Below are positions 1 through 64,000 of a stretch of DNA of 64,000 nt, in pieces. Below the pieces are notes generated by a model that worked only from the letters and a program-made list of their open reading frames with translations, was not told where the DNA came from and searched no databases. The position numbers were made by a program, and so were the translations under genes. Origin of the DNA: Parabacteroides faecalis (lineage in GTDB: Bacteria > Bacteroidota > Bacteroidia > Bacteroidales > Tannerellaceae); NCBI RefSeq assembly GCF_022809355.1, contig NZ_JAKZMM010000024.1, positions 1 through 64,000 on the forward strand, in the 5' to 3' direction. Each line of letters starts with the position of its first letter. Within the stretch, counting starts at the first letter, position 1.

Positions 1-192
1 GACAATGCTGTGGCTGAACGAGTGAACGGCATTATCAAACAGGAATGGCTTTACAGGATGAAGCGGCCAAACAACTTTGTTGAAGCAAAGGAATTGCTTG
101 ACAGGATTGTCTATTTCTATAATGAAAAACGTCCGCATAGAAGCAACCAGATGAAGACTCCTGTGCAAATAAGAAGTCTCTCTGAGACTTGA
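1..192 (+). mobile_element. IS3-family transposase, C-terminal end (cut by the window edge)
   Basis: The reading frame is open from base 1 and encodes the last 63 residues of an IS3-type orfB transposase (rve/DDE integrase core). It starts DNAVAERVNG, in which the Glu after DNAVA fits the third catalytic acid of the DDE triad, and continues with the usual tail containing YNEKRPH and TPVQIR. The N-terminal part and the left end lie outside the window. The exact right inverted repeat is not identified; an AT-rich stretch near 380-404 that would read TGCCTAAATTTACTTTACAC on the other strand is a plausible end, but this is a guess. Whether the whole element is intact cannot be judged. Confidence 0.85.
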
Positions 193-198
193 CGCTCT

Positions 199-219
199 TT
201 GGAGGCTGCGCGCCTCCAG
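199..219. terminator. GC-rich hairpin behind the transposase
   Basis: Arms TGGAGGC (200-206) and GCCTCCA (212-218) are a perfect inverted repeat with a 5-base loop, 8 bases after the transposase stop. There is no immediate T run, although a T6 stretch follows at about 244-249. It may stop transposase transcription. Confidence 0.4.
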
Positions 220-283
220 CCGCTAAAGGCAAACCTGCGGTGGTTTTTTCATAATTAATAAATGATCTGTCACCATCAGAAGA

Positions 284-312
284 TTTGTACCTTATTGTAT
301 TTTTTATCTTTG
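284..312 (+). promoter_or_regulatory. Bacteroidota-type promoter with no obvious + strand gene
   Basis: TTTG at 284-287 and TATCTTTG at 305-312 are separated by 17 bp, matching the TTTG/TAnnTTTG sigma-ABfr promoter pattern. Transcription would run toward the palindromic module at 432-490, and no + strand coding sequence starts before about 1140. It could drive a short non-coding RNA, be an outward promoter of the insertion sequence, or be chance. Confidence 0.4.
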
Positions 313-431
313 CAAAGGTAATATGTAAAGCCTTTTAGTAAGACTTATTTTATCTGTAGAGTTTTTTAGTAACGTATCAAAAAAGTGTAAAGTAAATTTA
401 GGCATAGTCAAAAAGACTAAGTATATCTTGA

Positions 432-490
432 AAAAGACGCCGGCTTTTCATCAATTCCCGGCGTCTTTTGATGAAAAGCCGGCGTCTTTT
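432..490. repeat. Palindromic intergenic module, family A (CCGGCGT...)
   Basis: Arms at 432-454 and 468-490 form a perfect 23-bp inverted repeat around a 13-base loop that itself carries another copy of CCCGGCGTCTT. The motif CCGGCGTCTTTT recurs at 458 and 479, a period of 21 bp. The T-rich right end could terminate transcription from either side; the DUF2007 gene ends at 535 on the other strand. Related modules are at 44721-44781 and about 62717-62770. The rest of 193-534 holds the IS tail, a promoter-like site, and nothing else I can name. Confidence 0.85.
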
Positions 491-534
491 AGCGCATTCA
501 TAGGCATGAATTTTCGGGCCTTAGGGCAGGGTGT

Positions 535-960
535 TCATACTCCTTGCCGACTTGCACTCTTGCTTACCGGTTTGGGGAAATTCTTCTGGCACATCTGGCA
601 ATGATATTCCCAATATAACGGATTGACTGCTTTCCCGGTGATGAGTCCCGACAGCATATTGAAGAAAGCCTGGAAACGGTATTTTCTCTTATAAGTCAGT
701 CGGATTTGGTCGGAATGGCAACAAGGACAATAGCGAAGTTGTTCGGGAATCATTCGATTCTCTTCCAATAAGGAAAGTGCCCGGTCGTAATCGGTTTCCT
801 GAACCAGAATGTCAATTCCCAGATGACCGATGTATCCGTTAAGAACGCGGGCTGTAATCTCATTATGCAGGATGGCAGGAATGCCTTCATTCTCGAGTGC
901 ACCTTGCAGAATATGTGCCTGTGCATCATTTTCGCAAGTAATTAATCGGACTGTTTTCAT
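535..960 (-). CDS. DUF2007-type protein with zinc ribbon
   Basis: A 141-residue soluble protein. The first ~75 residues (MKTVRLITCENDAQAHILQG... with VLNGYIGHLGIDILVQE) match the DUF2007 putative signal-transducing fold, a small alpha/beta domain of unknown role. The C-terminal half has a CPCC knuckle and a later CQMC knuckle, consistent with a zinc ribbon. I chose the ATG at 958-960 because the domain begins there and a purine-rich AGAAAGAGAG lies just upstream; an upstream start at 1023 would add 21 unlike residues. It stands alone between the intergenic module and the divergent sensor kinase. Biochemical function is unknown. Confidence 0.75.
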   Translation of the reverse strand: MKTVRLITCENDAQAHILQGALENEGIPAILHNEITARVLNGYIGHLGIDILVQETDYDRALSLLEENRMIPEQLRYCPCCHSDQIRLTYKRKYRFQAFFNMLSGLITGKAVNPLYWEYHCQMCQKNFPKPVSKSASRQGV

Positions 961-1139
961 AACTCTCTTTCTTTGGAAATTAAGATATCGACATACTTTC
1001 CAAAAATAAGAAATAGGATACACTAAAACAATCTTTTCGCCGTTAAATTTACAGTGACGGAGAGTAAAATAGATTTGTTGACATCGCTTTGTTGACGAGT
1101 TGCCTTGTCTCTTTGTCGACAGAAAAAAGATAATGAAGA

Positions 1140-2297
1140 ATGAATAGCCTATACGATTCCCGGCAATTGCTGAAATATCTGTTTATCGTGGCAGCTGTGG
1201 TGATAGCCATTGCTTCCGTTTTTGTATCTGATTTGCTGATCAAGGATTTGGCACGCGAGGAACGCCAGAAGATTGAAGTCTGGGCCGAAGCCACGCGTGT
1301 GCTCACCAGCGAAGATCCGAGTCTGAACATGAACCTTATTCTACAGATCATCCAGGGCAACACCGCCATTCCGGTGATGCTGTGCAATGACCGGGACAGT
1401 GTGATGAACTACAAGAATCTGGAGCTGCCCGAAAAGAATGTGGATGAGTTCCTGCAGCAGAAAGTACAGGAGTTGAAGAAAAAGAAAGATCCGATCGTGA
1501 TTGATATGGAAGACGGCACCTACCAATACCTATATTATGATGATTCACTCATCCTGAAACGGCTGTTGGTCTATCCGTATGCGCAGCTGACGGTGATGGC
1601 TGTTTTCATCCTGACTGCTTTCCTGGCCTTGGCAAGTACCAAGAAGGCCGAGCAGAACAAAGTCTGGGTCGGCTTGTCGAAAGAGACGGCTCATCAGTTG
1701 GGAACACCTATTTCCTCACTCATCGCGTGGCTTGAGTATCTGAAGCTGAAAGAAGTCGATCCGACACTGCTGGCTGAGATGGAGAAAGATGTCAAACGGC
1801 TGGAAATGATCGCCGAACGATTTTCGAAGATCGGTTCCACACCCGAGCCGGTTCCGGTGAATATCTGTGAATCGGTCCGTTCGGCCCTTGATTATATGGA
1901 AACCCGCATTTCGTCGAAGGTGAAAATAACAGTCGAAGCGCCCGAAGAACCGGTGATGGTACTGATGAATCAGGCATTGTTTGCCTGGGTGGTCGAGAAT
2001 CTGTGTAAAAACGCCGTGGATGCGATGGAAGGACAGGGAAATATCACCTTCCATATCGAAGAAAAAGGCAAGAAGGTGCGTATCGACGTGACGGATACCG
2101 GCAAAGGCATCCTGAAGTCGAAGTTCAAGACTGTATTCAATCCGGGTTACACAACGAAGAAGCGCGGCTGGGGCTTAGGCCTGTCGTTGGTAAAGCGGAT
2201 TATTGAGTCATATCATGGCGGAAAAATCTATGTAAAAAGCTCGGAAATCGGCAAAGGGACGACATTTCGTATCGAATTACGCCGTCTGACACGTTAA
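1140..2297 (+). CDS. Orphan sensor histidine kinase
   Basis: A 385-residue membrane kinase. Two transmembrane segments (about 12-32 and 140-165) flank a ~105-residue periplasmic sensor region of no recognisable family. The cytoplasmic part has an H-box KETAHQLGTPISSL with the phospho-acceptor His at 185, an N-box VVENLCKNAVDAM, a G1 box DTGKGI and a G2 box GWGLGLSLVKRI, so the HATPase domain looks complete. No HAMP or PAS domain is evident. There is no response regulator beside it; the neighbours are a DUF2007 gene (divergent) and the YceD-rpmF operon. Signal and partner are unknown. Confidence 0.88.
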   Translation: MNSLYDSRQLLKYLFIVAAVVIAIASVFVSDLLIKDLAREERQKIEVWAEATRVLTSEDPSLNMNLILQIIQGNTAIPVMLCNDRDSVMNYKNLELPEKNVDEFLQQKVQELKKKKDPIVIDMEDGTYQYLYYDDSLILKRLLVYPYAQLTVMAVFILTAFLALASTKKAEQNKVWVGLSKETAHQLGTPISSLIAWLEYLKLKEVDPTLLAEMEKDVKRLEMIAERFSKIGSTPEPVPVNICESVRSALDYMETRISSKVKITVEAPEEPVMVLMNQALFAWVVENLCKNAVDAMEGQGNITFHIEEKGKKVRIDVTDTGKGILKSKFKTVFNPGYTTKKRGWGLGLSLVKRIIESYHGGKIYVKSSEIGKGTTFRIELRRLTR

Positions 2298-2352
2298 AAT
2301 CCGTGAATATGGTGTCAAAAATGCATTATAGGAAAAAATATCTACATACCTA

Positions 2353-2384
2353 TTGCTTTTCTGTTAATATTTTTCGTACCTTTG
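2353..2384 (+). promoter_or_regulatory. Promoter of the yceD-rpmF operon
   Basis: TTG at 2353-2355 and TACCTTTG at 2377-2384 with 21 bp between them, a good Bacteroidota promoter. It lies 23 bp before the TTG start codon at 2408. Confidence 0.7.
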
Positions 2385-2407
2385 CAAGGTTTTTACATAA
2401 GTAGGCT

Positions 2408-2983
2408 TTGGGAAAATTTGGATTATATCATATTGATTTGAAAAATCTCACTCCAGGAGTACATGAATATGACTACTTATTGGAGAACAAGTTCTTTGCG
2501 GACATCGAAGGAGATTTGGTGCAAAAGGGTAAGGTTCAGGTACATCTGACTCTTCGCAAGTCGGCTGTGATGTTTGAACTAAGCTTCCATCTGGAAGGAA
2601 CAGCCATTGTGCCATGCGATCGTTGTCTGGACGATATGGAACAGCCTATCAATACGGATGCCCGTCTGATAGTGAAGTTCGGCAAAGAATATGCGGAAGA
2701 AAGCGACGAGGTGTTGATCATCCCCGAAGATGATGGAACGATCAACCTGGCTTGGTTCTTATATGAATTCGTTGCTTTGGCCGTCCCGATGAAGCATGTG
2801 CATGCACCGGGAAAATGTAATAAGGAGATGTCTTCGAAATTGAGGAAACATCGGGCAGTCCGCTCAGACGAAGAAGATGACTTTTCGGACGATGGTTTCT
2901 ATGAAGACGATTCGGACGTTGATCAGCCTACTGATCCGCGTTGGGATGCTCTGAAGGATTTGATAGAGAATAATAACAATTAA
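2408..2983 (+). CDS. YceD/DUF177 family protein
   Basis: A 191-residue acidic protein of the DUF177 (YceD) family, which bacteria nearly always encode directly before rpmF; in other bacteria and plants the family is linked to 23S rRNA accumulation and ribosome assembly. The family core includes CDRCLDDM with the paired cysteines (about residues 76-79). The C-terminus is a long Asp/Glu-rich tail ending WDALKDLIENNNN, typical of Bacteroidota members. The start is a TTG at 2408, chosen because it lies downstream of the promoter and no in-frame ATG precedes the conserved part. rpmF begins 13 bases after the stop. Confidence 0.85.
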   Translation: MGKFGLYHIDLKNLTPGVHEYDYLLENKFFADIEGDLVQKGKVQVHLTLRKSAVMFELSFHLEGTAIVPCDRCLDDMEQPINTDARLIVKFGKEYAEESDEVLIIPEDDGTINLAWFLYEFVALAVPMKHVHAPGKCNKEMSSKLRKHRAVRSDEEDDFSDDGFYEDDSDVDQPTDPRWDALKDLIENNNN

Positions 2984-2996
2984 AATTAATAATAAA

Positions 2997-3182
2997 ATGG
3001 CACATCCTAAAAGAAGACAAGGTAAGACAAGAACAGCCAAGAGAAGAACTCATGACAAGGCTGTTGCTCCGACAATGGCTATCTGCCCGAACTGTGGAGC
3101 TTGGCACATTTATCACACTGTATGTGGCGAATGCGGCTATTACAGAGGTAAGTTAGCAATCGTTAAAGAAGCTGCAGTTTAA
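2997..3182 (+). CDS. rpmF: 50S ribosomal protein L32
   Basis: A 61-residue basic protein starting MAHPKRRQGKTRTAKRRTHD, the standard L32 N-terminus. It has the zinc-binding version of the family: CPNC followed by CGEC about 12 residues later. It is cotranscribed with the yceD homologue (13-base gap) and followed by a strong hairpin at 3216-3252. Full length for the family. Confidence 0.97.
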   Translation: MAHPKRRQGKTRTAKRRTHDKAVAPTMAICPNCGAWHIYHTVCGECGYYRGKLAIVKEAAV

Positions 3183-3215
3183 TTATTCAGAAGATTAATT
3201 TGACTAAGTGGAAGA

Positions 3216-3252
3216 AATAGCCCTAAAAAATCAAATTTTTAGGGCTATTTTA
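3216..3252 (+). terminator. Rho-independent terminator after rpmF
   Basis: TAGCCCTAAAAA and TTTTTAGGGCTA form a near-perfect stem (about 3218-3247) followed by ATTTTAATTT. It separates rpmF from fabH. Confidence 0.8.
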
Positions 3253-3283
3253 ATTTATCAATCATTTATCAGTTCTTGATGTA

Positions 3284-4288
3284 ATGGAAAAAATTAATGC
3301 AGTAATCACGGGAATCGGAGGCTATGTTCCCGAAGATGTTCTGACGAACGAGGATCTATGTAAGATGGTAGATACCACAGATGAGTGGATCATGACACGT
3401 GTGGGTATCAAGGAACGTAGAATCTTGAGAGGCGAAGGTCTTGGCACTTCTTATATGGCAATCAGAGCCGTAAAGCAATTATTTGAAAAGACACAAGTCA
3501 ATCCGGAAGACATTGAAGTAGTCTTGTTTGCTTCCACAACACCTGACTATCATTTCCCGATGACTGCTTCTATCATTGCCTATCAGACAGGCTGTAAGAA
3601 CGCCATGACTTTTGATATGCAGGGAGCTTGTGCAGGTTTCTTGTATGCATTGGAAACAGGTTCGAACTACATTCGTACCGGACGTTATCATAAAGTATTG
3701 GTTGTAGCTGGCGACAAGATGACATCTATTACCAATTATGAAGATCGTACGACATGTCCGCTGTTTGGAGACGGCTGCGGAGCTGTCTTGCTGGAACCGA
3801 CTACGGAAGAAATCGGTGTGATGGATGTGATCCTTCGTACAGACGGTATCGGATTTTCTCATCTGATTATGAAGGCTGGCGGTTCGGCTTATCCTTCTAC
3901 TCATGAGACTGTTGATAGAAGAGAACATTTTGTTTATCAGGATGGAAAAACCGTATTCAAATATGCGGTGACATCCATGGCTGATGTGGCAGCTGAAATT
4001 GCTGAGCGCAATCATCTGACGCAAGACGATATCGCGTGGATCGTACCGCATCAGGCTAATTTGCGTATCATTGATGCGACAGCCAAGCGATTGGGTGTAC
4101 CGAAAGAAAAGGTTATGATCAATATTCAGAAATATGGAAATACCAGTGCCGGCACAATTCCTTTGTGTCTGTGGGAATGGGAAGACCAGTTGAAGAAAGG
4201 TGATAACCTGATTCTGGCTGCTTTCGGAGCAGGATTTACTTGGGGATCAATTTACCTGAAATGGGGATATGATGGAAAAAAAGCATAA
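3284..4288 (+). CDS. fabH: 3-oxoacyl-ACP synthase III
   Basis: Condenses an acyl-CoA with malonyl-ACP to start fatty acid synthesis (type II FAS, cytoplasm). The 334-residue protein shows the catalytic triad of KAS III: Cys116 in GACAGF, His near 256 in VPHQANLRI, and Asn near 286 in YGNTSAGT. The length is normal. It overlaps era by 20 bases, so the two are likely translationally coupled. A neighbour pair of L32/YceD upstream and fabH downstream is a very common bacterial arrangement. Chain preference (branched versus straight) cannot be read from the sequence. Confidence 0.95.
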
Positions 4289-5162
4289 ATCGGGATTTGT
4301 CAACATCGTCGGTAATCCGAATGTCGGAAAATCAACCTTGATGAACAGGTTGGTCGGTGAGCGTATTTCGATTATCACCTCGAAGGCGCAGACAACCCGT
4401 CACCGCATCATGGGTATTGTGAATACCGAAGATATGCAGATTGTCTATTCAGACACGCCCGGCGTCTTGCGGCCCAACTATAAGCTGCAGGAGTCTATGC
4501 TTAACTTCTCAGAGTCTGCCCTCGATGATGCAGATGTGTTGTTGTATGTGACAGACGTGATTGAGACCATCGATAAGAACGAAGAGTTCTTGCAGCAGGT
4601 GCAAAAGGAAAAATGTCCGATCCTGCTGCTGATCAATAAGATCGATATGACCGACCAGCCAAAGCTGGAAGCCTTGGTGCAGGAGTGGAAAACCATTCTT
4701 CCGCAAGCGGAAATTATTCCGATCTCGGCCTTGTCGAACTTCAATGTTGATTATGTCAAACAACGGGTGGAAGAGCTGATGCCCGAATCACCACCTTATT
4801 TTGAGAAAGATGCGCTGACCGACAAGCCGGCCCGCTTCTTTGTGACAGAGATCATCCGCGAGAAGATTCTCTTGTATTATCAGAAAGAAATCCCGTATGC
4901 TGTGGAAGTAGTGGTGGAATTGTTCAAGGAGGATGATGAAATGATCCATATCAAAGCCTTGATCATTTGTGAACGGGATTCGCAGAAAGGTATTATCATC
5001 GGGCATAGAGGACAGGCACTGAAGAAAGTAGGTGCGATGGCACGCAAAGACATCGAACGCTTCTTTGAGAAGAAAGTCTTTCTGGAGATGTTTGTCAAAG
5101 TAGAAAAAGACTGGCGAAACCGCGACAATATGCTTCGTGCTTTCGGGTATCGCCTGGAATAA
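4269..5162 (+). CDS. era: GTPase Era
   Basis: Ribosome-associated GTPase for 16S rRNA maturation and 30S assembly. N-terminal G domain with G1 GNPNVGKST, the effector segment [10 protein letters not shown]3 DTPG and G4 NKID; the C-terminal KH domain includes [13 protein letters not shown], the RNA-binding turn. 297 residues, normal for the family. Two ATGs lie in tandem at 4269 and 4272; either may be used. The 5' end overlaps fabH in another frame. Confidence 0.96.
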
Positions 5163-5247
5163 GGTTTATAAGTGGGTGAGGATCTATGAGCCACACACTT
5201 GGATAAACGGAAGGACTCATAAACTAAAAACTCAATAAACTAAGTAT

Positions 5248-6561
5248 ATGGGAAATCTTGTAGCAATTGTTGGTAGGCCCAACGTAGGAAAGTCCACCTT
5301 GTTCAATCGTCTGACGCAGACGCGGCAGGCTATCGTAAATGAACAGGCCGGGACAACACGCGACCGCCAGTATGGCAAGGTCGAATGGTTGACAAAAGAG
5401 TTTTCGCTGGTGGATACCGGTGGATGGGTTGTCAACTCGGAGGATGTTTTTGAGGAAGAAATCAATAAGCAGGTGAAAATCGCTATCGAAGAAGCGGATG
5501 TCATCCTGTTTGTTGTCGATGTGATAAACGGTCTGACGGATTTGGATCAGGAAGTGGCGAATATCTTGCGTCGTTGCCGTAAACCGGTTCTGGTGGTGGC
5601 CAACAAAGCAGATAACTTCGAGGCTCATATCGGTTCGGCCGAGTTTTATGCGTTAGGTTTGGGTGATCCGGTTTGTATTTCGGCGATCAATGGTTCTTGT
5701 ACCGGCGATTTGCTGGATAAGATTCTGGAAGTGATGCCCGACGATAAACCGATGGCTCTGGAGGAAGAGCTGCCGCGTATTGCCGTTGTAGGTCGTCCGA
5801 ATGCCGGAAAGTCGTCATTGGTAAATGCCTTTATTGGTGAAGAGCGGAATATCGTAACGGATATTGCCGGAACAACGCGCGATTCGATCTATACGAAATA
5901 CAACAAGTTCGGTTTGAACTTCTATCTGGTGGATACGGCCGGTATCCGTAAGAAGGGAAAGGTAACTGAAGACTTGGAATATTATTCTGTGATCCGCTCG
6001 ATCCGGGCGATAGAGAATGCGGATGTCTGTGTCTTGATGTTGGACGCAACCCGAGGTATCGAGAGTCAGGACCTGAATATCTTCTCGTTGATACAGAAGA
6101 ATAAGAAAGGTCTGGTGGTTTGTGTGAACAAGTGGGATTTGATTGAGGATAAAAGTCAGAAAGTCATCAACTCTTACACTACTGCGATTCGCGAACGTCT
6201 GGCTCCGTTTACAGATTTCCCGATTATCTTTATCTCGGCGATGACGAAGCAGCGTATCTTTAAGGTGCTGGAAACGGCAAAGCAAGTCTATGAGAATCGC
6301 CAGCGTCGTGTTTCAACAGCGAAGTTGAACGAAACCATGCTGCCGATTATCGAGAATTATCCGCCACCAGCCTGGAAAGGCAAGTATATTAAGATTAAAT
6401 ATGTGACACAATTGCCGGCAGGAAGCATTCCTTCGTTTGTTTTCTTCTGCAATTTGCCACAATGGGTGAAAGATCCGTATAAGCGGTTCCTGGAAAACAA
6501 GATCCGTGATAACTGGGATTTCACCGGAACTCCGATCAATATCTTTATTCGTGAGAAATAA
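5248..6561 (+). CDS. der: GTPase Der (EngA), double-domain
   Basis: Essential GTPase for 50S subunit assembly. The 437-residue protein has two G domains in tandem: GRPNVGKST with DTGG and NKAD in the first, GRPNAGKSS with DTAG and NKWD in the second, then a KH-like C-terminal domain ending PINIFIREK. It lies 85 bases after era and the two are likely cotranscribed. A bidirectional terminator follows. Confidence 0.96.
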
Positions 6562-6567
6562 ATTCAT

Positions 6568-6619
6568 TAACTAAAAAGGCTGTTGTTTCCATTTCCGGAA
6601 GCGACAGCCTTTTTAGTTA
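6568..6619. terminator. Bidirectional terminator between der and the radical SAM gene
   Basis: Perfect 16-bp arms TAACTAAAAAGGCTGT (6568-6583) and its complement (6604-6619) give a hairpin with A/T runs on both sides. It includes the stop codon of the radical SAM gene on the minus strand, so it can serve both convergent units. Confidence 0.85.
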
Positions 6620-7702
6620 ATCTTCCGTCTGTCCTTGAATCCGGTGATAATGACAGACCAGTAATTTCTTTTCTTCATCATGTAGATGCATGCCATTGCC
6701 TTCGCAGTAGCGGAACATCTTGCAGTCTGCGCATATTCCTTGTTTGGCCCAACTGCGGTCGCGATAGGCTTCGAAGCGATTGTTCCAGACGTCCATGAAG
6801 TGATCTTGGTAAATGTTTCCTTGATGGAAATTCGAGCGGATACTGGGACAACCGGAAATGGAACCATCTATCAACACCGAAGCTACACTGATGCCGGCGT
6901 GACATTCATAGAATCCATCGCGTACCTCGCCTTCATAATTCCCCAAGAAACCTTCACAGCCGTAACTGGCTCGTATCACACCTTCCTGGCGACACTGACG
7001 GATGAAGTCGAGTACGGAGACAAACTGCCGGTTGTCTAGCTGTAGTTCCGGCATCGTGGCGGCCCGTCCGACTGGAAAGATGGTGAATATCCGCCAGCGT
7101 TTCACGCCGATACTGACCAGGAAGTCTTTAAACTGCGGCAGGTATGAAATATTCTGTCGGTTCACGCACGTGACAACATCCCAGATGATTTCTTGCTCTT
7201 CTGCCAGCATTCGGATGGCTTGTACCGCTTTCTCAAAACTATGTGGATGACGACGCAGCCAGTTGTGCTCTTTCTCGAATCCATCCAGACTGATTGTCGC
7301 GGCATGCAGACCGGAAGCCAGCAGGCTGTCCAGCCGTTTCCGGTCCAGATAAAGCCCGTTGGAAACGATTCCCCAGGGAAAGCCCCGACGATACAGTTCG
7401 ATTCCACAACTTTCGATGTCTTTTCTCACCAAGGCTTCTCCACCGGTGAAGATGACTAATACTTCATGTGGATTCACATGCGGAGTGATTTCATCAACGA
7501 CGCGCAGAAAATCAGCAACCGGCATGTCTGGAAAAGCCGAAGAAACGCGACAATCGCTTCCACAGTGTCGGCAAGCCACATTACAGCGCAGCGTGCATTC
7601 CCAGAAAAGCGTCTTCAGCTCATGCAGCTTGATTCGGTTCTGATGTATCTTCCGGAAGATTTCCAGGCCAAGTCGTTTGCGTAAGTCAATCTGCTGTTTC
7701 AT
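6617..7702 (-). CDS. Radical SAM/SPASM enzyme of a rSAM/lipoprotein system
   Basis: A 361-residue radical SAM enzyme. The 4Fe-4S motif is C40-NVA-C44-RH-C47, followed by FTGGEAL, the SAM-binding GGE-type element. The C-terminal ~100 residues form a SPASM domain: CHAGISVAS...GCPSIRS...GN, then C-AD-C, C and a final C, giving ligands for auxiliary clusters, as in peptide- and protein-modifying enzymes. It is the last gene of a minus-strand operon and overlaps the 152-residue lipoprotein gene by 17 bases. From memory the arrangement matches the TIGRFAM pair rSAM enzyme/putative lipoprotein (TIGR04133/TIGR04134) of Bacteroidota. What it modifies is not known; the adjacent lipoproteins are the obvious candidates. 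Confidence 0.85.
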   Translation of the reverse strand: MKQQIDLRKRLGLEIFRKIHQNRIKLHELKTLFWECTLRCNVACRHCGSDCRVSSAFPDMPVADFLRVVDEITPHVNPHEVLVIFTGGEALVRKDIESCGIELYRRGFPWGIVSNGLYLDRKRLDSLLASGLHAATISLDGFEKEHNWLRRHPHSFEKAVQAIRMLAEEQEIIWDVVTCVNRQNISYLPQFKDFLVSIGVKRWRIFTIFPVGRAATMPELQLDNRQFVSVLDFIRQCRQEGVIRASYGCEGFLGNYEGEVRDGFYECHAGISVASVLIDGSISGCPSIRSNFHQGNIYQDHFMDVWNNRFEAYRDRSWAKQGICADCKMFRYCEGNGMHLHDEEKKLLVCHYHRIQGQTED

Positions 7703-8144
7703 GTTTCTCCTTTTCTTTCAGGCTGATTGTAATTTCTTTCTCTACTTCACCTGCATACCAATTGTCATCTCCACCTCGAAAATCTTTTTCCGTGAGATGA
7801 ATTTCCTGAACAGTGGGTAAATAGCTTCCGTTTTTATCGCTATCCACATCTTCTGCGGCAATTTTCAGATCAGTAAGTGGAACATAACTGAAGTTCATCT
7901 CGAAAGAACCATCCGTTTCTGTCTTGGTTATAGCGCAGGTGTCATTCTCTCCGAAGATACTTGCCAGCTGAATATTCGGAATGCCTTCCTGATTGCTTGT
8001 TTCCACGCGGCCTTTGATTTGGAAAGTCGCATACGGTGTGCCATATTCTTCAACTCCTGCTGAGCAACCGAAGCCGAGTAACATCAGAAGAAAACTTCCT
8101 ATTCCGTTGAGAAAACGGAGTCGTTTAGTAAGGATACGCTTCAT
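7686..8144 (-). CDS. Putative lipoprotein of the rSAM/lipoprotein system (short form)
   Basis: A 152-residue exported protein. The N-terminus is basic (MKRILTKRLRFLNG), then a hydrophobic stretch ending LGFGC with Cys27 as the likely lipidated residue; Gly at -3 and Phe at -2 are unusual for a lipobox. Directly after comes EEYGTPYATFQIKGRV, the start of a single carboxypeptidase-regulatory-like beta-sandwich. It overlaps the radical SAM gene by 17 bases and the upstream lipoprotein gene by 20, so all three are probably translated in step. N13-G14 and Cys27 sit at identical positions in the longer lipoprotein. Function unknown. Confidence 0.8.
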   Translation of the reverse strand: MKRILTKRLRFLNGIGSFLLMLLGFGCSAGVEEYGTPYATFQIKGRVETSNQEGIPNIQLASIFGENDTCAITKTETDGSFEMNFSYVPLTDLKIAAEDVDSDKNGSYLPTVQEIHLTEKDFRGGDDNWYAGEVEKEITISLKEKEKHETAD

Positions 8145-8961
8145 AACTGTACGATATATTTTGCTCTATACTTCCTTTTCCTTTCAATAGACCCGAACCC
8201 TCGGTTAAAGGCACGCCGTCGAAACGGATCACAACCGAGTCTTCCGGAATATCTTGGCTCCAGCCCGTTTCAGCCGAAGTCACCGGAGAGGTATAAACGA
8301 CAAGCGAATCGCCTTCGCCCGGTGCTTTTTCATAGGTAAACGAATACTCGCCGTTCCAGTTGGAGATGTCGAAGAATTCCTTTGGTTCCTGTCCATTCGC
8401 TTTCCGGGCCGACAGGAAAACCAATGGCATACCCCGGTTGATGGAGTTGGTGATTCGTCCGTAAATTCGGTATTGCAGGTACGGCTCGCTGTACGACTCC
8501 TGATAATCGCGCAGACGAATCGTCTCTTCAGCGGACAGTCTTCCCATAAACCATCCGTCGGCTCCTACGGCACTCTCCGGATCAAACACGGTAATACCCG
8601 TCGTATCCTGATAGATCCGGCAAGTATCTACAATTTTCCATTGGATAGTCTGGAAATCCCTGGGTTCGACACGCTTGTTTTCCCAGATAAATTCTCCGTT
8701 GGCATCCGTTTTCACCGTGTCGCCAATCAGATAATTGTACGGGAAAGTCCCGTCGCTGATAACAACCGGCATATCCGCTACTGCATTCCCTTGCGAATCG
8801 ACAACATGGCCTTTCAGCGAATAAGCTGCGGTCGGTACACCATATTCACAGACAATCGGTTCATTTCCGTTTTCATCCAGGCAGGAAAAGCCCAGCCAGG
8901 CAAGGAGCGTGGCTAAGACGCCATTACAGGTTTTCCAAAGTTTTCGTTTCCATTGTTTCAT
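8125..8961 (-). CDS. Putative lipoprotein of the rSAM/lipoprotein system (long form)
   Basis: A 278-residue exported protein, first gene of the operon. MKQWKRKLWKTCNG precedes a hydrophobic stretch ending LGFSC, with Cys27 as the probable lipid attachment site, just as in its shorter neighbour. CEYGVPTAAYSLKGHV opens a first carboxypeptidase-regulatory-like domain (about 38-140); a second similar one starts near EPYLQYRIYGRI (about residue 160). The C-terminus is Ser/Gly/Tyr-rich (GSGLLKGKGSIEQ...SYSYEAYPY). No enzyme motif is present. TAAATTTG at 8976-8969 resembles a -7 box but would give an almost leaderless transcript. Family assignment is from context and memory; role unknown. Confidence 0.78.
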   Translation of the reverse strand: MKQWKRKLWKTCNGVLATLLAWLGFSCLDENGNEPIVCEYGVPTAAYSLKGHVVDSQGNAVADMPVVISDGTFPYNYLIGDTVKTDANGEFIWENKRVEPRDFQTIQWKIVDTCRIYQDTTGITVFDPESAVGADGWFMGRLSAEETIRLRDYQESYSEPYLQYRIYGRITNSINRGMPLVFLSARKANGQEPKEFFDISNWNGEYSFTYEKAPGEGDSLVVYTSPVTSAETGWSQDIPEDSVVIRFDGVPLTEGSGLLKGKGSIEQNISYSYEAYPY

Positions 8962-9096
8962 CGTATAACAAATTTAAGAGGTTTTTTATCTCCTAAATGT
9001 CTTTTCCCATAAAATACTGCATTCACGGAAATAATTTTTCTACCGGGCAAATCAAAGATTCCATATCCACTATCCAAAAATATGAAGCCTCCAATA

Positions 9097-9213
9097 AATT
9101 CTTTAGTTCACGGCGCGGTTTACTTAGTTCACGTCGTGGATTAAGTAGTTCACGTCGTGGATTAAGTAGTTCACGCCGTGGATTACTTAGTTTACACCGT
9201 GAACTAAAGAATT
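9097..9213. repeat. Five 21-bp palindromic repeats inside a 17-bp inverted repeat
   Basis: Units of 21 bp start at 9106, 9127, 9148, 9169 and 9190; the consensus is GTTCACGTCGTGGATTAAGT plus A, and each holds an imperfect TTCACG/CGTGGA dyad. The whole array is closed by perfect 17-bp arms at 9097-9113 and 9197-9213. It lies between divergent genes (lipoprotein operon and the MntA/HepT pair), so it cannot be a shared terminator. The remaining intergenic DNA (8962-9096, 9214-9398) holds only promoter-like sequence near its ends. Confidence 0.9.
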
Positions 9214-9349
9214 GGATGCAGGAACAACATGTTTGGTTCACCTACTTTTGACTTTTCTCTGCTTGGGTTTTGTTTTTGGGTATTATCAGATGGATTGAAG
9301 AGTAGTTTCCTTTTTTCTCTTTGATATACATATAAAATGCAGCGTGTTA

Positions 9350-9379
9350 TTGGGATTCTTGAGATGTTTTCTATCTTTG
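9350..9379 (+). promoter_or_regulatory. Promoter of the MntA/HepT pair
   Basis: TTG at 9350-9352 and TATCTTTG at 9372-9379, 19 bp apart; the ATG follows 20 bases later at 9399. Confidence 0.65.
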
Positions 9380-9398
9380 TAGGAAAAGAATAAGGGCT

Positions 9399-9692
9399 AT
9401 GAAATCAACAGTTGAGTGTATAAATCTTTTACGAGATTATGTAACGAAGAATGCTGCTAAATATAGTATTATTCGTATGGGAATATTTGGTTCTGTAGCA
9501 AGAGGGGAACAAACGGAAGATAGTGATATAGATGTTTACTTGGAAACTTCAAAGCCAAGTATGTTTGCCATGGTACATATAAAAGAAGATTTACAAGATT
9601 TATTTGGCTGTCGCGTGGATCTTGTCCGTTTACGTGAACATATGGATTCTTTTTTAAGGAGCAGGATAGAAAAGGAGGGCATTTATGTATGA
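9399..9692 (+). CDS. MntA-type nucleotidyltransferase antitoxin
   Basis: A 97-residue minimal nucleotidyltransferase. It carries the MntA signature GS-x10-DxD as GSVARGEQTEDSDIDVYLE (about residues 31-49), followed by a third acid in CRVDLVRL. In characterised pairs such proteins neutralise a HEPN toxin by adding AMP to a toxin tyrosine. The stop overlaps the next ORF by 8 bases, which fits a toxin-antitoxin operon. AT-rich relative to the housekeeping genes around it, consistent with acquisition. Confidence 0.85.
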   Translation: MKSTVECINLLRDYVTKNAAKYSIIRMGIFGSVARGEQTEDSDIDVYLETSKPSMFAMVHIKEDLQDLFGCRVDLVRLREHMDSFLRSRIEKEGIYV

Positions 9693-10056
9693 TAGCGAGT
9701 TAGTTCGTTCTTCTTTAATAAAAATACAGACTGCTTTAGATAGAATATTACAACGGTCTGAAACCATTCTTTCTCCAGATGATTTTTTAATAACTCCAAG
9801 TGGGATTGAGAGAATGGAAAGTATTTGTATGCTGTTGATTGTGATAGGGGAAAGCGTAAAGCGAATAGATAAAGTTACAAATAAAGAATTGTTATCCTTT
9901 TATCCTGAAATAGATTGGAAAGGAGTAATGGGAATGCGTGATATTATTGCCCATCATTATTTCGATATAGATGCTTCTATCGTATTTGATGTTATTAAAA
10001 ATAATCTTCCTGAGGTAAAAGTAGTTATTGATAAGATGTTGTCCACATATAAATAA
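9685..10056 (+). CDS. HepT-like HEPN ribonuclease toxin (DUF86)
   Basis: A 123-residue helical protein of the HepT/DUF86 group. The RNase motif R-x4-H-x-Y is present as RDIIAHHY near residue 94-101: Arg and His are the catalytic pair and Tyr is the residue AMPylated by MntA partners in studied systems. It overlaps the antitoxin gene and follows it in the usual order. Predicted to cleave RNA when free of its partner. The pair may act in stress or phage defence, but this is inferred from the family only. Confidence 0.85.
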   Translation: MYDSELVRSSLIKIQTALDRILQRSETILSPDDFLITPSGIERMESICMLLIVIGESVKRIDKVTNKELLSFYPEIDWKGVMGMRDIIAHHYFDIDASIVFDVIKNNLPEVKVVIDKMLSTYK

Positions 10057-10207
10057 TGGATAGAGATTTATAGCTTGTTCTTAAATCGTTAAATAACACA
10101 AAATAGGTCGCTATCTCGCAAAATATTCGTTCTTTTGCAGAAAATTTGGGAAGAAAGTGCCTGTATGTTTCTTCCTGATACGAAGAATGTGAATAATATT
10201 GCTACGA

Positions 10208-11086
10208 ATGGCTGATAATAAAAAAGTTAGTTCTGTTTCTTTCTTTCATTCCCGCTTTACTTCGATAATAAGTATCGCGCTGGTTCTTTTCCTGATGGGT
10301 TTGATTATCCTGATGGGATTGCTGGGAAACAAACTATCGGTATATGTGAAAGAGAATATGTCGTTTTCGGTTGTCCTGAAGGATAATGTTGGCGATTTGG
10401 ATGTAAAGCGGATGCAGAAGAATCTGGAGTCCCTTCCTTATATTAAATCCACTGAATACATTTCTAAAGAACAAGCTGCCCGGGAACTGGAAGATGAATT
10501 GGGCGAAAATCCGGAGAATTTCTTAGGGTTTAATCCGTTGCAGGCGTCTATTGAAGTGAAATTGCATTCGGAATATGCCAATCCGGACAGTCTGAAGTTG
10601 ATTGAGAACAAGATTAAAAACTATACTTCGGTGTCAGAGCTGCTGTATCGGAAGGATATGATGGAGCTGGTACAGCATAATATGAAACGTGTCGGACTGG
10701 TGCTGCTGGGACTGGCGGCTATGCTGATGATTATTTCGTTTGTCCTGATCAGTAATACCATCCGTTTGCTGATTTATTCCAAGCGTTTCCTGATACATAC
10801 GATGCGTCTGGTAGGAGCAACGGCCGGTTTTATCCGAAGGCCTTTTATCTGGTATAATGTGGTTAGCGGAATTATTGCAGCCATACTGGCTATTTGCATG
10901 CTGACGGCTTCTTTATATTATTTGCAGGCAGAATTGACGGGCTTTATACAAATATTGGATATTCCTACGTTATTAATAGTGTATGTAGCCGTTTTGTTGC
11001 TGGGTATTTTTTTATCGGTTTTGGCAACGATCGTATCGGTCAACAAATATCTGCGAATGAGTTTTGACAAATTATATTATATTTAA
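10208..11086 (+). CDS. ftsX: Cell division protein FtsX (permease-like)
   Basis: A 292-residue FtsX-type membrane protein. One transmembrane helix near residue 22-45, an extracellular domain to about 160 (SFSVVLKDNVGDLDVKRMQ... with YISKEQAARELEDELGENPENFLGFNPLQASIEV), then three helices. Together with FtsE it controls septal peptidoglycan hydrolases. ftsE is not in this window. I use the ATG at 10208; a TTG at 10199 is also in frame. It is followed after 13 bases by the DUF3098 gene, forming a ftsX-DUF3098-uppP unit. Confidence 0.9.
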   Translation: MADNKKVSSVSFFHSRFTSIISIALVLFLMGLIILMGLLGNKLSVYVKENMSFSVVLKDNVGDLDVKRMQKNLESLPYIKSTEYISKEQAARELEDELGENPENFLGFNPLQASIEVKLHSEYANPDSLKLIENKIKNYTSVSELLYRKDMMELVQHNMKRVGLVLLGLAAMLMIISFVLISNTIRLLIYSKRFLIHTMRLVGATAGFIRRPFIWYNVVSGIIAAILAICMLTASLYYLQAELTGFIQILDIPTLLIVYVAVLLLGIFLSVLATIVSVNKYLRMSFDKLYYI

Positions 11087-11099
11087 GAGTAAAGAAACT

Positions 11100-11342
11100 A
11101 TGGCGAAGAAAGATTTTGCTTTTGGAAAAGAGAATTTTATCCTGATAGCCGGAGCCGTTGTGCTGATTATCATTGGTTTCATCCTGATGAGTGGAGGAGG
11201 TTCGGGCGATAATACATTTAATCCGGCTATATTTGATACCCGTCGGATTGTGATAGCTCCTATTGTGACGGTGATTGGCTTTATAGCCGTAGTATATGGT
11301 ATCCTGAAGAAGAGTAACGATAAGACAACGTCAGAAGAATGA
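11100..11342 (+). CDS. DUF3098 membrane protein
   Basis: An 80-residue protein with two transmembrane helices ([15 protein letters not shown]-like at about 12-30 and [18 protein letters not shown] at about 50-68), the layout of DUF3098, a Bacteroidota-specific family commonly found between ftsX and uppP. It begins [13 protein letters not shown] and overlaps uppP by 4 bases (ATGA). The neighbourhood suggests a role in cell envelope synthesis or division, but no function is established. Confidence 0.85.
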
Positions 11343-12133
11343 ATGGATTGGAAGCCTTGATCCTGGGATTGTTGCAGGGTCTGACAGAGTATTTGCCGGT
11401 AAGTAGTAGTGGTCATTTGGCTATTGGTTCTGCCTTGTTTGGTATAGAAGGAGAGGAAAGCCTTTCGTTTACTATCTTGGTACACATAGCGACAGTGTTG
11501 AGTACCTTGGTTATCTTATGGAAAGAAATAGCTTGGATCTTCAAAGGTTTGTTCCGTTTTGAAATGAACGATGAAACACGTTATGTGTTGAATATCGTGG
11601 TTTCTATGATTCCGGTGGGTATTGTCGGTGTTTTCTTTAAAGATACGGTCGAAGCTATCTTTGGTTCGGGACTGTTGGTCGTAGGCTGTATGTTGTTACT
11701 GACAGCTTTGTTGTTGGCTTTTTCCTATTATGCCAAGCCTCGTCAGAAGGAAAAGATTTCTTTGCGGGATGCTTTTATCATCGGTTTGGCTCAGGCTTGT
11801 GCGGTGATGCCGGGACTTTCTCGTTCGGGTAGTACAATTGCCACAGGTTTGTTGTTAGGAAACAAGAAAGAACATTTGGCTCAGTTCTCATTCCTGATGG
11901 TGATTCCTCCTATTTTAGGTGAAGCCTTGTTGGATGCTTTGAAGATGATGCAGGGAGAAAGTCTGGGTGGAGATATTCCTGCCAGTTCTCTGTTAATCGG
12001 CTTTTTGGCAGCCTTCGTTTCCGGTTGTCTGGCTTGTAAATGGATGATTAATATAGTCAAGAAAGGGAAGTTGATCTATTTTGCCATTTATTGTGCCATC
12101 GCCGGTGCGGTAACGATCTTTTTAAGTTTGTAA
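11339..12133 (+). CDS. uppP: Undecaprenyl-diphosphatase UppP (BacA)
   Basis: Dephosphorylates undecaprenyl diphosphate to recycle the lipid carrier of cell wall synthesis; overproduction gives bacitracin resistance in other bacteria. 264 residues with about seven to eight transmembrane helices. The two conserved motifs are visible: the N-terminal glutamate-rich [14 protein letters not shown], and [10 protein letters not shown] near residue 160. Translationally coupled to the DUF3098 gene. Probably cotranscribed with truB downstream (87-base gap, no strong hairpin). Confidence 0.95.
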
Positions 12134-12220
12134 GTTCTTGAGTTTTTAAGTTTATAAGTTTTGACAGACAGCAGAGGTACGTGACGGACCTGTTCTGTTC
12201 TGGAGAATAAAGGATAATAG

Positions 12221-12925
12221 ATGGATTTTATTGCTGGAGAAGTTTTATTCTTCAACAAACCGCTGACCTGGACGTCGTTCGATTTGGTGAACAAGTTTCG
12301 GTATAAGTTGTCGAGGAAGTTGAAGGTAAAGAAAATAAAAGTAGGTCATGCCGGAACATTAGACCCTTTGGCAACGGGTGTAATGATAGTGTGTACAGGA
12401 AAAGCCACCAAGCGGATTGATGAATTTCAGTTTCAGACGAAAGAATACGTGGCAACGCTGAAATTGGGTGAAACAACGCCTTCGTTTGATCTGGAAAAAG
12501 AAGTGGATGCCGTTTATCCAACCGAACATATAACCCGGGAATTGGTGGAAGGGGTTTTGAAACAGTTCATTGGAACGATCGAACAGGTTCCTCCGGTGTT
12601 TTCGGCTTGCAAGATAGAAGGGAAAAGAGCGTATGAGTTGGCTCGTAATGGTGAAGAAGTACCTTTGAAAGCCAAAACATTGGTGATTGATGAGATTGAA
12701 TTGTTGGCATGCGAACTGCCGGTCGTTAAAATCAGGGTAGTTTGCAGTAAAGGAACTTATATTCGTGCCTTGGCTCGTGATATTGGTGTGGCTTTGCACT
12801 CGGGAGCACACCTGATCGCTTTGGAAAGAACCCGTGTTGGCGACGTCACGCTGGATCAATGCATGAATCCGGAAGATATAGATGCCTTTTTGGATCGTGA
12901 GATTCCGGCAGAGGAAACAAAGTAA
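12221..12925 (+). CDS. truB: tRNA pseudouridine(55) synthase
   Basis: Converts U55 to pseudouridine in the T loop of tRNAs. The catalytic aspartate is Asp48 in GHAGTLDPLATG. 234 residues, the short Bacteroidota form without an extended PUA domain. It begins MDFIAGEVLFFNKPLTWTSFD. Followed 32 bases later by queA, another tRNA modification gene. Confidence 0.95.
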   Translation: MDFIAGEVLFFNKPLTWTSFDLVNKFRYKLSRKLKVKKIKVGHAGTLDPLATGVMIVCTGKATKRIDEFQFQTKEYVATLKLGETTPSFDLEKEVDAVYPTEHITRELVEGVLKQFIGTIEQVPPVFSACKIEGKRAYELARNGEEVPLKAKTLVIDEIELLACELPVVKIRVVCSKGTYIRALARDIGVALHSGAHLIALERTRVGDVTLDQCMNPEDIDAFLDREIPAEETK

Positions 12926-12957
12926 AAAATAAAACTAGATAAATTGATAAATAAAGT

Positions 12958-14007
12958 ATGAAGCTCTCTAAATTCAAATTTAATTTGCCGACGGAACAAA
13001 TCGCTTTATACCCGTCGAAGAACAGAGATGAGTCTCGATTGATGGTTGTTAACCGGAAGACAGGAAAGATTGAACATCGGATCTTTAAGGAGATATTGGA
13101 TTATTTTGGACCGAAAGATGTGTTTATCTTCAACAATACTCGTGTGTTCCCAGCTCGTCTGTATGGTAACAAAGAAAAAACAGGGGCTCGTATTGAAGTA
13201 TTCTTGCTTCGTGAATTGAATGAAGAGTTGCGTTTGTGGGATGTGCTGGTTGATCCGGCCCGGAAGATTCGTATTGGGAACAAACTTTATTTCGGTGAAG
13301 ACGACTCGATGGTGGCTGAAGTGATTGATAATACCACATCGCGTGGCCGTACCCTGCGTTTCTTGTATGATGGAAACCACGACGATTTCAAGAAAGTATT
13401 GTATAGTTTGGGTGAAACTCCACTGCCCAAATACATCGATCGTCCGGTAGAACCAGATGATGAAGAACGGTATCAGAATATTTTTGCTACGGAAGAAGGT
13501 GCCGTTGTTGCTCCTGCTGCTGGTATGCACTTCAGCCGTGAACTGATGAAACGTCTGGAAATTAAGGATTGTCGTTTTGCCTTCTTGACATTACACAGCG
13601 GTTTGGGTAATTTCCGCGAAATAGACGTGGAAGATCTGACAAAACACAAGATGGATTCAGAACAGATGTTTGTCAATGCGGATGTCGTATCTACTGTCAA
13701 TGCTGCCAAAGATTCAAACAATCAGATTTGTGCGGTTGGTACTTCGGTTATGCGTGCGATCGAAACAGCTGTAAGTACGGATGGTCATCTGAAAGAGTTT
13801 GAAGGATGGACTAATAAGTTTATCTTCCCGCCGTATGATTTTAGTGTGGCAACCAGTATGGTGACTAACTTCCACATGCCATTATCTACTTTGCTGATGA
13901 TGACGGCTTCGTTTGGTGGTTATGAGTTGATTATGGATGCATACGATGTGGCTTTGAAAGAAGGCTATAAGTTTGGTGCTTATGGTGACGCCATGTTAAT
14001 CCTGTAA
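12958..14007 (+). CDS. queA: S-adenosylmethionine:tRNA ribosyltransferase-isomerase
   Basis: Transfers the ribosyl moiety of SAM to preQ1 at position 34 of tRNA in the queuosine pathway. 349 residues, starting [19 protein letters not shown], with the conserved blocks [24 protein letters not shown]-like ([13 protein letters not shown] here) and [24 protein letters not shown]. Full length. It lies between truB and folK (gaps of 32 and 6 bases) in an apparent operon. SAM use links it loosely to the downstream metK gene. Confidence 0.96.
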
Positions 14008-14013
14008 GAACGT

Positions 14014-14499
14014 ATGGCATTAGTTTACTTGGGACTGGGTACAAACATCGGTAACAAGCGGAAAAATATGGTAACAGCCGCTGCGCTGTTGGCAGAAAGG
14101 GCAGGAGATGTCCTGTCCCTTTCTTCTTTTTATGAGACTGAGCCGTGGGGATTTGCTTCAGAGAATACATTCCTGAATGCTGCGTTGGAATTGGAAACCG
14201 ACTGTTCTCCGATGGAATTGCTTCGTCTGACTCAACAGATAGAACGGGAAATGGGACGGACGCAGAAAAGTGATGGTTCGTATCATGACCGGATTATCGA
14301 CATTGATATCTTGTTGTATGGTAATGAGGTTGTACATCATGAGGATTTAGTCGTACCGCATCCACTGATGCAGCAACGTTTGTTTGTCATGCAGCCATTG
14401 GCAGAGATTGCTCCTTCGTTGGTTCATCCAGTTTTGCAGAAGAGTATGTATGATCTATATATGGATTTATTGGACGGAGAAGATTCAGAAGTAAAGTAA
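14014..14499 (+). CDS. folK: 6-hydroxymethyl-7,8-dihydropterin pyrophosphokinase (HPPK)
   Basis: Transfers pyrophosphate from ATP to hydroxymethyl-dihydropterin in folate synthesis. 161 residues with the family features LGLGTNIGNKRKNM at the start, ETEPWGF, and the magnesium/ATP motif DRIIDIDILLYG followed by VPHPLMQQRLFVMQPLAEIAP. Starts 6 bases after the queA stop. Confidence 0.95.
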   Translation: MALVYLGLGTNIGNKRKNMVTAAALLAERAGDVLSLSSFYETEPWGFASENTFLNAALELETDCSPMELLRLTQQIEREMGRTQKSDGSYHDRIIDIDILLYGNEVVHHEDLVVPHPLMQQRLFVMQPLAEIAPSLVHPVLQKSMYDLYMDLLDGEDSEVK

Positions 14500-14578
14500 T
14501 GAAGTAAACGGTTGACTTGTGAACAAATGGACAGGTTGATCAGTTTTGATGGATAAAGAACTTACAAATTCAATATAT

Positions 14579-14767
14579 ATGAACGATATAGAACGAATCA
14601 TAACAGGTGGCGGCATGGTGTTCAAGAAGAAAGCTTCGGAACCGAAAGGAGAGCGAAAACCGAAGATGTCCGACTTCCTGCGCGGAACACACGGATCGGG
14701 AGCTGCCAAAATGAGAGCCGGCTTTAAGTTGAAAAAAGCTTTGCGTAATACACAGAAGAAGAAATAA
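14579..14767 (+). CDS. Small basic protein of unknown function
   Basis: A 62-residue Lys/Arg-rich protein beginning MNDIERIITGGGMVF and ending LKKALRNTQKKK. No known domain is recognised. An in-frame ATG at 14549 would add 10 residues; I chose 14579 because the compact, conserved-looking part starts there. It sits 79 bases after folK and before the metK promoter. It may be nucleic-acid binding given its charge, but this is only an inference from composition. Confidence 0.5.
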   Translation: MNDIERIITGGGMVFKKKASEPKGERKPKMSDFLRGTHGSGAAKMRAGFKLKKALRNTQKKK

Positions 14768-14814
14768 AGGGAAAATTAACGTTAGATGGTGTGAGCTTAT
14801 TCCATAGAAATCAC

Positions 14815-14822
14815 TATCTTTG
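14815..14822 (+). promoter_or_regulatory. -7 element of the metK promoter
   Basis: TATCTTTG at 14815-14822 is a perfect TAnnTTTG box; no clear TTTG is seen 19-21 bp upstream. Initiation near 14829 would give a ~140-base leader carrying the riboswitch-like sequence. Confidence 0.6.
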
Positions 14823-14836
14823 CACCCTGAATTGAC

Positions 14837-14880
14837 GTGGATAGATTTGTGCGCTTGCAACCACAGGAAAAAATGCTAAA
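14837..14880 (+). ncRNA. Candidate SAM-II-type riboswitch in the metK leader
   Basis: The leader has the ordered landmarks of a SAM-II (metA-type) aptamer: a P1 stem GTGG (14837-14840)/CCAC (14861-14864), GATTT just inside it (14844-14848), CTTGCAACCAC at 14854-14864, and AATGCTAAA at 14872-14880 in the 3' pseudoknot strand. It starts about 10 bases after the predicted transcript start and precedes SAM synthetase, a fitting target. A small hairpin TGCC-GTTT-GGCA follows at 14898-14909. I could not run a covariance search, and the P2 pseudoknot pairing is not clearly resolved by eye. Confidence 0.6.
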
Positions 14881-14968
14881 AACAATCTTTCTTTTTGTGC
14901 CGTTTGGCAAACAGTTTCTTTCCCCAATCAATTCATTACGAATTTATTTTACATTAATTATCTGAGTA

Positions 14969-16258
14969 ATGAGTTATTTATTTACCTCCGAATCGGTGTC
15001 AGAAGGACACCCCGATAAAGTAGCCGATCAGATATCGGATGCTTTGCTGGATGAGTTTTTGGCTTATGACAAGAACTCGAAAGTAGCTTGCGAAACCCTT
15101 GTTACAACCGGACAGGTTGTCTTGGCTGGAGAAGTTAAATCAAATGCGTATGTAGATGTACAGGAAGTAGCCCGTAATGTAATCGAGAAGATCGGCTATA
15201 CCAAGAGTGAATACCAGTTTGAAGCGAAATCTTGTGGCGTTTTCTCTTCTATCCATGAACAGAGCGGTGATATCAACCGTGGCGTGGAACGTGAGAATCC
15301 ATATGATCAGGGTGCTGGTGATCAAGGTATGATGTTCGGATATGCTACCAATGAAACAGCCAATTATATGCCTCTTGCTTTGGATCTGGCACATAGTTTG
15401 CTGTTGGAATTAGCTAAGATTCGTAAACAGGAATCTCGCCTGATGCCGTATTTACGTCCAGATGCGAAGAGCCAGGTAACGATCGAATACGATGATAACG
15501 GCCGTCCGTTACGAATTGATACGATTGTTGTTTCTACACAACACGACGAATTCATCGGTCCTAAGGGTATTTCTCAGGAAGAGGCCGACAAAGCCATGCA
15601 GGATAAGATCAAGGCCGATGTTAAGAATATATTGGTTCCTCGTGTGAAGGCACAATATCCTCCACATGTACAGGCTTTGTTTGATGATCAGATCACTTAT
15701 CATGTCAATCCGACAGGTAAATTTGTTATAGGTGGTCCTCATGGTGATACCGGACTGACCGGTCGAAAGATTATTGTAGATACATACGGTGGAAAAGGTG
15801 CACACGGTGGTGGTGCTTTCTCTGGAAAAGATCCGTCGAAAGTGGACCGTTCGGCAGCTTATGCCGCACGTCATATAGCCAAGAACCTGGTTGCTGCCGG
15901 TGTTGCAGATGAGGTTCTGGTACAGGTATCGTATGCTATTGGCGTTGCTAAGCCGATGAATATCTTCATAAACACATACGGTCGTTCGCATGTGAATATG
16001 ACAGACGGAGAAATCGCTGCCAAAGTATGGGAAATCTTTGATATGCGTCCGAAAGCAATCGAAGAGCGCTTGAAGTTGCGGAATCCGATTTATTTCGAGA
16101 CGGCTTCTTATGGTCACATGGGTCGTACACCGCAGGTAGTGAAGAAGGTATTTAATTCCAGATATATTCCGGAACCAGTTGTCTGCGAAGTGGAATTGTT
16201 TACCTGGGAAAAACTGGATTATGTAGATAAGGTAAAAGAAGCCTTTGGATTGAAGTAA
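14969..16258 (+). CDS. metK: S-adenosylmethionine synthetase
   Basis: Makes SAM from methionine and ATP. 429 residues, the Bacteroidota length. Signature segments are [13 protein letters not shown] at the N-terminus, [12 protein letters not shown] in the ATP site, and [19 protein letters not shown]. It has its own promoter and a long leader with a candidate SAM-II riboswitch, which would give feedback control. A terminator hairpin follows at 16283-16325. Confidence 0.97.
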
Positions 16259-16282
16259 GTACAACTTTATATTTCTTACGAG

Positions 16283-16325
16283 GGAACGTTTTCGGATATC
16301 CAATGTCCGGAAACGTTCCTTTTAT
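16283..16325 (+). terminator. Rho-independent terminator after metK
   Basis: GGAACGTTTTCGGA (16283-16296) pairs with TCCGGAAACGTTCC (16306-16319) with one wobble, followed by TTTTATTTT. Confidence 0.85.
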
Positions 16326-16452
16326 TTTCTGTCGGAAGTATCTTTTCGTCAGTAAAGATTTATGGAAATGACGTTCGTGAGATTTTTTCTGGATAAGTCC
16401 GTGTTTTTGTGGTGTTTTTTGTAGATATTTGCAATTGTATTATAAAAACATA

Positions 16453-19374
16453 ATGGGTATGTATAAAATTAGTTATTGGTTAGGAATAGCTATCTCTTTA
16501 TGTGTGCTGTCGGCATGTACGAAGAGTACTTCTGTTCCTTACGAATCGGTTCCCAATGATCCGATGAAAGCCCGTATTTATACCTTGGATAACGGGCTGA
16601 AAGTGTATTTGACCGTAAACAAAGAAACTCCGCGAATTCAGACTTATATCGCGGTAAGAGTGGGGGGAAAGAATGATCCGGCAGAAACAACGGGATTGGC
16701 GCATTACTTTGAGCATCTGATGTTCAAGGGAACGACTCATTTCGGAACGCAGGATTATGAAAAGGAAAAACCGATGTTGGATGAGATCGAACGTCTGTTT
16801 GAAGTCTATCGTCAGACTACCGACGAAGCAGAACGGGAAGCCATCTATCATCAGATCGACAGTGTATCATACGAAGCGTCTAAGTTGGCTATCCCGAATG
16901 AATATGATAAACTGATGGCTGCTATCGGAGCAACAGGAACGAATGCCTATACTGGTTTTGACCAGACAGTTTATGTAGAGGATATTCCGTCCAACCAAAT
17001 AGAGAATTGGGCGAAAATACAGGCTGATCGCTTTGAGAACAATGTGATCCGTGGCTTCCATACCGAATTGGAAACAGTGTATGAAGAGAAGAATATGTCG
17101 CTGACTAGCGATAACCGCAAAGTATTTGAAGCGATCTTATCGGCTTTGTTCCCTGATCATCCGTATGGAACGCAGACGGTGTTGGGAACACAGGAAAACC
17201 TGAAGAATCCGTCGATTACAAATATCAAGAATTATCATAAGACCTGGTATGTACCGAATAATATGGCTATCTGTATGTCGGGTGATCTGGATCCGGAACA
17301 GACGATTGCTACTATTCAGAAATATTTCGGTCATCTGAAACCTAATCCAAACCTGCCGGCTTTACCGGTTACACACGAATCTCCGATTAAGGCTCCGGTT
17401 GTAAAGGAAGTGTTGGGCTTGGAAGCCGAGAATGTTATGCTGGGCTGGCGTTTCCCTGGATCTTCTTCTGTGAATCAGGAAGATTTATTGAATCTGGTAT
17501 CGTTGATTATGAACAACGACAAGGCCGGTTTGCTTGATGTGGATTTGATTCAGCAGCAGAAGGTGTTGAACTGCTATGCCGGAACATACGGTTTAGCAGA
17601 TTATGATGCTTTCATTATCGCAGGAACACCGAAGCAGGGACAGACGTTGGATGAAGTAAAGGATTTGTTCTTGGCTGAAGTAGAAAAACTGAAGAAGGGT
17701 GAATTCGACGAAAGTCTGTTGGAAGCTGCCATCAACAACTTCAAATTGATGCAGATGTATCAATTGGATTCGAACAGCGGACGTGCTGATATGTTCGTGA
17801 ATGCGTTTATCAGTAAGTCGGAATGGAAGGATGAAGTGGAACAGCTGACTCGTATGAGTAAGGTAACCAAACAGCAGGTGGTTGATTTCGCTAATCAGTA
17901 TTTTGGGGATAATTATGCCTTGGTATATAAACGTCAGGGAAAAGATCCGAATGAAAAGAAGATTGAGAAACCTCAGATCACACCGATTGTGATGAACCGT
18001 GATAGTTCAAGTGCCTTCTTGAAAGAGATTCAGGCTTCGCAGGTCGCTCCGATCGAACCTGTATTCCTGGACTTTGAGAAAGATTTGAGTAAGTTGACGG
18101 CTAAGTCTGGTATTCCGGTATTGTACAAGCAGAATACTTCGAACGATCTGTTCTCGCTGTTGTATGTATTCGATATGGGTAATAACAATGATAAAGCCAT
18201 GGGTACTGCTTTCGAATACCTGAAATATCTGGGAACATCGAAGAAGTCATTGCAGGAAATCAATATGGAATTCTATCAGTTGGCTTGTTCGTTCGGCGTT
18301 CATCCGGGTTCAGACCGTATGTATGTGACATTGGATGGTTTGGCAGAAAATATGCCGAAGGCGATGGCTCTGTTTGAAGAATTACTGGCTGATGTACAGG
18401 TCAACAAGGAAGCATACGAGAATCTGGCTTCGGATATGCTGAAGAAACGGGTAGATGCTAAGTTAAATCAAGGACAGAATTTCAACCGCTTGATTCAATA
18501 TGCTATTTGGGGACCTAAATCTCCGACTACAAATGTGTTGACTACGGCTGAATTGCAACAGATGAATCCGCAGGAACTGGTAGATCGTATTCGCCAGATC
18601 AATACGTATGAGCATAAGATCTTGTATTATGGTCCGGAAACAGCTGAAAGAGTGATAGCAATTATCAACGAACAGCATAAGGTTCCAGAGAAACTGAATC
18701 CGGTTCCGGCTTCAGCAGACTTCAAGATGCAGGAGACAACAGATAATAAAGTCTTGTTTGCCCAGTATGATGCCAAGCAGATTTACTTCTCTGCTATTTC
18801 CAATCGGGGAGAAAAGTATGATGCAACGATCGATCCGGTATTGAATTTGTATAATGAATATTTCAGTGGAAACATGAATTCGATTGTTTTCCAGGAAATG
18901 CGTGAAGCCAGAGGTTTGGCTTATTCGGCTGGAGCTTATTTAATTACTCCGTCAAAGTTGCAGTATCCATATATTTATCGTACCTTTATCGCCACGCAGA
19001 ACGACAAGATGCTGGATGCCATGAAGGCCTTTGATGAGATTATCAACCAGATGCCTGAATCGGAAAAAGCATTTGATCTGGCAAAAGACGCATTGATAAC
19101 CCGTTTGCGTACCGATAGAATTACGAAGTCTGATGTCCTTTGGGCTTATATGTATGCTCAGGATTTAGGATTGTCTGTTGATACCCGGAAGGCTTTGTTT
19201 GAGCAAGTTCAACAAATGAGCTTGGCTGATGTAAAGGCATTCCAGGAGAAATGGGTAAAGGATCGTAAATACGTGTATGTAGTCTTGGGTGATGAGAAGG
19301 ATTTGAACATGAAGGGATTGTCTGAATATGGCCCGATAGAGAAACTGACTCAGGAAGCGTTGTTCGGCTATTAA
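16453..19374 (+). CDS. M16-family zinc metalloprotease, lipoprotein
   Basis: A 973-residue pitrilysin-type protease. The signal sequence MYKISYWLGIAISLCVLSAC ends in a lipobox LSAC, so it is probably anchored to a membrane facing the periplasm or outside. The inverted zinc motif HYFEH (HxxEH) is near residue 80 and the third ligand lies in LETVYEEKN downstream. A second M16 domain occupies the C-terminal half (GVHPGSDRMY..., QEMREARGLAYSAGAYL) and lacks the zinc motif, as usual for fused M16 proteins. ATGs at 16453 and 16459 both fit; I use the first. An upstream TTG would fall within the likely promoter (TATTTGC near 16426). Substrate unknown. Confidence 0.88.
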   Translation: MGMYKISYWLGIAISLCVLSACTKSTSVPYESVPNDPMKARIYTLDNGLKVYLTVNKETPRIQTYIAVRVGGKNDPAETTGLAHYFEHLMFKGTTHFGTQDYEKEKPMLDEIERLFEVYRQTTDEAEREAIYHQIDSVSYEASKLAIPNEYDKLMAAIGATGTNAYTGFDQTVYVEDIPSNQIENWAKIQADRFENNVIRGFHTELETVYEEKNMSLTSDNRKVFEAILSALFPDHPYGTQTVLGTQENLKNPSITNIKNYHKTWYVPNNMAICMSGDLDPEQTIATIQKYFGHLKPNPNLPALPVTHESPIKAPVVKEVLGLEAENVMLGWRFPGSSSVNQEDLLNLVSLIMNNDKAGLLDVDLIQQQKVLNCYAGTYGLADYDAFIIAGTPKQGQTLDEVKDLFLAEVEKLKKGEFDESLLEAAINNFKLMQMYQLDSNSGRADMFVNAFISKSEWKDEVEQLTRMSKVTKQQVVDFANQYFGDNYALVYKRQGKDPNEKKIEKPQITPIVMNRDSSSAFLKEIQASQVAPIEPVFLDFEKDLSKLTAKSGIPVLYKQNTSNDLFSLLYVFDMGNNNDKAMGTAFEYLKYLGTSKKSLQEINMEFYQLACSFGVHPGSDRMYVTLDGLAENMPKAMALFEELLADVQVNKEAYENLASDMLKKRVDAKLNQGQNFNRLIQYAIWGPKSPTTNVLTTAELQQMNPQELVDRIRQINTYEHKILYYGPETAERVIAIINEQHKVPEKLNPVPASADFKMQETTDNKVLFAQYDAKQIYFSAISNRGEKYDATIDPVLNLYNEYFSGNMNSIVFQEMREARGLAYSAGAYLITPSKLQYPYIYRTFIATQNDKMLDAMKAFDEIINQMPESEKAFDLAKDALITRLRTDRITKSDVLWAYMYAQDLGLSVDTRKALFEQVQQMSLADVKAFQEKWVKDRKYVYVVLGDEKDLNMKGLSEYGPIEKLTQEALFGY

Positions 19375-19403
19375 ACGCATTTTAATCTAAAGGTAATAAT
19401 ATT

Positions 19404-20522
19404 ATGGTAAAGCAATTTTTAGTAATGATGGCAGCCGTAGTGGGTTTGGCTGCATGTTCGGGTGGTTCAGGAACCAAGATTCCGGTGTATGGCTGGCAAG
19501 GAGAAGGTGGTGATGCCACAGAAGCATCTATTCAGGCTGATTTCAGTAAGTGGAAAGCGCATGGTCTGGATGGTATGTGTTACAATGCCGGTGGCTTTAA
19601 TGTAGAGAAGCACGCTCGTGCAGCCAAGATCGCCCATGCCAATGGGTTGGAATATCATGCCTGGATTCCTACTATGTTGAAAGGAGATGCCGATTCTACC
19701 TGGTATGCCGTGAACCGGAAGGGTGAATCTGCTTATAAGGTACAGGCTTATGTGCCTTACTACAAGTGCATGTGTCCCAACAATGATGATGTGGCAAACT
19801 ACTTGGTAACCGAATATTCGAAAATTGCAGAAATTCCTGAAGTTGATTATGTTCATTTGGATTATATCCGTTATGTGGATGTGATTCTGGCACGTGGCTT
19901 GTGGGAAAAGTACGGCTTGGTCATGAATGAAGAATATCCGACTGCCGACTATTGTTATTGCGATAAGTGTGTGGCTGATTTCAAGGCAGCTACGGGTATC
20001 GATATTAAGGCAGTGGAAGATCCTTCGAAGTGTGAAGAGTGGAAACAGTTCCGTTATGATGTAGTTACGAAGCTGGTAGGCAAGATTGCCGATGCAGTTC
20101 ACGCGAAAGGAAAGAAGGTGAGTGCCGCTGTTTTCCCGGGTCCGGATTCGTATGCAAAGAAATTGGTACGTCAGGAATGGAACAAATGGAATATCGATGC
20201 CTTCTTCCCTATGAACTACAACGATTTCTATTTGGAACCGGCTTCATGGGTTGGTAAGGTAACGGCTGAGGAAGTAGCTTCTGTGAATGGAGAGAAACCG
20301 ATTTACAGCGGATTGTTCATTTGCCACGACTGGAAGAACAAGGCCAACATCAAAGATCCGGAAGGTCATGGTTTGATTCCTTCTGAAATAGCTGAGGCTG
20401 TACGAGGATCTATGGAAGCTGGAGCAACAGGCGTTTGTCTGTTTGTACCGGGTAATATGACGGATGAACATTGGATTGAATTTGATAAGGCTATCCATCA
20501 GACTTATCAGGTGAAGAAATAA
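19404..20522 (+). CDS. Glycoside-hydrolase-like TIM-barrel lipoprotein (GHL10-like)
   Basis: A 372-residue exported protein with signal MVKQFLVMMAAVVGLAAC (lipobox LAAC). The rest reads as a TIM barrel: KWKAHGLDGMCYNAG, HANGLEYHAWIP, DYVHLDYIRY, and AVFPGPDSYA...WNIDAFFPMNYN. The LDYIRY strand end with an Asp resembles the GHL10/DUF187 group of hydrolases acting on polysaccharides. A CYCDKC motif near residue 190 is unusual. It follows the M16 gene by 29 bases, likely in the same transcript. A specific activity cannot be assigned. Confidence 0.6.
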   Translation: MVKQFLVMMAAVVGLAACSGGSGTKIPVYGWQGEGGDATEASIQADFSKWKAHGLDGMCYNAGGFNVEKHARAAKIAHANGLEYHAWIPTMLKGDADSTWYAVNRKGESAYKVQAYVPYYKCMCPNNDDVANYLVTEYSKIAEIPEVDYVHLDYIRYVDVILARGLWEKYGLVMNEEYPTADYCYCDKCVADFKAATGIDIKAVEDPSKCEEWKQFRYDVVTKLVGKIADAVHAKGKKVSAAVFPGPDSYAKKLVRQEWNKWNIDAFFPMNYNDFYLEPASWVGKVTAEEVASVNGEKPIYSGLFICHDWKNKANIKDPEGHGLIPSEIAEAVRGSMEAGATGVCLFVPGNMTDEHWIEFDKAIHQTYQVKK

Positions 20523-20560
20523 AGAGAGAAGATAGATTTTCATCTTTCTCCAAAAAGGTG

Positions 20561-20612
20561 ATGCCGGATCACGAGGTTTGTCTTTGTACAAACGGTGATC
20601 CGGCATTTTTTC
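20561..20612 (+). terminator. Rho-independent terminator
   Basis: ATGCCGGATCAC (20561-20572) and GTGATCCGGCAT (20595-20606) are perfect arms, with a nested GTTTGT/ACAAAC stem, followed by T6. It ends the M16/GHL unit before the 41-bp array. Confidence 0.9.
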
Positions 20613-20623
20613 TATAAACCTAG

Positions 20624-20828
20624 GTGCGGACAGCACTTCTTTTGGAAAAGGAACACAAATCTGGGTGCGGACAGTACTTCTTTTGGAAAAGGAGCACAAA
20701 TCTGGGTGTGGACAGCACTTCTTTTGGAAAAGGAGCACAAATCTGGGCGCGGACAGCACTTCTTTTGGAAAAGGAGTACAAATCTGGGTGCGGACAGCAC
20801 TCCTTTTGGAAAAGAAGTATAAATCAGA
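20624..20828. repeat. Five tandem 41-bp repeats
   Basis: Units start at 20624, 20665, 20706, 20747 and 20788. Each begins GTGCGGACAGCACTTCTTTT and contains an imperfect palindrome CTTCTTTTGGAAAAGGAG; the last unit has the compensating form CTCCTTTTGGAAAAGAAG. Three internal units are nearly identical. The array lies between a terminator and the manC start, filling most of this 385-base intergenic region. Long open frames run through it on both strands but I do not regard them as genes. Confidence 0.92.
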
Positions 20829-20907
20829 CTTCCTATCACGATCTTTTTCGTATTTGAGATGTTCTACGTTTGATTTTTATTTACTTTGCAGAAAAACTGG
20901 AAACAAC

Positions 20908-21981
20908 ATGACATTCGATAAACATAATTGTTATTGTATTATTATGGCCGGAGGTATTGGATCCCGATTCTGGCCATTGAGCCGGGAAGAAAAGCCGAAA
21001 CAGTTTGTGGATGCTTTAGGTATCGGACGTACTTTTATCCAACTGACCTACGATCGATTTTCCGGCTTTATTCCTTCGGAGAACTTTCTGGTGTTGACGG
21101 GCGAGGTTTATAAGTATTGGGTATTGGAACAACTGCCACAATTGTCGCCCCAACAAATACTGACGGAGCCTTGCCGGCGGAATACAGCTCCTTGCATTGC
21201 CTATGCGATGTATAAATTACGGCAGATAAATCCGGAGGCTGTGGCCGTCGTTACTCCATCTGATCATTATATATCGAATACGGATCGTTTTGCTGTGGTT
21301 ATGCAGGAAGGACTGGCTTTTGCAGCTTCTCATCCGGCTTTACTGACGGTGGGGATTACGCCGACTTTCCCGGCTACGGGTTATGGATATATTCAGACGA
21401 AACAGGATTCGGAATCGGCTATTACGCCAGTATTGCGGTTTAAGGAAAAGCCGGATTTGGTAACTGCCTCCCAGTATCTGGCAGAAGGAGACTATTTTTG
21501 GAATTCCGGTATGTTCATTTGGTCGGCACAAACCATAATCGGAGCTTTTGAACGGTATTTGCCGGAAGTCGCTTCTCTCTTTGCTTCCATTGACAGGAAA
21601 TATGGAACTTGTGACGAACAGGAAGCCGTCAATCAGGCTTTCAATCTGTCGCCTTCTATCTCCATCGACTATGGAATCATGGAAAAAGCGGCTCAGGTGT
21701 ACGTCCGTTGTGTGGCTGATTTGGGTTGGAGTGATGTGGGCTCATGGGGCGCGTTGTATTCCTTATTGGAAAAAGATGCTGCTGCCAATGCCGTTTCCGG
21801 AGCCGATTCGCAGTTCTCTCATGCCGGACAGAATCTGATCAAGGAAACCAATCCCAATAAGAAAGTCATTATCGACGGCCTTTCCGGTTATATGATTGCC
21901 GATACGGAAGATGTGCTGATGATTTGTCCGCTCAACGACGAGAATCATATCAAGGAAGTGATTCAACAGGCCAATAAATAA
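20908..21981 (+). CDS. manC: Mannose-1-phosphate guanylyltransferase
   Basis: Makes GDP-mannose from mannose-1-phosphate and GTP, for glycan synthesis and as GDP-fucose precursor. 357 residues with the nucleotidyltransferase signature MAGGIGSRFWPLSREEKPKQF and the family blocks ILTEPCRRNTAPC, TPSDHYI, FKEKPD, and FWNSGMFIW. No C-terminal isomerase domain, so monofunctional. The start at 20908 is set by the conserved N-terminus; the frame is open further upstream through the repeat array only by accident. A weak -7-like TTACTTTG lies at 20881-20888. Confidence 0.93.
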   Translation: MTFDKHNCYCIIMAGGIGSRFWPLSREEKPKQFVDALGIGRTFIQLTYDRFSGFIPSENFLVLTGEVYKYWVLEQLPQLSPQQILTEPCRRNTAPCIAYAMYKLRQINPEAVAVVTPSDHYISNTDRFAVVMQEGLAFAASHPALLTVGITPTFPATGYGYIQTKQDSESAITPVLRFKEKPDLVTASQYLAEGDYFWNSGMFIWSAQTIIGAFERYLPEVASLFASIDRKYGTCDEQEAVNQAFNLSPSISIDYGIMEKAAQVYVRCVADLGWSDVGSWGALYSLLEKDAAANAVSGADSQFSHAGQNLIKETNPNKKVIIDGLSGYMIADTEDVLMICPLNDENHIKEVIQQANK

Positions 21982-22035
21982 GAAAGATGATATACGAAGA
22001 ACCGAGCAGGCGTATGAAACCATGCTCTTTAATAT

Positions 22036-22182
22036 AAACGGGAATCGAAATCGAATCTAACTGGGATCGGAATCGATTCTCGTTTATTCTGTTTAAAAAG
22101 ATGCCTATGTCTTTGTCATTTCATGCCTATGTTTTCACAAATTCATGCCTATGTTTTTGTGAATTCTTGCCTACCTTTTTGA
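22036..22182. repeat. Palindromic module (family B) plus 22-bp tandem array
   Basis: At 22036-22088 an imperfect inverted repeat built of AAACGGGAATCG...CGATTCTCGTTT forms a hairpin of the family-B type. After a short spacer a second array follows: ATGCCTATG units at 22101, 22123, 22145 and a decayed one at 22167, a 22-bp period; units two and three form the dyad TCACAAATTC/GAATT-GTGA. The region lies between the convergent manC and AraC genes and may include their terminators. Confidence 0.8.
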
Positions 22183-22246
22183 TGGGTTGAAAATGAGATG
22201 GTTAACAATGCAGTTAATGACCAGCTTCATAATGGCAGCTGCGGAT

Positions 22247-23158
22247 TTATTTTATTTCGCCTTGATGGACCGCTGATTCGCGTTTCCTGTATTGGGAAGG
22301 TGTGATACCAATCATTTTGGTGAACATCTTGGTAAAATAGGCCGGTTCTTCGAAACCCAGCAAGGCGGCAACTTCGTTAATCTTCCTATTGGTCATTTCC
22401 AGATATTGACAGGCTTTCTGCATCTTCAGGCGAATGAAATAATTGATGGGTGAAACGCCTGTCTCCTTTTGGAATAGGGTACAGAAATGAGAGGTAGAGT
22501 ATTTGAAATAGCTAGCTATCTGTTCGAGCGACAGGTTCTGATGGATGTTTTCCTGCATGTAATGAACCGCTCTGGCCGACAACAACAAATATTCTTTATG
22601 AGTAGGCAGATTGATCGACCGGTATTGGTCGAGATATAAAAACGAAGCCAGGAACTGGTACAGACACATGGACGAATAAATCATATTTTCCAGTGTATAA
22701 CCCATCGAGAAACTGTTATAAATCTCTTCGAACAAATCCAGCCGGTCCTGTAAACGGGAATAATCTCCGGGAAGGATGTTTTTAGGCGCATGACTTTTAG
22801 GAATGAACTGTTCGGTCAAGGCTCCCTTGAAATGAATCCAGTAGATTGTCCACGGATCGGAATCGTCGGCACCAAATGAATAAGGAACATTTGGAGGAAT
22901 GATGATATATTGATTTTCTTTGATCTCATAAGTCTTTTCTTCTATTTTATACCAGCCTTTTCCTCCGGTACAATAGATGAGCATGCCATAATCACATCCT
23001 TTTTCTTTTTGTACGTAATGATATTTTACATGTGGAAAGAATCCTATTTTCCGAATATACAGATTGCGGATCAACGGATTATGGCTATATTCTTGCAGAA
23101 TGTCATCGGGTAGAGAAGCAAACCGTTCCCCCTTAAAACCTTCTTTAATTTTGATCAT
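22247..23158 (-). CDS. AraC-family transcriptional regulator
   Basis: A 303-residue regulator with an N-terminal cupin sensor domain (CDYGMLIYCTGGKGWYKI...YIIIPPNVPYSF, about 45-120) and a C-terminal double HTH (LSLEQIASYFKYSTSHFCTLFQKETGVSP...INEVAALLGFEEPAYFTKMFTKMIGITPSQYRK). The start at 23158 is chosen because the upstream extension covers promoter sequence. It is divergent from the glycosidase-ManA-ROK operon, so it probably activates that operon in response to a mannose-type sugar; the ligand is inference. Confidence 0.88.
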   Translation of the reverse strand: MIKIKEGFKGERFASLPDDILQEYSHNPLIRNLYIRKIGFFPHVKYHYVQKEKGCDYGMLIYCTGGKGWYKIEEKTYEIKENQYIIIPPNVPYSFGADDSDPWTIYWIHFKGALTEQFIPKSHAPKNILPGDYSRLQDRLDLFEEIYNSFSMGYTLENMIYSSMCLYQFLASFLYLDQYRSINLPTHKEYLLLSARAVHYMQENIHQNLSLEQIASYFKYSTSHFCTLFQKETGVSPINYFIRLKMQKACQYLEMTNRKINEVAALLGFEEPAYFTKMFTKMIGITPSQYRKRESAVHQGEIK

Positions 23159-23194
23159 AACAGAAAATCGTAAGATTGTATAAGTAAATCGAAA

Positions 23195-23234
23195 CAAAGG
23201 TAAGGTTTGTTTTGGTATCGTGGTGTTACTTTTG
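23195..23234. promoter_or_regulatory. Divergent promoters between the AraC gene and the mannoside operon
   Basis: On the + strand TTTG at 23206-23209 and TACTTTTG at 23227-23234 are 17 bp apart and face the glycosidase gene. On the minus strand TACCTTTG (23202-23195) faces the AraC gene. The elements are interleaved, so the two units may be controlled together. Confidence 0.65.
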
Positions 23235-23252
23235 CAGAAAAATCAAGATAAA

Positions 23253-24560
23253 ATGAAGAAACAATTCGGTTTAATGTTGATGGGTTCTGTGGCTTTTCTC
23301 TCCTGTACCACCACAAACCCACAACAACAGTTGGCAGAGACAATTTTGAATGATACAACCTTGCATCAGGTAGATAGTATGGCCCGCTCGATAATTAGTC
23401 AGGGATTCAATGCGGGTAGCGGTTATTCCCAGATTTGGGCCCGGGATATGAATACATTCATTGAAGTAGCCTGTGAAGAAACAAATCAGACGGATATCCG
23501 GAATGCTATCCTGTTGTTCTTTGCTCTTCAGCAACCGAATGATGAGATGATAGATGGCTATGTGCTGAAACCGGATTTTACCTGGTATGATAATCATCCT
23601 TATTATGCAGATGCAGCACCTGATCATGTGGGATTCAAGAATACCGTCGAGACCGATCAGGAATCTTCCCTGATTCAGATTGTAGGTAAATATATCCGTA
23701 AAACAGGCGATACTTCGATTTTACGAGAAGATGTAGCCGGAAGAACTGTACTGGAGCGGATGGATGATATGGTTGATTATCTGATGCGGGAACGTTATAG
23801 CGAGCAGTATGGTTTATTGTTTGGTGCCATGACTGCCGATTGGGGAGATGTACAGCCGAATGATGATTTTGGTTGTGACATGAACGAGCTTTCTTCGCGT
23901 GCCATTGATGTGTATGATAATGCCATGTTCCTGATCGCTTTGGATTATTTGCAGGAAATGACAGACGATGCCTCGTTGCTGAAGAAATGGAAAGGCATCC
24001 GTGAACAGATCGCTCAGAATGTGCGGAAGTACTTGTGGGATGCCGAACTGAAGAAGTTTATACCTCATTTGTATATAGATCCGTCTCCGATTCCTGCCGG
24101 ATTCGATGAGAATCAGATTCATTATCATGGAGGAACTGCCGTCGCCATTGAAGCCGGCTTGTTATCGAAGGAAGAAATTGCCTTGGTCAATGCCCAGATG
24201 CTCGAGAACGTCCGTTTGTCGGGTATGCCAAGTATCGGATTAACTCTTTATCCGACTTATCCGGAAGGCTTTTTCCGGGGAGGAATGGCTAAACCCTACG
24301 TTTACCAAAACGGTGGAGACTGGACCTGGTTCGGAGGACGTATGATTCAGCAGTTGGTTGCGAATGGTTTTGTTGAAGAAGCCTACGATGAAATCCGTCC
24401 GATGATTGACCGGGTAATCAAGAACCAGGGTTTCTTTGAATGGTATGGTATGGGAGGCGTCCCCAGTGGTTCAGGACATTTCAAAGGCTCTGCCGGAGTA
24501 TTGGCTAAAGCGATTGAGATGATGAATGATTGGGCAGAAGAAAAAATAGATAACAAATAA
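23253..24560 (+). CDS. Six-hairpin ((alpha/alpha)6) glycosidase-like lipoprotein
   Basis: A 435-residue exported protein; signal MKKQFGLMLMGSVAFLSC with Cys18 as a probable lipid site. Motifs typical of (alpha/alpha)6-barrel glycosidases are present: YSQIWARDMNTFIE (a WxRD-type sugar-binding loop), ETDQESSLIQIV, TADWGDVQ and a late FFEWYG. It does not clearly match GH125 or GH63 by eye, so the family number is left open. First gene of the operon with the ManA-like and ROK genes (gap 13 bases to the next). Context suggests hydrolysis of mannose-containing oligosaccharides. Confidence 0.7.
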   Translation: MKKQFGLMLMGSVAFLSCTTTNPQQQLAETILNDTTLHQVDSMARSIISQGFNAGSGYSQIWARDMNTFIEVACEETNQTDIRNAILLFFALQQPNDEMIDGYVLKPDFTWYDNHPYYADAAPDHVGFKNTVETDQESSLIQIVGKYIRKTGDTSILREDVAGRTVLERMDDMVDYLMRERYSEQYGLLFGAMTADWGDVQPNDDFGCDMNELSSRAIDVYDNAMFLIALDYLQEMTDDASLLKKWKGIREQIAQNVRKYLWDAELKKFIPHLYIDPSPIPAGFDENQIHYHGGTAVAIEAGLLSKEEIALVNAQMLENVRLSGMPSIGLTLYPTYPEGFFRGGMAKPYVYQNGGDWTWFGGRMIQQLVANGFVEEAYDEIRPMIDRVIKNQGFFEWYGMGGVPSGSGHFKGSAGVLAKAIEMMNDWAEEKIDNK

Positions 24561-24573
24561 AAAAGATATAATC

Positions 24574-26325
24574 ATGCGAAAGAGCAATTATGACAAGCAG
24601 CCGGCTACTCGAATAGCTGGTCAGTTATGGAAAGGATGGCAGGCCGTACGGGATGAAATAAACCGTCGCTGTGCATCGTTGGTTGGTAAGAAGTCGGTAG
24701 TCGTTGTTGTGGAATGTTATCAGGGTGTTCATCATGAAGAACTGACACGGGAACTGTCTGCCTTGAATCCTTCTTTATGGGTGGATACACAGTCTGTATT
24801 CAAATCTGTGAAGGAGATAGAAACCATGACGTATCCTTATGTAACGGACGACCGTTTGTTCGGGTACCGGGCACATTTTACCTATACTGATTTCCTGGAT
24901 GCTTCTAGAGTAGCGGATGCGCGTCAGCAAATCAGTCAGGCAACAGGTTTGGTTTTGGTTTATGGCCATGGAGCTGCCGTTGTAGCACCCGAATCGGATA
25001 TCCTGGTATATGTGGATATGGCCCGTTGGGAAATACAGCTTCGCTTCCGCCGTCATGAAATCAATGGTTTAGGCGTAGAGAATAAGGCCGAAGGAGCTTC
25101 ATATCATTATAAGAGAGGTTATTTCGTAGATTGGATTGTTTGTGATACGTTGAAGAAACAATTACTGCCGAAGGTAGATTATTGGTTGGATACACACATG
25201 CCGGAACAACCTAAAATGATTACAGGAGAAACGATGTTGGCGGGCTTGGTTAAGACTGCACATCAGCCGTTCCGTGTAGTTCCGTTCTTTGACCCGGCTC
25301 CGTGGGGCGGACAATGGATGAAACGGGTTTGTGGATTGGATCCGGAACCGGCTAATTATGGTTGGTGTTTCGACTGCGTACCCGAAGAGAACAGTTTGTA
25401 TCTGAATGTAGAAGGAGAATTGTTTGAGATGCCTTCCAATAATGTGGTCTTCCATCAGACCCGCGCGTTGCTGGGTGGTCCGGTAGAATCTCGTTTCGGA
25501 CAGGATTTCCCAATCCGTTTTGACTTCCTGGATACAATTGGTGGAGGAAACCTGAGTTTGCAGGTTCATCCTACGACACAATACATTCGTGATACATTCG
25601 GTATTTATTATACACAGGATGAAAGTTACTACCTGTTGGATGCGGAAGAAGGAGCTACGGTATTCTTAGGATTAAAGACTGGTGTAAATCCGGAGGAAAT
25701 GATCGGAGCCCTACAGGAATCGCAGAATACCGGAAAACCTTTTGAGGCAGAAAAGTATGTGAATCGCTGGCCGGCCAAGAAGCATGATCATTTCTTGATT
25801 CCGAATGGAACGATCCATTGTTCCGGAGCCGGAGCCATGGTCTTGGAGATCAGTGCTACGCCAAGTATATTTACCTTCAAGTTGTGGGATTGGGGACGTC
25901 TCGGACTGGATGGTCTTCCTCGTCCGATTAATATTGGTCATGGCTCACATGTTATCCAGTGGGAACGTCAGACAGAATTTACCCGTGACAATTTGGTAAA
26001 CCAGGTTAAACCGATTGCTGCAGGAGACGGCTGGCGGGAAGAACGGACCGGATTGCACGAAAATGAATTCATCGAAACCCGTCGTCATTGGTTTACCAAA
26101 CCGGTTACTCATCATACCGATGATGGTGTGAATGTCTTTAATGTAATAGAAGGCGATGAACTGATCGTTGAGAGTCCGACGAATGCCTTTGAGCCGTTTG
26201 TTGTTCATTATGCGGAAACCTTTATCGTTCCGGCATCGGTAGGAGAATATACCATCCGCCCGTATGGAACTTCGGAAGGAAAGGAATGTGGAACTATCAA
26301 AGCGTATGTACGTTTCAGACAATAA
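24574..26325 (+). CDS. Class I mannose-6-phosphate isomerase with N-terminal extension domain
   Basis: A 583-residue cytoplasmic protein. The C-terminal ~350 residues are ManA-like: FDPAPWGGQWMKR, LSLQVHPTTQYI (zinc-type QxH), and HDHFLIPNGTIHCSGAGAMVLEIS, then a cupin tail. The first ~215 residues are a separate domain (KKSVVVVVECYQGVHHEEL...GLVLVYGHGAAVVAPESDILVYVDMARWEIQLR) that resembles a nucleoside-kinase-like fold but has no Walker A motif, so it is probably not a kinase. Predicted to interconvert mannose-6-P and fructose-6-P, feeding mannose to glycolysis. Lies between the glycosidase and the ROK kinase, 5 bases before the latter. Confidence 0.78.
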   Translation: MRKSNYDKQPATRIAGQLWKGWQAVRDEINRRCASLVGKKSVVVVVECYQGVHHEELTRELSALNPSLWVDTQSVFKSVKEIETMTYPYVTDDRLFGYRAHFTYTDFLDASRVADARQQISQATGLVLVYGHGAAVVAPESDILVYVDMARWEIQLRFRRHEINGLGVENKAEGASYHYKRGYFVDWIVCDTLKKQLLPKVDYWLDTHMPEQPKMITGETMLAGLVKTAHQPFRVVPFFDPAPWGGQWMKRVCGLDPEPANYGWCFDCVPEENSLYLNVEGELFEMPSNNVVFHQTRALLGGPVESRFGQDFPIRFDFLDTIGGGNLSLQVHPTTQYIRDTFGIYYTQDESYYLLDAEEGATVFLGLKTGVNPEEMIGALQESQNTGKPFEAEKYVNRWPAKKHDHFLIPNGTIHCSGAGAMVLEISATPSIFTFKLWDWGRLGLDGLPRPINIGHGSHVIQWERQTEFTRDNLVNQVKPIAAGDGWREERTGLHENEFIETRRHWFTKPVTHHTDDGVNVFNVIEGDELIVESPTNAFEPFVVHYAETFIVPASVGEYTIRPYGTSEGKECGTIKAYVRFRQ

Positions 26326-26330
26326 AGGCC

Positions 26331-27419
26331 ATGAATACAGAAAATCGTATCGTGATGACACTGGATGCCGGAGGAACCAATCTGGTATTTTCCGCTATCC
26401 GTAACAATGAAGAGATAGTAACGCCCGTACATCTGCGTTCGGAAGTGAATGATTTGGATGCTTGTTTACGGGTTTTGTTGCAGGGATTTAGTCAAGTAAA
26501 AGAAGCATTGACGGAAGAACCTGTGGCTATCAGTTTTGCTTTTCCCGGACCGGCCGATTATGAAGCAGGGATTATTGGAGATTTACCCAATTTTCCTTCT
26601 TTTCGGGGTGGGGTAGCTTTAGGTCCGTTCTTGCAGGAGCATTTCGGAATTCCTGTATTCATCAACAATGACGGTAGCCTGTTCGCTTACGGAGAAGCGC
26701 TTACCGGTGTTTTACCGGAAGTGAACCGCCAGTTGAAGGAAGCAGGCAGTTGTAAGCAGTATCATAACCTATTGGGAATTACATTAGGTACCGGATTCGG
26801 TGCCGGTGTGGTGATCAATGGCGAATTGTTGATTGGAGATAATGGTACTGGTGGTGATGTCTGGTGCTGTCGTAACAAGAAATATCCGGATTATATTGTT
26901 GAGGAAAGTGTGAGTATCCGGGCGGTTAAACGGGTATATCAGGAACATTCGGGTGATACTAGCGATTTGACTCCTAAAGATATATTCGATATCGCTGAAG
27001 GTTGTCGTCCGGGTAATCGGCAGGCTGCAATAGCAGCTTTTGAAGAACTGGGTGAAATGGCAGGCGAGGCCATTGCTTCTGCCGTTACACTGATTGACGG
27101 ATTGGTAGTGATAGGAGGCGGTTTGTCTGGTGCTTCGAAGTATATTCTTCCGGCGTTGATGCGGGAATTGTCGGGTACAACAGGTATGATGAACGGTAAT
27201 CGGTTTGCCCGTTTGCAGATGAAGCCTTTTAATCTGGAGAATCCGGATGAATTACGGGAATTCCTGAAAGGGCAAGTTACACAAGTACAAGTACCAGGAA
27301 CAAATCGCTGGGTGGATTATGATCCTTATAAGCGTATTGGGGTTGCGATCTCTAAACAGGGAGCGAGCCGTTCCATTGCTTTAGGCGCTTATCAATATGC
27401 TTTGGCGAAATTAAAATAA
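26331..27419 (+). CDS. ROK-family sugar kinase
   Basis: A 362-residue protein with the ROK ATP motif LDAGGTNLVFSAI at the N-terminus, the GTGFGAGVVING block, and GGGLSGASKY near the C-terminus. The usual ROK zinc-binding CxCGxxGC cluster is absent: the matching region is GGDVWCCRNKKYPD. It lies directly behind the ManA-like gene, so the likely substrate is mannose (or a related hexose) from mannoside breakdown, giving mannose-6-P for ManA. Specificity is inferred from context only. A start at 26286 is possible but overlaps the upstream gene and lacks family similarity. Confidence 0.78.
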   Translation: MNTENRIVMTLDAGGTNLVFSAIRNNEEIVTPVHLRSEVNDLDACLRVLLQGFSQVKEALTEEPVAISFAFPGPADYEAGIIGDLPNFPSFRGGVALGPFLQEHFGIPVFINNDGSLFAYGEALTGVLPEVNRQLKEAGSCKQYHNLLGITLGTGFGAGVVINGELLIGDNGTGGDVWCCRNKKYPDYIVEESVSIRAVKRVYQEHSGDTSDLTPKDIFDIAEGCRPGNRQAAIAAFEELGEMAGEAIASAVTLIDGLVVIGGGLSGASKYILPALMRELSGTTGMMNGNRFARLQMKPFNLENPDELREFLKGQVTQVQVPGTNRWVDYDPYKRIGVAISKQGASRSIALGAYQYALAKLK

Positions 27420-27468
27420 GGATTGGAATCACGTGTAAACCGTAGGAAAGAGGTCTTTCTGGGACCTT

Positions 27469-27721
27469 GCACGACGTGCAAAATGCGAGAAAGACCTCCA
27501 AATCGCTTCTTGCAGACGTGCAAAATGCGAGAAAGAGGTCTAAATTGTTCCTCGCAGACGTGCAAAGTGCGAGAAAGAGGTCTAAATTATTCCTCGCAGA
27601 CGTGCAAAGTGCAAGAAAGAGGTCTAAATCGCTTCTTGCAGACGTGCAAAGTCCGGGAACAGGGTCTTTCTGACGTTTTGCACGACTTGCAAAGCCCGGG
27701 AACAGAGCCTTTCCGATGCTT
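27469..27721. repeat. Six tandem 42-bp repeats between the ROK and GH92 genes
   Basis: Units start at about 27469, 27512, 27554, 27596, 27638 and 27680. Typical content: GCAGACGTGCAAAGTGCGAG followed by AAAGAGGTCTAAAT and a variable TTCCTC. The first unit carries a perfect dyad TTGCAC-GAC-GTGCAA; later units keep a weaker one. Because 42 is a multiple of three, both strands have long open frames coding a 14-residue repeat, which I regard as fortuitous. The array occupies most of the 343-base gap inside the apparent mannoside operon. Confidence 0.92.
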
Positions 27722-27762
27722 TGCTCCATTTTGATTTAGTTAGAAAATACAAAGAATCCAGT

Positions 27763-30114
27763 ATGAAATCAATTTATTATATATGTATAATGTGTTTGGC
27801 TGTTTTGCAGGCTTGCGGAACTACCGCGACGAAAGGCGAAACTGCCGAAACTTTGACTTCCTATGTTGAACCGCGTATCGGAACCGCTCATTGCCGTTGG
27901 TTTCATTTTACGCCGGGCGCTATGCCGTTTGGAATGGCGAAACCGGGACCTTCAACAAACGGGCATTTGGGTAATGCTTCAGGATGGGAAGCTACGGGGT
28001 ATGATTATCGGGAAAATTCGATTGAGGGTTTTCCTTGTTTGCATGAGTTTCAGGTCGGGGGAATTGTCTTGATGCCTACTACCGGAAAGCTGATAACTAT
28101 TCCTGGCTTGCCAACCGATAGTATTAAAACCGGATATCGTTCGCATTTTGATCGGGCGAACGAAGTAGCTACCGCGGGTTATTATTCTGTATTGTTGGAT
28201 GATTATCAGATACGGGCAGAAGTGACCGCTACTCCGCGTGTGGCTTATCAGCGCTTTCATTTTCCGAAAGGAGTAGACAATCACCTTTTGTTTGATATTG
28301 GAAACCGTCAGGGAGAAAGTGGTGCTGTAGCAGATGCTTTTGTTTCTTATACAGAAGACGGACGGGTAGAAGGTTGGGTGATTACCTTGCCGGAATATGT
28401 CAAGAAGTACCAGCCGGGAGCGCAAGTCCCTTTATATTTCTCGGCTGTATTGGATAAACAGCCATCATCGTTTGGTACGTTCCAGGGAGAGAAACAACAG
28501 CCGGGAGCAAGAGAACTCAAAGGGGTTGGTGCCGGTGTTTACTTGACATACGATTTTCCGGAGGCAGAATCTGTAACAGCTAAGATCGGTTTGTCTTATA
28601 CATCTGTGGAGAATGCCCGTTTGAATTTAGAGGCAGAAGCAAAAGATCTTTCCTTTGATGAGGCAAAAGAACAGGCTCATCGGACTTGGGAAGAATACTT
28701 AGGACGTATCCGGGTGGAGACTTCTAAGCAAGAAGATAAGGTGAAGTTCTATACAGGTTTGTATCATGCGTTGTTGGGACGAGGATTGGCCAACGATGTT
28801 AATGGTGCTTATCCGAAGAATGATGGTTCGATAGGACAATTGGAAATGAAGGATGGAAAGCCGGTTCATAACATCTATAATACAGATGCCGCTTGGGGAG
28901 CTCAGTGGAATCTTTCCCAATTGTGGATCATGGCTTATCCGGAATATATTTCCGATTACATCAGCAGTCATTTACAGGCCTATGAAGATGCCGGATGGTT
29001 GGCTGATGGTCTGGCGAATAACCGTTATGTTTCTGGAGTGGGAACAAACCTGTTGCCTACGATTATTGCTGGAGCTTATGAATGTGGTATTCGGGACTTT
29101 GACACAAAGCTGGCTTATGAAGCTTGTCTGAAGAATGAACTGGATGGCGAGAATCGTCCTTTTGGTGCAGGGAAAGTCAATACAAAGGAGTTTGTTCAGT
29201 ATGGTTATGTGCCACATGCAGATGAAGGAGAAGGATATCATGAGACTTTCATGTTCTCAGCGTCTCATACATTGGAGTATTCTTATAGTGCCTGGGCTGT
29301 AGCACAATGGGCTAAACAATTAGGAGATACGGCACATTATAATCAGTTGATGTATTTGTCCAAAGGTTGGGAACGCTTGTATGATCCGTCCGTAAACTTT
29401 ATTCGTCCGAAAAAGAAAGACGGACAGTTTGTCGATAATTTCAATCCGATGCAAGTCTGGCGTGGCTTCCAAGAGGGAAATGCTTGGCAATATACGTTCT
29501 ATGTTCCACATGATGTACAAGGACTGGTCGGTAAGGTTGGGGCTGATGTTTTCAATGCTCGTCTTGACAGTATCTTTACGGTTTCCCAGAAGATGATTTT
29601 CAGTGGGGGAAAAGAAGTCGGGGCTTTTGCCGGTCTGCAGACATTATATAACCAAGGAAATCAACCTTGTCTCCATATTTCATGGCTGTTCAATGAAGCT
29701 GGTCGTCCTTCGCTTACGCAGAAATGGGTACGGGCAATCTTGAATGAGTTCTATGGAACAGACGGTATTCATGGTTATGGATACGGACAAGATGAAGACC
29801 AGGGACAATTAGGTGTCTGGTATGTTATCTCGTCAATGGGCTTGTTTGATGTCAAGGGATTGACGGATTCACAGCCTTCATTCGGTTTAGGTGCTCCTTT
29901 ATTTGATAAGATTACGATTCAATTGAATCCGAAATATTATTCCGGAAAAGAATTTGTTATTCAGGTCAAAGGAAATACGCCGGAGAATGGTTACGTTCAG
30001 CAATACCGGTTGAACGGGAAACCGTTGCATGAACCTCATTTACCTTTTGCTTCATTCGCGGAAGGTGGCGTTTTGGAGATGGAAATGGGTAGTCAACCCA
30101 AAGATTTGTATTAA
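27763..30114 (+). CDS. GH92 family alpha-mannosidase, lipoprotein
   Basis: A 783-residue exported enzyme; signal MKSIYYICIMCLAVLQAC with Cys18 lipidated. The GH92 layout is clear: N-terminal beta domain (VEPRIGTAHCRWFHFTPGAMPFGMAKPGP, GFPCLHEFQVGGI) and C-terminal alpha/alpha domain (GLYHALL, YNTDAAWGAQWNLSQLW, DEGEGYHETFMFSASHTLEYSY, GYGQDEDQGQLGVWYV, SSMGLFDV). GH92 enzymes are calcium-dependent inverting exo-alpha-mannosidases acting on N-glycans or mannan. Location after the ManA/ROK genes and before an MFS transporter fits mannose release at the cell surface or periplasm and uptake. The linkage cleaved is not predictable here. Confidence 0.92.
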   Translation: MKSIYYICIMCLAVLQACGTTATKGETAETLTSYVEPRIGTAHCRWFHFTPGAMPFGMAKPGPSTNGHLGNASGWEATGYDYRENSIEGFPCLHEFQVGGIVLMPTTGKLITIPGLPTDSIKTGYRSHFDRANEVATAGYYSVLLDDYQIRAEVTATPRVAYQRFHFPKGVDNHLLFDIGNRQGESGAVADAFVSYTEDGRVEGWVITLPEYVKKYQPGAQVPLYFSAVLDKQPSSFGTFQGEKQQPGARELKGVGAGVYLTYDFPEAESVTAKIGLSYTSVENARLNLEAEAKDLSFDEAKEQAHRTWEEYLGRIRVETSKQEDKVKFYTGLYHALLGRGLANDVNGAYPKNDGSIGQLEMKDGKPVHNIYNTDAAWGAQWNLSQLWIMAYPEYISDYISSHLQAYEDAGWLADGLANNRYVSGVGTNLLPTIIAGAYECGIRDFDTKLAYEACLKNELDGENRPFGAGKVNTKEFVQYGYVPHADEGEGYHETFMFSASHTLEYSYSAWAVAQWAKQLGDTAHYNQLMYLSKGWERLYDPSVNFIRPKKKDGQFVDNFNPMQVWRGFQEGNAWQYTFYVPHDVQGLVGKVGADVFNARLDSIFTVSQKMIFSGGKEVGAFAGLQTLYNQGNQPCLHISWLFNEAGRPSLTQKWVRAILNEFYGTDGIHGYGYGQDEDQGQLGVWYVISSMGLFDVKGLTDSQPSFGLGAPLFDKITIQLNPKYYSGKEFVIQVKGNTPENGYVQQYRLNGKPLHEPHLPFASFAEGGVLEMEMGSQPKDLY

Positions 30115-30131
30115 CGGTTAAATCAGATATT

Positions 30132-31283
30132 ATGAATCAATCAAATTCCAAATGGACTATTTTCCCGATCCTGTTCGGTTTCTTTGTAATGGGATTTGTG
30201 GATGTTGTCGGTATTTCGACGAATTATGTCAAGCATGATTTCGGTTTGTCGGACACGTTGGCCAATCTGATACCGATGATGGTGTTCTTGTGGTTCGCTA
30301 TCTTTTCTATTCCGACCGGTATGTTGATGGGACGGATTGGTCGACGAAATACGGTAGCGGTTTCGTTGGGTATCACTATTGTAGCGATGTTGTTACCTTT
30401 GTTTCTTTATGATTTTGCCAGTGTATTGCTGGCCTTTGCTTTGTTGGGAATTGGAAATACGATCCTTCAAGTCTCTTTGAATCCGATGGTAGCCAGCGTG
30501 GTCTCTCCCGGAAAAGTAACCAGTGTCTTGACGTTGGGACAGTTTCTGAAAGCAGTCTCTTCCTTTTTAGGTCCGCTGATAGCAGGGGCGGCAGCTTCTT
30601 TCTGGGGTGATTGGAAATGGATCTTTGCTGTTTATGCCGTGACAACCTTACTTTCTCTTACTTGGCTGTTGGCTGGTGTCCATGAAGAAGAGAAGAAGTC
30701 GGCACAAGCTTCAACCTTTGCTACGGTCTGCTCGTTATTCAAGGACCGATATATCGTGATGTTGTTTTTGGGTATTCTCTTTATTGTCGGGATTGATGTA
30801 GGCTTGAATACGACGATCCCCAAGTTGCTGATGGAGAAAACCGGTATGTCAGTGAGCGAAGCCGGCTTGGGTAGTAGCCTTTATTTCTCGGCCCGAACTA
30901 TCGGCTCGTTTGTTGGTGCCTTTTTATTGGCAAGGATTGCGTCTGATCGTTTTATGCAATACAGTATGGGAATCGCCATTGTCGGGTTCATCTTGTTATT
31001 GGTTGTCGATAGCCTGTTATGGATTTCCATCCTGGTTGTGGTAGTAGGATTAACTTGTTCCAATGTATTCTCGATTATCTTTTCGTATGCCTTGCAACAT
31101 CTGCCGGAACGCGACAATGAGATTTCGGCATTGATGATCATGGGCGTTTCAGGAGGAGCCTTGATTACTCCGTTGATGGGCGTATTGTCGGATGCCTTGG
31201 GACAAGTGGCAGGTTTGTCTTTATTACTCTTATGTTTATTGTACTTGGGGTGGATTTCTTTCCGTTTGCAGAAAAGGAAATAG
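30132..31283 (+). CDS. MFS sugar transporter
   Basis: A 383-residue membrane protein with about twelve helices and the MFS inter-helix motif GRIGRRNT after helix 2-3. It resembles the fucose/glucose-type MFS permeases of Bacteroidota. It starts 17 bases after the GH92 gene and is the last gene before a convergent terminator, so it very likely carries the released mannose (or mannobiose) into the cytoplasm. Substrate is inferred. Confidence 0.82.
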   Translation: MNQSNSKWTIFPILFGFFVMGFVDVVGISTNYVKHDFGLSDTLANLIPMMVFLWFAIFSIPTGMLMGRIGRRNTVAVSLGITIVAMLLPLFLYDFASVLLAFALLGIGNTILQVSLNPMVASVVSPGKVTSVLTLGQFLKAVSSFLGPLIAGAAASFWGDWKWIFAVYAVTTLLSLTWLLAGVHEEEKKSAQASTFATVCSLFKDRYIVMLFLGILFIVGIDVGLNTTIPKLLMEKTGMSVSEAGLGSSLYFSARTIGSFVGAFLLARIASDRFMQYSMGIAIVGFILLLVVDSLLWISILVVVVGLTCSNVFSIIFSYALQHLPERDNEISALMIMGVSGGALITPLMGVLSDALGQVAGLSLLLLCLLYLGWISFRLQKRK

Positions 31284-31342
31284 TATTAAATCTGAGTGAA
31301 AGTATAAGAGCAGATTTGTAGAAGAAGTCAAAAGTAAATATG

Positions 31343-31404
31343 AAATAAACGAGAACCGAGAATGAATCCAACGAGGATTGTCTGCGGTTCTCGTTTATTT
31401 TAAT
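31343..31404. terminator. Convergent terminator with family-B palindrome
   Basis: Perfect 16-bp arms AAATAAACGAGAACCG (31343-31358) and its complement (31385-31400) with T/A runs on both sides. AACGAG recurs at 31348 and 31370, a 22-bp step. Sits between the convergent MFS genes and can serve both. Confidence 0.8.
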
Positions 31405-31442
31405 AGCTGTTACTATAGGGAATAGATATAGGATATGTTCTA

Positions 31443-32978
31443 TCAAATCCACCGTCGGTATTTGAGGGGAAGACGTTTTCTCCAGACATGATATGTAAAT
31501 ATGCAGATCAGGAATAGAGTTCCGAAAATACAGACGATGCCGAATAGTTCTTTCAGACTGGTCAACATGGTTTGTTGGGAAACCGTTATATAGAGATCCT
31601 TGATGGAGATTTGTGGCATCCAGTCTCGAATCCCGTCAATACGTCGGCTGAGCAATCCGATGTTTTCTTGTTGCAAGTGGCGCATCCAGCGGCTTAGAAT
31701 AGCTGTTCCTAACGGAGTGGCAATACTGGTTCGGATAAAACTAAGTACACATAATCCTTGAAAGAAATGCTTGAAGGGAACACTCTTAGCTACATAAATG
31801 GTTAGAGATATGTAGAGAATACCGTGTCCGATTCCTTTCAGGAAATTGGGTAAATATAAACTTTCGATGTTTAGGTTTGGGTGGATCAGGAAATACATAT
31901 AGTATTCATAAATCATAATGAAGAGGAATCCGACCGAAATCAGTAGCTTAAAACCTTTCCGTAAAATGACCTGCCGATAAAAGACAACGGCTGCTCCTGC
32001 CAAGATACCGACGAATACACACCAGTTTAATGATATGGCGTTGAGCGAATCGTAATGTAGAATAGCTGTCATGAATTGATTCTGTAGGACAGAAGAGGTT
32101 GTCAGAAAGAAACAAAGCATCAGAAACAGGAACAGGATTACTGGAAAATTACGGTAAGTAAAAACCTCTAATTCGATGTACGGACGTTTGAGTGTCAGCA
32201 TCCGGTTTATGTTGATTAATAGGGCTACGACGGCAATGACGATACTGGCCCGGATTTCCATACTGTCGGTCCAGTCGTAAAACTCTCCGTAAATACAGAT
32301 GAAAACAATTGCAAATAAGATAATACCCCATAACAGACCACCCATCCAATCGATACCATAAAGAGGCATTTTCTTTCTTGCCCGGAAAGGACGGGTAAAT
32401 ATCCAAACGCATGCCCAGACTATTAATAACATACCGATCACAAACCAGTGCATATAACGCCAGTTGGCCCAGTCGCTGATATGTGTAGCTACCAATCCTG
32501 ATAATTGAATACTTTCCAGAACGATAATATAAATGACTGGATAGAAAACGGAAAAGTTCCCGGATGGAGTTACGCTAAGGCGCATGTTGGAGAAACATTC
32601 AAAGGTCCCCCACATACGGAAAAAACCGGATACCAGACAAACCAGAATGAATATCGGCAGACTGTTGACATGGAGTGTGATGAGGTTACAGATGATCAGT
32701 GCCGGACAAACCGTGAGGAAGATTCTTCGGGTAGTAAAACGGAATTTCAACCGGAACAAAATCGGGAAGATCAACGTCATCCCGATGAAAGAAGCATATC
32801 CCGCCATCATGACGTCTTCCTGAATGCAGCCCAGAGCACTCGACATCTGAACGGCCGTAGGAAGAAACACGCCTCCATTGAACTGGAATACCAAGGCGAA
32901 GAACATGGAAAGTGCCACGCAGACAGGAGTTGGCAGGTATTCCTTGAAATACATGATTCTGGGTCGTTGTTCAGCCAT
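31443..32978 (-). CDS. MFS multidrug efflux permease (EmrB-like)
   Basis: A 511-residue inner-membrane protein with about fourteen hydrophobic segments, the size and layout of DHA2/EmrB transporters. It is the last gene of a tolC-hlyD-MFS operon on the minus strand, beginning 12 bases after the adaptor gene. With the HlyD adaptor and TolC channel it would form a tripartite pump. Substrates are unknown. Confidence 0.82.
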   Translation of the reverse strand: MAEQRPRIMYFKEYLPTPVCVALSMFFALVFQFNGGVFLPTAVQMSSALGCIQEDVMMAGYASFIGMTLIFPILFRLKFRFTTRRIFLTVCPALIICNLITLHVNSLPIFILVCLVSGFFRMWGTFECFSNMRLSVTPSGNFSVFYPVIYIIVLESIQLSGLVATHISDWANWRYMHWFVIGMLLIVWACVWIFTRPFRARKKMPLYGIDWMGGLLWGIILFAIVFICIYGEFYDWTDSMEIRASIVIAVVALLININRMLTLKRPYIELEVFTYRNFPVILFLFLMLCFFLTTSSVLQNQFMTAILHYDSLNAISLNWCVFVGILAGAAVVFYRQVILRKGFKLLISVGFLFIMIYEYYMYFLIHPNLNIESLYLPNFLKGIGHGILYISLTIYVAKSVPFKHFFQGLCVLSFIRTSIATPLGTAILSRWMRHLQQENIGLLSRRIDGIRDWMPQISIKDLYITVSQQTMLTSLKELFGIVCIFGTLFLICIFTYHVWRKRLPLKYRRWI

Positions 32979-32990
32979 CCTTTCTCTCCT

Positions 32991-34028
32991 TTATTTTGAT
33001 TGTGCATAGCATTCAACATTCATTCCAGCTCGCAGACGTTGTAGGTTCTCTGCCGAATTATTCTCCGTGAATTCGATACGTACCGGAATACGTTGTTCTA
33101 CTTTGACGAAGTTTCCTGCCGAATTATCTTGGGGAATAAGTGAATAAAAGGAACCGGTTGCATCCGAGATAGAAGCTATCCGTCCTTCGTATTCCACATT
33201 CGGAATGGCATCTACCTTTACTTTGACGGTTTGTCCTTGTCTCATGTAGGTTGTTTGGGTTTCTTTATAATTCGCGATTACCCATTTTTCGGTACCGTCT
33301 ACCAGGGTTACCAATGTCTGTCCTTGTTGTACCAATTCTCCTTCGTGGATATTCTTCCGTCCGGTAACGCCATCGGCTGTTGCCAGAATAATAGTATACG
33401 ACAAATTTAGTTTAGCCAGATTCAAGGCTGCTTCTGCCAGTTTGATGGCCGATTCATTTTGTTCCAGGCGTTGCGTCTGTTCCTGTTTGATGAGCGAAGT
33501 GGATTGCTTTTGTCGCAATAATTGCTCGTATCGGGCTTTCGTAGCCTCAAAATCAGTCTTGACCCGATCAAACTGTTGAGGAGTAACGGCTTCTCCTTTC
33601 AGTAGTTCCTGATAACGTTTATAGTCAGTTTCCGCATTTTGTAAACGAATACGTTGTTCCTCTATGGCTGCATCAGTCACCAGGATGTTGTTTTGAGTCG
33701 TATTAATGGTCGTGAACATGGCACTTTTCCCAGCCAGAGCATTTTGATAATCGGCTTCAGCCTGTGCCACTTTCAACCGGTATTCGGTATCTTCGATGAT
33801 GACTAATGTATCACCTTTCTTTACATTCTGATATTCTTCGAAGCAGATTTTCTTGATAAATCCTTGTACACGGGTACTGACAGGCGTCAGATGCTGTTGT
33901 ATTTGTGCGTTATCGGTAAATTCTACATCATTCAGATAAACAAAACGGCCGCATACCCAGCTGATACCGGCAACTAAAACTAAGGCAATAAAGAAATTGG
34001 GGATAGCTCTTCTTTTATTCTTGATCAT
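32991..34028 (-). CDS. HlyD-family membrane fusion protein (EmrA-like)
   Basis: A 345-residue periplasmic adaptor: one N-terminal transmembrane helix (FFIALVLVAGISWVCG), a first lipoyl half (FTDNAQIQQHLTPVSTRVQGFIKKICF), a long alpha-helical hairpin (about 90-200) and the second lipoyl half (IILATADGVTGRKNIHEGELV). Bridges the MFS pump and the TolC-type channel encoded on either side. Confidence 0.88.
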   Translation of the reverse strand: MIKNKRRAIPNFFIALVLVAGISWVCGRFVYLNDVEFTDNAQIQQHLTPVSTRVQGFIKKICFEEYQNVKKGDTLVIIEDTEYRLKVAQAEADYQNALAGKSAMFTTINTTQNNILVTDAAIEEQRIRLQNAETDYKRYQELLKGEAVTPQQFDRVKTDFEATKARYEQLLRQKQSTSLIKQEQTQRLEQNESAIKLAEAALNLAKLNLSYTIILATADGVTGRKNIHEGELVQQGQTLVTLVDGTEKWVIANYKETQTTYMRQGQTVKVKVDAIPNVEYEGRIASISDATGSFYSLIPQDNSAGNFVKVEQRIPVRIEFTENNSAENLQRLRAGMNVECYAQSK

Positions 34029-34080
34029 ATACGTATGGATTTTAATCGTTGGTAATGAATGAATCGTGATATTTGTTCTG

Positions 34081-35385
34081 TTATAATGTGCCTACAATTT
34101 TCTTCAATAGAAAATACTGGTACAGAATGCCTACCTGGTAGTTGGCAAGTTGAAGCTCCATGTCGAGCTGCGTATTGCTGGCATCCAGCATGTCTGTAAT
34201 TAAGGCCAATCCGTTGACATACCGTTGACGGACGATATTGAAGTTCTCATGTGCCAGCTGGACACTTTTCTTTTGGGTGCGTAAGCGGATATAAGCTTCC
34301 TGCAGATTGACATAAGCTTCGTGTACATTGTTCTCGAGTTCTTCTTCTGCCAGTTTCCGCTTTTCCTGCAACTTCATTAGTGTAATGTCGGCTTGTTTCA
34401 ATTTACGCTTTCCTTTAAACAACGCATCAATATTGTATGACACGCCAACACCCATGAACCAATAGGTGAAGTTATTATTTAAAGGCGGTACCTCTATCAG
34501 AATAGGTCCGGATAGTTCGTTGGTTATCGAGAAAGAAATATGTGGACGACGTTCAGCCTTAATCAGATTTTTCTGGTTTTTACCTAACGCAATCTGTATG
34601 TCAGCCAGCTTCATGATCGGGGCTTCCTGAATACCTTCACTCCATGATTTTTCATCCCGTTCCTCTATCAATTGATGTTGCAGGTAAGCCGTATCAGGAA
34701 CAATACGTATTCCTTCTTCCAATCCTAATGTTGTTACAAGTTCATGATTCAATACATTTAGCTTGTTGATAGTGGAAGTTTGCTTCAGTTCCAGATTCTG
34801 CAATTGCAGTTCATAACGGGTGATATCGCTTTTCAATGCTGTCCCTTGGCGATAGGCAGCCTGCATATCTTTTACCAACAGTCGGGTCTGTTCAATGTTC
34901 TTCTGATAGACCAGCTCTTGGTTGCGTAATTGGAACAAGTCCAGATAATATCCTGCCAGTAGGAAACGCAGATTTTGGCGGTTATCGAGGTATGTCTGCT
35001 CGGATATTTGTTTCTGTAGTTTGTTTTGTTCGATGCTACTTTTAATACCACCACCGGCATAGATGACTTGCTGGGCTTTGACTACAAAAGAATTTCCGAA
35101 ATGGGGCATCTCTGCATGGATACCATTCGAGAAATCCCGGTCAGTCATATAGCCATCACCAATGTAAGATGCTTCTGCTTTGAGTGATAAAGAAGGCAGA
35201 TATGCATTTCGTGCTACTTTAATCCCTTGTTCAGCCTCTTCAATAGCCAACTGATGCAGCCGGATGCTTTTGCTGTTCTCGTCTGCCAGCCTGAATATTT
35301 CGCTCAATGTAAGCACTCGTTCCTGTGCCGATGAACAAAGGGAAAATAAGATAAATAAAGAAGATGATACAATTCTTCTTGTCAT
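34081..35385 (-). CDS. TolC-family outer membrane efflux protein
   Basis: A 434-residue outer membrane channel with signal MTRRIVSSSLFILFSLCSSAQ and the duplicated coiled-coil repeats of the OEP family (LAIEEAEQGIKVARNAYLPSLSLKAE..., EELENNVHEAYVNLQEAY). First gene of the efflux operon. I use the ATG at 35385; an upstream ATG at 35409 would place MVSCSTFL before the signal and is less likely. The divergent AraC gene starts 202 bases away and probably controls it. Confidence 0.88.
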   Translation of the reverse strand: MTRRIVSSSLFILFSLCSSAQERVLTLSEIFRLADENSKSIRLHQLAIEEAEQGIKVARNAYLPSLSLKAEASYIGDGYMTDRDFSNGIHAEMPHFGNSFVVKAQQVIYAGGGIKSSIEQNKLQKQISEQTYLDNRQNLRFLLAGYYLDLFQLRNQELVYQKNIEQTRLLVKDMQAAYRQGTALKSDITRYELQLQNLELKQTSTINKLNVLNHELVTTLGLEEGIRIVPDTAYLQHQLIEERDEKSWSEGIQEAPIMKLADIQIALGKNQKNLIKAERRPHISFSITNELSGPILIEVPPLNNNFTYWFMGVGVSYNIDALFKGKRKLKQADITLMKLQEKRKLAEEELENNVHEAYVNLQEAYIRLRTQKKSVQLAHENFNIVRQRYVNGLALITDMLDASNTQLDMELQLANYQVGILYQYFLLKKIVGTL

Positions 35386-35456
35386 TAAAAACGTACTACA
35401 ACTTACCATAAGATAACCTCACAATCTCAAAATCAAACTTTTTATATGGAATAAAC

Positions 35457-35470
35457 TTGCCCACTGGCAA
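35457..35470. promoter_or_regulatory. Dyad in the efflux/AraC intergenic region
   Basis: TTGCC-CACT-GGCAA is a 5-bp perfect dyad 72 bp upstream of the tolC-like start and about 30 bp before the -33 element of the AraC gene. A possible operator; no binding partner is shown. Confidence 0.3.
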
Positions 35471-35500
35471 ATTTGTCAATCAAATTCTGCCTGTTCTTAA

Positions 35501-35532
35501 TTTGACGGCGCAAAATTAAATGTTTACTTTTG
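35501..35532 (+). promoter_or_regulatory. Promoter of the AraC regulator gene
   Basis: TTTG at 35501-35504 and TACTTTTG at 35525-35532, 20 bp apart, ideal for the Bacteroidota consensus; the ATG is at 35588. Confidence 0.8.
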
Positions 35533-35587
35533 TACAATATTTGAATATTCTGCAATATCCTTATCATTTTAAGCCAACACGAAAGAG

Positions 35588-36388
35588 ATGAATAATGAAC
35601 AGCATAATCAGCTAGCCCTGGTCCAAAAGTCTGCTCCGGAAGCGATTATAATCAAGAAAACGGGCTGGAAAGAAATTAATTTACATCGGCATTCTCATTC
35701 ACAACATCAGATAATCTACACTTTATCAGGAACATTACATATACAGATCGAATCGACCAGTTATTTTATTCCTGAGAAGCATGTGGCTTGGATTCCGGCT
35801 TATGTAGAGCATGAACTAAGCAGTCGGAACCGGCAAGTTTCTTTGGTGGTTTATTATATTGGCTTGCCGGATATGGATGCTGCCGGAAATGTATTCTCTA
35901 TTTATGCCATGAATGCTGTGATTGCAGAAAACTTGAAATACATAGGTTCTAAAGGTCCTGAGATCCGTTATGAGGAATCACCGGCACTGTATGATTTTAC
36001 CCAAAGCTTTTTCCGTTTACTTCCTTCTATGAGTCCTTCTTCCGGTATTCTGTTGAAGACATTATTAATTCCTAATGACTCCAGACTTCATGCCGTATTG
36101 GATTATATGATGGAACATTTACATGAGAATTTACGGATTGAACGGGTGGCGAAAGACTGTGGTTTTTCAGTACGTAATTTAAGCCGTTTGCTGCATGCTT
36201 CCGGTATTCGTTTCAGTGACTATTTAAACCACCAACGTATTATGCGGGCCATCGAGCTTTTTGCTGATGGTGGCCGCACGCTACAACAGGTAGCTTATGA
36301 AGTGGGATACAGCACACCCAATCACTTTAATCGGGTGTTTAAGCAAGTGACGGGTGTTTCTCCCAGTACTTTTTTCCGGGGAAAATAA
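35588..36388 (+). CDS. AraC-family transcriptional regulator
   Basis: A 266-residue regulator with an N-terminal cupin domain (NLHRHSHSQHQIIYTLSGTLHIQ...YFIPEKHVAWIPAYVEHEL) and a C-terminal AraC HTH pair (LRIERVAKDCGFSVRNLSRLLHASG...LQQVAYEVGYSTPNHFNRVFKQVTGVSPS). The histidine-rich HRHSHSQHQ start of the cupin is typical of the small-ligand AraC group. Divergent from the tripartite efflux operon, so a regulator of that pump is likely. Its stop lies 15 bases from the end of the convergent ABC ATPase gene. Confidence 0.88.
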   Translation: MNNEQHNQLALVQKSAPEAIIIKKTGWKEINLHRHSHSQHQIIYTLSGTLHIQIESTSYFIPEKHVAWIPAYVEHELSSRNRQVSLVVYYIGLPDMDAAGNVFSIYAMNAVIAENLKYIGSKGPEIRYEESPALYDFTQSFFRLLPSMSPSSGILLKTLLIPNDSRLHAVLDYMMEHLHENLRIERVAKDCGFSVRNLSRLLHASGIRFSDYLNHQRIMRAIELFADGGRTLQQVAYEVGYSTPNHFNRVFKQVTGVSPSTFFRGK

Positions 36389-36403
36389 AGACTTTTCCCG
36401 GTA

Positions 36404-37186
36404 TCAGAGTTTATGTCCTTCTTTCAGCTCTTCTACTTCCATTTTCTTTACCTTGCGGAAAAGATCGGATGCGAAGATAAAGTCATTTAATGCCTGATTG
36501 TCTGACGTAATGATGTCTTCTTTTGTTCCCTGCCATTCTTTGACACCTTCTTTGATGAATACGATATTATCTCCGATATTCATAACGGAGTTCATATCGT
36601 GTGTATTGATAACGGTTGTCATGTTGAACTCAATAGTAATGTCGTGAATCAGATCGTCGATCACCAAAGATGTTTTAGGGTCGAGTCCGGAATTGGGTTC
36701 GTCGCAGAACAGATACTTCGGGTTTAAGGCGATGGCACGGGCAATAGCGGCTCGTTTCATCATACCTCCACTGATTTCCGATGGATAAAGGTGGCCGGCT
36801 TCCGACAGGTTTACACGGTCCAGACAGAATTCAGCGCGCATTTGTCTTTCTTTGGTGCTGGCTTTCGAGAACATATCCAAAGGGAACATGACGTTTTCGA
36901 GCACCGTCATGCTGTCAAACAACGCCGAGCCCTGGAAAAGCATTCCCATTTCTTTCCGGAGGATCTTCAGGTCTTCTTTATTCATCAACGTAAGGTCACG
37001 ACCGTCATACAGGATTTGTCCGCTGTCCGGACGCATCAATCCGATGATGTTCTTGATCATTACAGTTTTTCCTGATCCGCTTCGTCCGATGATCAGGTTG
37101 GTTTTCCCGTCTTCAAATACGGTACTGATATTTTTCAATACCGGACGGCCTTCAAATGATTTGGTAATGTTCTTTACTTCAATCAT
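36404..37186 (-). CDS. ABC transporter ATP-binding protein (MlaF-like)
   Basis: A 260-residue ATPase with Walker A GRSGSGKT, signature LSGGM-type SEISGGMMKRAAIARAIA, Walker B YLFCDEPNSGLDP and the switch NTHDM. This form (SEISGGMMKR) is characteristic of MlaF/MKL-type lipid transporters. The ATG at 37186 follows the permease stop by 2 bases (TGATCATG); a TTG at 37192 is also in frame. With the MlaE permease it should move phospholipids across the envelope. MlaD is not in the immediate neighbourhood. Confidence 0.88.
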   Translation of the reverse strand: MIEVKNITKSFEGRPVLKNISTVFEDGKTNLIIGRSGSGKTVMIKNIIGLMRPDSGQILYDGRDLTLMNKEDLKILRKEMGMLFQGSALFDSMTVLENVMFPLDMFSKASTKERQMRAEFCLDRVNLSEAGHLYPSEISGGMMKRAAIARAIALNPKYLFCDEPNSGLDPKTSLVIDDLIHDITIEFNMTTVINTHDMNSVMNIGDNIVFIKEGVKEWQGTKEDIITSDNQALNDFIFASDLFRKVKKMEVEELKEGHKL

Positions 37187-37188
37187 GA

Positions 37189-37935
37189 TCAAGTCAACAT
37201 TAAGTTCGTTAATATTACGTCGGCCAGCAGAATCATGATGCTACTCATCACGACGGCATTGGTACTGGCTTTACCAACTTCAAGTGCTCCTCCTTTCACA
37301 TTATATCCAAAGTAGGCGGCTATGGAAGAAATGATAAAGGCATAAACCACCGATTTGATAATAGAATACCAGATATAGAACTGGTTGAAATAGAATTGCA
37401 AACCATATTCGAAAGCAGCCGGAGTCATGTTCGTTCCTGAAGAATAACTGGCTGCAATACCACCTAAGATACCGGTAAACATACTGAAGATAACCAGTAC
37501 AGGAATAAATACCATCATTCCAACCATTTTAGGAAGAATCAGGAAGTTGGCTGAGTTGACACCCATGATTTCCATCGCATCAATTTGTTCGGTTACACGC
37601 ATGGTTCCGATTTCGGAAGCAATGTTACTTCCTACCTTTCCTGCCAGAATCAGACACATGATGGAGGAGGAAAACTCCAGCAAGATAATTTCACGCGTAG
37701 TATAACCGATGGTAAACTTCGGAATCAGCGGTGAACTGATGTTTAATGAGATCTGAATGGCAATTACCGTTCCGATAAATACAGAGATGATAACCACAAT
37801 CCAAAGAGAATCAACACCTAGTTTGTAAATTTCTTTGATAAGTTGCTTGAAGAACATGTTCCAGCGGTCGGGAATGGTGATGCTTTTCCGCATCAGCATG
37901 ACATATTCTCCTACTTGATGTAATGCTTTTATCAT
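37189..37935 (-). CDS. MlaE-type ABC transporter permease
   Basis: A 248-residue inner-membrane permease of the MlaE family, with about five helices and the conserved block GTMRVTEQIDAMEIMGVNS preceding the cytoplasmic loop. An ATG at 38007 would add 24 residues, but a perfect -7 box TAACTTTG (37973-37966) lies inside that extension and points to 37935 as the start, with a 25-base leader. Forms a two-gene unit with the ATPase. Confidence 0.86.
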   Translation of the reverse strand: MIKALHQVGEYVMLMRKSITIPDRWNMFFKQLIKEIYKLGVDSLWIVVIISVFIGTVIAIQISLNISSPLIPKFTIGYTTREIILLEFSSSIMCLILAGKVGSNIASEIGTMRVTEQIDAMEIMGVNSANFLILPKMVGMMVFIPVLVIFSMFTGILGGIAASYSSGTNMTPAAFEYGLQFYFNQFYIWYSIIKSVVYAFIISSIAAYFGYNVKGGALEVGKASTNAVVMSSIMILLADVILTNLMLT

Positions 37936-37965
37936 TTTTACTCGAATTTCTTTTGTTGCAGAGGG

Positions 37966-37973
37966 CAAAGTTA
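37966..37973 (-). promoter_or_regulatory. -7 element for the MlaE/MlaF genes
   Basis: TAACTTTG read on the minus strand; the -33 region is weak (CTT). It sets the permease start at 37935. Confidence 0.55.
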
Positions 37974-38046
37974 GGGAAATATCCGGTATGGAAGTGTTGT
38001 TTGGCATGATTTATTTCTGTTTCTTTGCACAAAACTAATGAGAACG

Positions 38047-38799
38047 ATGGCTGAAAATCAACAAATGGTACTTCGTACGGAAGACTTGGTGAAGAAATAC
38101 CGGGCGCGTACGGTCGTGAATCATGTATCGATCAATGTCAAACAAGGCGAGATTGTCGGGTTGTTAGGTCCGAATGGCGCCGGCAAAACAACAACCTTCT
38201 ACATGACAGTAGGATTGGTTACGCCCAATGAAGGTAAAATCTTTCTGAACGATATGGAAATAACCAAGTTTCCGGTATATATGCGTGCGCGCAACGGAAT
38301 TGGGTATTTGGCACAGGAAGCTTCCATCTTCCGCAAAATGACTGTAGAAGATAATATCCGTTCAGTATTGGAGATGACCAATACAACGAAAGAATATCAG
38401 CGGGAGAAACTGGAGAGCTTGATTTCGGAATTTGGTTTGCAGAAGGTTCGGAAGAATCTAGGCGACCGTTTGTCGGGTGGTGAGCGTCGTCGTGCAGAGA
38501 TAGCCCGTTGTCTGGCCATCAATCCGAAGTTTATCATGCTGGATGAGCCTTTTGCCGGTGTCGATCCGATTGCAGTACAGGATATTCAAACGATTGTGGC
38601 GCGTTTGCGTCATAAGAATATCGGTATTCTGATTACCGATCATAATGTATATGAAACATTGAGTATCTGCGATCGTGCTTATCTGTTGTTTGAAGGAAAG
38701 GTACTGTTCCAAGGAACGGCAGAACAATTGGCAGAAAACGAGATTGTTCGGGAAAAATATCTGGGTAGGGATTTCGTCCTTCGAAAGAAAGATTTATAA
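38047..38799 (+). CDS. lptB: LPS export ABC transporter ATP-binding protein
   Basis: A 250-residue ATPase: Walker [11 protein letters not shown]-loop AQEAS, signature [16 protein letters not shown], Walker [21 protein letters not shown] and H-loop ITDHN. The phrase [13 protein letters not shown] and [14 protein letters not shown] are typical of LptB, which powers lipopolysaccharide export from the inner membrane with LptFG. An in-frame ATG at 38038 precedes by three codons; I prefer MAENQQ because a -7-like TTTCTTTG at 38020-38027 would leave no leader otherwise. Divergent from mlaE. Confidence 0.93.
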
Positions 38800-38821
38800 T
38801 CAAATCATATTGGCTTTTTAT

Positions 38822-38909
38822 CGTTTCACCCGGGTGATACGATCGTTCCACGGCTGTGATACGATCGTTCCACCTAGGTGAAACGGTCGTCCCACAAGGG
38901 TGGAACGAT
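38822..38909. repeat. Four 22-bp palindromic repeats
   Basis: Units at 38822, 38844, 38866 and 38888; consensus near CGTTCCACnnnGGTGnAACG plus AT. Each unit is itself a dyad of CGTTCCAC and GTGnAACG, and the flanks TTTTATCGTTTCACCC and GGGTGGAACGATAAAA form a near-perfect outer inverted repeat (one mismatch). Located between convergent lptB and the CPBP protease, just before a separate terminator. Confidence 0.92.
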
Positions 38910-38917
38910 AAAAAATC

Positions 38918-38956
38918 AGGCAGAACCGGTCTTCTTTTTACCGATTCTGCCTTTTA
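38918..38956. terminator. Terminator between lptB and the CPBP protease gene
   Basis: AGGCAGAACCGGT and ACCGATTCTGCCT form a stem with few mismatches, followed on the + strand by TTTTATATT and on the minus strand by TGATTTTTT. Confidence 0.75.
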
Positions 38957-38982
38957 TATTCTTTTTAGGAGCTGATAATTTC

Positions 38983-39873
38983 TCAGGCATCAATACTGAG
39001 TTTCCGGATATATCGGATGATAAAGGCAAAGCCGATCAATGCTAAGATCGCCATACCTATATAAGGCCACAAGTGAGCATCCGAAATCTTGCCGCTGACC
39101 CATTCACTCTCTTTCCATTCACTGTCCGACATGGCGATAACACTGACGGCATTATTGAAGAAATGTGCCAGAACCGGCAGCCATATATTCCGGGTCCAGA
39201 TAATCAGATAACCGAAGTAAGCTCCCAGGATCATACGCGGAATGAATCCGTAGAACTGCAGGTGGAAAGCACTGAAAAGAATGGCGCAAATCCAGACAAC
39301 GGCGTGTTGGTTGGTTGTCCAGCGTCCGATGATCTGCTGTAAAGTACCACGGAAGAGGAATTCTTCGCAGACAGCTGCTGTCAGGGCTATAACAATCAGA
39401 TTGGTGAATAGGGGAGAAATGCCTTCGCCTTCGATTAGCAGGTTGGTGAAATGCAAGGCCAAATCTTCCTGTTGTCGCATCCAATTCTCAAGAGGAGCAG
39501 CCCAAGCCGGTAGTTGCATGCTTTCATTAAGCATCGACGTCAGGCTGATAACCGGATTGAGAAGGATCATGCCGGCAACGACAAGGATCACCAATCGTCC
39601 GTCGGGTATTCCGTTTAATCCTAAATAGGCTTTCGGCTGATCACTGCATAGCCAGGCCGTAAGCAAGGCAGGAAGCAGGAAGGTTCCGACAGCCGTAATG
39701 AATTGAAATAGGCGCATCATATCCGGATGCTGTTCCATTCCGGTAGAAGTTCCGCAGATAAGCTGGAACAAACCCAGTCCGAATAAAGAAGACAACAGAC
39801 TGCCGATAGCAATCAGCAGAACCAATAAGAAGAGCTGTCTGCTTGTTCGTTGGGTGGAAAATAAAGCTTTCAT
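38983..39873 (-). CDS. CPBP-family intramembrane metalloprotease
   Basis: A 296-residue membrane protein with about eight helices and the CPBP (Abi/CAAX-type) motifs: EEFLFRG (EExxxR) near residue 174, FSAFHLQF about 30 residues later, and HFFNN near residue 243. The family includes prenyl-protein endopeptidases and bacteriocin-immunity-like proteins; its bacterial substrates are mostly unknown. It has its own strong promoter. Confidence 0.88.
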   Translation of the reverse strand: MKALFSTQRTSRQLFLLVLLIAIGSLLSSLFGLGLFQLICGTSTGMEQHPDMMRLFQFITAVGTFLLPALLTAWLCSDQPKAYLGLNGIPDGRLVILVVAGMILLNPVISLTSMLNESMQLPAWAAPLENWMRQQEDLALHFTNLLIEGEGISPLFTNLIVIALTAAVCEEFLFRGTLQQIIGRWTTNQHAVVWICAILFSAFHLQFYGFIPRMILGAYFGYLIIWTRNIWLPVLAHFFNNAVSVIAMSDSEWKESEWVSGKISDAHLWPYIGMAILALIGFAFIIRYIRKLSIDA

Positions 39874-39895
39874 GTGTTTCTGATGTTTTTGTTGC

Positions 39896-39927
39896 CAAAG
39901 ATACCAATAAACCCATACAGTAACAAA
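39896..39927 (-). promoter_or_regulatory. Promoter of the CPBP protease gene
   Basis: On the minus strand TTTG (39927-39924) and TATCTTTG (39903-39896) are exactly 20 bp apart, 22 bp before the ATG. One of the best promoter matches in the window. Confidence 0.8.
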
Positions 39928-40026
39928 TGCGAAAGTCTTTTTCGAAAGATGTGAGAATCAGGATAAATAACGGAAAAAGACAAAATATACTCGTATTTTG
40001 AATTATGGATCCATCGATTTATTTTG

Positions 40027-40034
40027 TAGCTTTG
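40027..40034 (+). promoter_or_regulatory. -7 element before rhaM
   Basis: TAGCTTTG, 27 bp before the ATG at 40062. The nearest clear TTTG upstream (39997) is 26 bp away, so the -33 box is doubtful. Confidence 0.5.
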
Positions 40035-40061
40035 CAACTGAATCACTTAAACTTAATTATC

Positions 40062-40385
40062 ATGAAAAGAGTAGGAAGTATTATTGGGGTAAGACCTGAA
40101 AAACTGGAAGAGTACAAACGCCTTCATGCAAATGTATGGCCGGGCGTATTGGAAATGATCAAAGCTTGCAACATCCGCAACTATTCAATTTACTACAAAG
40201 ATGGGATGCTTTACAGTTATTATGAGTATGTTGGCAACGATTATGAAGCGGATATGAAGAAGATGGCTGCCGATCCCACCACACAAGAATGGTGGAAATT
40301 ATGTAATCCTTGTCAGGATCCGGTAGCTACCCGTAAAGAAGGAGAATGGTGGGCTGAAATGGAAGAGGTATTTCACTTGGATTAA
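40062..40385 (+). CDS. rhaM: L-rhamnose mutarotase
   Basis: A 107-residue dimeric mutarotase-type protein that interconverts the anomers of L-rhamnose before isomerisation. Conserved features: RVGSIIGVRPEKLEEYKRLHANVWPGVLEMI, YSIYYKDGMLYSYYEY and the Trp-rich tail TTQEWWKLCNPCQDP...GEWWAEMEEVFHLD. The start at 40062 is set by the family N-terminus. Followed after 10 bases by a truncated rhaT, so this was once part of a rhamnose operon. Confidence 0.92.
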   Translation: MKRVGSIIGVRPEKLEEYKRLHANVWPGVLEMIKACNIRNYSIYYKDGMLYSYYEYVGNDYEADMKKMAADPTTQEWWKLCNPCQDPVATRKEGEWWAEMEEVFHLD

Positions 40386-40395
40386 GATTTTATAA

Positions 40396-40533
40396 ATGGA
40401 CACGACTTTGTTGGCCGGAATTGGAATTATAGCCATCGGCGCTTTCACTTCCGGGAGTTTTTCCATGCCTTTTGAAAAGACAAAAGAATGGAAATGGGAG
40501 AATTATTGGCTTGCAGAATCATTTTCGTTATGA
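40396..40533 (+). pseudogene. rhaT: Truncated L-rhamnose:H+ symporter (rhaT), N-terminal vestige
   Basis: An ORF of 45 codons beginning 10 bases after rhaM encodes MDTTLLAGIGIIAIGAFTSG followed by SFSMPFEKTKEWKWENYWL. This matches the first transmembrane helix and loop of RhaT (small-residue helix, then a PF-K-K-W-WE-W segment), a protein of about 340 residues. The similarity stops after ENYWL; six unrelated residues follow and the TGA overlaps the ATG of the next gene (ATGA). The missing ~85% suggests an internal deletion joining rhaT to the next gene. A functional short peptide cannot be excluded. Confidence 0.7.
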
Positions 40534-41780
40534 ATTCAAGAGAAAGAGTATTGGCTGCGATTGCACATAAACAGCCCGATCAGGTACCGGTTGATTTGGG
40601 TTCTACACCGAGTTCTGGTATATCGGCTATTGCTTATTCTAATTTGTTAAAGGCTATCGGAAGAACCGATCTTCCGGTACAGATCTATGATGTTGTACAA
40701 CAACTGGCACAGCCGGATATGTCGATCATCGATCGCTTTGGGGTTGATGTATTGGATATCGGACGTACGTTTAATACGGAAGAGAAAGATTGGCACGAAA
40801 CAATCCTGGCCAATGGAGATAAAGCCTTTTATCCGATTCATTTCGACCCGGTGAAACAAGCCGACGGTTCTTATCACTGTTATGATGAGGATGGAAAACG
40901 ATTGTTGGCCTTGATGCCTCAGGGTGCGACATTCTTTGATCAGTCTTACTTCCCTTATATCAATGGATTCCCAGAGAATTATGATACGTTGAACGAAGAA
41001 ATGGGACGCGTACTCTGGTCTCGTTACGTACATAGTCCGTGGGATCATACTCAAGATCCGGATTTTTGGAAAACCCTGCGAGAAAAAACACTTCAGCTGA
41101 GAGCATCAACAGACAAGGCTTTGATGATTGTCTGTGGTTGTAACCTGTTTGAGTGGGGAACTTTCTTGCGACGGATGGATAATTTCCTGATGGATTTATT
41201 GTGTGAGCCGGATCAGGTAGCCCGGATGCTGGATCAATTGTTGGAAAGACATTTGGCAACGCTGGCTAAAGTTTGTGACTCTGTTGGTGATATTGTGGAT
41301 ATTATTCGCTTTGGTGACGACCTGGGTATGACTTCCGGTCCGTTTATGGATGTAGATACTTACCGTTCGTTGTTTAAACCTCGACACAAACAGCTGTGCG
41401 ATTATGTGAAGACGCATAGCCAAATGCATACCTTTATCCATTCTTGTGGTTCGATCTCTTCGTTGATGCCTGATTTGATTGAGGCGGGTATTGAAATCTT
41501 CAATCCGGTACAAACAAATGCCCGTCAAATGGAACCGGAATTTCTGAAGAAAGAATTCGGACAAGACTGTACGTTCTGGGGCGGTGGTGTAGAAACTGTC
41601 GGCACGTTGAATAACGGAACACCCGAACAAGTGCGCGAACAAGTATTGGAACGTTTGGAAATTATGTCGGCCGGCGGTGGTTTTGTATTTAATACCGTTC
41701 ATAATATTTTACCGGATGTTCCTCCTCAAAATATCTTGGCGATGTTTGATGCCGTCAAGGAATTTAATGGAAGAAAATAG
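40530..41780 (+). CDS. Uroporphyrinogen decarboxylase-family (MtaA/CmuA-like) protein
   Basis: A 416-residue TIM-barrel protein of the URO-D superfamily. It begins MNSRERVLAAIAHKQPDQVP and has the HSCGS motif near residue 306 and GGGVET further on; an HxCG zinc site marks the corrinoid/coenzyme M methyltransferase branch (MtaA/CmuA) and not true HemE. Start chosen at the ATG overlapping the rhaT vestige stop. In Bacteroidota such genes occur in sugar loci; whether it demethylates a methylated substrate is speculation. A strong terminator follows. Confidence 0.82.
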   Translation: MNSRERVLAAIAHKQPDQVPVDLGSTPSSGISAIAYSNLLKAIGRTDLPVQIYDVVQQLAQPDMSIIDRFGVDVLDIGRTFNTEEKDWHETILANGDKAFYPIHFDPVKQADGSYHCYDEDGKRLLALMPQGATFFDQSYFPYINGFPENYDTLNEEMGRVLWSRYVHSPWDHTQDPDFWKTLREKTLQLRASTDKALMIVCGCNLFEWGTFLRRMDNFLMDLLCEPDQVARMLDQLLERHLATLAKVCDSVGDIVDIIRFGDDLGMTSGPFMDVDTYRSLFKPRHKQLCDYVKTHSQMHTFIHSCGSISSLMPDLIEAGIEIFNPVQTNARQMEPEFLKKEFGQDCTFWGGGVETVGTLNNGTPEQVREQVLERLEIMSAGGGFVFNTVHNILPDVPPQNILAMFDAVKEFNGRK

Positions 41781-41800
41781 TAAAAAGATAAATCCTATAT

Positions 41801-41866
41801 AAAACCTTTTGGGAAAACAAAATTTTCATTGTTAAAATAAAGTTTTCCCAAAAGGTTTTATTTTAT
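41801..41866 (+). terminator. Rho-independent terminator
   Basis: Perfect 18-bp arms AAAACCTTTTGGGAAAAC (41801-41818) and complement (41842-41859), followed by ATTTTATT. Ends the rhaM/URO-D unit ahead of nrdD. Confidence 0.88.
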
Positions 41867-41940
41867 TCTGAATATTAGGAGATTGACAAAATTTAACCAT
41901 CTAAAAGTTTTCCGAAATGAAAATCTATGGAGAATGAAAC

Positions 41941-41948
41941 TATCTTTG
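41941..41948 (+). promoter_or_regulatory. -7 element before nrdD
   Basis: TATCTTTG, 40 bases upstream of the nrdD ATG; no clear -33 TTTG is seen at the expected spacing. Confidence 0.6.
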
Positions 41949-41987
41949 TCGAAGTTTATTTCAATAGATTTTTTAATCGAGTAAGAC

Positions 41988-44207
41988 ATGATTCAGACTG
42001 TAGTCAAACGAGACGGACGTATCGTTGGTTTCAACGAGGAAAAGATAGCTACGGCTATTCGAAAAGCTATGTTGCATACCCAGATGGGAGAAGATATGCA
42101 ACTGATCCGCCAGATAACGGACCGCATTTCTTTTAAAGGTGCGCCTCAAATGACGGTGGAAGATATACAGGATGCTGTAGAAATGGAACTTATGAACAGT
42201 AGCCGCAAGGATGTAGCTCAGAAATATATTGCTTATCGGAATCAGCGAAGCATTGCCCGGAAAGCAAAGACACGGGATATGTTTCTGGAGATTATCAATA
42301 TCAAGTCGAACGATGTTACCCGCGAGAATGCTAATATGAATGCGGATACGCCGGCCGGTATGATGATGAAGTTCGCCAGCGAAACGACTAAGCCGTTTGT
42401 GGATGATTATCTGCTGAGCGAAGAAGTGAGAACGGCCGTTGAGAATAATTATCTGCATATTCACGATAAGGATTATTATCCGACAAAGAGCCTGACGTGT
42501 GTACAACATCCGTTGGATCGGATTCTGAGAGATGGTTTTTCGGCAGGACATGGTGAGTCTCGTCCGGCGAAACGTATTGAGACAGCTAGTATTTTAGGTT
42601 GTATTTCGTTGGAGACGGCTCAGAATGAAATGCACGGCGGACAGGCTATTCCGGCGTTCGACTTTTACCTCGCTCCGTATGTCCGTTATAGTTTGATTGA
42701 AGAAATCAAGGTATTGGAACAATTGACGGGGAATGATTATTCACATTTGTATCAGGCTCCGCTGGATGATTATCTGGATAAGCCTTTGGAAGGTTTGACT
42801 GGTGATGAACGCATCTTGCAGCATGCTGTGAACCGTACGGTCAGCCGCGTACACCAATCCATGGAAGCCTTTATCCATAATATGAATACCATTCATTCGA
42901 GAGGTGGTAATCAGGTGGTGTTCAGCTCTATCAATTACGGAACGGATACATCGGCCGAAGGTCGTTGTATCATTCGGGAGTTACTGAAAAGTACTTATCG
43001 AGGTGTAGGAAACGGGGAAACGGCCATTTTCCCGATCCAGATCTGGAAGAAGAAACGTGGTGTCAGTTATTTACCGGATGACCGGAATTACGATTTATAT
43101 AAGTTGGCTTGTAAAGTGACAGCCCGTCGCTTCTTTCCGAATTTCCTGAATCTGGATGCTACGTTTAATCAGAGTGATGAGTGGAAAGCCGACGATCCGA
43201 AGCGTTATTTGCATGAGGTTGCGACGATGGGTTGCCGTACTCGTGTGTTCGAAAATCGCTTTGGGCCGAAAACATCTATCGGACGTGGAAATCTGTCGTT
43301 CTCGACCATTAATATTGTTCGTCTGGCGATCGAATGTATGTCTATAGCAAATCAGGACGAACGTATTGCTATGTTCTTCTCCAAACTGGACTATATGCTG
43401 GACGTAACAGCCCGACAGTTGCATGAGCGGATGGAATTCCAGAAGACGGCTTTTGCCAAGCAATTCCCGTTGCTGATGTCTTCTCTTTGGCTGGGGTGCG
43501 AGAAATTAAAACCGAATGATACGATCGCTTCTGTGATCAACCAAGGAACATTAGGCATTGGATTCATTGGTTTGGCAGAATGTCTGGTAGCATTGACCGG
43601 TAAACATCATGGCGAAGATGCTTTTGCGCAAGAATTGGGCTTGAAGATTGTTACTTACATTCGTGATCGCGCTAATCAGTATTCCGAACAGTATCAGCAT
43701 AATTACAGTGTATTGGCTACTCCGGCGGAAGGACTTTCCGGTAAGTTTACGGCAAAAGACCGAAAGCAGTTTGGTGTGTTGCCGGGAATTACCGATCGCG
43801 ATTATTATACCAACTCCAACCATGTCCCTGTATATTATAAATGTAGTGCCCGTCATAAGGCGGAAATAGAAGCTCCGTATCATGATCTGACTCGCGGTGG
43901 ACATATTTTCTATGTAGAAATGGATGGAGACGCAACCCATAATCCGGAAGTGATTATGCAGGTGGTGGATATGATGGATAAGTATAATATCGGTTACGGC
44001 TCCGTAAACCATAACCGGAACCGTTGTCTGGATTGCGGCTATGAAAACTCGGCTGCCGAGTTGGAAGTCTGTCCGAAGTGTGGCAGCAAGCACTTGGATA
44101 AGTTGCAGCGTATTACAGGTTATCTGGTTGGAACAACAGACCGTTGGAACAAAGCCAAACTGGCTGAATTGAAAGATCGTGTCACGCATACAGACAAAGG
44201 AGAATAA
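41988..44207 (+). CDS. nrdD: Anaerobic ribonucleoside-triphosphate reductase
   Basis: Class III ribonucleotide reductase, making dNTPs without oxygen. 739 residues: an ATP-cone (about 1-95, KRDGRIVGFNEEKIATAIRKAM), the glycyl-radical barrel with ILGCISLETAQNEMHGGQAIP, and a C-terminal zinc site CLDCGY...CPKCGSKH followed by the radical loop RITGYLVGTTDRW, whose Gly is the radical site. The C-terminus is complete. nrdG follows immediately (1-base gap), as usual. Fits a strictly anaerobic lifestyle. Confidence 0.96.
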   Translation: MIQTVVKRDGRIVGFNEEKIATAIRKAMLHTQMGEDMQLIRQITDRISFKGAPQMTVEDIQDAVEMELMNSSRKDVAQKYIAYRNQRSIARKAKTRDMFLEIINIKSNDVTRENANMNADTPAGMMMKFASETTKPFVDDYLLSEEVRTAVENNYLHIHDKDYYPTKSLTCVQHPLDRILRDGFSAGHGESRPAKRIETASILGCISLETAQNEMHGGQAIPAFDFYLAPYVRYSLIEEIKVLEQLTGNDYSHLYQAPLDDYLDKPLEGLTGDERILQHAVNRTVSRVHQSMEAFIHNMNTIHSRGGNQVVFSSINYGTDTSAEGRCIIRELLKSTYRGVGNGETAIFPIQIWKKKRGVSYLPDDRNYDLYKLACKVTARRFFPNFLNLDATFNQSDEWKADDPKRYLHEVATMGCRTRVFENRFGPKTSIGRGNLSFSTINIVRLAIECMSIANQDERIAMFFSKLDYMLDVTARQLHERMEFQKTAFAKQFPLLMSSLWLGCEKLKPNDTIASVINQGTLGIGFIGLAECLVALTGKHHGEDAFAQELGLKIVTYIRDRANQYSEQYQHNYSVLATPAEGLSGKFTAKDRKQFGVLPGITDRDYYTNSNHVPVYYKCSARHKAEIEAPYHDLTRGGHIFYVEMDGDATHNPEVIMQVVDMMDKYNIGYGSVNHNRNRCLDCGYENSAAELEVCPKCGSKHLDKLQRITGYLVGTTDRWNKAKLAELKDRVTHTDKGE

Positions 44208-44208
44208 G

Positions 44209-44712
44209 ATGATCTCGGTATTAGATATTTTGGAAGATACGACAGTAGATGGTCCGGGTTTCCGGACCACTATTTATTGTGCCGGTTGTCCGAACCGTTG
44301 TCCGGGTTGTCATAATCCGGAATCCTGGAATCAAGGGAACGGACAAGCCATGGAAACCGAAGAAATCCTGGAACGCGTGCTGGCTGATGAGTTCGCCAAT
44401 GTTACTTTCAGTGGCGGAGATCCGATGTATCAGGCAAAAGGTTTTACCGAACTGGCTCAAGCCATCAAGGCGAAGAGTAATAAGAATATCTGGTGTTATA
44501 CCGGTTATCTGTTTGAAAACCTTGTGAAAATGCCGGATCAGAAAGCTCTACTCGAGCAGATTGACGTGTTGGTGGACGGTCCGTTTATCGAATCCCAGAA
44601 AGATGAGGATTTGTTATTCCGGGGAAGTTCCAACCAACGTCTGATCGATGTGCAAGCTTCTTTGCAAGCCGGTGAAGTGGTACTTTTTCCGTATGATCCG
44701 TTTGAATTATAG
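44209..44712 (+). CDS. nrdG: Anaerobic ribonucleotide reductase activating enzyme
   Basis: Radical SAM activase that makes the glycyl radical on NrdD. 167 residues; the 4Fe-4S motif CPNRCPGC (CxxxCxxC) lies near residue 30-37 after TVDGPGFRTTIYCAGC, and FSGGDPM provides the SAM-binding GGD. The ATG at 44209 is one base after the nrdD stop. Normal length. Confidence 0.95.
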   Translation: MISVLDILEDTTVDGPGFRTTIYCAGCPNRCPGCHNPESWNQGNGQAMETEEILERVLADEFANVTFSGGDPMYQAKGFTELAQAIKAKSNKNIWCYTGYLFENLVKMPDQKALLEQIDVLVDGPFIESQKDEDLLFRGSSNQRLIDVQASLQAGEVVLFPYDPFEL

Positions 44713-44720
44713 AAGCTTCC

Positions 44721-44845
44721 CAAAATACGCCGGCTTTTGATCAAAACACGCCGGGAATTCATCAAAAGCCGGCGTGTTTTGAATCATTCCTAGTAGGAAT
44801 TAAAAGCGAAACTAACGAGAATCATTTTCGATTCCCGTTAGTTTC
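44721..44845. repeat. Composite of palindromic modules A and B behind nrdG
   Basis: Module A: arms CAAAATACGCCGGCTTTTGA plus T (44721-44741) and complement with one mismatch (44761-44781); ACGCCGG repeats at 44727 and 44748, a 21-bp period. Module B: GAAACTAACGAGAATC (44808-44823) and GATTCCCGTTAGTTTC (44830-44845), followed by a T-rich run. The same A-then-B pair occurs at 62717-62820. B may act as the nrdDG terminator; the hairpins otherwise have no known role. Confidence 0.85.
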
Positions 44846-45015
44846 GTTTTCGTTTTTAAGAAGTCCTTATTTCATCTACTGATAAATTCGAAAAACAATC
44901 TTTCATTATTTTACTATCTATTTGTATCTCTGTTGGTTTTGGTGATTCAAGGGCGAAAGAACGGACAATCATTTGATCTTTTATTTTTGTATCAAGGCAA
45001 AGTTCGAATGCTATC

Positions 45016-45045
45016 TTGTTTTTTGGATGAAAAACCTTATCTTTG
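45016..45045 (+). promoter_or_regulatory. Promoter of the PD-(D/E)XK protein gene
   Basis: TTG at 45016-45018 and TATCTTTG at 45038-45045 with 19 bp between; ATG at 45088. Confidence 0.65.
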
Positions 45046-45087
45046 TGCATCCCGCTATTGGGACAAAACATTTTAAGAACCTTTTCT

Positions 45088-45939
45088 ATGAGAAAAAGCG
45101 TATTTATCAATCCGTTTGTGGATCGTGGTTTCAAGATTCTGTTCGGACAGGAATCAAGTAAGGAGTTATTAATCGAGTTAATCAATGATTTATTGGAAGG
45201 CGAGCACCATGTAGAAGACCTTTCTTATATGGATAAGGAAGATCCGAGTGAGACAACCGACGGTCGGGGTGTTATCTTTGATTTACTTTGTAAGGATCAG
45301 GACGGGACAACTTTCATTGTAGAGCTGCAAAATGCCCGGCAAACTTATTTTTATGAACGGGCATTGTATTATCTTTGTCGTATGATCGCCTCACAAGGTA
45401 AGAAAGGGGAATCTTGGGAATTTGAACTCGTACCGGTTTATGGAATCTTCCTGCTGAATTTCCGGTCAAGCAAAACGGATAAAGTCCGAACAGATTTGGT
45501 GATAGCCGATCGTGAAACCGGCGAACAAAAGAGCCGGAATTTCCGGGAAATCTTTATCGAATTTCCCTTATTCAACAAGACAGAGGCCGAATGCGAGACG
45601 CCCTTGGATTACTGGTTATATAATTTGAAACATATGGAACAGTTGGAACATTTATCATTCAAAGGTCAGAAAGCCTTGTTTAACCGCTTGGAAGAGTTGG
45701 CTCGTATCGCCAATATGAACAAGAAGGAACGGGCAGAATACGAGGCTGCCCTGAAAATATACCGGGATAATGAGAATGTTGTTACGACGGCAAGGAGAGA
45801 AGGGAAAGAAGAAGGAATAGCAATTGGTGAAGAGAGAGGCGTACTTAAAACCGCCCGCTTGATGAAGCAGAACGGAGCTTCCGTTGAATTCATTAAACAA
45901 TGTATAGGCATGACCGAAGAAGAAATCAAGAATCTATAA
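45088..45939 (+). CDS. Rpn-like PD-(D/E)XK nuclease family protein (PDDEXK_2)
   Basis: A 283-residue protein of the Rpn/transposase_31-like PD-(D/E)XK family. It starts MRKSVFINPFVDRGFKILFG, has the nuclease core GVIFDLLCKDQDGTTFIVELQNA (Asp and ExQ acids near 70-87), and ends with the typical TARREGKEEGIAIGEERGV repeat segment. Family members promote recombination or have been linked to phage defence, and are often many per genome in Bacteroidota. Stands alone with its own promoter and a terminator at 45963-45999. Confidence 0.85.
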   Translation: MRKSVFINPFVDRGFKILFGQESSKELLIELINDLLEGEHHVEDLSYMDKEDPSETTDGRGVIFDLLCKDQDGTTFIVELQNARQTYFYERALYYLCRMIASQGKKGESWEFELVPVYGIFLLNFRSSKTDKVRTDLVIADRETGEQKSRNFREIFIEFPLFNKTEAECETPLDYWLYNLKHMEQLEHLSFKGQKALFNRLEELARIANMNKKERAEYEAALKIYRDNENVVTTARREGKEEGIAIGEERGVLKTARLMKQNGASVEFIKQCIGMTEEEIKNL

Positions 45940-45962
45940 AGTGCAAATAAGTAGAATAGATG

Positions 45963-45999
45963 AATCCCTGTTGCCTATTTGGGGCGACAGGGATTTTTC
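45963..45999 (+). terminator. Rho-independent terminator
   Basis: AATCCCTGT (45963-45971) and ACAGGGATT (45987-45995) perfect arms followed by TTTT. Confidence 0.75.
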
Positions 46000-46105
46000 A
46001 GATGCTCGGCATATAAATGTATATATGGGCCTGTGTATTGCGGGTCAATGATGAATGAAGAAAGTGATTTTACGTCTGTCATCGTAATTCCGCCAACGGG
46101 TTTAT

Positions 46106-47356
46106 TTACTTCATCAAGACAACTACCGGATTATCTTCTGTCGTGATTCCTTTCAAGGCTTTTACTTCTTCCGGAAGTTCTGCAACATCCGGATGTTCTT
46201 CAAACCATTCAGCTATTGTTTCGGCCGGAATTATCTGGGCAAATTCTCCGTCGGCTGTCACAAAAGTAGGTTGTAAGGGCAAGAATCCGTTTAGGTCATT
46301 TTCTAGTCCTTCTTCATAAGCAGCCACCTTTACTTCTCCGGTTTCCTTCAGATAAAGCGCATTGTAGGCTTTTCGTTTGTCATTATCAAATAAATCGACA
46401 AGGAATCGTAACCAAAGGATACGATCGTTCTCCTGAACTTCCACCGGATAAATAGCATGATCTTTCTGTATATCATATCGATCTTCCCGCTTCCACGTCA
46501 TATCTCCGAAATCAAATCGCCGTTCAGGTAATAACCCTTCTTTCGTCACCTGATAAATGGTATCATTAAAGTGTTCGCGGAAATATAACTTCTCTCCAAC
46601 ATGCCAAAAGGAATGTTCGCCAACAATAACCGCCAGATGCTTCTCTTTGTCGAACTCTATATTCAACATCTGCCGACCGCCTAAGACATCTACTATAAAA
46701 TCGTACCCCACGCTATTCGAGAAATCCCCATTATGACCACTAACTTTCTCATTGTTTGTCGGAAAAGTAGCGATCCGCGTTGTATCCTGGAAAAGAATGA
46801 TGCGATCCGGTTTTTCGTTCGTCGCCGGCAGATGTTTCACCAACATTTGTGCATCCAGATAATCCATCGATTCTATACCAAACAAGCCCCGATTTGTTTC
46901 AATATCTTGGGTTGTTCCCACAAATTGACCATTTACATGGTAAATACTAAAATCCTTATTCCCTCGGTTGAAATAAAGATACCCGCTTGCGGCATTAAGC
47001 CAGCCGACCAAATCAGAACAACCCTCCGGATCGTTACCGATGTGTCCAATCAAATGAAGAAACCACCCATCTCCTTTGCTGAAAGCATAACACTGTTCTT
47101 GTGGTGAAGAAACGATCAGGAGATCTTTATAAACACACAATTTAGGATTATCTCCCACTAGTACACTGTCGTTTGTTTCCAAAGGAACATATCGGACTGT
47201 CTGAAAATAATCAGATACCTTTAGCTTAGTCAAATTTGCATAGGCCTTCCCGACAGAAATAGTTTCCAAACTTTCTATCTTTGCTGAAGGTGAGTTACAA
47301 CTCAACAACATCCCACAGCCTATAGTCAGGATGTAACAAAGCATATGCTTCTTCAT
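46106..47356 (-). CDS. Six-bladed beta-propeller lipoprotein
   Basis: A 416-residue exported protein; signal MKKHMLCYILTIGCGMLLSC (lipobox LLSC, Cys20). The body fits the 6-bladed propeller family common in Bacteroidota (YFQTVRYVPLETNDSVLVG at the start is diagnostic), with repeated strand pairs and no catalytic motif. The family is of unknown function, often paired with signalling or transport loci. Isolated here between the Rpn-like gene and the slipin operon, with no obvious partner. Confidence 0.78.
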   Translation of the reverse strand: MKKHMLCYILTIGCGMLLSCNSPSAKIESLETISVGKAYANLTKLKVSDYFQTVRYVPLETNDSVLVGDNPKLCVYKDLLIVSSPQEQCYAFSKGDGWFLHLIGHIGNDPEGCSDLVGWLNAASGYLYFNRGNKDFSIYHVNGQFVGTTQDIETNRGLFGIESMDYLDAQMLVKHLPATNEKPDRIILFQDTTRIATFPTNNEKVSGHNGDFSNSVGYDFIVDVLGGRQMLNIEFDKEKHLAVIVGEHSFWHVGEKLYFREHFNDTIYQVTKEGLLPERRFDFGDMTWKREDRYDIQKDHAIYPVEVQENDRILWLRFLVDLFDNDKRKAYNALYLKETGEVKVAAYEEGLENDLNGFLPLQPTFVTADGEFAQIIPAETIAEWFEEHPDVAELPEEVKALKGITTEDNPVVVLMK

Positions 47357-47427
47357 GTCTTAGATTATTTAACCCGTTGTCGGAATTCAATTTGCGCATA
47401 TTTAACGCTGCTAATGGAGCTCTTGTT

Positions 47428-48348
47428 TTATACCTGTGGAACTGTAGCAGCAACTGGTTTTTGTGGTGTTTCATTATTTTTAGCGAGTGAAACTAAACCA
47501 CCCATGGCTCCTAGATTCATGGTATCAAGGGCAGAGCTTGGAACAATCACCATTGAACCTTTTTCTTTGAGTCCTTCAAACAACATATTCATACCTCTTA
47601 GGTGAAGTGCAACCGGATTGTCGGTATATTTCCGGCTGGCTTGTGCAAACTTCTCGGCAATCTCAGTCTCGGCAGTTCCTAAGATGACACGGGCTCTGCG
47701 TTCTCGTTCGGCCTGTGCTTCTTTACTCATGGCCTCAGCCAAATCTTTCGGAATAGCAATGTCTTTGATTCCGACGGTCTGACAAGTAATCCCCCAAGGA
47801 TTGGTATTCCGGTCTAATACCTGTTGCAAGTCTTCTGCAATTTTATCACGTTCCTGTAGCAGTTCCGACAATTCATGTTTGCCGATTGTGTCTCTCAGTC
47901 CGGTTTGGGCAATGTGTTCGATAGCAGTTTGATACTGTTGAACTTCCAAAGCAGCCTTTTCTACATCCCATACAGTCCAGTACACAACGGCATCCACATT
48001 GACCGGAACGGTATCTTTCGTCAATGTCTGTTCGGCTTTGAAAGCACTTACCCGGACGCGTTGGTCAATATAAGTCGATACGGAATCGATAATCGGAATA
48101 ATCATAAAAGGGCCAGGACCTTTTAATCCTTGATATTTACCCATGCGAAGAACAACTGCCCGATCCCATTGGTCTGCGATATGAATAGACGATGCGAGTA
48201 AAGCAGATGCTAAAATACATAAGAACAAGATGAGTCCGCCGAAGATATTCAAACTGTATAAAGCGATTGATATTACCAGCAATATCAAAAAGACGGTGGT
48301 TGAAATAGGATTGATCCATCCTTTGTTCATTAAATTAGTTGTTTCCAT
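47428..48348 (-). CDS. Slipin (SPFH/Band 7 membrane protein)
   Basis: A 306-residue protein with an N-terminal hydrophobic hairpin (about 15-55) and an SPFH domain (IHIADQWDRAVVLRMGKYQGLKGPG...DQRVRVSAFKAEQTLTKDTVPVNVDAVVYW), then a coiled-coil AQAERERRARVI. Slipins form membrane microdomain scaffolds and often partner with NfeD proteases, which are not seen here. It is encoded 8 bases after the GntR regulator, which probably controls it. Confidence 0.88.
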   Translation of the reverse strand: METTNLMNKGWINPISTTVFLILLVISIALYSLNIFGGLILFLCILASALLASSIHIADQWDRAVVLRMGKYQGLKGPGPFMIIPIIDSVSTYIDQRVRVSAFKAEQTLTKDTVPVNVDAVVYWTVWDVEKAALEVQQYQTAIEHIAQTGLRDTIGKHELSELLQERDKIAEDLQQVLDRNTNPWGITCQTVGIKDIAIPKDLAEAMSKEAQAERERRARVILGTAETEIAEKFAQASRKYTDNPVALHLRGMNMLFEGLKEKGSMVIVPSSALDTMNLGAMGGLVSLAKNNETPQKPVAATVPQV

Positions 48349-48356
48349 ATAGCTTA

Positions 48357-48737
48357 TTATTTATTGGTTATTTCTATTCGTTTTAATTCCTGTATCATGT
48401 CTTCAATGGTGAAGCCATATTGTAGAGCCACCATAGAGGCTTGCTGGCAGATATCTTTCAGTTTGTTGCTCTTTTCTTCTTCCGAAATGACTTGTTCGGT
48501 TTGATTGATAAATGTGCCAGTACCTTGTTGTGTCTCCAAGATCTTTCGGATTTCCAATTCTTTGTATGCTTTGGAAACCGTATTCAAATTCACTTTCAAT
48601 TCTACCGCTAACGCTCGAACGGTAGGTAATTGCTCGCCTAACTTTAACTGTCCGGAAGCAATTCCAAATCTGATTTGGTCTATAATCTGGCGATAGATAG
48701 GTACGCCTCCGGAATAATCAATTATAAACTTAATCAT
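48357..48737 (-). CDS. GntR-family repressor (YtrA-like)
   Basis: A 126-residue protein: winged helix of the GntR type (PIYRQIIDQIRFGIASGQLKLGEQLPTVRALAVELKVNLNTVSKAYKELE) and a short C-terminal helix tail, the YtrA subgroup that typically represses a small membrane-protein operon. Its own promoter overlaps a perfect dyad at 48761-48782, so autoregulation with the slipin gene is very likely. The effector is unknown. Confidence 0.9.
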   Translation of the reverse strand: MIKFIIDYSGGVPIYRQIIDQIRFGIASGQLKLGEQLPTVRALAVELKVNLNTVSKAYKELEIRKILETQQGTGTFINQTEQVISEEEKSNKLKDICQQASMVALQYGFTIEDMIQELKRIEITNK

Positions 48738-48760
48738 ACCCTTAATGAATTATCTTTATA

Positions 48761-48809
48761 TTGTACTATTTGTATAGTACAAACATACAGTATAGATAGA
48801 TGGAAACAA
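48761..48809 (-). promoter_or_regulatory. Promoter with overlapping operator for gntR-slipin
   Basis: The minus-strand promoter has TATGTTTG at 48787-48780 and TTTG about 19 bp further upstream (48807-48810 region). Perfect 9-bp arms TTGTACTAT (48761-48769) and ATAGTACAA (48774-48782) overlap the -7 box and the start point, an ideal site for repression by the GntR protein. Confidence 0.8.
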
Positions 48810-48884
48810 ATATTTCGTACAGGAAATGATAGGGAAATGATATTTATTAACAGAATAGGAGGCGTAGAGAGTAAATTGAAATAC

Positions 48885-48948
48885 TTTTTCACACCTGATT
48901 CTCCACAGATTCCAATAGGGACAAATAGATAATCAGGTATGAAAAAGG
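48885..48948 (-). terminator. Terminator after mutL
   Basis: CTTTTTCACACCTGATT (48885-48901) pairs with AATCAGGTATGAAAAAG (48932-48948) with one mismatch; it begins 3 bases after the mutL stop on the minus strand. Confidence 0.6.
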
Positions 48949-48951
48949 TAT

Positions 48952-50841
48952 TTAGTGGAAACGATTTTCCAGTTCGTCGTCTGTAAGCATGGAAAGGATA
49001 GTCTTTCCGTCGGGTGTCAGATTCATGTTAGAACAGAGGAAGAGGGAGGCCAGCAGATGATCCATTTCTTCCGAAGACAGTACTTTCCCTACCGGAATAG
49101 CTTGGGCTGAAGCCATGGAAAAAGCAATCATATCACCAATTTCTTCATTTCCTTTGCAACCGGTATCAATGGCCTTTGCTACGATGTCTTTTAGCAATGT
49201 AACACAGTCTACGCCTTCCATGCCGTCGGGTATTCCGTTAATAGAATAACTTCCACCTCCTAAATTACTTAGATCAAAACCTGAATAGGAGAGGTCTTCC
49301 AACAAGAGAGGCAAGATTGTCTCTTCGGCAGGTGTGAAATCGACAATCGCTGGAAATAACATTTGTTGTGAAGCCGCTTTCTGTTGGCGAATGGATTTCT
49401 GGTATTGTTCGAACAGAATTTGCAGATGAGCCCGATGTTGGTCGATAATCGCCATGCCCGACTTCAAGGTTGTTACCAAATACCGGTTCTTGTATTGGAA
49501 ACAAGGTTTGGCAACCGGTTGTACCGAGGTATTGGTAAACAGAACCTTTTCTTCGGCAGGTTGAACCGGCTTTTCAATAATTTCTTTTTCGATAGGAATG
49601 GCACTACCTATTTTTTTCTCTACGATTTCTTCATCCGGAAGTACGGCCGAGCGGTCTGCTTCAAAGCTTTGGTACAGTTCTGTCCAATCGAATGACGGAC
49701 GTGTATCTGAAGGTGTTGCTTCCCGCTTGAATGGATTGTATTCCGAATGGATTTGTACTTTGGGTGATTCATTCCCGCTGATTTTCTTTTCCGGGTTATA
49801 AACCGGAATGTCAATCGCTCCTTCTACATCAAAATCAATGGTAGGAATTGCACTCGACTTCGCCAATGTTTCCCGGACAGCCGCCAGCAGGATTTGCCAA
49901 ATAGGTTGTTCGTTCTCAAACTTGATTTCCGTTTTGGTCGGATGGATGTTGACATCGATGGTTGCCGGATCCAAGTTGAAGTAGATGAAGTAACTGGGCA
50001 TTTCACCGGCTGGAATTAATTGGTCGTAGGCTTGCATGACCGCTTTGTGAAAATACGGATGCTTCATAAAACGCCCGTTGACAAAGAAATATTGCAAAGC
50101 CCCCCGCTTCTTGGCTGTTTCTGGTTTGCCAACAAAACCATTGATGGAAACCAGTGAGCTCTCGGCTTCTACCGAAAGCAGTTTCTGGTTCAGATTCTTG
50201 CCATAGACATTCACGATCCGTTGTCGAAGACCTGATTCCGGCAGGTTCAATATTTCCGTATCATTATGATACAGCGACATGGAAACCGACGGATTTACTA
50301 GGGCTATCCGTTCGAATTCCGTAATGATGTTCCGAAATTCCGTGTCGTTTGTCTTCAGGAATTTACGTCGTGCCGGTACATTATAGAAGAGATTCTTGAC
50401 CGAGAAGATACTCCCTTCCGGACAAGCATCTTCTTCGATGTGTTGTAACTGTGAACCGAAGATTTCCAGACGTGTTCCTAAATCGGCCCCTTTTTGGCGG
50501 GTACGAAGTTCTACTTGAGCCACAGCGGCGATTGACGCTAATGCTTCTCCACGGAAACCCATGGTATGAAGGGAAAACAGATCATCTGCTTTGGATATTT
50601 TGGAAGTGGCATGGCGCTCAAATGCCATACGGGCATCGGTTTCCGACATTCCTTTCCCGTTGTCGATGACCTGCACCAATGTTTTTCCGGCATCCTTGAT
50701 TAGGATTTGGATTTGTGTGGCACCGGCATCTATAGCATTCTCGACCAGCTCCTTTACAACCGAAGCCGGTCTTTGAATCACTTCGCCAGCCGCAATCTGA
50801 TTGGCGATACTGTCAGGCAGAAGATGTATAATGTCGCTCAT
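48952..50841 (-). CDS. mutL: DNA mismatch repair protein MutL
   Basis: A 629-residue GHKL ATPase coordinating mismatch repair. N-terminal motifs LLPDSIANQIAAGEVIQRPASVVKELVENAIDAGA, DNGKGM, RHATSKI and GFRGEALASI are intact; a variable linker (about 340-430) leads to a C-terminal dimerisation domain. I see no clear DQHA(x)2E endonuclease motif; DQHRAH is present near residue 465, so nicking activity is uncertain. The ATG overlaps the upstream 102-residue gene by 4 bases. Confidence 0.96.
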   Translation of the reverse strand: MSDIIHLLPDSIANQIAAGEVIQRPASVVKELVENAIDAGATQIQILIKDAGKTLVQVIDNGKGMSETDARMAFERHATSKISKADDLFSLHTMGFRGEALASIAAVAQVELRTRQKGADLGTRLEIFGSQLQHIEEDACPEGSIFSVKNLFYNVPARRKFLKTNDTEFRNIITEFERIALVNPSVSMSLYHNDTEILNLPESGLRQRIVNVYGKNLNQKLLSVEAESSLVSINGFVGKPETAKKRGALQYFFVNGRFMKHPYFHKAVMQAYDQLIPAGEMPSYFIYFNLDPATIDVNIHPTKTEIKFENEQPIWQILLAAVRETLAKSSAIPTIDFDVEGAIDIPVYNPEKKISGNESPKVQIHSEYNPFKREATPSDTRPSFDWTELYQSFEADRSAVLPDEEIVEKKIGSAIPIEKEIIEKPVQPAEEKVLFTNTSVQPVAKPCFQYKNRYLVTTLKSGMAIIDQHRAHLQILFEQYQKSIRQQKAASQQMLFPAIVDFTPAEETILPLLLEDLSYSGFDLSNLGGGSYSINGIPDGMEGVDCVTLLKDIVAKAIDTGCKGNEEIGDMIAFSMASAQAIPVGKVLSSEEMDHLLASLFLCSNMNLTPDGKTILSMLTDDELENRFH

Positions 50842-51146
50842 CTCAGGTAGAAATACCAGAATATGGCAGCCAATATGGCCAATGCCACAATCAGTTTCAC
50901 ATTCTTATATTCACGACTCCGCGAATTGTCCCCTCTGTTCCGGCTCCGTTTCAAGTGCGTTGTACCTTCAATGAAAGTACCTTTTATCTGCGGCTTATAA
51001 TCTTCTAATGATTCTTCTTCCATTCCTATTTCGCGTTTGATCCGGCGTACACGTTCATCCATTTCCTCTTTATGCGGATCCCAATAAATCGGCTTATGTT
51101 CAAACTGCCGAGGTTTACGAACATTATAAAAGGAGAATAATGCCAT
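50838..51146 (-). CDS. Conserved small membrane-anchored protein upstream of mutL
   Basis: A 102-residue protein: MALFSFYNVRKPRQFEHKPIYW, a charged middle (HKEEMDERVRRIKREIGMEEE), and one C-terminal transmembrane helix (VKLIVALAILAAIFWYFYL). It is probably tail-anchored with a cytoplasmic charged domain. It overlaps mutL by 4 bases and follows the OstA-foldase group. No named family is recognised with confidence. Confidence 0.7.
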   Translation of the reverse strand: MALFSFYNVRKPRQFEHKPIYWDPHKEEMDERVRRIKREIGMEEESLEDYKPQIKGTFIEGTTHLKRSRNRGDNSRSREYKNVKLIVALAILAAIFWYFYLR

Positions 51147-51244
51147 AATCTTTCTGTTTTAGGATTTGTTCTTAACTTCTTCTCTCGCAAAGATACGACA
51201 AAGGACGCTTGCTTTTTCCTAAATAATGTAAAAACCCTTGGGAT

Positions 51245-51325
51245 TTATACCTTCGACAACTCTTCCAACAAGGCTCTTCGGTTACGGTATTGCGTTTGTA
51301 ACTGTGTAATCAGCTCTGTTGCCAT
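51245..51325 (-). CDS. Possible 26-residue ORF after the OstA-like gene
   Basis: MATELITQLQTQYRNRRALL plus EELSKV would be read from an ATG 15 bases after the OstA stop, with AGAGGAG upstream. The sequence is helix-forming and charged. It could be a true small protein, a decayed gene end, or chance; nothing else is annotated in 51147-51340. Confidence 0.28.
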   Translation of the reverse strand: MATELITQLQTQYRNRRALLEELSKV

Positions 51326-51340
51326 TGGGCAGACTCCTCT

Positions 51341-52921
51341 TTACTCATGTACAAACTTATTGCTACGTTTGGGCGCATCTTGTACCTTCTTCTTCCGTAC
51401 TTCGTAGATATCATCTTTGCTGGTGGGGCGCAGATAATCATACCAGAAGAAATCCTTCAGCTCTTTTTGGTCGGGTTTTAAGTCGGGTATCGGCGTCATG
51501 GTTCCTTGCGGATTCGGCCAGATCTTCAGCTTGTCGAGTTTGTTATCTTTCAACCAGATCGTGAGGTAACCACTCTTCGTGGCATTCAGTCCCACCATAC
51601 TACCGTCTTTCTCGATGGGGTAGAAGATGGATTCGGCATTTCCTGCCACATCGATCTGCCGAACTGCCTGCCCGTTGAAATAAGCCTTCAGGTCATTTCC
51701 TTTCAATTGATTGTAATAACCCGTATCTACTTGTTGGATAGCAAAGGCAAACTGTTGCACGTGAGCATGATCAATTGTACTGTCTGCCATATAAATCAGG
51801 ATGGTATCTCCATAGAGCTGGTATTGCTCGTTCCACAGGATCGGGTCGTTATACATATATAAGATGGAGTCGCGCGAATTGAACTGCATAGAATCGCACA
51901 CGCCTTGTATATCTGTCCGGTAGAAACGCACGCCATAGTAGGCTTTCACTTCGCGATAAGTCGAATCAATTGTTACCATCTGTAAAGTATCTGCATGTAA
52001 ATAGAGAGTATCACCCTGCGAATACTCTAGGCAGCGGGCACTATCGGTAGCAAAAGCAAAACCAGTCTTCTCGTTGTAGTAGCCATAATCACCCAAAAGC
52101 ATAATCTTCTGCAGCGTATCGCGGATACACATATTACCAAATACCTCGCCAAAACCTTGTTCCCGGTCGTAAGCGATCGAATCGCCCGTCAGGAAACGAT
52201 TACCCGAAACTATCTCCGATCGGTCGAGTAACATCGACGTATTATGCACCGTGTCGTACCAGCCTTTGGATGAATGAATCGTACCACTATCCGAGACGAT
52301 AACCGAAGGTCCTAATATCGTGGAAATCTTGGATTCTGTATTATAATGCAGGGTATCGGAATAGAGGGTAAAATTCGGATTCTCCAATCGGACACTGTCG
52401 TTGAAAATAGCCAGTTTGGTAGCCGGACTGTATTGTCCGTAAAACGAAGAAAGCTGGTTCAGTGAATCGACAATCATTCCACCTTCAAAATAGTAACCGA
52501 TATTGGGTATTCGTTCGTAGTTAAGGCTATCGGTGAATAATGTCACTTGCCGGTTTTCCATGCGGACCAAGTCTCGCAGCCGGGCGATCTGGGTATTCCC
52601 GTCATAATACAAGTATTGCCCATAGACAAACAGCGTATCGCCTTGTTCCATTCGTACGTTGCTGAATGCCTCCAACGAATTACTAGCTTCGTAAAAGTAG
52701 GCACTATCGCAATACATGTACGAACTGTCATGCCGAAAACACACGTCACCAACCAGAATCTGTGCATCCGGTTTAATATCTTGATCGAACGATAATGTAT
52801 TGGCATGTTCCAGATAGACTTTTGTCTTCTTGACAGAAACAGAATCTTGCTCTTGGGCCATAAGTGTCCAAGAGCAAGTACATAAGAAAAATATATATAG
52901 GAATATGTTTGTCAGTTTCAT
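51341..52921 (-). CDS. OstA-like LPS-transport protein
   Basis: A 526-residue exported protein; signal MKLTNIFLYIFFLCTCSWTL followed by MAQEQ. The body is a long series of short beta strands of the OstA/LptA-jellyroll type (SLEAFSNVRMEQGDTLFVYGQYLYYDG, GPSVIVSDSGTIHSSKGWYDT), the form common in Bacteroidota in place of a small LptA. Expected to bind lipopolysaccharide in the periplasm. The ATG at 52921 overlaps the upstream foldase stop (ATGA). Grouped with three foldase genes, so an outer-membrane assembly unit. Confidence 0.85.
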   Translation of the reverse strand: MKLTNIFLYIFFLCTCSWTLMAQEQDSVSVKKTKVYLEHANTLSFDQDIKPDAQILVGDVCFRHDSSYMYCDSAYFYEASNSLEAFSNVRMEQGDTLFVYGQYLYYDGNTQIARLRDLVRMENRQVTLFTDSLNYERIPNIGYYFEGGMIVDSLNQLSSFYGQYSPATKLAIFNDSVRLENPNFTLYSDTLHYNTESKISTILGPSVIVSDSGTIHSSKGWYDTVHNTSMLLDRSEIVSGNRFLTGDSIAYDREQGFGEVFGNMCIRDTLQKIMLLGDYGYYNEKTGFAFATDSARCLEYSQGDTLYLHADTLQMVTIDSTYREVKAYYGVRFYRTDIQGVCDSMQFNSRDSILYMYNDPILWNEQYQLYGDTILIYMADSTIDHAHVQQFAFAIQQVDTGYYNQLKGNDLKAYFNGQAVRQIDVAGNAESIFYPIEKDGSMVGLNATKSGYLTIWLKDNKLDKLKIWPNPQGTMTPIPDLKPDQKELKDFFWYDYLRPTSKDDIYEVRKKKVQDAPKRSNKFVHE

Positions 52922-54279
52922 TCTTTTACCCAACCTGGAAAACGGAAGTCGCAGTTACGCCATCCTTCACTGATGCGTACATACGTAGTTTTTTGCTGTT
53001 TACGAATCCAGTCGTTCAGCAGTTCTTCCCTTTTCTTGTTTTCTACAATGGCTTTCAAAGCCTGATAGTCGTCCGCCAAATTCGCTTTATGCGCTTCAGT
53101 GCGGGCACGTAATTTAATAATGGCAACCACTTCCTTTTGTGATTTGGTAATCATGCGGAATGGCTTGGAGATATCACCCACTTTCATGTTGTAAACCTCT
53201 TTACCTACTTCCTGTGGTAATTCGTGTAATTCGAAGCGAGGTGTGCCCATATTCGCACTTTCATAGTCCGAGTTCACCATCAATCCCTTGTTATTACGAG
53301 TATCTTTGTCGTAAGAAAGGAAAGTAGCAGCTTCCTCAAAAGTGAATTTCTTATCCATAATATTTGTATAGATAGAGTCCATACGTGTTGTAGCTTCCAG
53401 CAGTTCTTTCTCAGAAACTTCCGGTTTCAACAAGATATGACGGCAGTTGATACGGTCACCACGCTTTTCGATCAATTGGATGATGTGGAAGCCATATTCA
53501 GTCTGTACAATCTGTGAGATATGTTTGGAGTCCTTCAAGTTGAAAGCTACATTGGCAAACTCCGGTAATAACTGTGTTTTACTCATGAAACCCAATTCAC
53601 CACCACGTGCTGCCGATCCTGGATCTTCCGAATACATACGGGCTAATGTAGAAAATTCAAACTTCCCGGAATTGATTTGTTCGGTAAATTCACGTAAGCG
53701 AGCCTTGATCGCATCTGTTTCTTCAAATGGAATTTTCGGCTCGATCGTGATGATTTGTACTTCGACCGTCATCGGAATGTTTGGAAGACTATCTTGTGGT
53801 AACTGATTGTAATACTTACGAACATCAGCCGGAGTCAATTTGATTTCACCAACCAACTTCTTCTGCATTTCCTGTACAATCTGTTGTTCACGTGTCATCT
53901 CGATACGTTCCTCACGGATTTGGGAAATTTTCTTGTTAAAGTACTCTTCCACCTTTTCTTTAGAACCAATCTGTCCGATTGCACTATTGATCCATTGATC
54001 TACACTTTGGATCACCTGTGCTTCCGGAACTTCCACACTATCAATTTTAGCTTGATTCAGATAAAGCTTCTGAATGGCCATTTGCTCTGGGATAAAGCAA
54101 TAAGGATCACCCTCCAGACGTTCTCCGGCGTTCAGCAGATACAAACGCTGAGCCTCAATGTCCGAACGTAAGATGGCATCATCACCAACTACCCACACAA
54201 TTTCATCAATCACATTATCCTGCGCCTTTGTCAACCATGAAAAGCTCGCCAGAAAAACTGCAAGTAAAACCTTTTTCAT
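52918..54279 (-). CDS. SurA-like peptidyl-prolyl isomerase/chaperone
   Basis: A 453-residue periplasmic protein with signal MKKVLLAVFLASFSWLTKAQ, a SurA N-terminal region (VIDEIVWVVGDDAILRSDIEAQR) and two parvulin domains (about 170-285, with GGELGFMSKTQLLPEFANVAF and YGFHIIQL; a weaker second to about 395). Works as an outer-membrane protein chaperone. Second-to-last gene of the foldase operon, coupled to the OstA-like gene. Confidence 0.9.
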   Translation of the reverse strand: MKKVLLAVFLASFSWLTKAQDNVIDEIVWVVGDDAILRSDIEAQRLYLLNAGERLEGDPYCFIPEQMAIQKLYLNQAKIDSVEVPEAQVIQSVDQWINSAIGQIGSKEKVEEYFNKKISQIREERIEMTREQQIVQEMQKKLVGEIKLTPADVRKYYNQLPQDSLPNIPMTVEVQIITIEPKIPFEETDAIKARLREFTEQINSGKFEFSTLARMYSEDPGSAARGGELGFMSKTQLLPEFANVAFNLKDSKHISQIVQTEYGFHIIQLIEKRGDRINCRHILLKPEVSEKELLEATTRMDSIYTNIMDKKFTFEEAATFLSYDKDTRNNKGLMVNSDYESANMGTPRFELHELPQEVGKEVYNMKVGDISKPFRMITKSQKEVVAIIKLRARTEAHKANLADDYQALKAIVENKKREELLNDWIRKQQKTTYVRISEGWRNCDFRFPGWVKE

Positions 54280-54305
54280 TATAGCATCCTTTATTTTTTT
54301 GCAAA

Positions 54306-55166
54306 TTAAGGCATTTCTGCGCTAAAAACCACATTTCCGCCTCGAATTGCATCATTATATAATTCTTCTTCAAAATTTTTTAGGAATTGAACCTTCCGCT
54401 GATTCACAAGCATGTCTGATATTTGCGTGCTGGCATATTCAAACGGAGCGATTTTCCCTTTGGCTACGTATTCTTCGATATTCAGTAAATAACAGTAGCT
54501 GCTATCAGCTGTCTCAACAAACGAATGGGTCCGCAAGAACTCGTTTTCATTGGGTACTTGGATAGGAATGTTTACAAAAACCTCATCAAAGCTAACCCAT
54601 TTGTCATAGAAATAATCATAAACTACAGCATTTTGAACACTGTATTTTTCTATTTTCTCGATGGATGTTTCAGACGTTGACCGATACCATTTCTTAACTT
54701 CGTCCAGATTTGGTGCATCAATCGGAATCTTCAAGAAAAGACCTTTTATCAGACTGTGATCTAATTCAAACTGATCTTGGTTTTCGTCATAGAAATTTCG
54801 CTTTTCTTCATCCGTTATATTAGCAGACAACCGTTCGTGTACCAGTTGTTCCTGATATCGGTATCGAACTAATGAACGTCGGTACGAATCTACCAGGCGG
54901 TCAATTTCAGCCCGATTCTCATCTCCTAAATTCTGTAATGCAACATCATAGACCAAGTTGTCTTTTACCCATTGTTTGATATAGCTTTCTGCCCACAGCA
55001 GACTGTCTGCAGAAGAAATATTTTTAGGAAGAACAGATAAAACATCCTCTTTGGTTAAGGTACGTTCGTTGACTTTTACCAACGTCCCTTTTTGTTGGGT
55101 CGTTGCATTCTTTGTACAACTACTCAATCCGATTAGTCCACAGAGTATGTAAAATTCTGTTCTCAT
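54306..55166 (-). CDS. Periplasmic foldase-like lipoprotein (PpiC/SurA-related)
   Basis: A 286-residue lipoprotein: signal MRTEFYILCGLIGLSSC (lipobox LSSC). The layout resembles SurA/PrsA foldases (LVKVNERTLTKEDVLSVLP, then a helical domain with VKDNLVYDVALQNLG, and ITDEEKRNFYDENQDQFEL), but the parvulin core is degenerate and no clear active-site motif is seen. It lies between two intact PPIase genes and probably acts as a chaperone partner without isomerase activity. Confidence 0.72.
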   Translation of the reverse strand: MRTEFYILCGLIGLSSCTKNATTQQKGTLVKVNERTLTKEDVLSVLPKNISSADSLLWAESYIKQWVKDNLVYDVALQNLGDENRAEIDRLVDSYRRSLVRYRYQEQLVHERLSANITDEEKRNFYDENQDQFELDHSLIKGLFLKIPIDAPNLDEVKKWYRSTSETSIEKIEKYSVQNAVVYDYFYDKWVSFDEVFVNIPIQVPNENEFLRTHSFVETADSSYCYLLNIEEYVAKGKIAPFEYASTQISDMLVNQRKVQFLKNFEEELYNDAIRGGNVVFSAEMP

Positions 55167-55172
55167 GATCGT

Positions 55173-56747
55173 TTATTTTTTAGCAGCCTTTTTCAACGCT
55201 TTCCAATTGATTTCAACTGGATATTTCTCTTTCAGTTCTTTGATCCAGTCTTCTTCCAATTTGGCTTGTTCTTCGGCAGGCTTATTCCAAATCTTCTGAT
55301 TACTGATGGCAAACAGTAATGTTCCATCTCGATACTCATTCAACAATAGTTTGAATTCCGGATATTTGTTTGTCAGATTCTTACGTTCCATGTTCGTTAA
55401 GATATCATGGATACATAAATCTAAAACTTCTTGCATAAAGTCACCTGCATAAGTTTTCACCGAAAAAGGATATTGTTGTATATAAGCTGCAAACTCATTT
55501 TGGGCGAAACTGATGGTATCAATGCGCATCAATTCTTTGTTTAAATCTTTGGCTTGTTCGAAGAATTTCGGATTTGTCGGAAAATAGTCATTACAAATCG
55601 CCTGTAATTCCGCATAAGCTTCTGGATGAAATACGAATTTGTATTCCTTTTTCATGCGGTCGTCAAAGCTTTTGTGGAGAGCGAAGTTCCATTCTCCCTG
55701 CGACATTTGTCGGTACCAAGACTTTTTAATCTCCTCAAACGGTTGAACTCCTAAATTCTTCTCCAGTTTAATGATATGGTAACCGAAACGAGTTTTGACC
55801 GGTTTAGAAATATCTCCAGGATTTTTGATGGCAAAAGCTGCTTGTTCAAACTCTGCCACCATTTCTCCCAATCCAAAGACTGGCAATCTGCCTCCTTTTT
55901 GAGCAGAGCCTTTATCTGATGAATATTGTTTCGCCAATTCGGCAAAGTCTTTTCCGGAAACAGCCAGTTGATAAACTTCTTCTGCTAGCTTATAGGTCTC
56001 TTCTTCTGTACGGGTAATGGAATCCTGAACAAAAGGGATCAATATATGTGAAACCTGACGTCTGCCCGGATTGAGTATTCTACGATTTAATTTGACAATA
56101 TGAAATCCGAATTTGGTACGGATAGGCATAGATACAGCTCCTTCCGGCATTTGGTAAACATAGTCTTCGAAAGCTTTAACCGTACGCATGGGAAAAAAAC
56201 TGCGTACCTGCTCGTAACCTACGTGGGTCGAATCTTTTTTCGCTAATTCTGCGCCCACTGCCATAATATCTTCTCCTTTCTGAATCCGTTGGTAAGCTGT
56301 TAATGCTTGCTGATAAACGGCGACAGTATCTTTGGAAACAGTTTCTTGGGGTAAGAAGAAAAGAATATGTGTCAAATCAAGAACTTCGTTCAAACGGGTA
56401 TATTCATCTGAAAGAACTTTTTCTTCTGCGGGGCGATCCGACAGATAGTCGGATGTTAGTTGTGCTTTATACTTATCTAGTTCTTCTTTGAATGATTCGG
56501 TTTTGTCTAAACCTTCAGCTTCGGCGTCGGCAACTTTTAATTTATAGATTTTGAATAATTCAACGAACGACTCCAGACTCTTTTGATTGGATAGATCTGT
56601 TTCTCCATTCTTTTTAGCTGTAAACAGAAACTCATCTATACTGATCGCTTTGCCTGCGACAGTCATTGCAACAGAATCGCTTGCCGAGTTGGCATAGGCA
56701 GATACTGCTACCGCAAAAAGTAACGCTGATACAAAAAACTTTTTCAT
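55173..56747 (-). CDS. Double-parvulin peptidyl-prolyl isomerase
   Basis: A 524-residue exported foldase with signal MKKFFVSALLFAVAVSAYA. Two parvulin domains: about 120-215 (LTHILFFLPQETV...FFPMRTVKAFEDYVYQMPEGAVSMPIRTKFGFHIVKL) and about 230-335 (VSHILIPFVQDSI...GGRLPVFGLGEMVAEFEQAAFAI...FGYHIIKL). The C-terminal ~170 residues are helical. First gene of the foldase-OstA operon, preceded by a -7 box TATTTTTG at 56790-56783 on the minus strand. Confidence 0.9.
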   Translation of the reverse strand: MKKFFVSALLFAVAVSAYANSASDSVAMTVAGKAISIDEFLFTAKKNGETDLSNQKSLESFVELFKIYKLKVADAEAEGLDKTESFKEELDKYKAQLTSDYLSDRPAEEKVLSDEYTRLNEVLDLTHILFFLPQETVSKDTVAVYQQALTAYQRIQKGEDIMAVGAELAKKDSTHVGYEQVRSFFPMRTVKAFEDYVYQMPEGAVSMPIRTKFGFHIVKLNRRILNPGRRQVSHILIPFVQDSITRTEEETYKLAEEVYQLAVSGKDFAELAKQYSSDKGSAQKGGRLPVFGLGEMVAEFEQAAFAIKNPGDISKPVKTRFGYHIIKLEKNLGVQPFEEIKKSWYRQMSQGEWNFALHKSFDDRMKKEYKFVFHPEAYAELQAICNDYFPTNPKFFEQAKDLNKELMRIDTISFAQNEFAAYIQQYPFSVKTYAGDFMQEVLDLCIHDILTNMERKNLTNKYPEFKLLLNEYRDGTLLFAISNQKIWNKPAEEQAKLEEDWIKELKEKYPVEINWKALKKAAKK

Positions 56748-56782
56748 TAATGAATCTTTTTGATGCTACAATTTTACTCGTA

Positions 56783-56840
56783 CAAAAATACAGTAATTAA
56801 ACGGACTGATAACCAAAATAGTATTTCAGTCCGTTAAATT
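56783..56840 (-). promoter_or_regulatory. recQ terminator overlapped by the foldase operon promoter
   Basis: ACGGACTGA (56801-56809) and TCAGTCCGT (56826-56834) form a hairpin that ends recQ transcription. On the same strand TATTTTTG at 56790-56783 with TTTTG 23 bp upstream forms a promoter for the foldase genes, so the two signals share sequence. Confidence 0.6.
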
Positions 56841-56863
56841 AGTGTTTTTTATCAAATGAAGCA

Positions 56864-59044
56864 TCAATTTGCCATTTCAGAAAGGAACTTGATACGTACC
56901 AGGCGGATTTCTTCTTCCGTGTAATCTCCACCTAATTCTTCAATTGCTTCTTCCAGATCATCGGTTTCTGAATCCTTGAAATATTCATAAATATCTTCAA
57001 TATGATCTTCATCCATGACGTCATTCAAGAAGTAATCGATGTTGATACGTGTACCTGAATAAACGATAGCTTCCACTTCATCCAGCAGTTCACCAAACTC
57101 AAGTCCTTTTGATACGGCTATGTCATCAAGAGCTACTTTGCGGTCAATACTCTGTACGATTGAAACTTTCAGTTTAGATTTGTTGGCAACGGTTTTGACA
57201 CGCAAATCTTCTGGTCGTTCAATCTCGTTTTCTTCCACATGACGTTTGATTAGTGCAATGAATTCAGCTCCGTAACGTTTTGCTTTACCTGCTCCTACAC
57301 CCGGTATGTTCTGTAATTCTTCCAGTGTGATCGGATAGGTAGTAGCCATTGCTTCCAAGGATGGATCCTGGAAGATAACAAAAGGAGGTACTTCCAACCG
57401 CTTGGATAATTTCTTTCTCAAATCCTTCATCATTGAATAAAGAACAGGATCGACAGCACAAGATGCTCCTCCGCGTACTGGGATTTCTTCCTCTTCTTCT
57501 TCAAACTCATGATCCTCGGTAATCTTGAAAGAAACCGGCTTCTTCATGAACTCTTTACCTTTTGGTGTGATTTTGAGCAGGCCATAGTTCTCGATGTCTT
57601 TTTCCAGATAACCGGCAATCAAGGCCTGACGTATCACTGCATTCCAAATCTTTTCATCTTCGTCTTGTCCGGAGCCGAATACTTCCAATTCGTTGTGTTT
57701 ATATGACTGAATTTCGGAAGTTTCATTTCCTACCAACATGTTGACGATATATTCTGCTTTAAATTTCTCTTTTAGCGTACTGATGACTTCCAGTACTGCA
57801 CCCAATAATTCTTTAGCTTCCACTTGTTTTTTCGGATTCAAACAATTATCACAATTACCACAATTATCTTCAGGATATTCTTCTCCAAAATAATGGAGCA
57901 ATACTTTTCTGCGGCAGACAGAAGTTTCTGCATATGCCGCTGTTTCCAATAATAATTGCTTACCTATTTCTTGTTCGGCTACAGGTTTTCCTTGCATAAA
58001 CTTTTCCAGTTTTTGCAGGTCCTTATATGAATAAAAGGCCAAACAATGTCCTTCACCTCCATCTCGTCCGGCTCGCCCTGTCTCCTGATAATAGCCTTCC
58101 AGACTTTTGGGGATATCGTAATGGATGACATATCGTACATCCGGTTTATCAATACCCATACCAAAAGCTATTGTTGCTACGATCACATCAACCTGTTCCA
58201 TCAAAAAAGCATCTTGATTAGCCGACCGAACTTGTGAGTCCATTCCTGCATGATATGGTAAAGCTTTGATACCATTAGCTTTTAGGATATCGGCAAACTC
58301 TTCTACTTTTTTGCGGCTCAGACAATAAATGATTCCGGATTTTCCTTCGTTCGATTTAATGAACTTGATGATATCCCGGTCCACATTGGCTGTTTTGGGG
58401 CGAACTTCATAGTAAAGATTGACACGGTTGAAAGATGATTTGAATACGGCTGCATCTGTCATTCCCAAGTTCTTCTGAATGTCATGTTGTACTTTAGGGG
58501 TAGCTGTTGCTGTCAAAGCAATGAGCGGACGTTTACCGATTTCGTTGATGATCGGACGAATCCGACGGTATTCAGGACGGAAATCGTGTCCCCATTCAGA
58601 GATACAATGAGCTTCATCGACTGCGTAAAACGAAATCTTTACTTGGCGAAGAAATTCTACGTTTTCTTCTTTGGTCAAAGATTCAGGAGCTACGTATAGC
58701 AGCTTTGTTTTACCGGATAATATGTCTTCTTTGACTTGGTCTATGGCAGATTTGCTTAATGAAGAATTGATAAAATGGGCAACGCCGTCTTCTTCACTAA
58801 AATTACGCATGGCATCCACCTGATTCTTCATCAAGGCTATAAGGGGAGAAACAACAATAGCTGTTCCTTCCATTAACAAGGAGGGCAACTGGTAACACAA
58901 AGATTTACCTCCTCCGGTAGGCATCAATACAAACGTATCATTACCTGCCAGTACATTTTCTATAATCGCTTTCTGATTTCCCTTGAATGTATCGAAACCA
59001 AAATGCTTTTTCAATGCCTCTGTCAATTTATCTTTTTTTGCCAT
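56864..59044 (-). CDS. recQ: ATP-dependent DNA helicase RecQ
   Basis: A 726-residue 3'-5' helicase. Walker A PTGGGKSLCYQLP, DEAH box VDEAHCISEWGHDFRPEY, motif VI QETGRAGRDG, the zinc site CxxC in NCGNCDNC, a RQC region, and a C-terminal HRDC-type helix-hairpin-helix (LEELQNIPGVGAGKAKRYG). The tail after HRDC is acidic and about 110 residues long. The ATG at 59044 is used; a TTG at 59050 is also in frame. Last gene after clpX (29-base gap). Confidence 0.95.
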   Translation of the reverse strand: MAKKDKLTEALKKHFGFDTFKGNQKAIIENVLAGNDTFVLMPTGGGKSLCYQLPSLLMEGTAIVVSPLIALMKNQVDAMRNFSEEDGVAHFINSSLSKSAIDQVKEDILSGKTKLLYVAPESLTKEENVEFLRQVKISFYAVDEAHCISEWGHDFRPEYRRIRPIINEIGKRPLIALTATATPKVQHDIQKNLGMTDAAVFKSSFNRVNLYYEVRPKTANVDRDIIKFIKSNEGKSGIIYCLSRKKVEEFADILKANGIKALPYHAGMDSQVRSANQDAFLMEQVDVIVATIAFGMGIDKPDVRYVIHYDIPKSLEGYYQETGRAGRDGGEGHCLAFYSYKDLQKLEKFMQGKPVAEQEIGKQLLLETAAYAETSVCRRKVLLHYFGEEYPEDNCGNCDNCLNPKKQVEAKELLGAVLEVISTLKEKFKAEYIVNMLVGNETSEIQSYKHNELEVFGSGQDEDEKIWNAVIRQALIAGYLEKDIENYGLLKITPKGKEFMKKPVSFKITEDHEFEEEEEEIPVRGGASCAVDPVLYSMMKDLRKKLSKRLEVPPFVIFQDPSLEAMATTYPITLEELQNIPGVGAGKAKRYGAEFIALIKRHVEENEIERPEDLRVKTVANKSKLKVSIVQSIDRKVALDDIAVSKGLEFGELLDEVEAIVYSGTRINIDYFLNDVMDEDHIEDIYEYFKDSETDDLEEAIEELGGDYTEEEIRLVRIKFLSEMAN

Positions 59045-59073
59045 ACTCAATATTATTAGAAATAGGTTTACTC

Positions 59074-60312
59074 TTAATTATCTCCTACAATTTGCAATCG
59101 GTTTACATCTGATTTAGCAAACTGTTCTTTTGCATATTCCAATGTTACATGGAATTCTGTCTTGTTCTCTGATGGCATGCTGTACATGGCATCCATCATG
59201 ATTGCTTCTACAATTGAACGTAGTCCTCTGGCTCCCAATTTGAATTCGAGTGCTTTATCTACTACGAATTCATAAACGTCTTCATCAAACGAAAGTTGAA
59301 TGTTATCCATTGCAAACAATTTAATGTATTGTTTGATGATTGAGTTCTTTGGTTCCGTAAGAATATTACGCAGAGCCACCCGGTCTAACGGATTCAGATA
59401 GGTCAGGATCGGCAAACGTCCAATGATTTCGGGTATTAAACCGAAAGACTTCAAGTCGGTCGGCGTGATGTATTTCAACATATTGTTCCGATCAACCTGG
59501 GCCGTATCCTTACTTGCCGCATATCCTACAACTCGCGTATTCAATCGTTGTGCAATTTTCTTTTCAATACCGTCAAAAGCTCCACCGCAGATGAATAAAA
59601 TATTTTTGGTATCAACCGGAATCATTTTCTGCTCCGGATGTTTTCTACCTCCTTGAGGTGGAACATTCACAATCGAACCTTCCAAGAGCTTCAACAAACC
59701 TTGTTGTACGCCTTCTCCGCTGACATCACGTGTAATGGATGGATTATCTCCTTTACGAGCGATTTTGTCGATCTCGTCAATAAAGACGATACCGCGTTCT
59801 GCTGCTTCTACATCATAGTCGGCTGCCTGTAATAAGCGGGTCAGAATACTTTCGATATCTTCTCCCACATAACCGGCTTGTGTCAGAACCGTTGCGTCAA
59901 CAATCGCAAAAGGCACGTGTAATAATTTCGCAATAGTTCGGGCCAGTAATGTTTTTCCAGTACCGGTTGAACCAACCATGATGATGTTCGATTTCTCAAT
60001 TTCAACGTCATCCGAAGTTTCTTCTTGCATCAGTCGTTTATAATGATTGTACACTGAAACTGCCAGATAACGTTTGGCTTCATCCTGACCTATGATATAT
60101 TGGTCAAGGAAGGTTTTAATATCTTCTGGTTTGGGTAAATCTTTTCGGTCTAAATCCAGTTTTGATTTTTTCTTACCCAGCTGCTCTTTTACAATTTCGT
60201 ACGCTTGAGTGGCGCATTCATTACAAATGCAACCAGACATTCCGTTGATCATTAAATCAACATCACGACTGCTTCGTCCACAAAACGTACACGTATCGCC
60301 TGCTTTGGCCAT
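59074..60312 (-). CDS. clpX: ATP-dependent Clp protease ATPase subunit ClpX
   Basis: A 412-residue AAA+ unfoldase. N-terminal zinc-binding domain with CTFCG and CICNECA; Walker [14 protein letters not shown], Walker B FIDEIDK, the pore region and the ClpP-binding loop; sensor 2 [10 protein letters not shown]. Delivers proteins to ClpP, encoded 54 bases upstream. Full length. Confidence 0.97.
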
Positions 60313-60366
60313 AATCTTTCTTTTTTAGTTTTTCTGTAAATTTACAATCTTTATTTGGGTAAGGAC

Positions 60367-61029
60367 TTATTTCCGAGTTAAGATTTCATCAATCATGCCA
60401 TAATCCTTGGCTTCCTGTGCTGTCATCCAAAAATCTCGGTCACTGTCTCGTTCTACTTCTTCAAAAGGTTTTCCTGAATGATCGGAAATGATGGTATATA
60501 ATTCCTTTTTAACTTTCAATATTTCGCGAGCAGTAATTTCGATATCAGAAGCTTGACCTTGAACGCCTCCTAATGGCTGATGGATCATGACTCTTGAATG
60601 TTTCAAGGCAAAACGTTTTCCCTTGGTTCCAGCTACCAGCAATACGGATGCCATAGATGCTGCGATACCTGTACAAATGGTAGAGACATCAGATCCGATG
60701 AATTGCATGGTGTCGTAAATGCCATATCCTGCATATACCGAACCACCCGGTGAATTGATATAAATAGAAATATCTTTGCCTGGATCGCTTGAATCCAGAT
60801 ACAATAATTGCGCTTGAATAACATTGGCCGTATAATCATCTATCTGAGTTCCCAGAAAGATAATCCGGTCCATCATCAAACGAGAGAAAACGTCCATTTG
60901 GGCAACATTAAGCTGACGTTCCTCTATAATGGTCGGTGAAATATAACTGCTTGTTATATTCATGTAACTATCAAGAGCCGTTCCGCTCATTCCCAAATGT
61001 TTAGTTGCATACTTTCTAAAATCTTCCAT
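60367..61029 (-). CDS. clpP: ATP-dependent Clp protease proteolytic subunit
   Basis: A 220-residue serine protease subunit. Catalytic Ser lies in [14 protein letters not shown] and His in [11 protein letters not shown], with the Asp in a later SDRDFWM segment. The start at 61029 ([13 protein letters not shown]) matches the Bacteroidota N-terminus; upstream ATGs at 61047 and 61068 are less likely. A clear promoter lies upstream, so clpP-clpX-recQ are separately transcribed from tig. Confidence 0.95.
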
Positions 61030-61106
61030 ACTAGTTTTGTTAATCATAAATCCGAGAAGAAAACACATGAAAAAAGGATTCCTCCTTTTTATACTTAACG
61101 GATAAA

Positions 61107-61138
61107 CAAAGTTATAAATAAATTTCTGAAAGAAACAA
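61107..61138 (-). promoter_or_regulatory. Promoter of clpP-clpX-recQ
   Basis: On the minus strand TTG (61138-61136) and TAACTTTG (61114-61107), 21 bp apart, about 78 bp before the clpP ATG. Confidence 0.7.
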
Positions 61139-61219
61139 TTTATTTGTATCTCCGATAAAATATTTTCAGGAAAAATCCTTTTCTAATGAACCCTTTTATT
61201 ACAAAAGGGAAGAACTGCA

Positions 61220-62572
61220 TTATTCAAAAAGTTTAGCAAACTCTTCTGCAGTCAATTCTTTCAAATCGATTGTTACTTTTTCTTTCAAGCAAGCTGCCAG
61301 TTTTTCTTCCATGGCACGATCTACGATATTCTGAACTGTTTCTTTGTTTTTCAACATTTCTTTTGAATAGTTGTCAAGAACATCTTCAGGGATCGATAAC
61401 ATACCATACTGAGCGAACTGAGCTTTAGCAACACGTTTAGCGAAGCCTTCGATGTCTGCATCTTCCAGTTTCAGGTTGTTTTCTTTAACCAGGCTTTCTT
61501 TGATCAACTGATAAGTCAAATCGCTAAGGATGTTAGAGAATTCGCTTTCGATCTTTTCAGCAGTGTTCTTTTCGCTTGCTAATAATAACCAGCGTTTCAA
61601 GATATCATCAGCAAACTTCAATTCGCCAGCTTTCTGTACAAGAATTTCGCGTGCATCCAATAAGAACTTGTAGTCGCTCTGCGGAGTGAATTGTTCAGCC
61701 AAAGCTTCTTTGATCTTTTCTTTGAATTCTTCTTCGCTTGTTACTACATTTTCACCGAATACCTTGTCGAATAATTCCTGATTCAATTCTGCGTTCTTAT
61801 GACGAGTGATTTCAGTGATTTCGAAGCTGAAGTCTCCAGTTAATTCAGCAACTTTAGCTTTGTCAACATGCAGGAAGTTGGCAATTTCAGCTTCAGCACC
61901 TTCGAATGCCTTGCTCGGGTTGAATACGATAACAGAATTGTTCTTTGCTCCGATGAATTTAGCCTTTTCGTCTGCATCTTTAATGAACTGAGGCATCAGG
62001 ACTGCGTTTTCAACAACGATACCACCTTCTTTCGGTGAACCGTTTTCCAATTCAGCAACAGTACCTTTTACTAAATCCTTTTCTTCAACTTCTTCAACCT
62101 TTTCATAAGTACCGAAGTTAGCTGTATAAGCTTCAACTTGCTTATTCAGCATTTCGTCGTCGATCTTTACCTGATAGTAAGTCAACGTATCATCTTTGCT
62201 CAGGTTGATGTTGATGGCAGGAGCCAAAGCAACATCGAAGTTGAATACGAAATCTTCCTGCTTGTCGAAATCAACAACAGAAGGTTCAGCTTCGCTGGCC
62301 ATCGGTTCACCCAACACTTTGATATTATTTTCACGGATATACTTGAACAGGTTTTCTGAAACGATCTTGTTCACTTCTTCCAGTAACGCCTGTTTTCCAT
62401 ACATCTTCTTAACCATACCCATAGGCACCATTCCTTTACGGAAGCCCGGCATATTAACTTTCTGACGCAGTCCGCGCAAGCTTTTTTCAACGCTATCTGC
62501 ATAGTCAGACTTTACAATTTCTAAACGGATGATTCCACGTACAGAATCATTGTTGATAAAAGAAACGTTCAT
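61220..62572 (-). CDS. tig: Trigger factor
   Basis: A 450-residue ribosome-associated chaperone. N-terminal ribosome-binding signature GFRKGMVPMGMVKKMYG (about 43-60), a degenerate FKBP-like PPIase domain in the middle (about 150-240) and a long helical C-terminal chaperone domain. The PPIase active site looks reduced, as usual in Bacteroidota. Own promoter upstream; clpP and clpX follow, the common tig-clpP-clpX order. Confidence 0.95.
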   Translation of the reverse strand: MNVSFINNDSVRGIIRLEIVKSDYADSVEKSLRGLRQKVNMPGFRKGMVPMGMVKKMYGKQALLEEVNKIVSENLFKYIRENNIKVLGEPMASEAEPSVVDFDKQEDFVFNFDVALAPAININLSKDDTLTYYQVKIDDEMLNKQVEAYTANFGTYEKVEEVEEKDLVKGTVAELENGSPKEGGIVVENAVLMPQFIKDADEKAKFIGAKNNSVIVFNPSKAFEGAEAEIANFLHVDKAKVAELTGDFSFEITEITRHKNAELNQELFDKVFGENVVTSEEEFKEKIKEALAEQFTPQSDYKFLLDAREILVQKAGELKFADDILKRWLLLASEKNTAEKIESEFSNILSDLTYQLIKESLVKENNLKLEDADIEGFAKRVAKAQFAQYGMLSIPEDVLDNYSKEMLKNKETVQNIVDRAMEEKLAACLKEKVTIDLKELTAEEFAKLFE

Positions 62573-62617
62573 TCTGAATGATTTATTTAATTAATATTCG
62601 ATTCAATTTTTAGGGTG

Positions 62618-62649
62618 CAAAATTAGGTTTATTCTTTTAATATCGCAAA
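62618..62649 (-). promoter_or_regulatory. Promoter of tig
   Basis: On the minus strand TTTG (62649-62646) and TAATTTTG (62625-62618) exactly 20 bp apart, 45 bp before the tig ATG. Confidence 0.8.
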
Positions 62650-62716
62650 TTGTTTTCCTAAATTGTTCTAATCAAGGGGATTTTATTTGTGATTTCGTAG
62701 GACTAAAATTAAAATA

Positions 62717-62820
62717 TGTGCCGCCTTTTTATCAAAACACGCCAGCTCTTGCTGAAAATCCGGCGGATTTGAAAATAAAACCAACGGGAATCATTTTCAA
62801 ATCTCGTTAGTTTCGTTTTT
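62717..62820. repeat. Second composite of palindromic modules A and B
   Basis: Module A here is decayed: TGCCGCCTTTTTATCAAAAC, then ACGCCAGC and TCCGGCGGA (about 62717-62770), with GCC positions 21 bp apart. Module B (about 62774-62820) is AAAACCAACGGGAATC / AATCTCGTTAGTTTCG, followed by TTTTT. Order and spacing match the copy at 44721-44845. The rest of 62573-62968 holds the tig promoter and the susD terminator. Confidence 0.75.
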
Positions 62821-62898
62821 AATTCTCAAGACTCCCATTTTACTGGATATTAAATGGGGAAAAGATCTTTTAGGACATAGAACGTAACCGTTTTTGTA

Positions 62899-62950
62899 TA
62901 AAAAGCCTGTTACAAGAAGGAATAACCAATCTTATAACAGGCTTTTTTAT
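62899..62950. terminator. Terminator after the susD homologue
   Basis: AAAAGCCTGTTACAAG (62901-62916) pairs with CTTATAACAGGCTTTT (62931-62946), one mismatch, followed by TTAT on + and TATACAAAAA on minus. Confidence 0.8.
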
Positions 62951-62968
62951 GCAATAGACAATATCCTT

Positions 62969-64000
62969 TTACCAACCGGTAGGTTGATCAATATTCGGAT
63001 TTGCGGTTTCTTCTTGCTGTGGCAATGGCCAAGAATCATATTTCGGGAAAATACAATTTCGTGTTTCTATCAAAATAAATGCATTTTCGGAAGGATTCCA
63101 AGCTCCTTGAATAGGACCTGTCATTGTTTCTGGACCTATTTCCCAACGACGGATGTCATCATATCGTTTCCCTTCAAAACAGAATTCTACCCGACGTTCA
63201 CGGCGATAAAGTTCACGAACTTTTTCCTGTGAATTATATACTGATTTATCCATGTTGGGTAGTCCAGCACGCTGACGGATCATATTGATATACTTCTCAA
63301 CATCCGGATTTTGCCAATCTCCTGTTTCTACTAAACATTCAACATAATCCAGTAGTACTTCGGCGTATCGATAAATAACAAAGTCTAAGGAACCGTACCC
63401 TGTTGAACGGTCATTTTCGTCAATGTATTTCTTCATCAGATAACCGGAAGGTGAAGCTCCCACTTGACCGAAGTAGTCACCACTGCCCGGATCGAACGGA
63501 GAATATGTATAATTCGAGATCGCTGAATTATCTCCAGGCAACATGATTGTTGCTTTGAATCGAGGATCACGTTCTTTATATAACGGGTCTTTCTCGAATT
63601 TTTGTCGTTCGTCTGCTGGTAGTGATTGGATCGTCTTTCCGTCGATGGTCTCATAAGTGTCGATTAATGTCTTTAATGGAGCTGCACAACCTTGCCCACT
63701 TAAACTCGCCGTCATAAAACGGAACCATGTATCGTTAGCACCGTCTTTTGTAAAGAAGATACGTTCTTTGTTCTGTTCACCTACATAGGTAAATAGATTC
63801 CGATAATTGGCACTTGGATCTGTTGCGTTGTTTTCTGTATCATAATACAGCTCAAATACTCCCGAATCAATTAATTGTTTCGCAGCAGCCATGGCTACAT
63901 CATACTTCTTGAACTGGAAGTTGATATCCATTTTCATAGCTAGAACAACTGCTTTACTGATTCGATCACGACGTCCTTCATCCCACAAGAACGGAAATGC
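62969..64000 (-). CDS. SusD/RagB-family outer membrane lipoprotein (partial)
   Basis: The C-terminal ~343 residues of a SusD homologue, open through the window edge, so start and signal peptide are missing. Diagnostic features: FVIYRYAEVLLDYVECLVETGDW...INMIRQRAGLPN, then LYRRERRVEFCFEGKRYDDIRRWEIG and the IFPKYDSWPLPQQEETANPNIDQ tail. SusD proteins bind a glycan at the surface with a SusC TonB transporter, expected upstream beyond the window. Glycan specificity is not predictable. Confidence 0.93.
   Translation of the reverse strand, partial: AFPFLWDEGRRDRISKAVVLAMKMDINFQFKKYDVAMAAAKQLIDSGVFELYYDTENNATDPSANYRNLFTYVGEQNKERIFFTKDGANDTWFRFMTASLSGQGCAAPLKTLIDTYETIDGKTIQSLPADERQKFEKDPLYKERDPRFKATIMLPGDNSAISNYTYSPFDPGSGDYFGQVGASPSGYLMKKYIDENDRSTGYGSLDFVIYRYAEVLLDYVECLVETGDWQNPDVEKYINMIRQRAGLPNMDKSVYNSQEKVRELYRRERRVEFCFEGKRYDDIRRWEIGPETMTGPIQGAWNPSENAFILIETRNCIFPKYDSWPLPQQEETANPNIDQPTGW

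Follow-up and report, generated by a model that had tools for sequence, protein, structure and literature searches.

The splicease of the Pleurocapsa spliceotides is PlpXY, and we take PlpX to be a member of TIGR04103 (nif11-class peptide radical SAM maturase 3). In the sections of its description available here, PlpXY excises a tyramine equivalent from an X-Y-G site, the natural sites being MYG and LYG, each splice corresponds to a loss of 135.0757 Da, and the leader is not needed (PMC10533398). The same sections describe tags built on PIRPxYGLPI and AVAAxYGVVFP, and report that 2 of 16 tag constructs were accepted in FtsZ (PMC10533398). According to the accessible part of a second account, PlpX was studied together with PlpY, a truncated RRE, and is assigned to IPR026482 (PMC11002830). 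For the families TIGR04133 and TIGR04134 (rSAM_w_lipo and lipo_with_rSAM), names and descriptions give no motif, site or chemistry. The first-pass annotation of the locus considered here had named this pair as one for which it knew of no assigned chemistry; this holds for the descriptions, and a testable prediction can now be put in its place. No paper found in our literature search names TIGR04133 or TIGR04134, or brings splicease and lipoprotein together. The recognition of Y-G-x-P as a tag shared by the partner proteins is new here, with the reservation that Scott et al. (2022, Chem) may describe part of it.

The window, a stretch of 64,000 nucleotides from Parabacteroides faecalis, contains an operon of two lipoprotein genes and a radical SAM/SPASM gene (Table 1). 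The three-gene arrangement initially read from the sequence was confirmed from the open reading frames, all on the minus strand, with an overlap of 20 bases between the two lipoprotein genes (8125-8144) and of 17 bases between the gene for lipoprotein 2 and that of the enzyme (7686-7702). The family pair named there was also borne out. The enzyme scores 625.1 bits against TIGR04133 (cut-off 425) over the full length of the model (positions 1-350 of 350), and the lipoproteins score 100.5 and 98.8 bits against TIGR04134 (cut-off 39.8). The genome has one TIGR04133 match, and its only TIGR04134 proteins over the cut-off are the two lipoproteins of the window. The Radical_SAM and SPASM domains of the enzyme both exceed their Pfam cut-offs, and the beta-sandwich assignment of the lipoproteins rests on CarboxypepD_reg matches under the Pfam cut-off. 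An alignment of 47 enzymes, including that of the window, has invariant cysteines at C40, C44 and C47 (the CxxxCxxC motif), C51, C179, C249, C267, C285, C324, C327, C333 and C350. Both lipoproteins carry the tag, 7 and 13 residues past the lipobox cysteine.

Table 1. Features of the radical SAM/lipoprotein operon in the window
Feature	Position	Strand	Sequence or basis
Lipoprotein 1, 278 aa, TIGR04134 (two matched stretches)	8125..8961	-	lipobox-like WLGFSC (Cys27), then CEYGVPTAAY
Signal peptide of lipoprotein 1, to lipobox Cys27	8884..8961	-	sequence reading; consensus LLGFxxC in alignment A3
YGxPxxx[YF] tag of lipoprotein 1 (YGVPTAAY), proposed modification site	8821..8844	-	sequence and motif table
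Lipoprotein 2, 152 aa, TIGR04134	7686..8144	-	lipobox-like LLGFGC (Cys27), then VEEYGTPYATF
Signal peptide of lipoprotein 2, to lipobox Cys27	8067..8144	-	sequence reading; Gly24 and Cys27 near-invariant in alignment A3
YGxPxxx[YF] tag of lipoprotein 2 (YGTPYATF), proposed modification site	8022..8045	-	sequence and motif table
Radical SAM/SPASM enzyme, 361 aa, TIGR04133	6617..7702	-	
20-pair hairpin, possible two-way terminator	6571..6616	.	between the enzyme gene and convergent der; found on the + strand

The hairpin scan is no evidence in itself, since the region holds 3 terminator-like sites versus 3.2 in shuffled sequences. The genes examined around the operon are housekeeping or toxin-antitoxin-like, among them fabH, era, der, a nucleotidyltransferase/HepT pair and an ftsX-like gene. 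The two operon partners, 152 and 278 residues long, each have a signal peptide; for comparison, a RiPP system has a leader-core precursor that is cleaved to yield a small product. The neighbouring genes were rejected as pathway partners because of their identity in the window and because they vary between relatives. For the 163 relatives in which a TIGR04134-type gene lies just upstream, spacing was counted from the first possible start codon: in 84 this gene overlaps or directly adjoins the enzyme frame, in 63 the two are separated by fewer than 50 bases and in 16 by 50-300 bases. Gene overlap is common among the relatives and not universal.

The initial reading would have failed on its own terms had the enzyme occurred mostly without the lipoproteins. 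This was not so: an adjacent signal-bearing ORF of at most 350 residues with YGxP was found for 185 of 207 distinct TIGR04133-type enzyme genes. These genes, spread over 204 loci, were counted as distinct on the basis of their last 200 residues, and near relatives are among them, for example two from B. fragilis; the truncated enzyme at L056 was left out of the set. The loci from named genomes are the best 80 of 128 relatives and include Parabacteroides, Tannerella forsythia, Bacteroides fragilis, B. heparinolyticus and Alistipes. To call signal peptides we applied a hydrophobicity rule from a script of our own rather than a trained program. Among signal-like background ORFs lying more than 3.5 kb away, 1 of 289 has YGxP and 56 of 289 have YG alone. 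Eight of the 236 YGxP ORFs look like chance matches; when chance-looking ORFs were removed, at least 181 of 204 loci still had a YGxP partner. The 22 enzyme genes that lack such a partner next to them were sorted by hand. Fourteen have YG in a variant form, a copy that lies farther off or downstream, or a partner without signal peptide (L085, L156, L158, L174, L197, L163, L183, L204, L194, L205, L202, L216, L164 and, weakly, L121), and a few of the YG variants may be due to chance because YG alone is common in the background. Four have too little upstream sequence (L070, L073, L185, L213), and the last four (L068, L134, L141, L172) are exceptions from which a YG partner is absent.

In a scan in which no tag was presupposed, YGxP ranked first among 68,037 three-residue patterns, occurring at 182 of 203 loci with a background of 3.8% per locus. 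The same scan restricted to the 24 loci without a beta-sandwich partner, which are few and related, placed YGxP at rank 10 (14 of 24), and with one locus per cluster (8 units from these loci) it fell outside the ten best patterns. A two-residue pattern scan was uninformative. Since the non-beta-sandwich loci are few, related and in some cases cut or exceptions, the case for the tag across scaffolds rests mainly on inspection.

Of the genomes sampled, 8 of 396 in the class and 105 of 392 in the order have a TIGR04133 match at E <= 1e-60. TIGR04134 is found over its cut-off in 58 of the order genomes, and 56 of these 58 also have a TIGR04133 match at that threshold, which in one of them (G743) is a broken piece only. 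The two families co-occur more than expected by chance. The same enzyme/partner pair was found on a plasmid of Treponema saccharophilum, with a gene for an Mpi-family recombinase upstream, and this copy suggests transfer out of the phylum. Linkage alone proves no substrate, and the partners could be unmodified, their genes being neighbours by inheritance only. However, a linkage kept over 207 diverged enzyme genes while the scaffolds change, the co-occurrence across genomes and the pair on the Treponema plasmid make this explanation highly improbable.

Over 291 occurrences the tag has the consensus [EMCVK]-Y-G-[TVSA]-P-x-x-x-[YF], with one to three copies per partner. Its third residue is T in 33, V in 29, S in 12, A in 5 and P in 4 percent. 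Alignments A1 and A3 were hand-picked, without L068 and the first L055 protein, both of which have no YG. A repeat free of hand-picking, on 67 unselected representatives of TIGR04134-type partners, gave conservation of 96% for Y, 96% for G, 91% for P and 96% for the lipobox cysteine. YG is present in 180 of 182 TIGR04134-type partners. The first YGxP sits a median of 10 residues past a lipobox-like cysteine (n = 224) and is continuous with the sandwich domain's first conserved stretch. At 52 of the 207 enzyme genes, YG directly follows the lipobox-like cysteine (C-Y-G). The sequence LLGF ahead of this cysteine is conserved in the signal peptides (alignment A3).

The beta-sandwich was rejected as the substrate determinant, because scaffolds change and YG stays. 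Of the YGxP partners inspected, 27 are not of the beta-sandwich type. Coiled-coil-like proteins, low-complexity lipoproteins and T9SS-sorted proteins also bear the tag, as do proteins without a lipobox, and it can lie close to the C terminus or within repeats (L162, L165, L164). In other proteins, Gln-Tyr-Gly follows a likely signal peptidase I site. Of eight such proteins tested, six have a type IX sorting domain over the Pfam cut-off, seven are encoded away from the enzyme gene and three have YG without P; one of these proteins (L221) belongs to a genome in which no TIGR04133 gene was found. Exposure of an N-terminal Gln by signal peptidase I follows the Bacteroidetes Q-rule, as stated in the accessible part of PMC5837995. 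Since the tag occurs on lipoproteins as well as on Gln-Tyr-Gly proteins with a type IX sorting domain, it seems to reach the surface by two routes, lipoprotein and type IX secretion. Overall, as far as sequence can tell, the best common feature of the partner proteins is the Y-G-x-P tag, not the beta-sandwich. The first-pass annotation had named two beta-sandwich lipoproteins as the only candidate substrates; they stand as one scaffold, while several others carry Y-G(-x-P). Near-constant linkage and the shared tag argue for radical modification of exported partners, for which a view specific to lipoproteins proved too narrow.

To compare tags away from the enzyme, TIGR04134-type proteins distant from any TIGR04133 gene were fetched from 20 places and then from 6 more. 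In enzyme-bearing genomes, 16 of the fetched loci encode a close TIGR04134-type protein but have no enzyme gene inside a distance of about 3 kb. YG is retained at 15 of these (L252-L256, L258-L263, L265, L266, L268, L269) and absent at L257, though its genome has the enzyme. Coupled expression, proposed earlier from the overlapping genes, is plausible but, given these distant loci, not essential. Two loci (L264, L274) hold only distant relatives and no tag, and two of the 6 later ones (L275, L276), which adjoin an enzyme gene or part of one, have CYG. Five genomes have a TIGR04134-type protein and no intact TIGR04133 gene. YG is absent in two of them, G647 (L222, with GNGSP at the tag position) and G468 (L270). 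It is kept in G585 (94% complete; L221, L267), in G411 (L271, adjoining the last third of an enzyme gene) and in G743 (L251, with the broken enzyme piece elsewhere). Distant relatives in G477 and G539 (L272, L273) are without YG and may never have had the tag. This mixed result from the enzyme-loss genomes gives weak support at best for a link between tag and enzyme. The three genomes that keep YG, together with the position of the tag close behind the lipobox-like cysteine and its run into the sandwich domain, would suit another explanation, in which YGxP serves a structural or sorting role in the tail that follows the signal peptide, and the enzyme acts elsewhere on the partner or on a small molecule. 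We consider this improbable, as the tag also occurs near the C terminus, in repeats, and in coiled-coil-like and lipobox-less proteins.

We consider it somewhat probable that TIGR04133 enzymes rewrite the Y-G tag of exported partners, most likely by splicease-like tyramine excision. The enzymes would be radical SAM/SPASM protein modifiers and their substrate mark would be Y-G, usually Y-G-x-P, most often just behind the signal peptide of the partner. The precursor would be modified in the cytoplasm, before or during export, perhaps aided by the conserved signal peptide with LLGF ahead of the cysteine. Removal of a tyramine equivalent (C8H9NO, -135.0757 Da) from X-Y-G would keep the chain unbroken and create an alpha-keto-beta-amino (ketoamide) residue within it, and the modified protein would then be displayed as a lipoprotein or, in some relatives, via type IX secretion. 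In the window, the enzyme has the radical SAM CxxxCxxC motif and a SPASM domain, and X-Y-G is present on both lipoproteins, the putative substrates. We infer that YG is modified, and likewise the chemistry, the timing and the surface exposure and function of the lipoproteins set out here. At the surface, such a ketoamide could serve as a protease inhibitor or as a trap for nucleophiles; protease inhibition and covalent capture are suggested by statements on spliceotides and ketoamides in the accessible part of PMC11117315.

The YG tag could also be modified by other radical chemistry, such as formation of a three-residue Tyr-Gly-X cyclophane, crosslinking through the Tyr, or oxidation of either the Tyr or the Gly. 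SPASM enzymes acting on peptides often make C-C, C-O or C-S bonds, and tyrosine is aromatic, as in cyclophane motifs; both points count in favour of such chemistry. So does the missing PlpY-like partner: no match to P0003, taken as PlpY-like from its place and size only, was found in 8142 ORFs of at least 50 residues from 222 loci. Three-residue cyclophane synthases (triceptides) have an aromatic-x-x motif with a constrained third residue. Here the third residue varies whereas Y and G are each conserved in 96% of representatives, so X-Y-G splicing fits better than a bond to residue three, and the tag resembles the PlpXY sites. Other chemistry at YG is in our view possible but rather unlikely, and tyramine excision remains the preferred reading.

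An extension of tyramine excision, which we put forward tentatively, is that in many Bacteroidales full-length proteins of the cell surface receive genetically encoded ketoamides (backbone beta-amino acids) and no small molecule is made. In C-Y-G partners the lipid-bearing N-terminal cysteine itself would turn into a beta-amino residue, because the Cys of the tag is that of the lipobox. In QYG partners with a T9SS sorting domain the N-terminal Gln would do so, and the signal peptide (LLGF before Cys) would double as leader. With the proposed tyramine excision at YG, an orphan enzyme family that occurs in 105 of the 392 genomes sampled from the order is given a specific candidate site on its substrate and a defined change in mass by which to detect it. 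If the proposal is true, backbone-rewritten electrophilic residues would be common on Bacteroidales surface proteins and could target proteases of the host or of rivals, while the family would supply further enzymes for leader-free protein tagging.

The relation of the enzyme to TIGR04103 was approached through trees. Against TIGR04103 the window enzyme scores 109.6 bits, below the cut-off of 725 and no better than against TIGR04053 or TIGR03913. Placement by similarity scores alone was dropped, and trees were built because the scores do not discriminate. A first, smaller and quicker tree with 7 outgroup rows, which included L218-L220 (below the TIGR04133 cut-off, no YG partner), gave the clade an SH-aLRT value of 86. 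In the second tree, without these three and with 56 rows, 21 TIGR04133 and 18 TIGR04103-like enzymes form one clade (99/97) versus 17 other SPASM-type rows. The TIGR04103-like set and the outgroups came from similarity searches, so that grouping inside the set thus assembled is partly expected; other SPASM families are missing from it. YG partners were seen for Nostoc, L223-L225, Aureibacter, L229, Agathobacter and L227 among the 18 TIGR04103-like enzymes, Tropicibacter being surveyed by annotation only. The partners of L223-L225 and Aureibacter are DUF1843 peptides having YG without P, that of L229 has six KYGYP repeats and that of Agathobacter has MYG. A Nostoc plasmid row comprises a TIGR04103-named enzyme, a Nif11 precursor ending in YGLPPELF and a 71-residue protein. 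No clear adjacent YGxP partner was found for the TIGR04103-like enzymes of L226, L228, L230-L235 and Azospirillum.

The window operon belongs to TIGR04133 and TIGR04134, and the partner set found here extends to scaffolds outside the TIGR04134-type profile. Anaerobic sulfatase-maturating enzymes (anSME) are likewise SPASM enzymes that modify exported proteins in the cytosol, but at another residue and motif. With TIGR04103 the locus shares a clade and, in the end of the Nostoc precursor, the same YGxPxxx[YF] form, yet the window enzyme lies far below the cut-off of that family. No Nif11 or NHLP precursor was seen beside TIGR04133 enzymes. PlpXY, in the parts of its description available here, likewise targets X-Y-G and can make several splices per precursor; it needs no leader to act on whole proteins, and YG-x-P is present in one of the two tags. 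The second tag, YGVVFP, has no P at +3, and PlpXY is choosy, accepting few tag constructs. Unlike the PlpXY system, the TIGR04133 loci have no PlpY-like gene nearby, and their partners are mostly signal-peptide proteins. Because of the missing PlpY-like gene and the undistinguished pairwise family scores, the TIGR04133 enzyme is not filed as PlpXY; by analogy, it most likely works like a splicease.

In the surroundings of the operon that encodes the two lipoproteins and the radical SAM/SPASM enzyme, a tandem array and a pair of genes were located. The array holds 4.3 copies of its unit, with 88% matches. The gene pair probably corresponds to an MNT-HEPN toxin-antitoxin pair.

Features surrounding the operon in the window
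Feature	Position	Strand	Location
Tandem array, 21-base unit TTAGTTCACGTCGTGGATTAA	9103-9192		upstream of operon
NTP_transf_2 nucleotidyltransferase gene and HepT-like ribonuclease gene, in tandem	9399-10056	+	

Outside the phylum, a pair formed by the enzyme family TIGR04133 and its partner lipoprotein family TIGR04134 was observed on plasmid pTS1 of the spirochaete Treponema saccharophilum, where it is adjoined by an Mpi-family recombinase gene. At another TIGR04133 locus, L164, the ORF downstream of the enzyme has no signal peptide and contains three tandem DDVECIYGPPPGFDD-type repeats. At L094:5362-7077, a single frame of 571 aa spans lipoprotein and TIGR04133 enzyme, reflecting either a real fusion or an assembly error. 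Divergent relatives at L218-L220 score under the TIGR04133 cut-off, and inspection of these loci revealed no YG-tagged partner.

YG-bearing neighbours were also observed beside enzymes of the TIGR04103-like comparison set. A 214 aa protein (L229:2949-3599) adjoining one of them carries six KYGYP repeats, five of which have the form KYGYPC. On an Agathobacter rectalis plasmid, a short ORF with the C-terminus GPVMYGTGVRM is followed by a TIGR04103-like enzyme, with an MFS transporter gene downstream; this ORF may encode an X-Y-G peptide, X-Y-G being the PlpXY splicease site.
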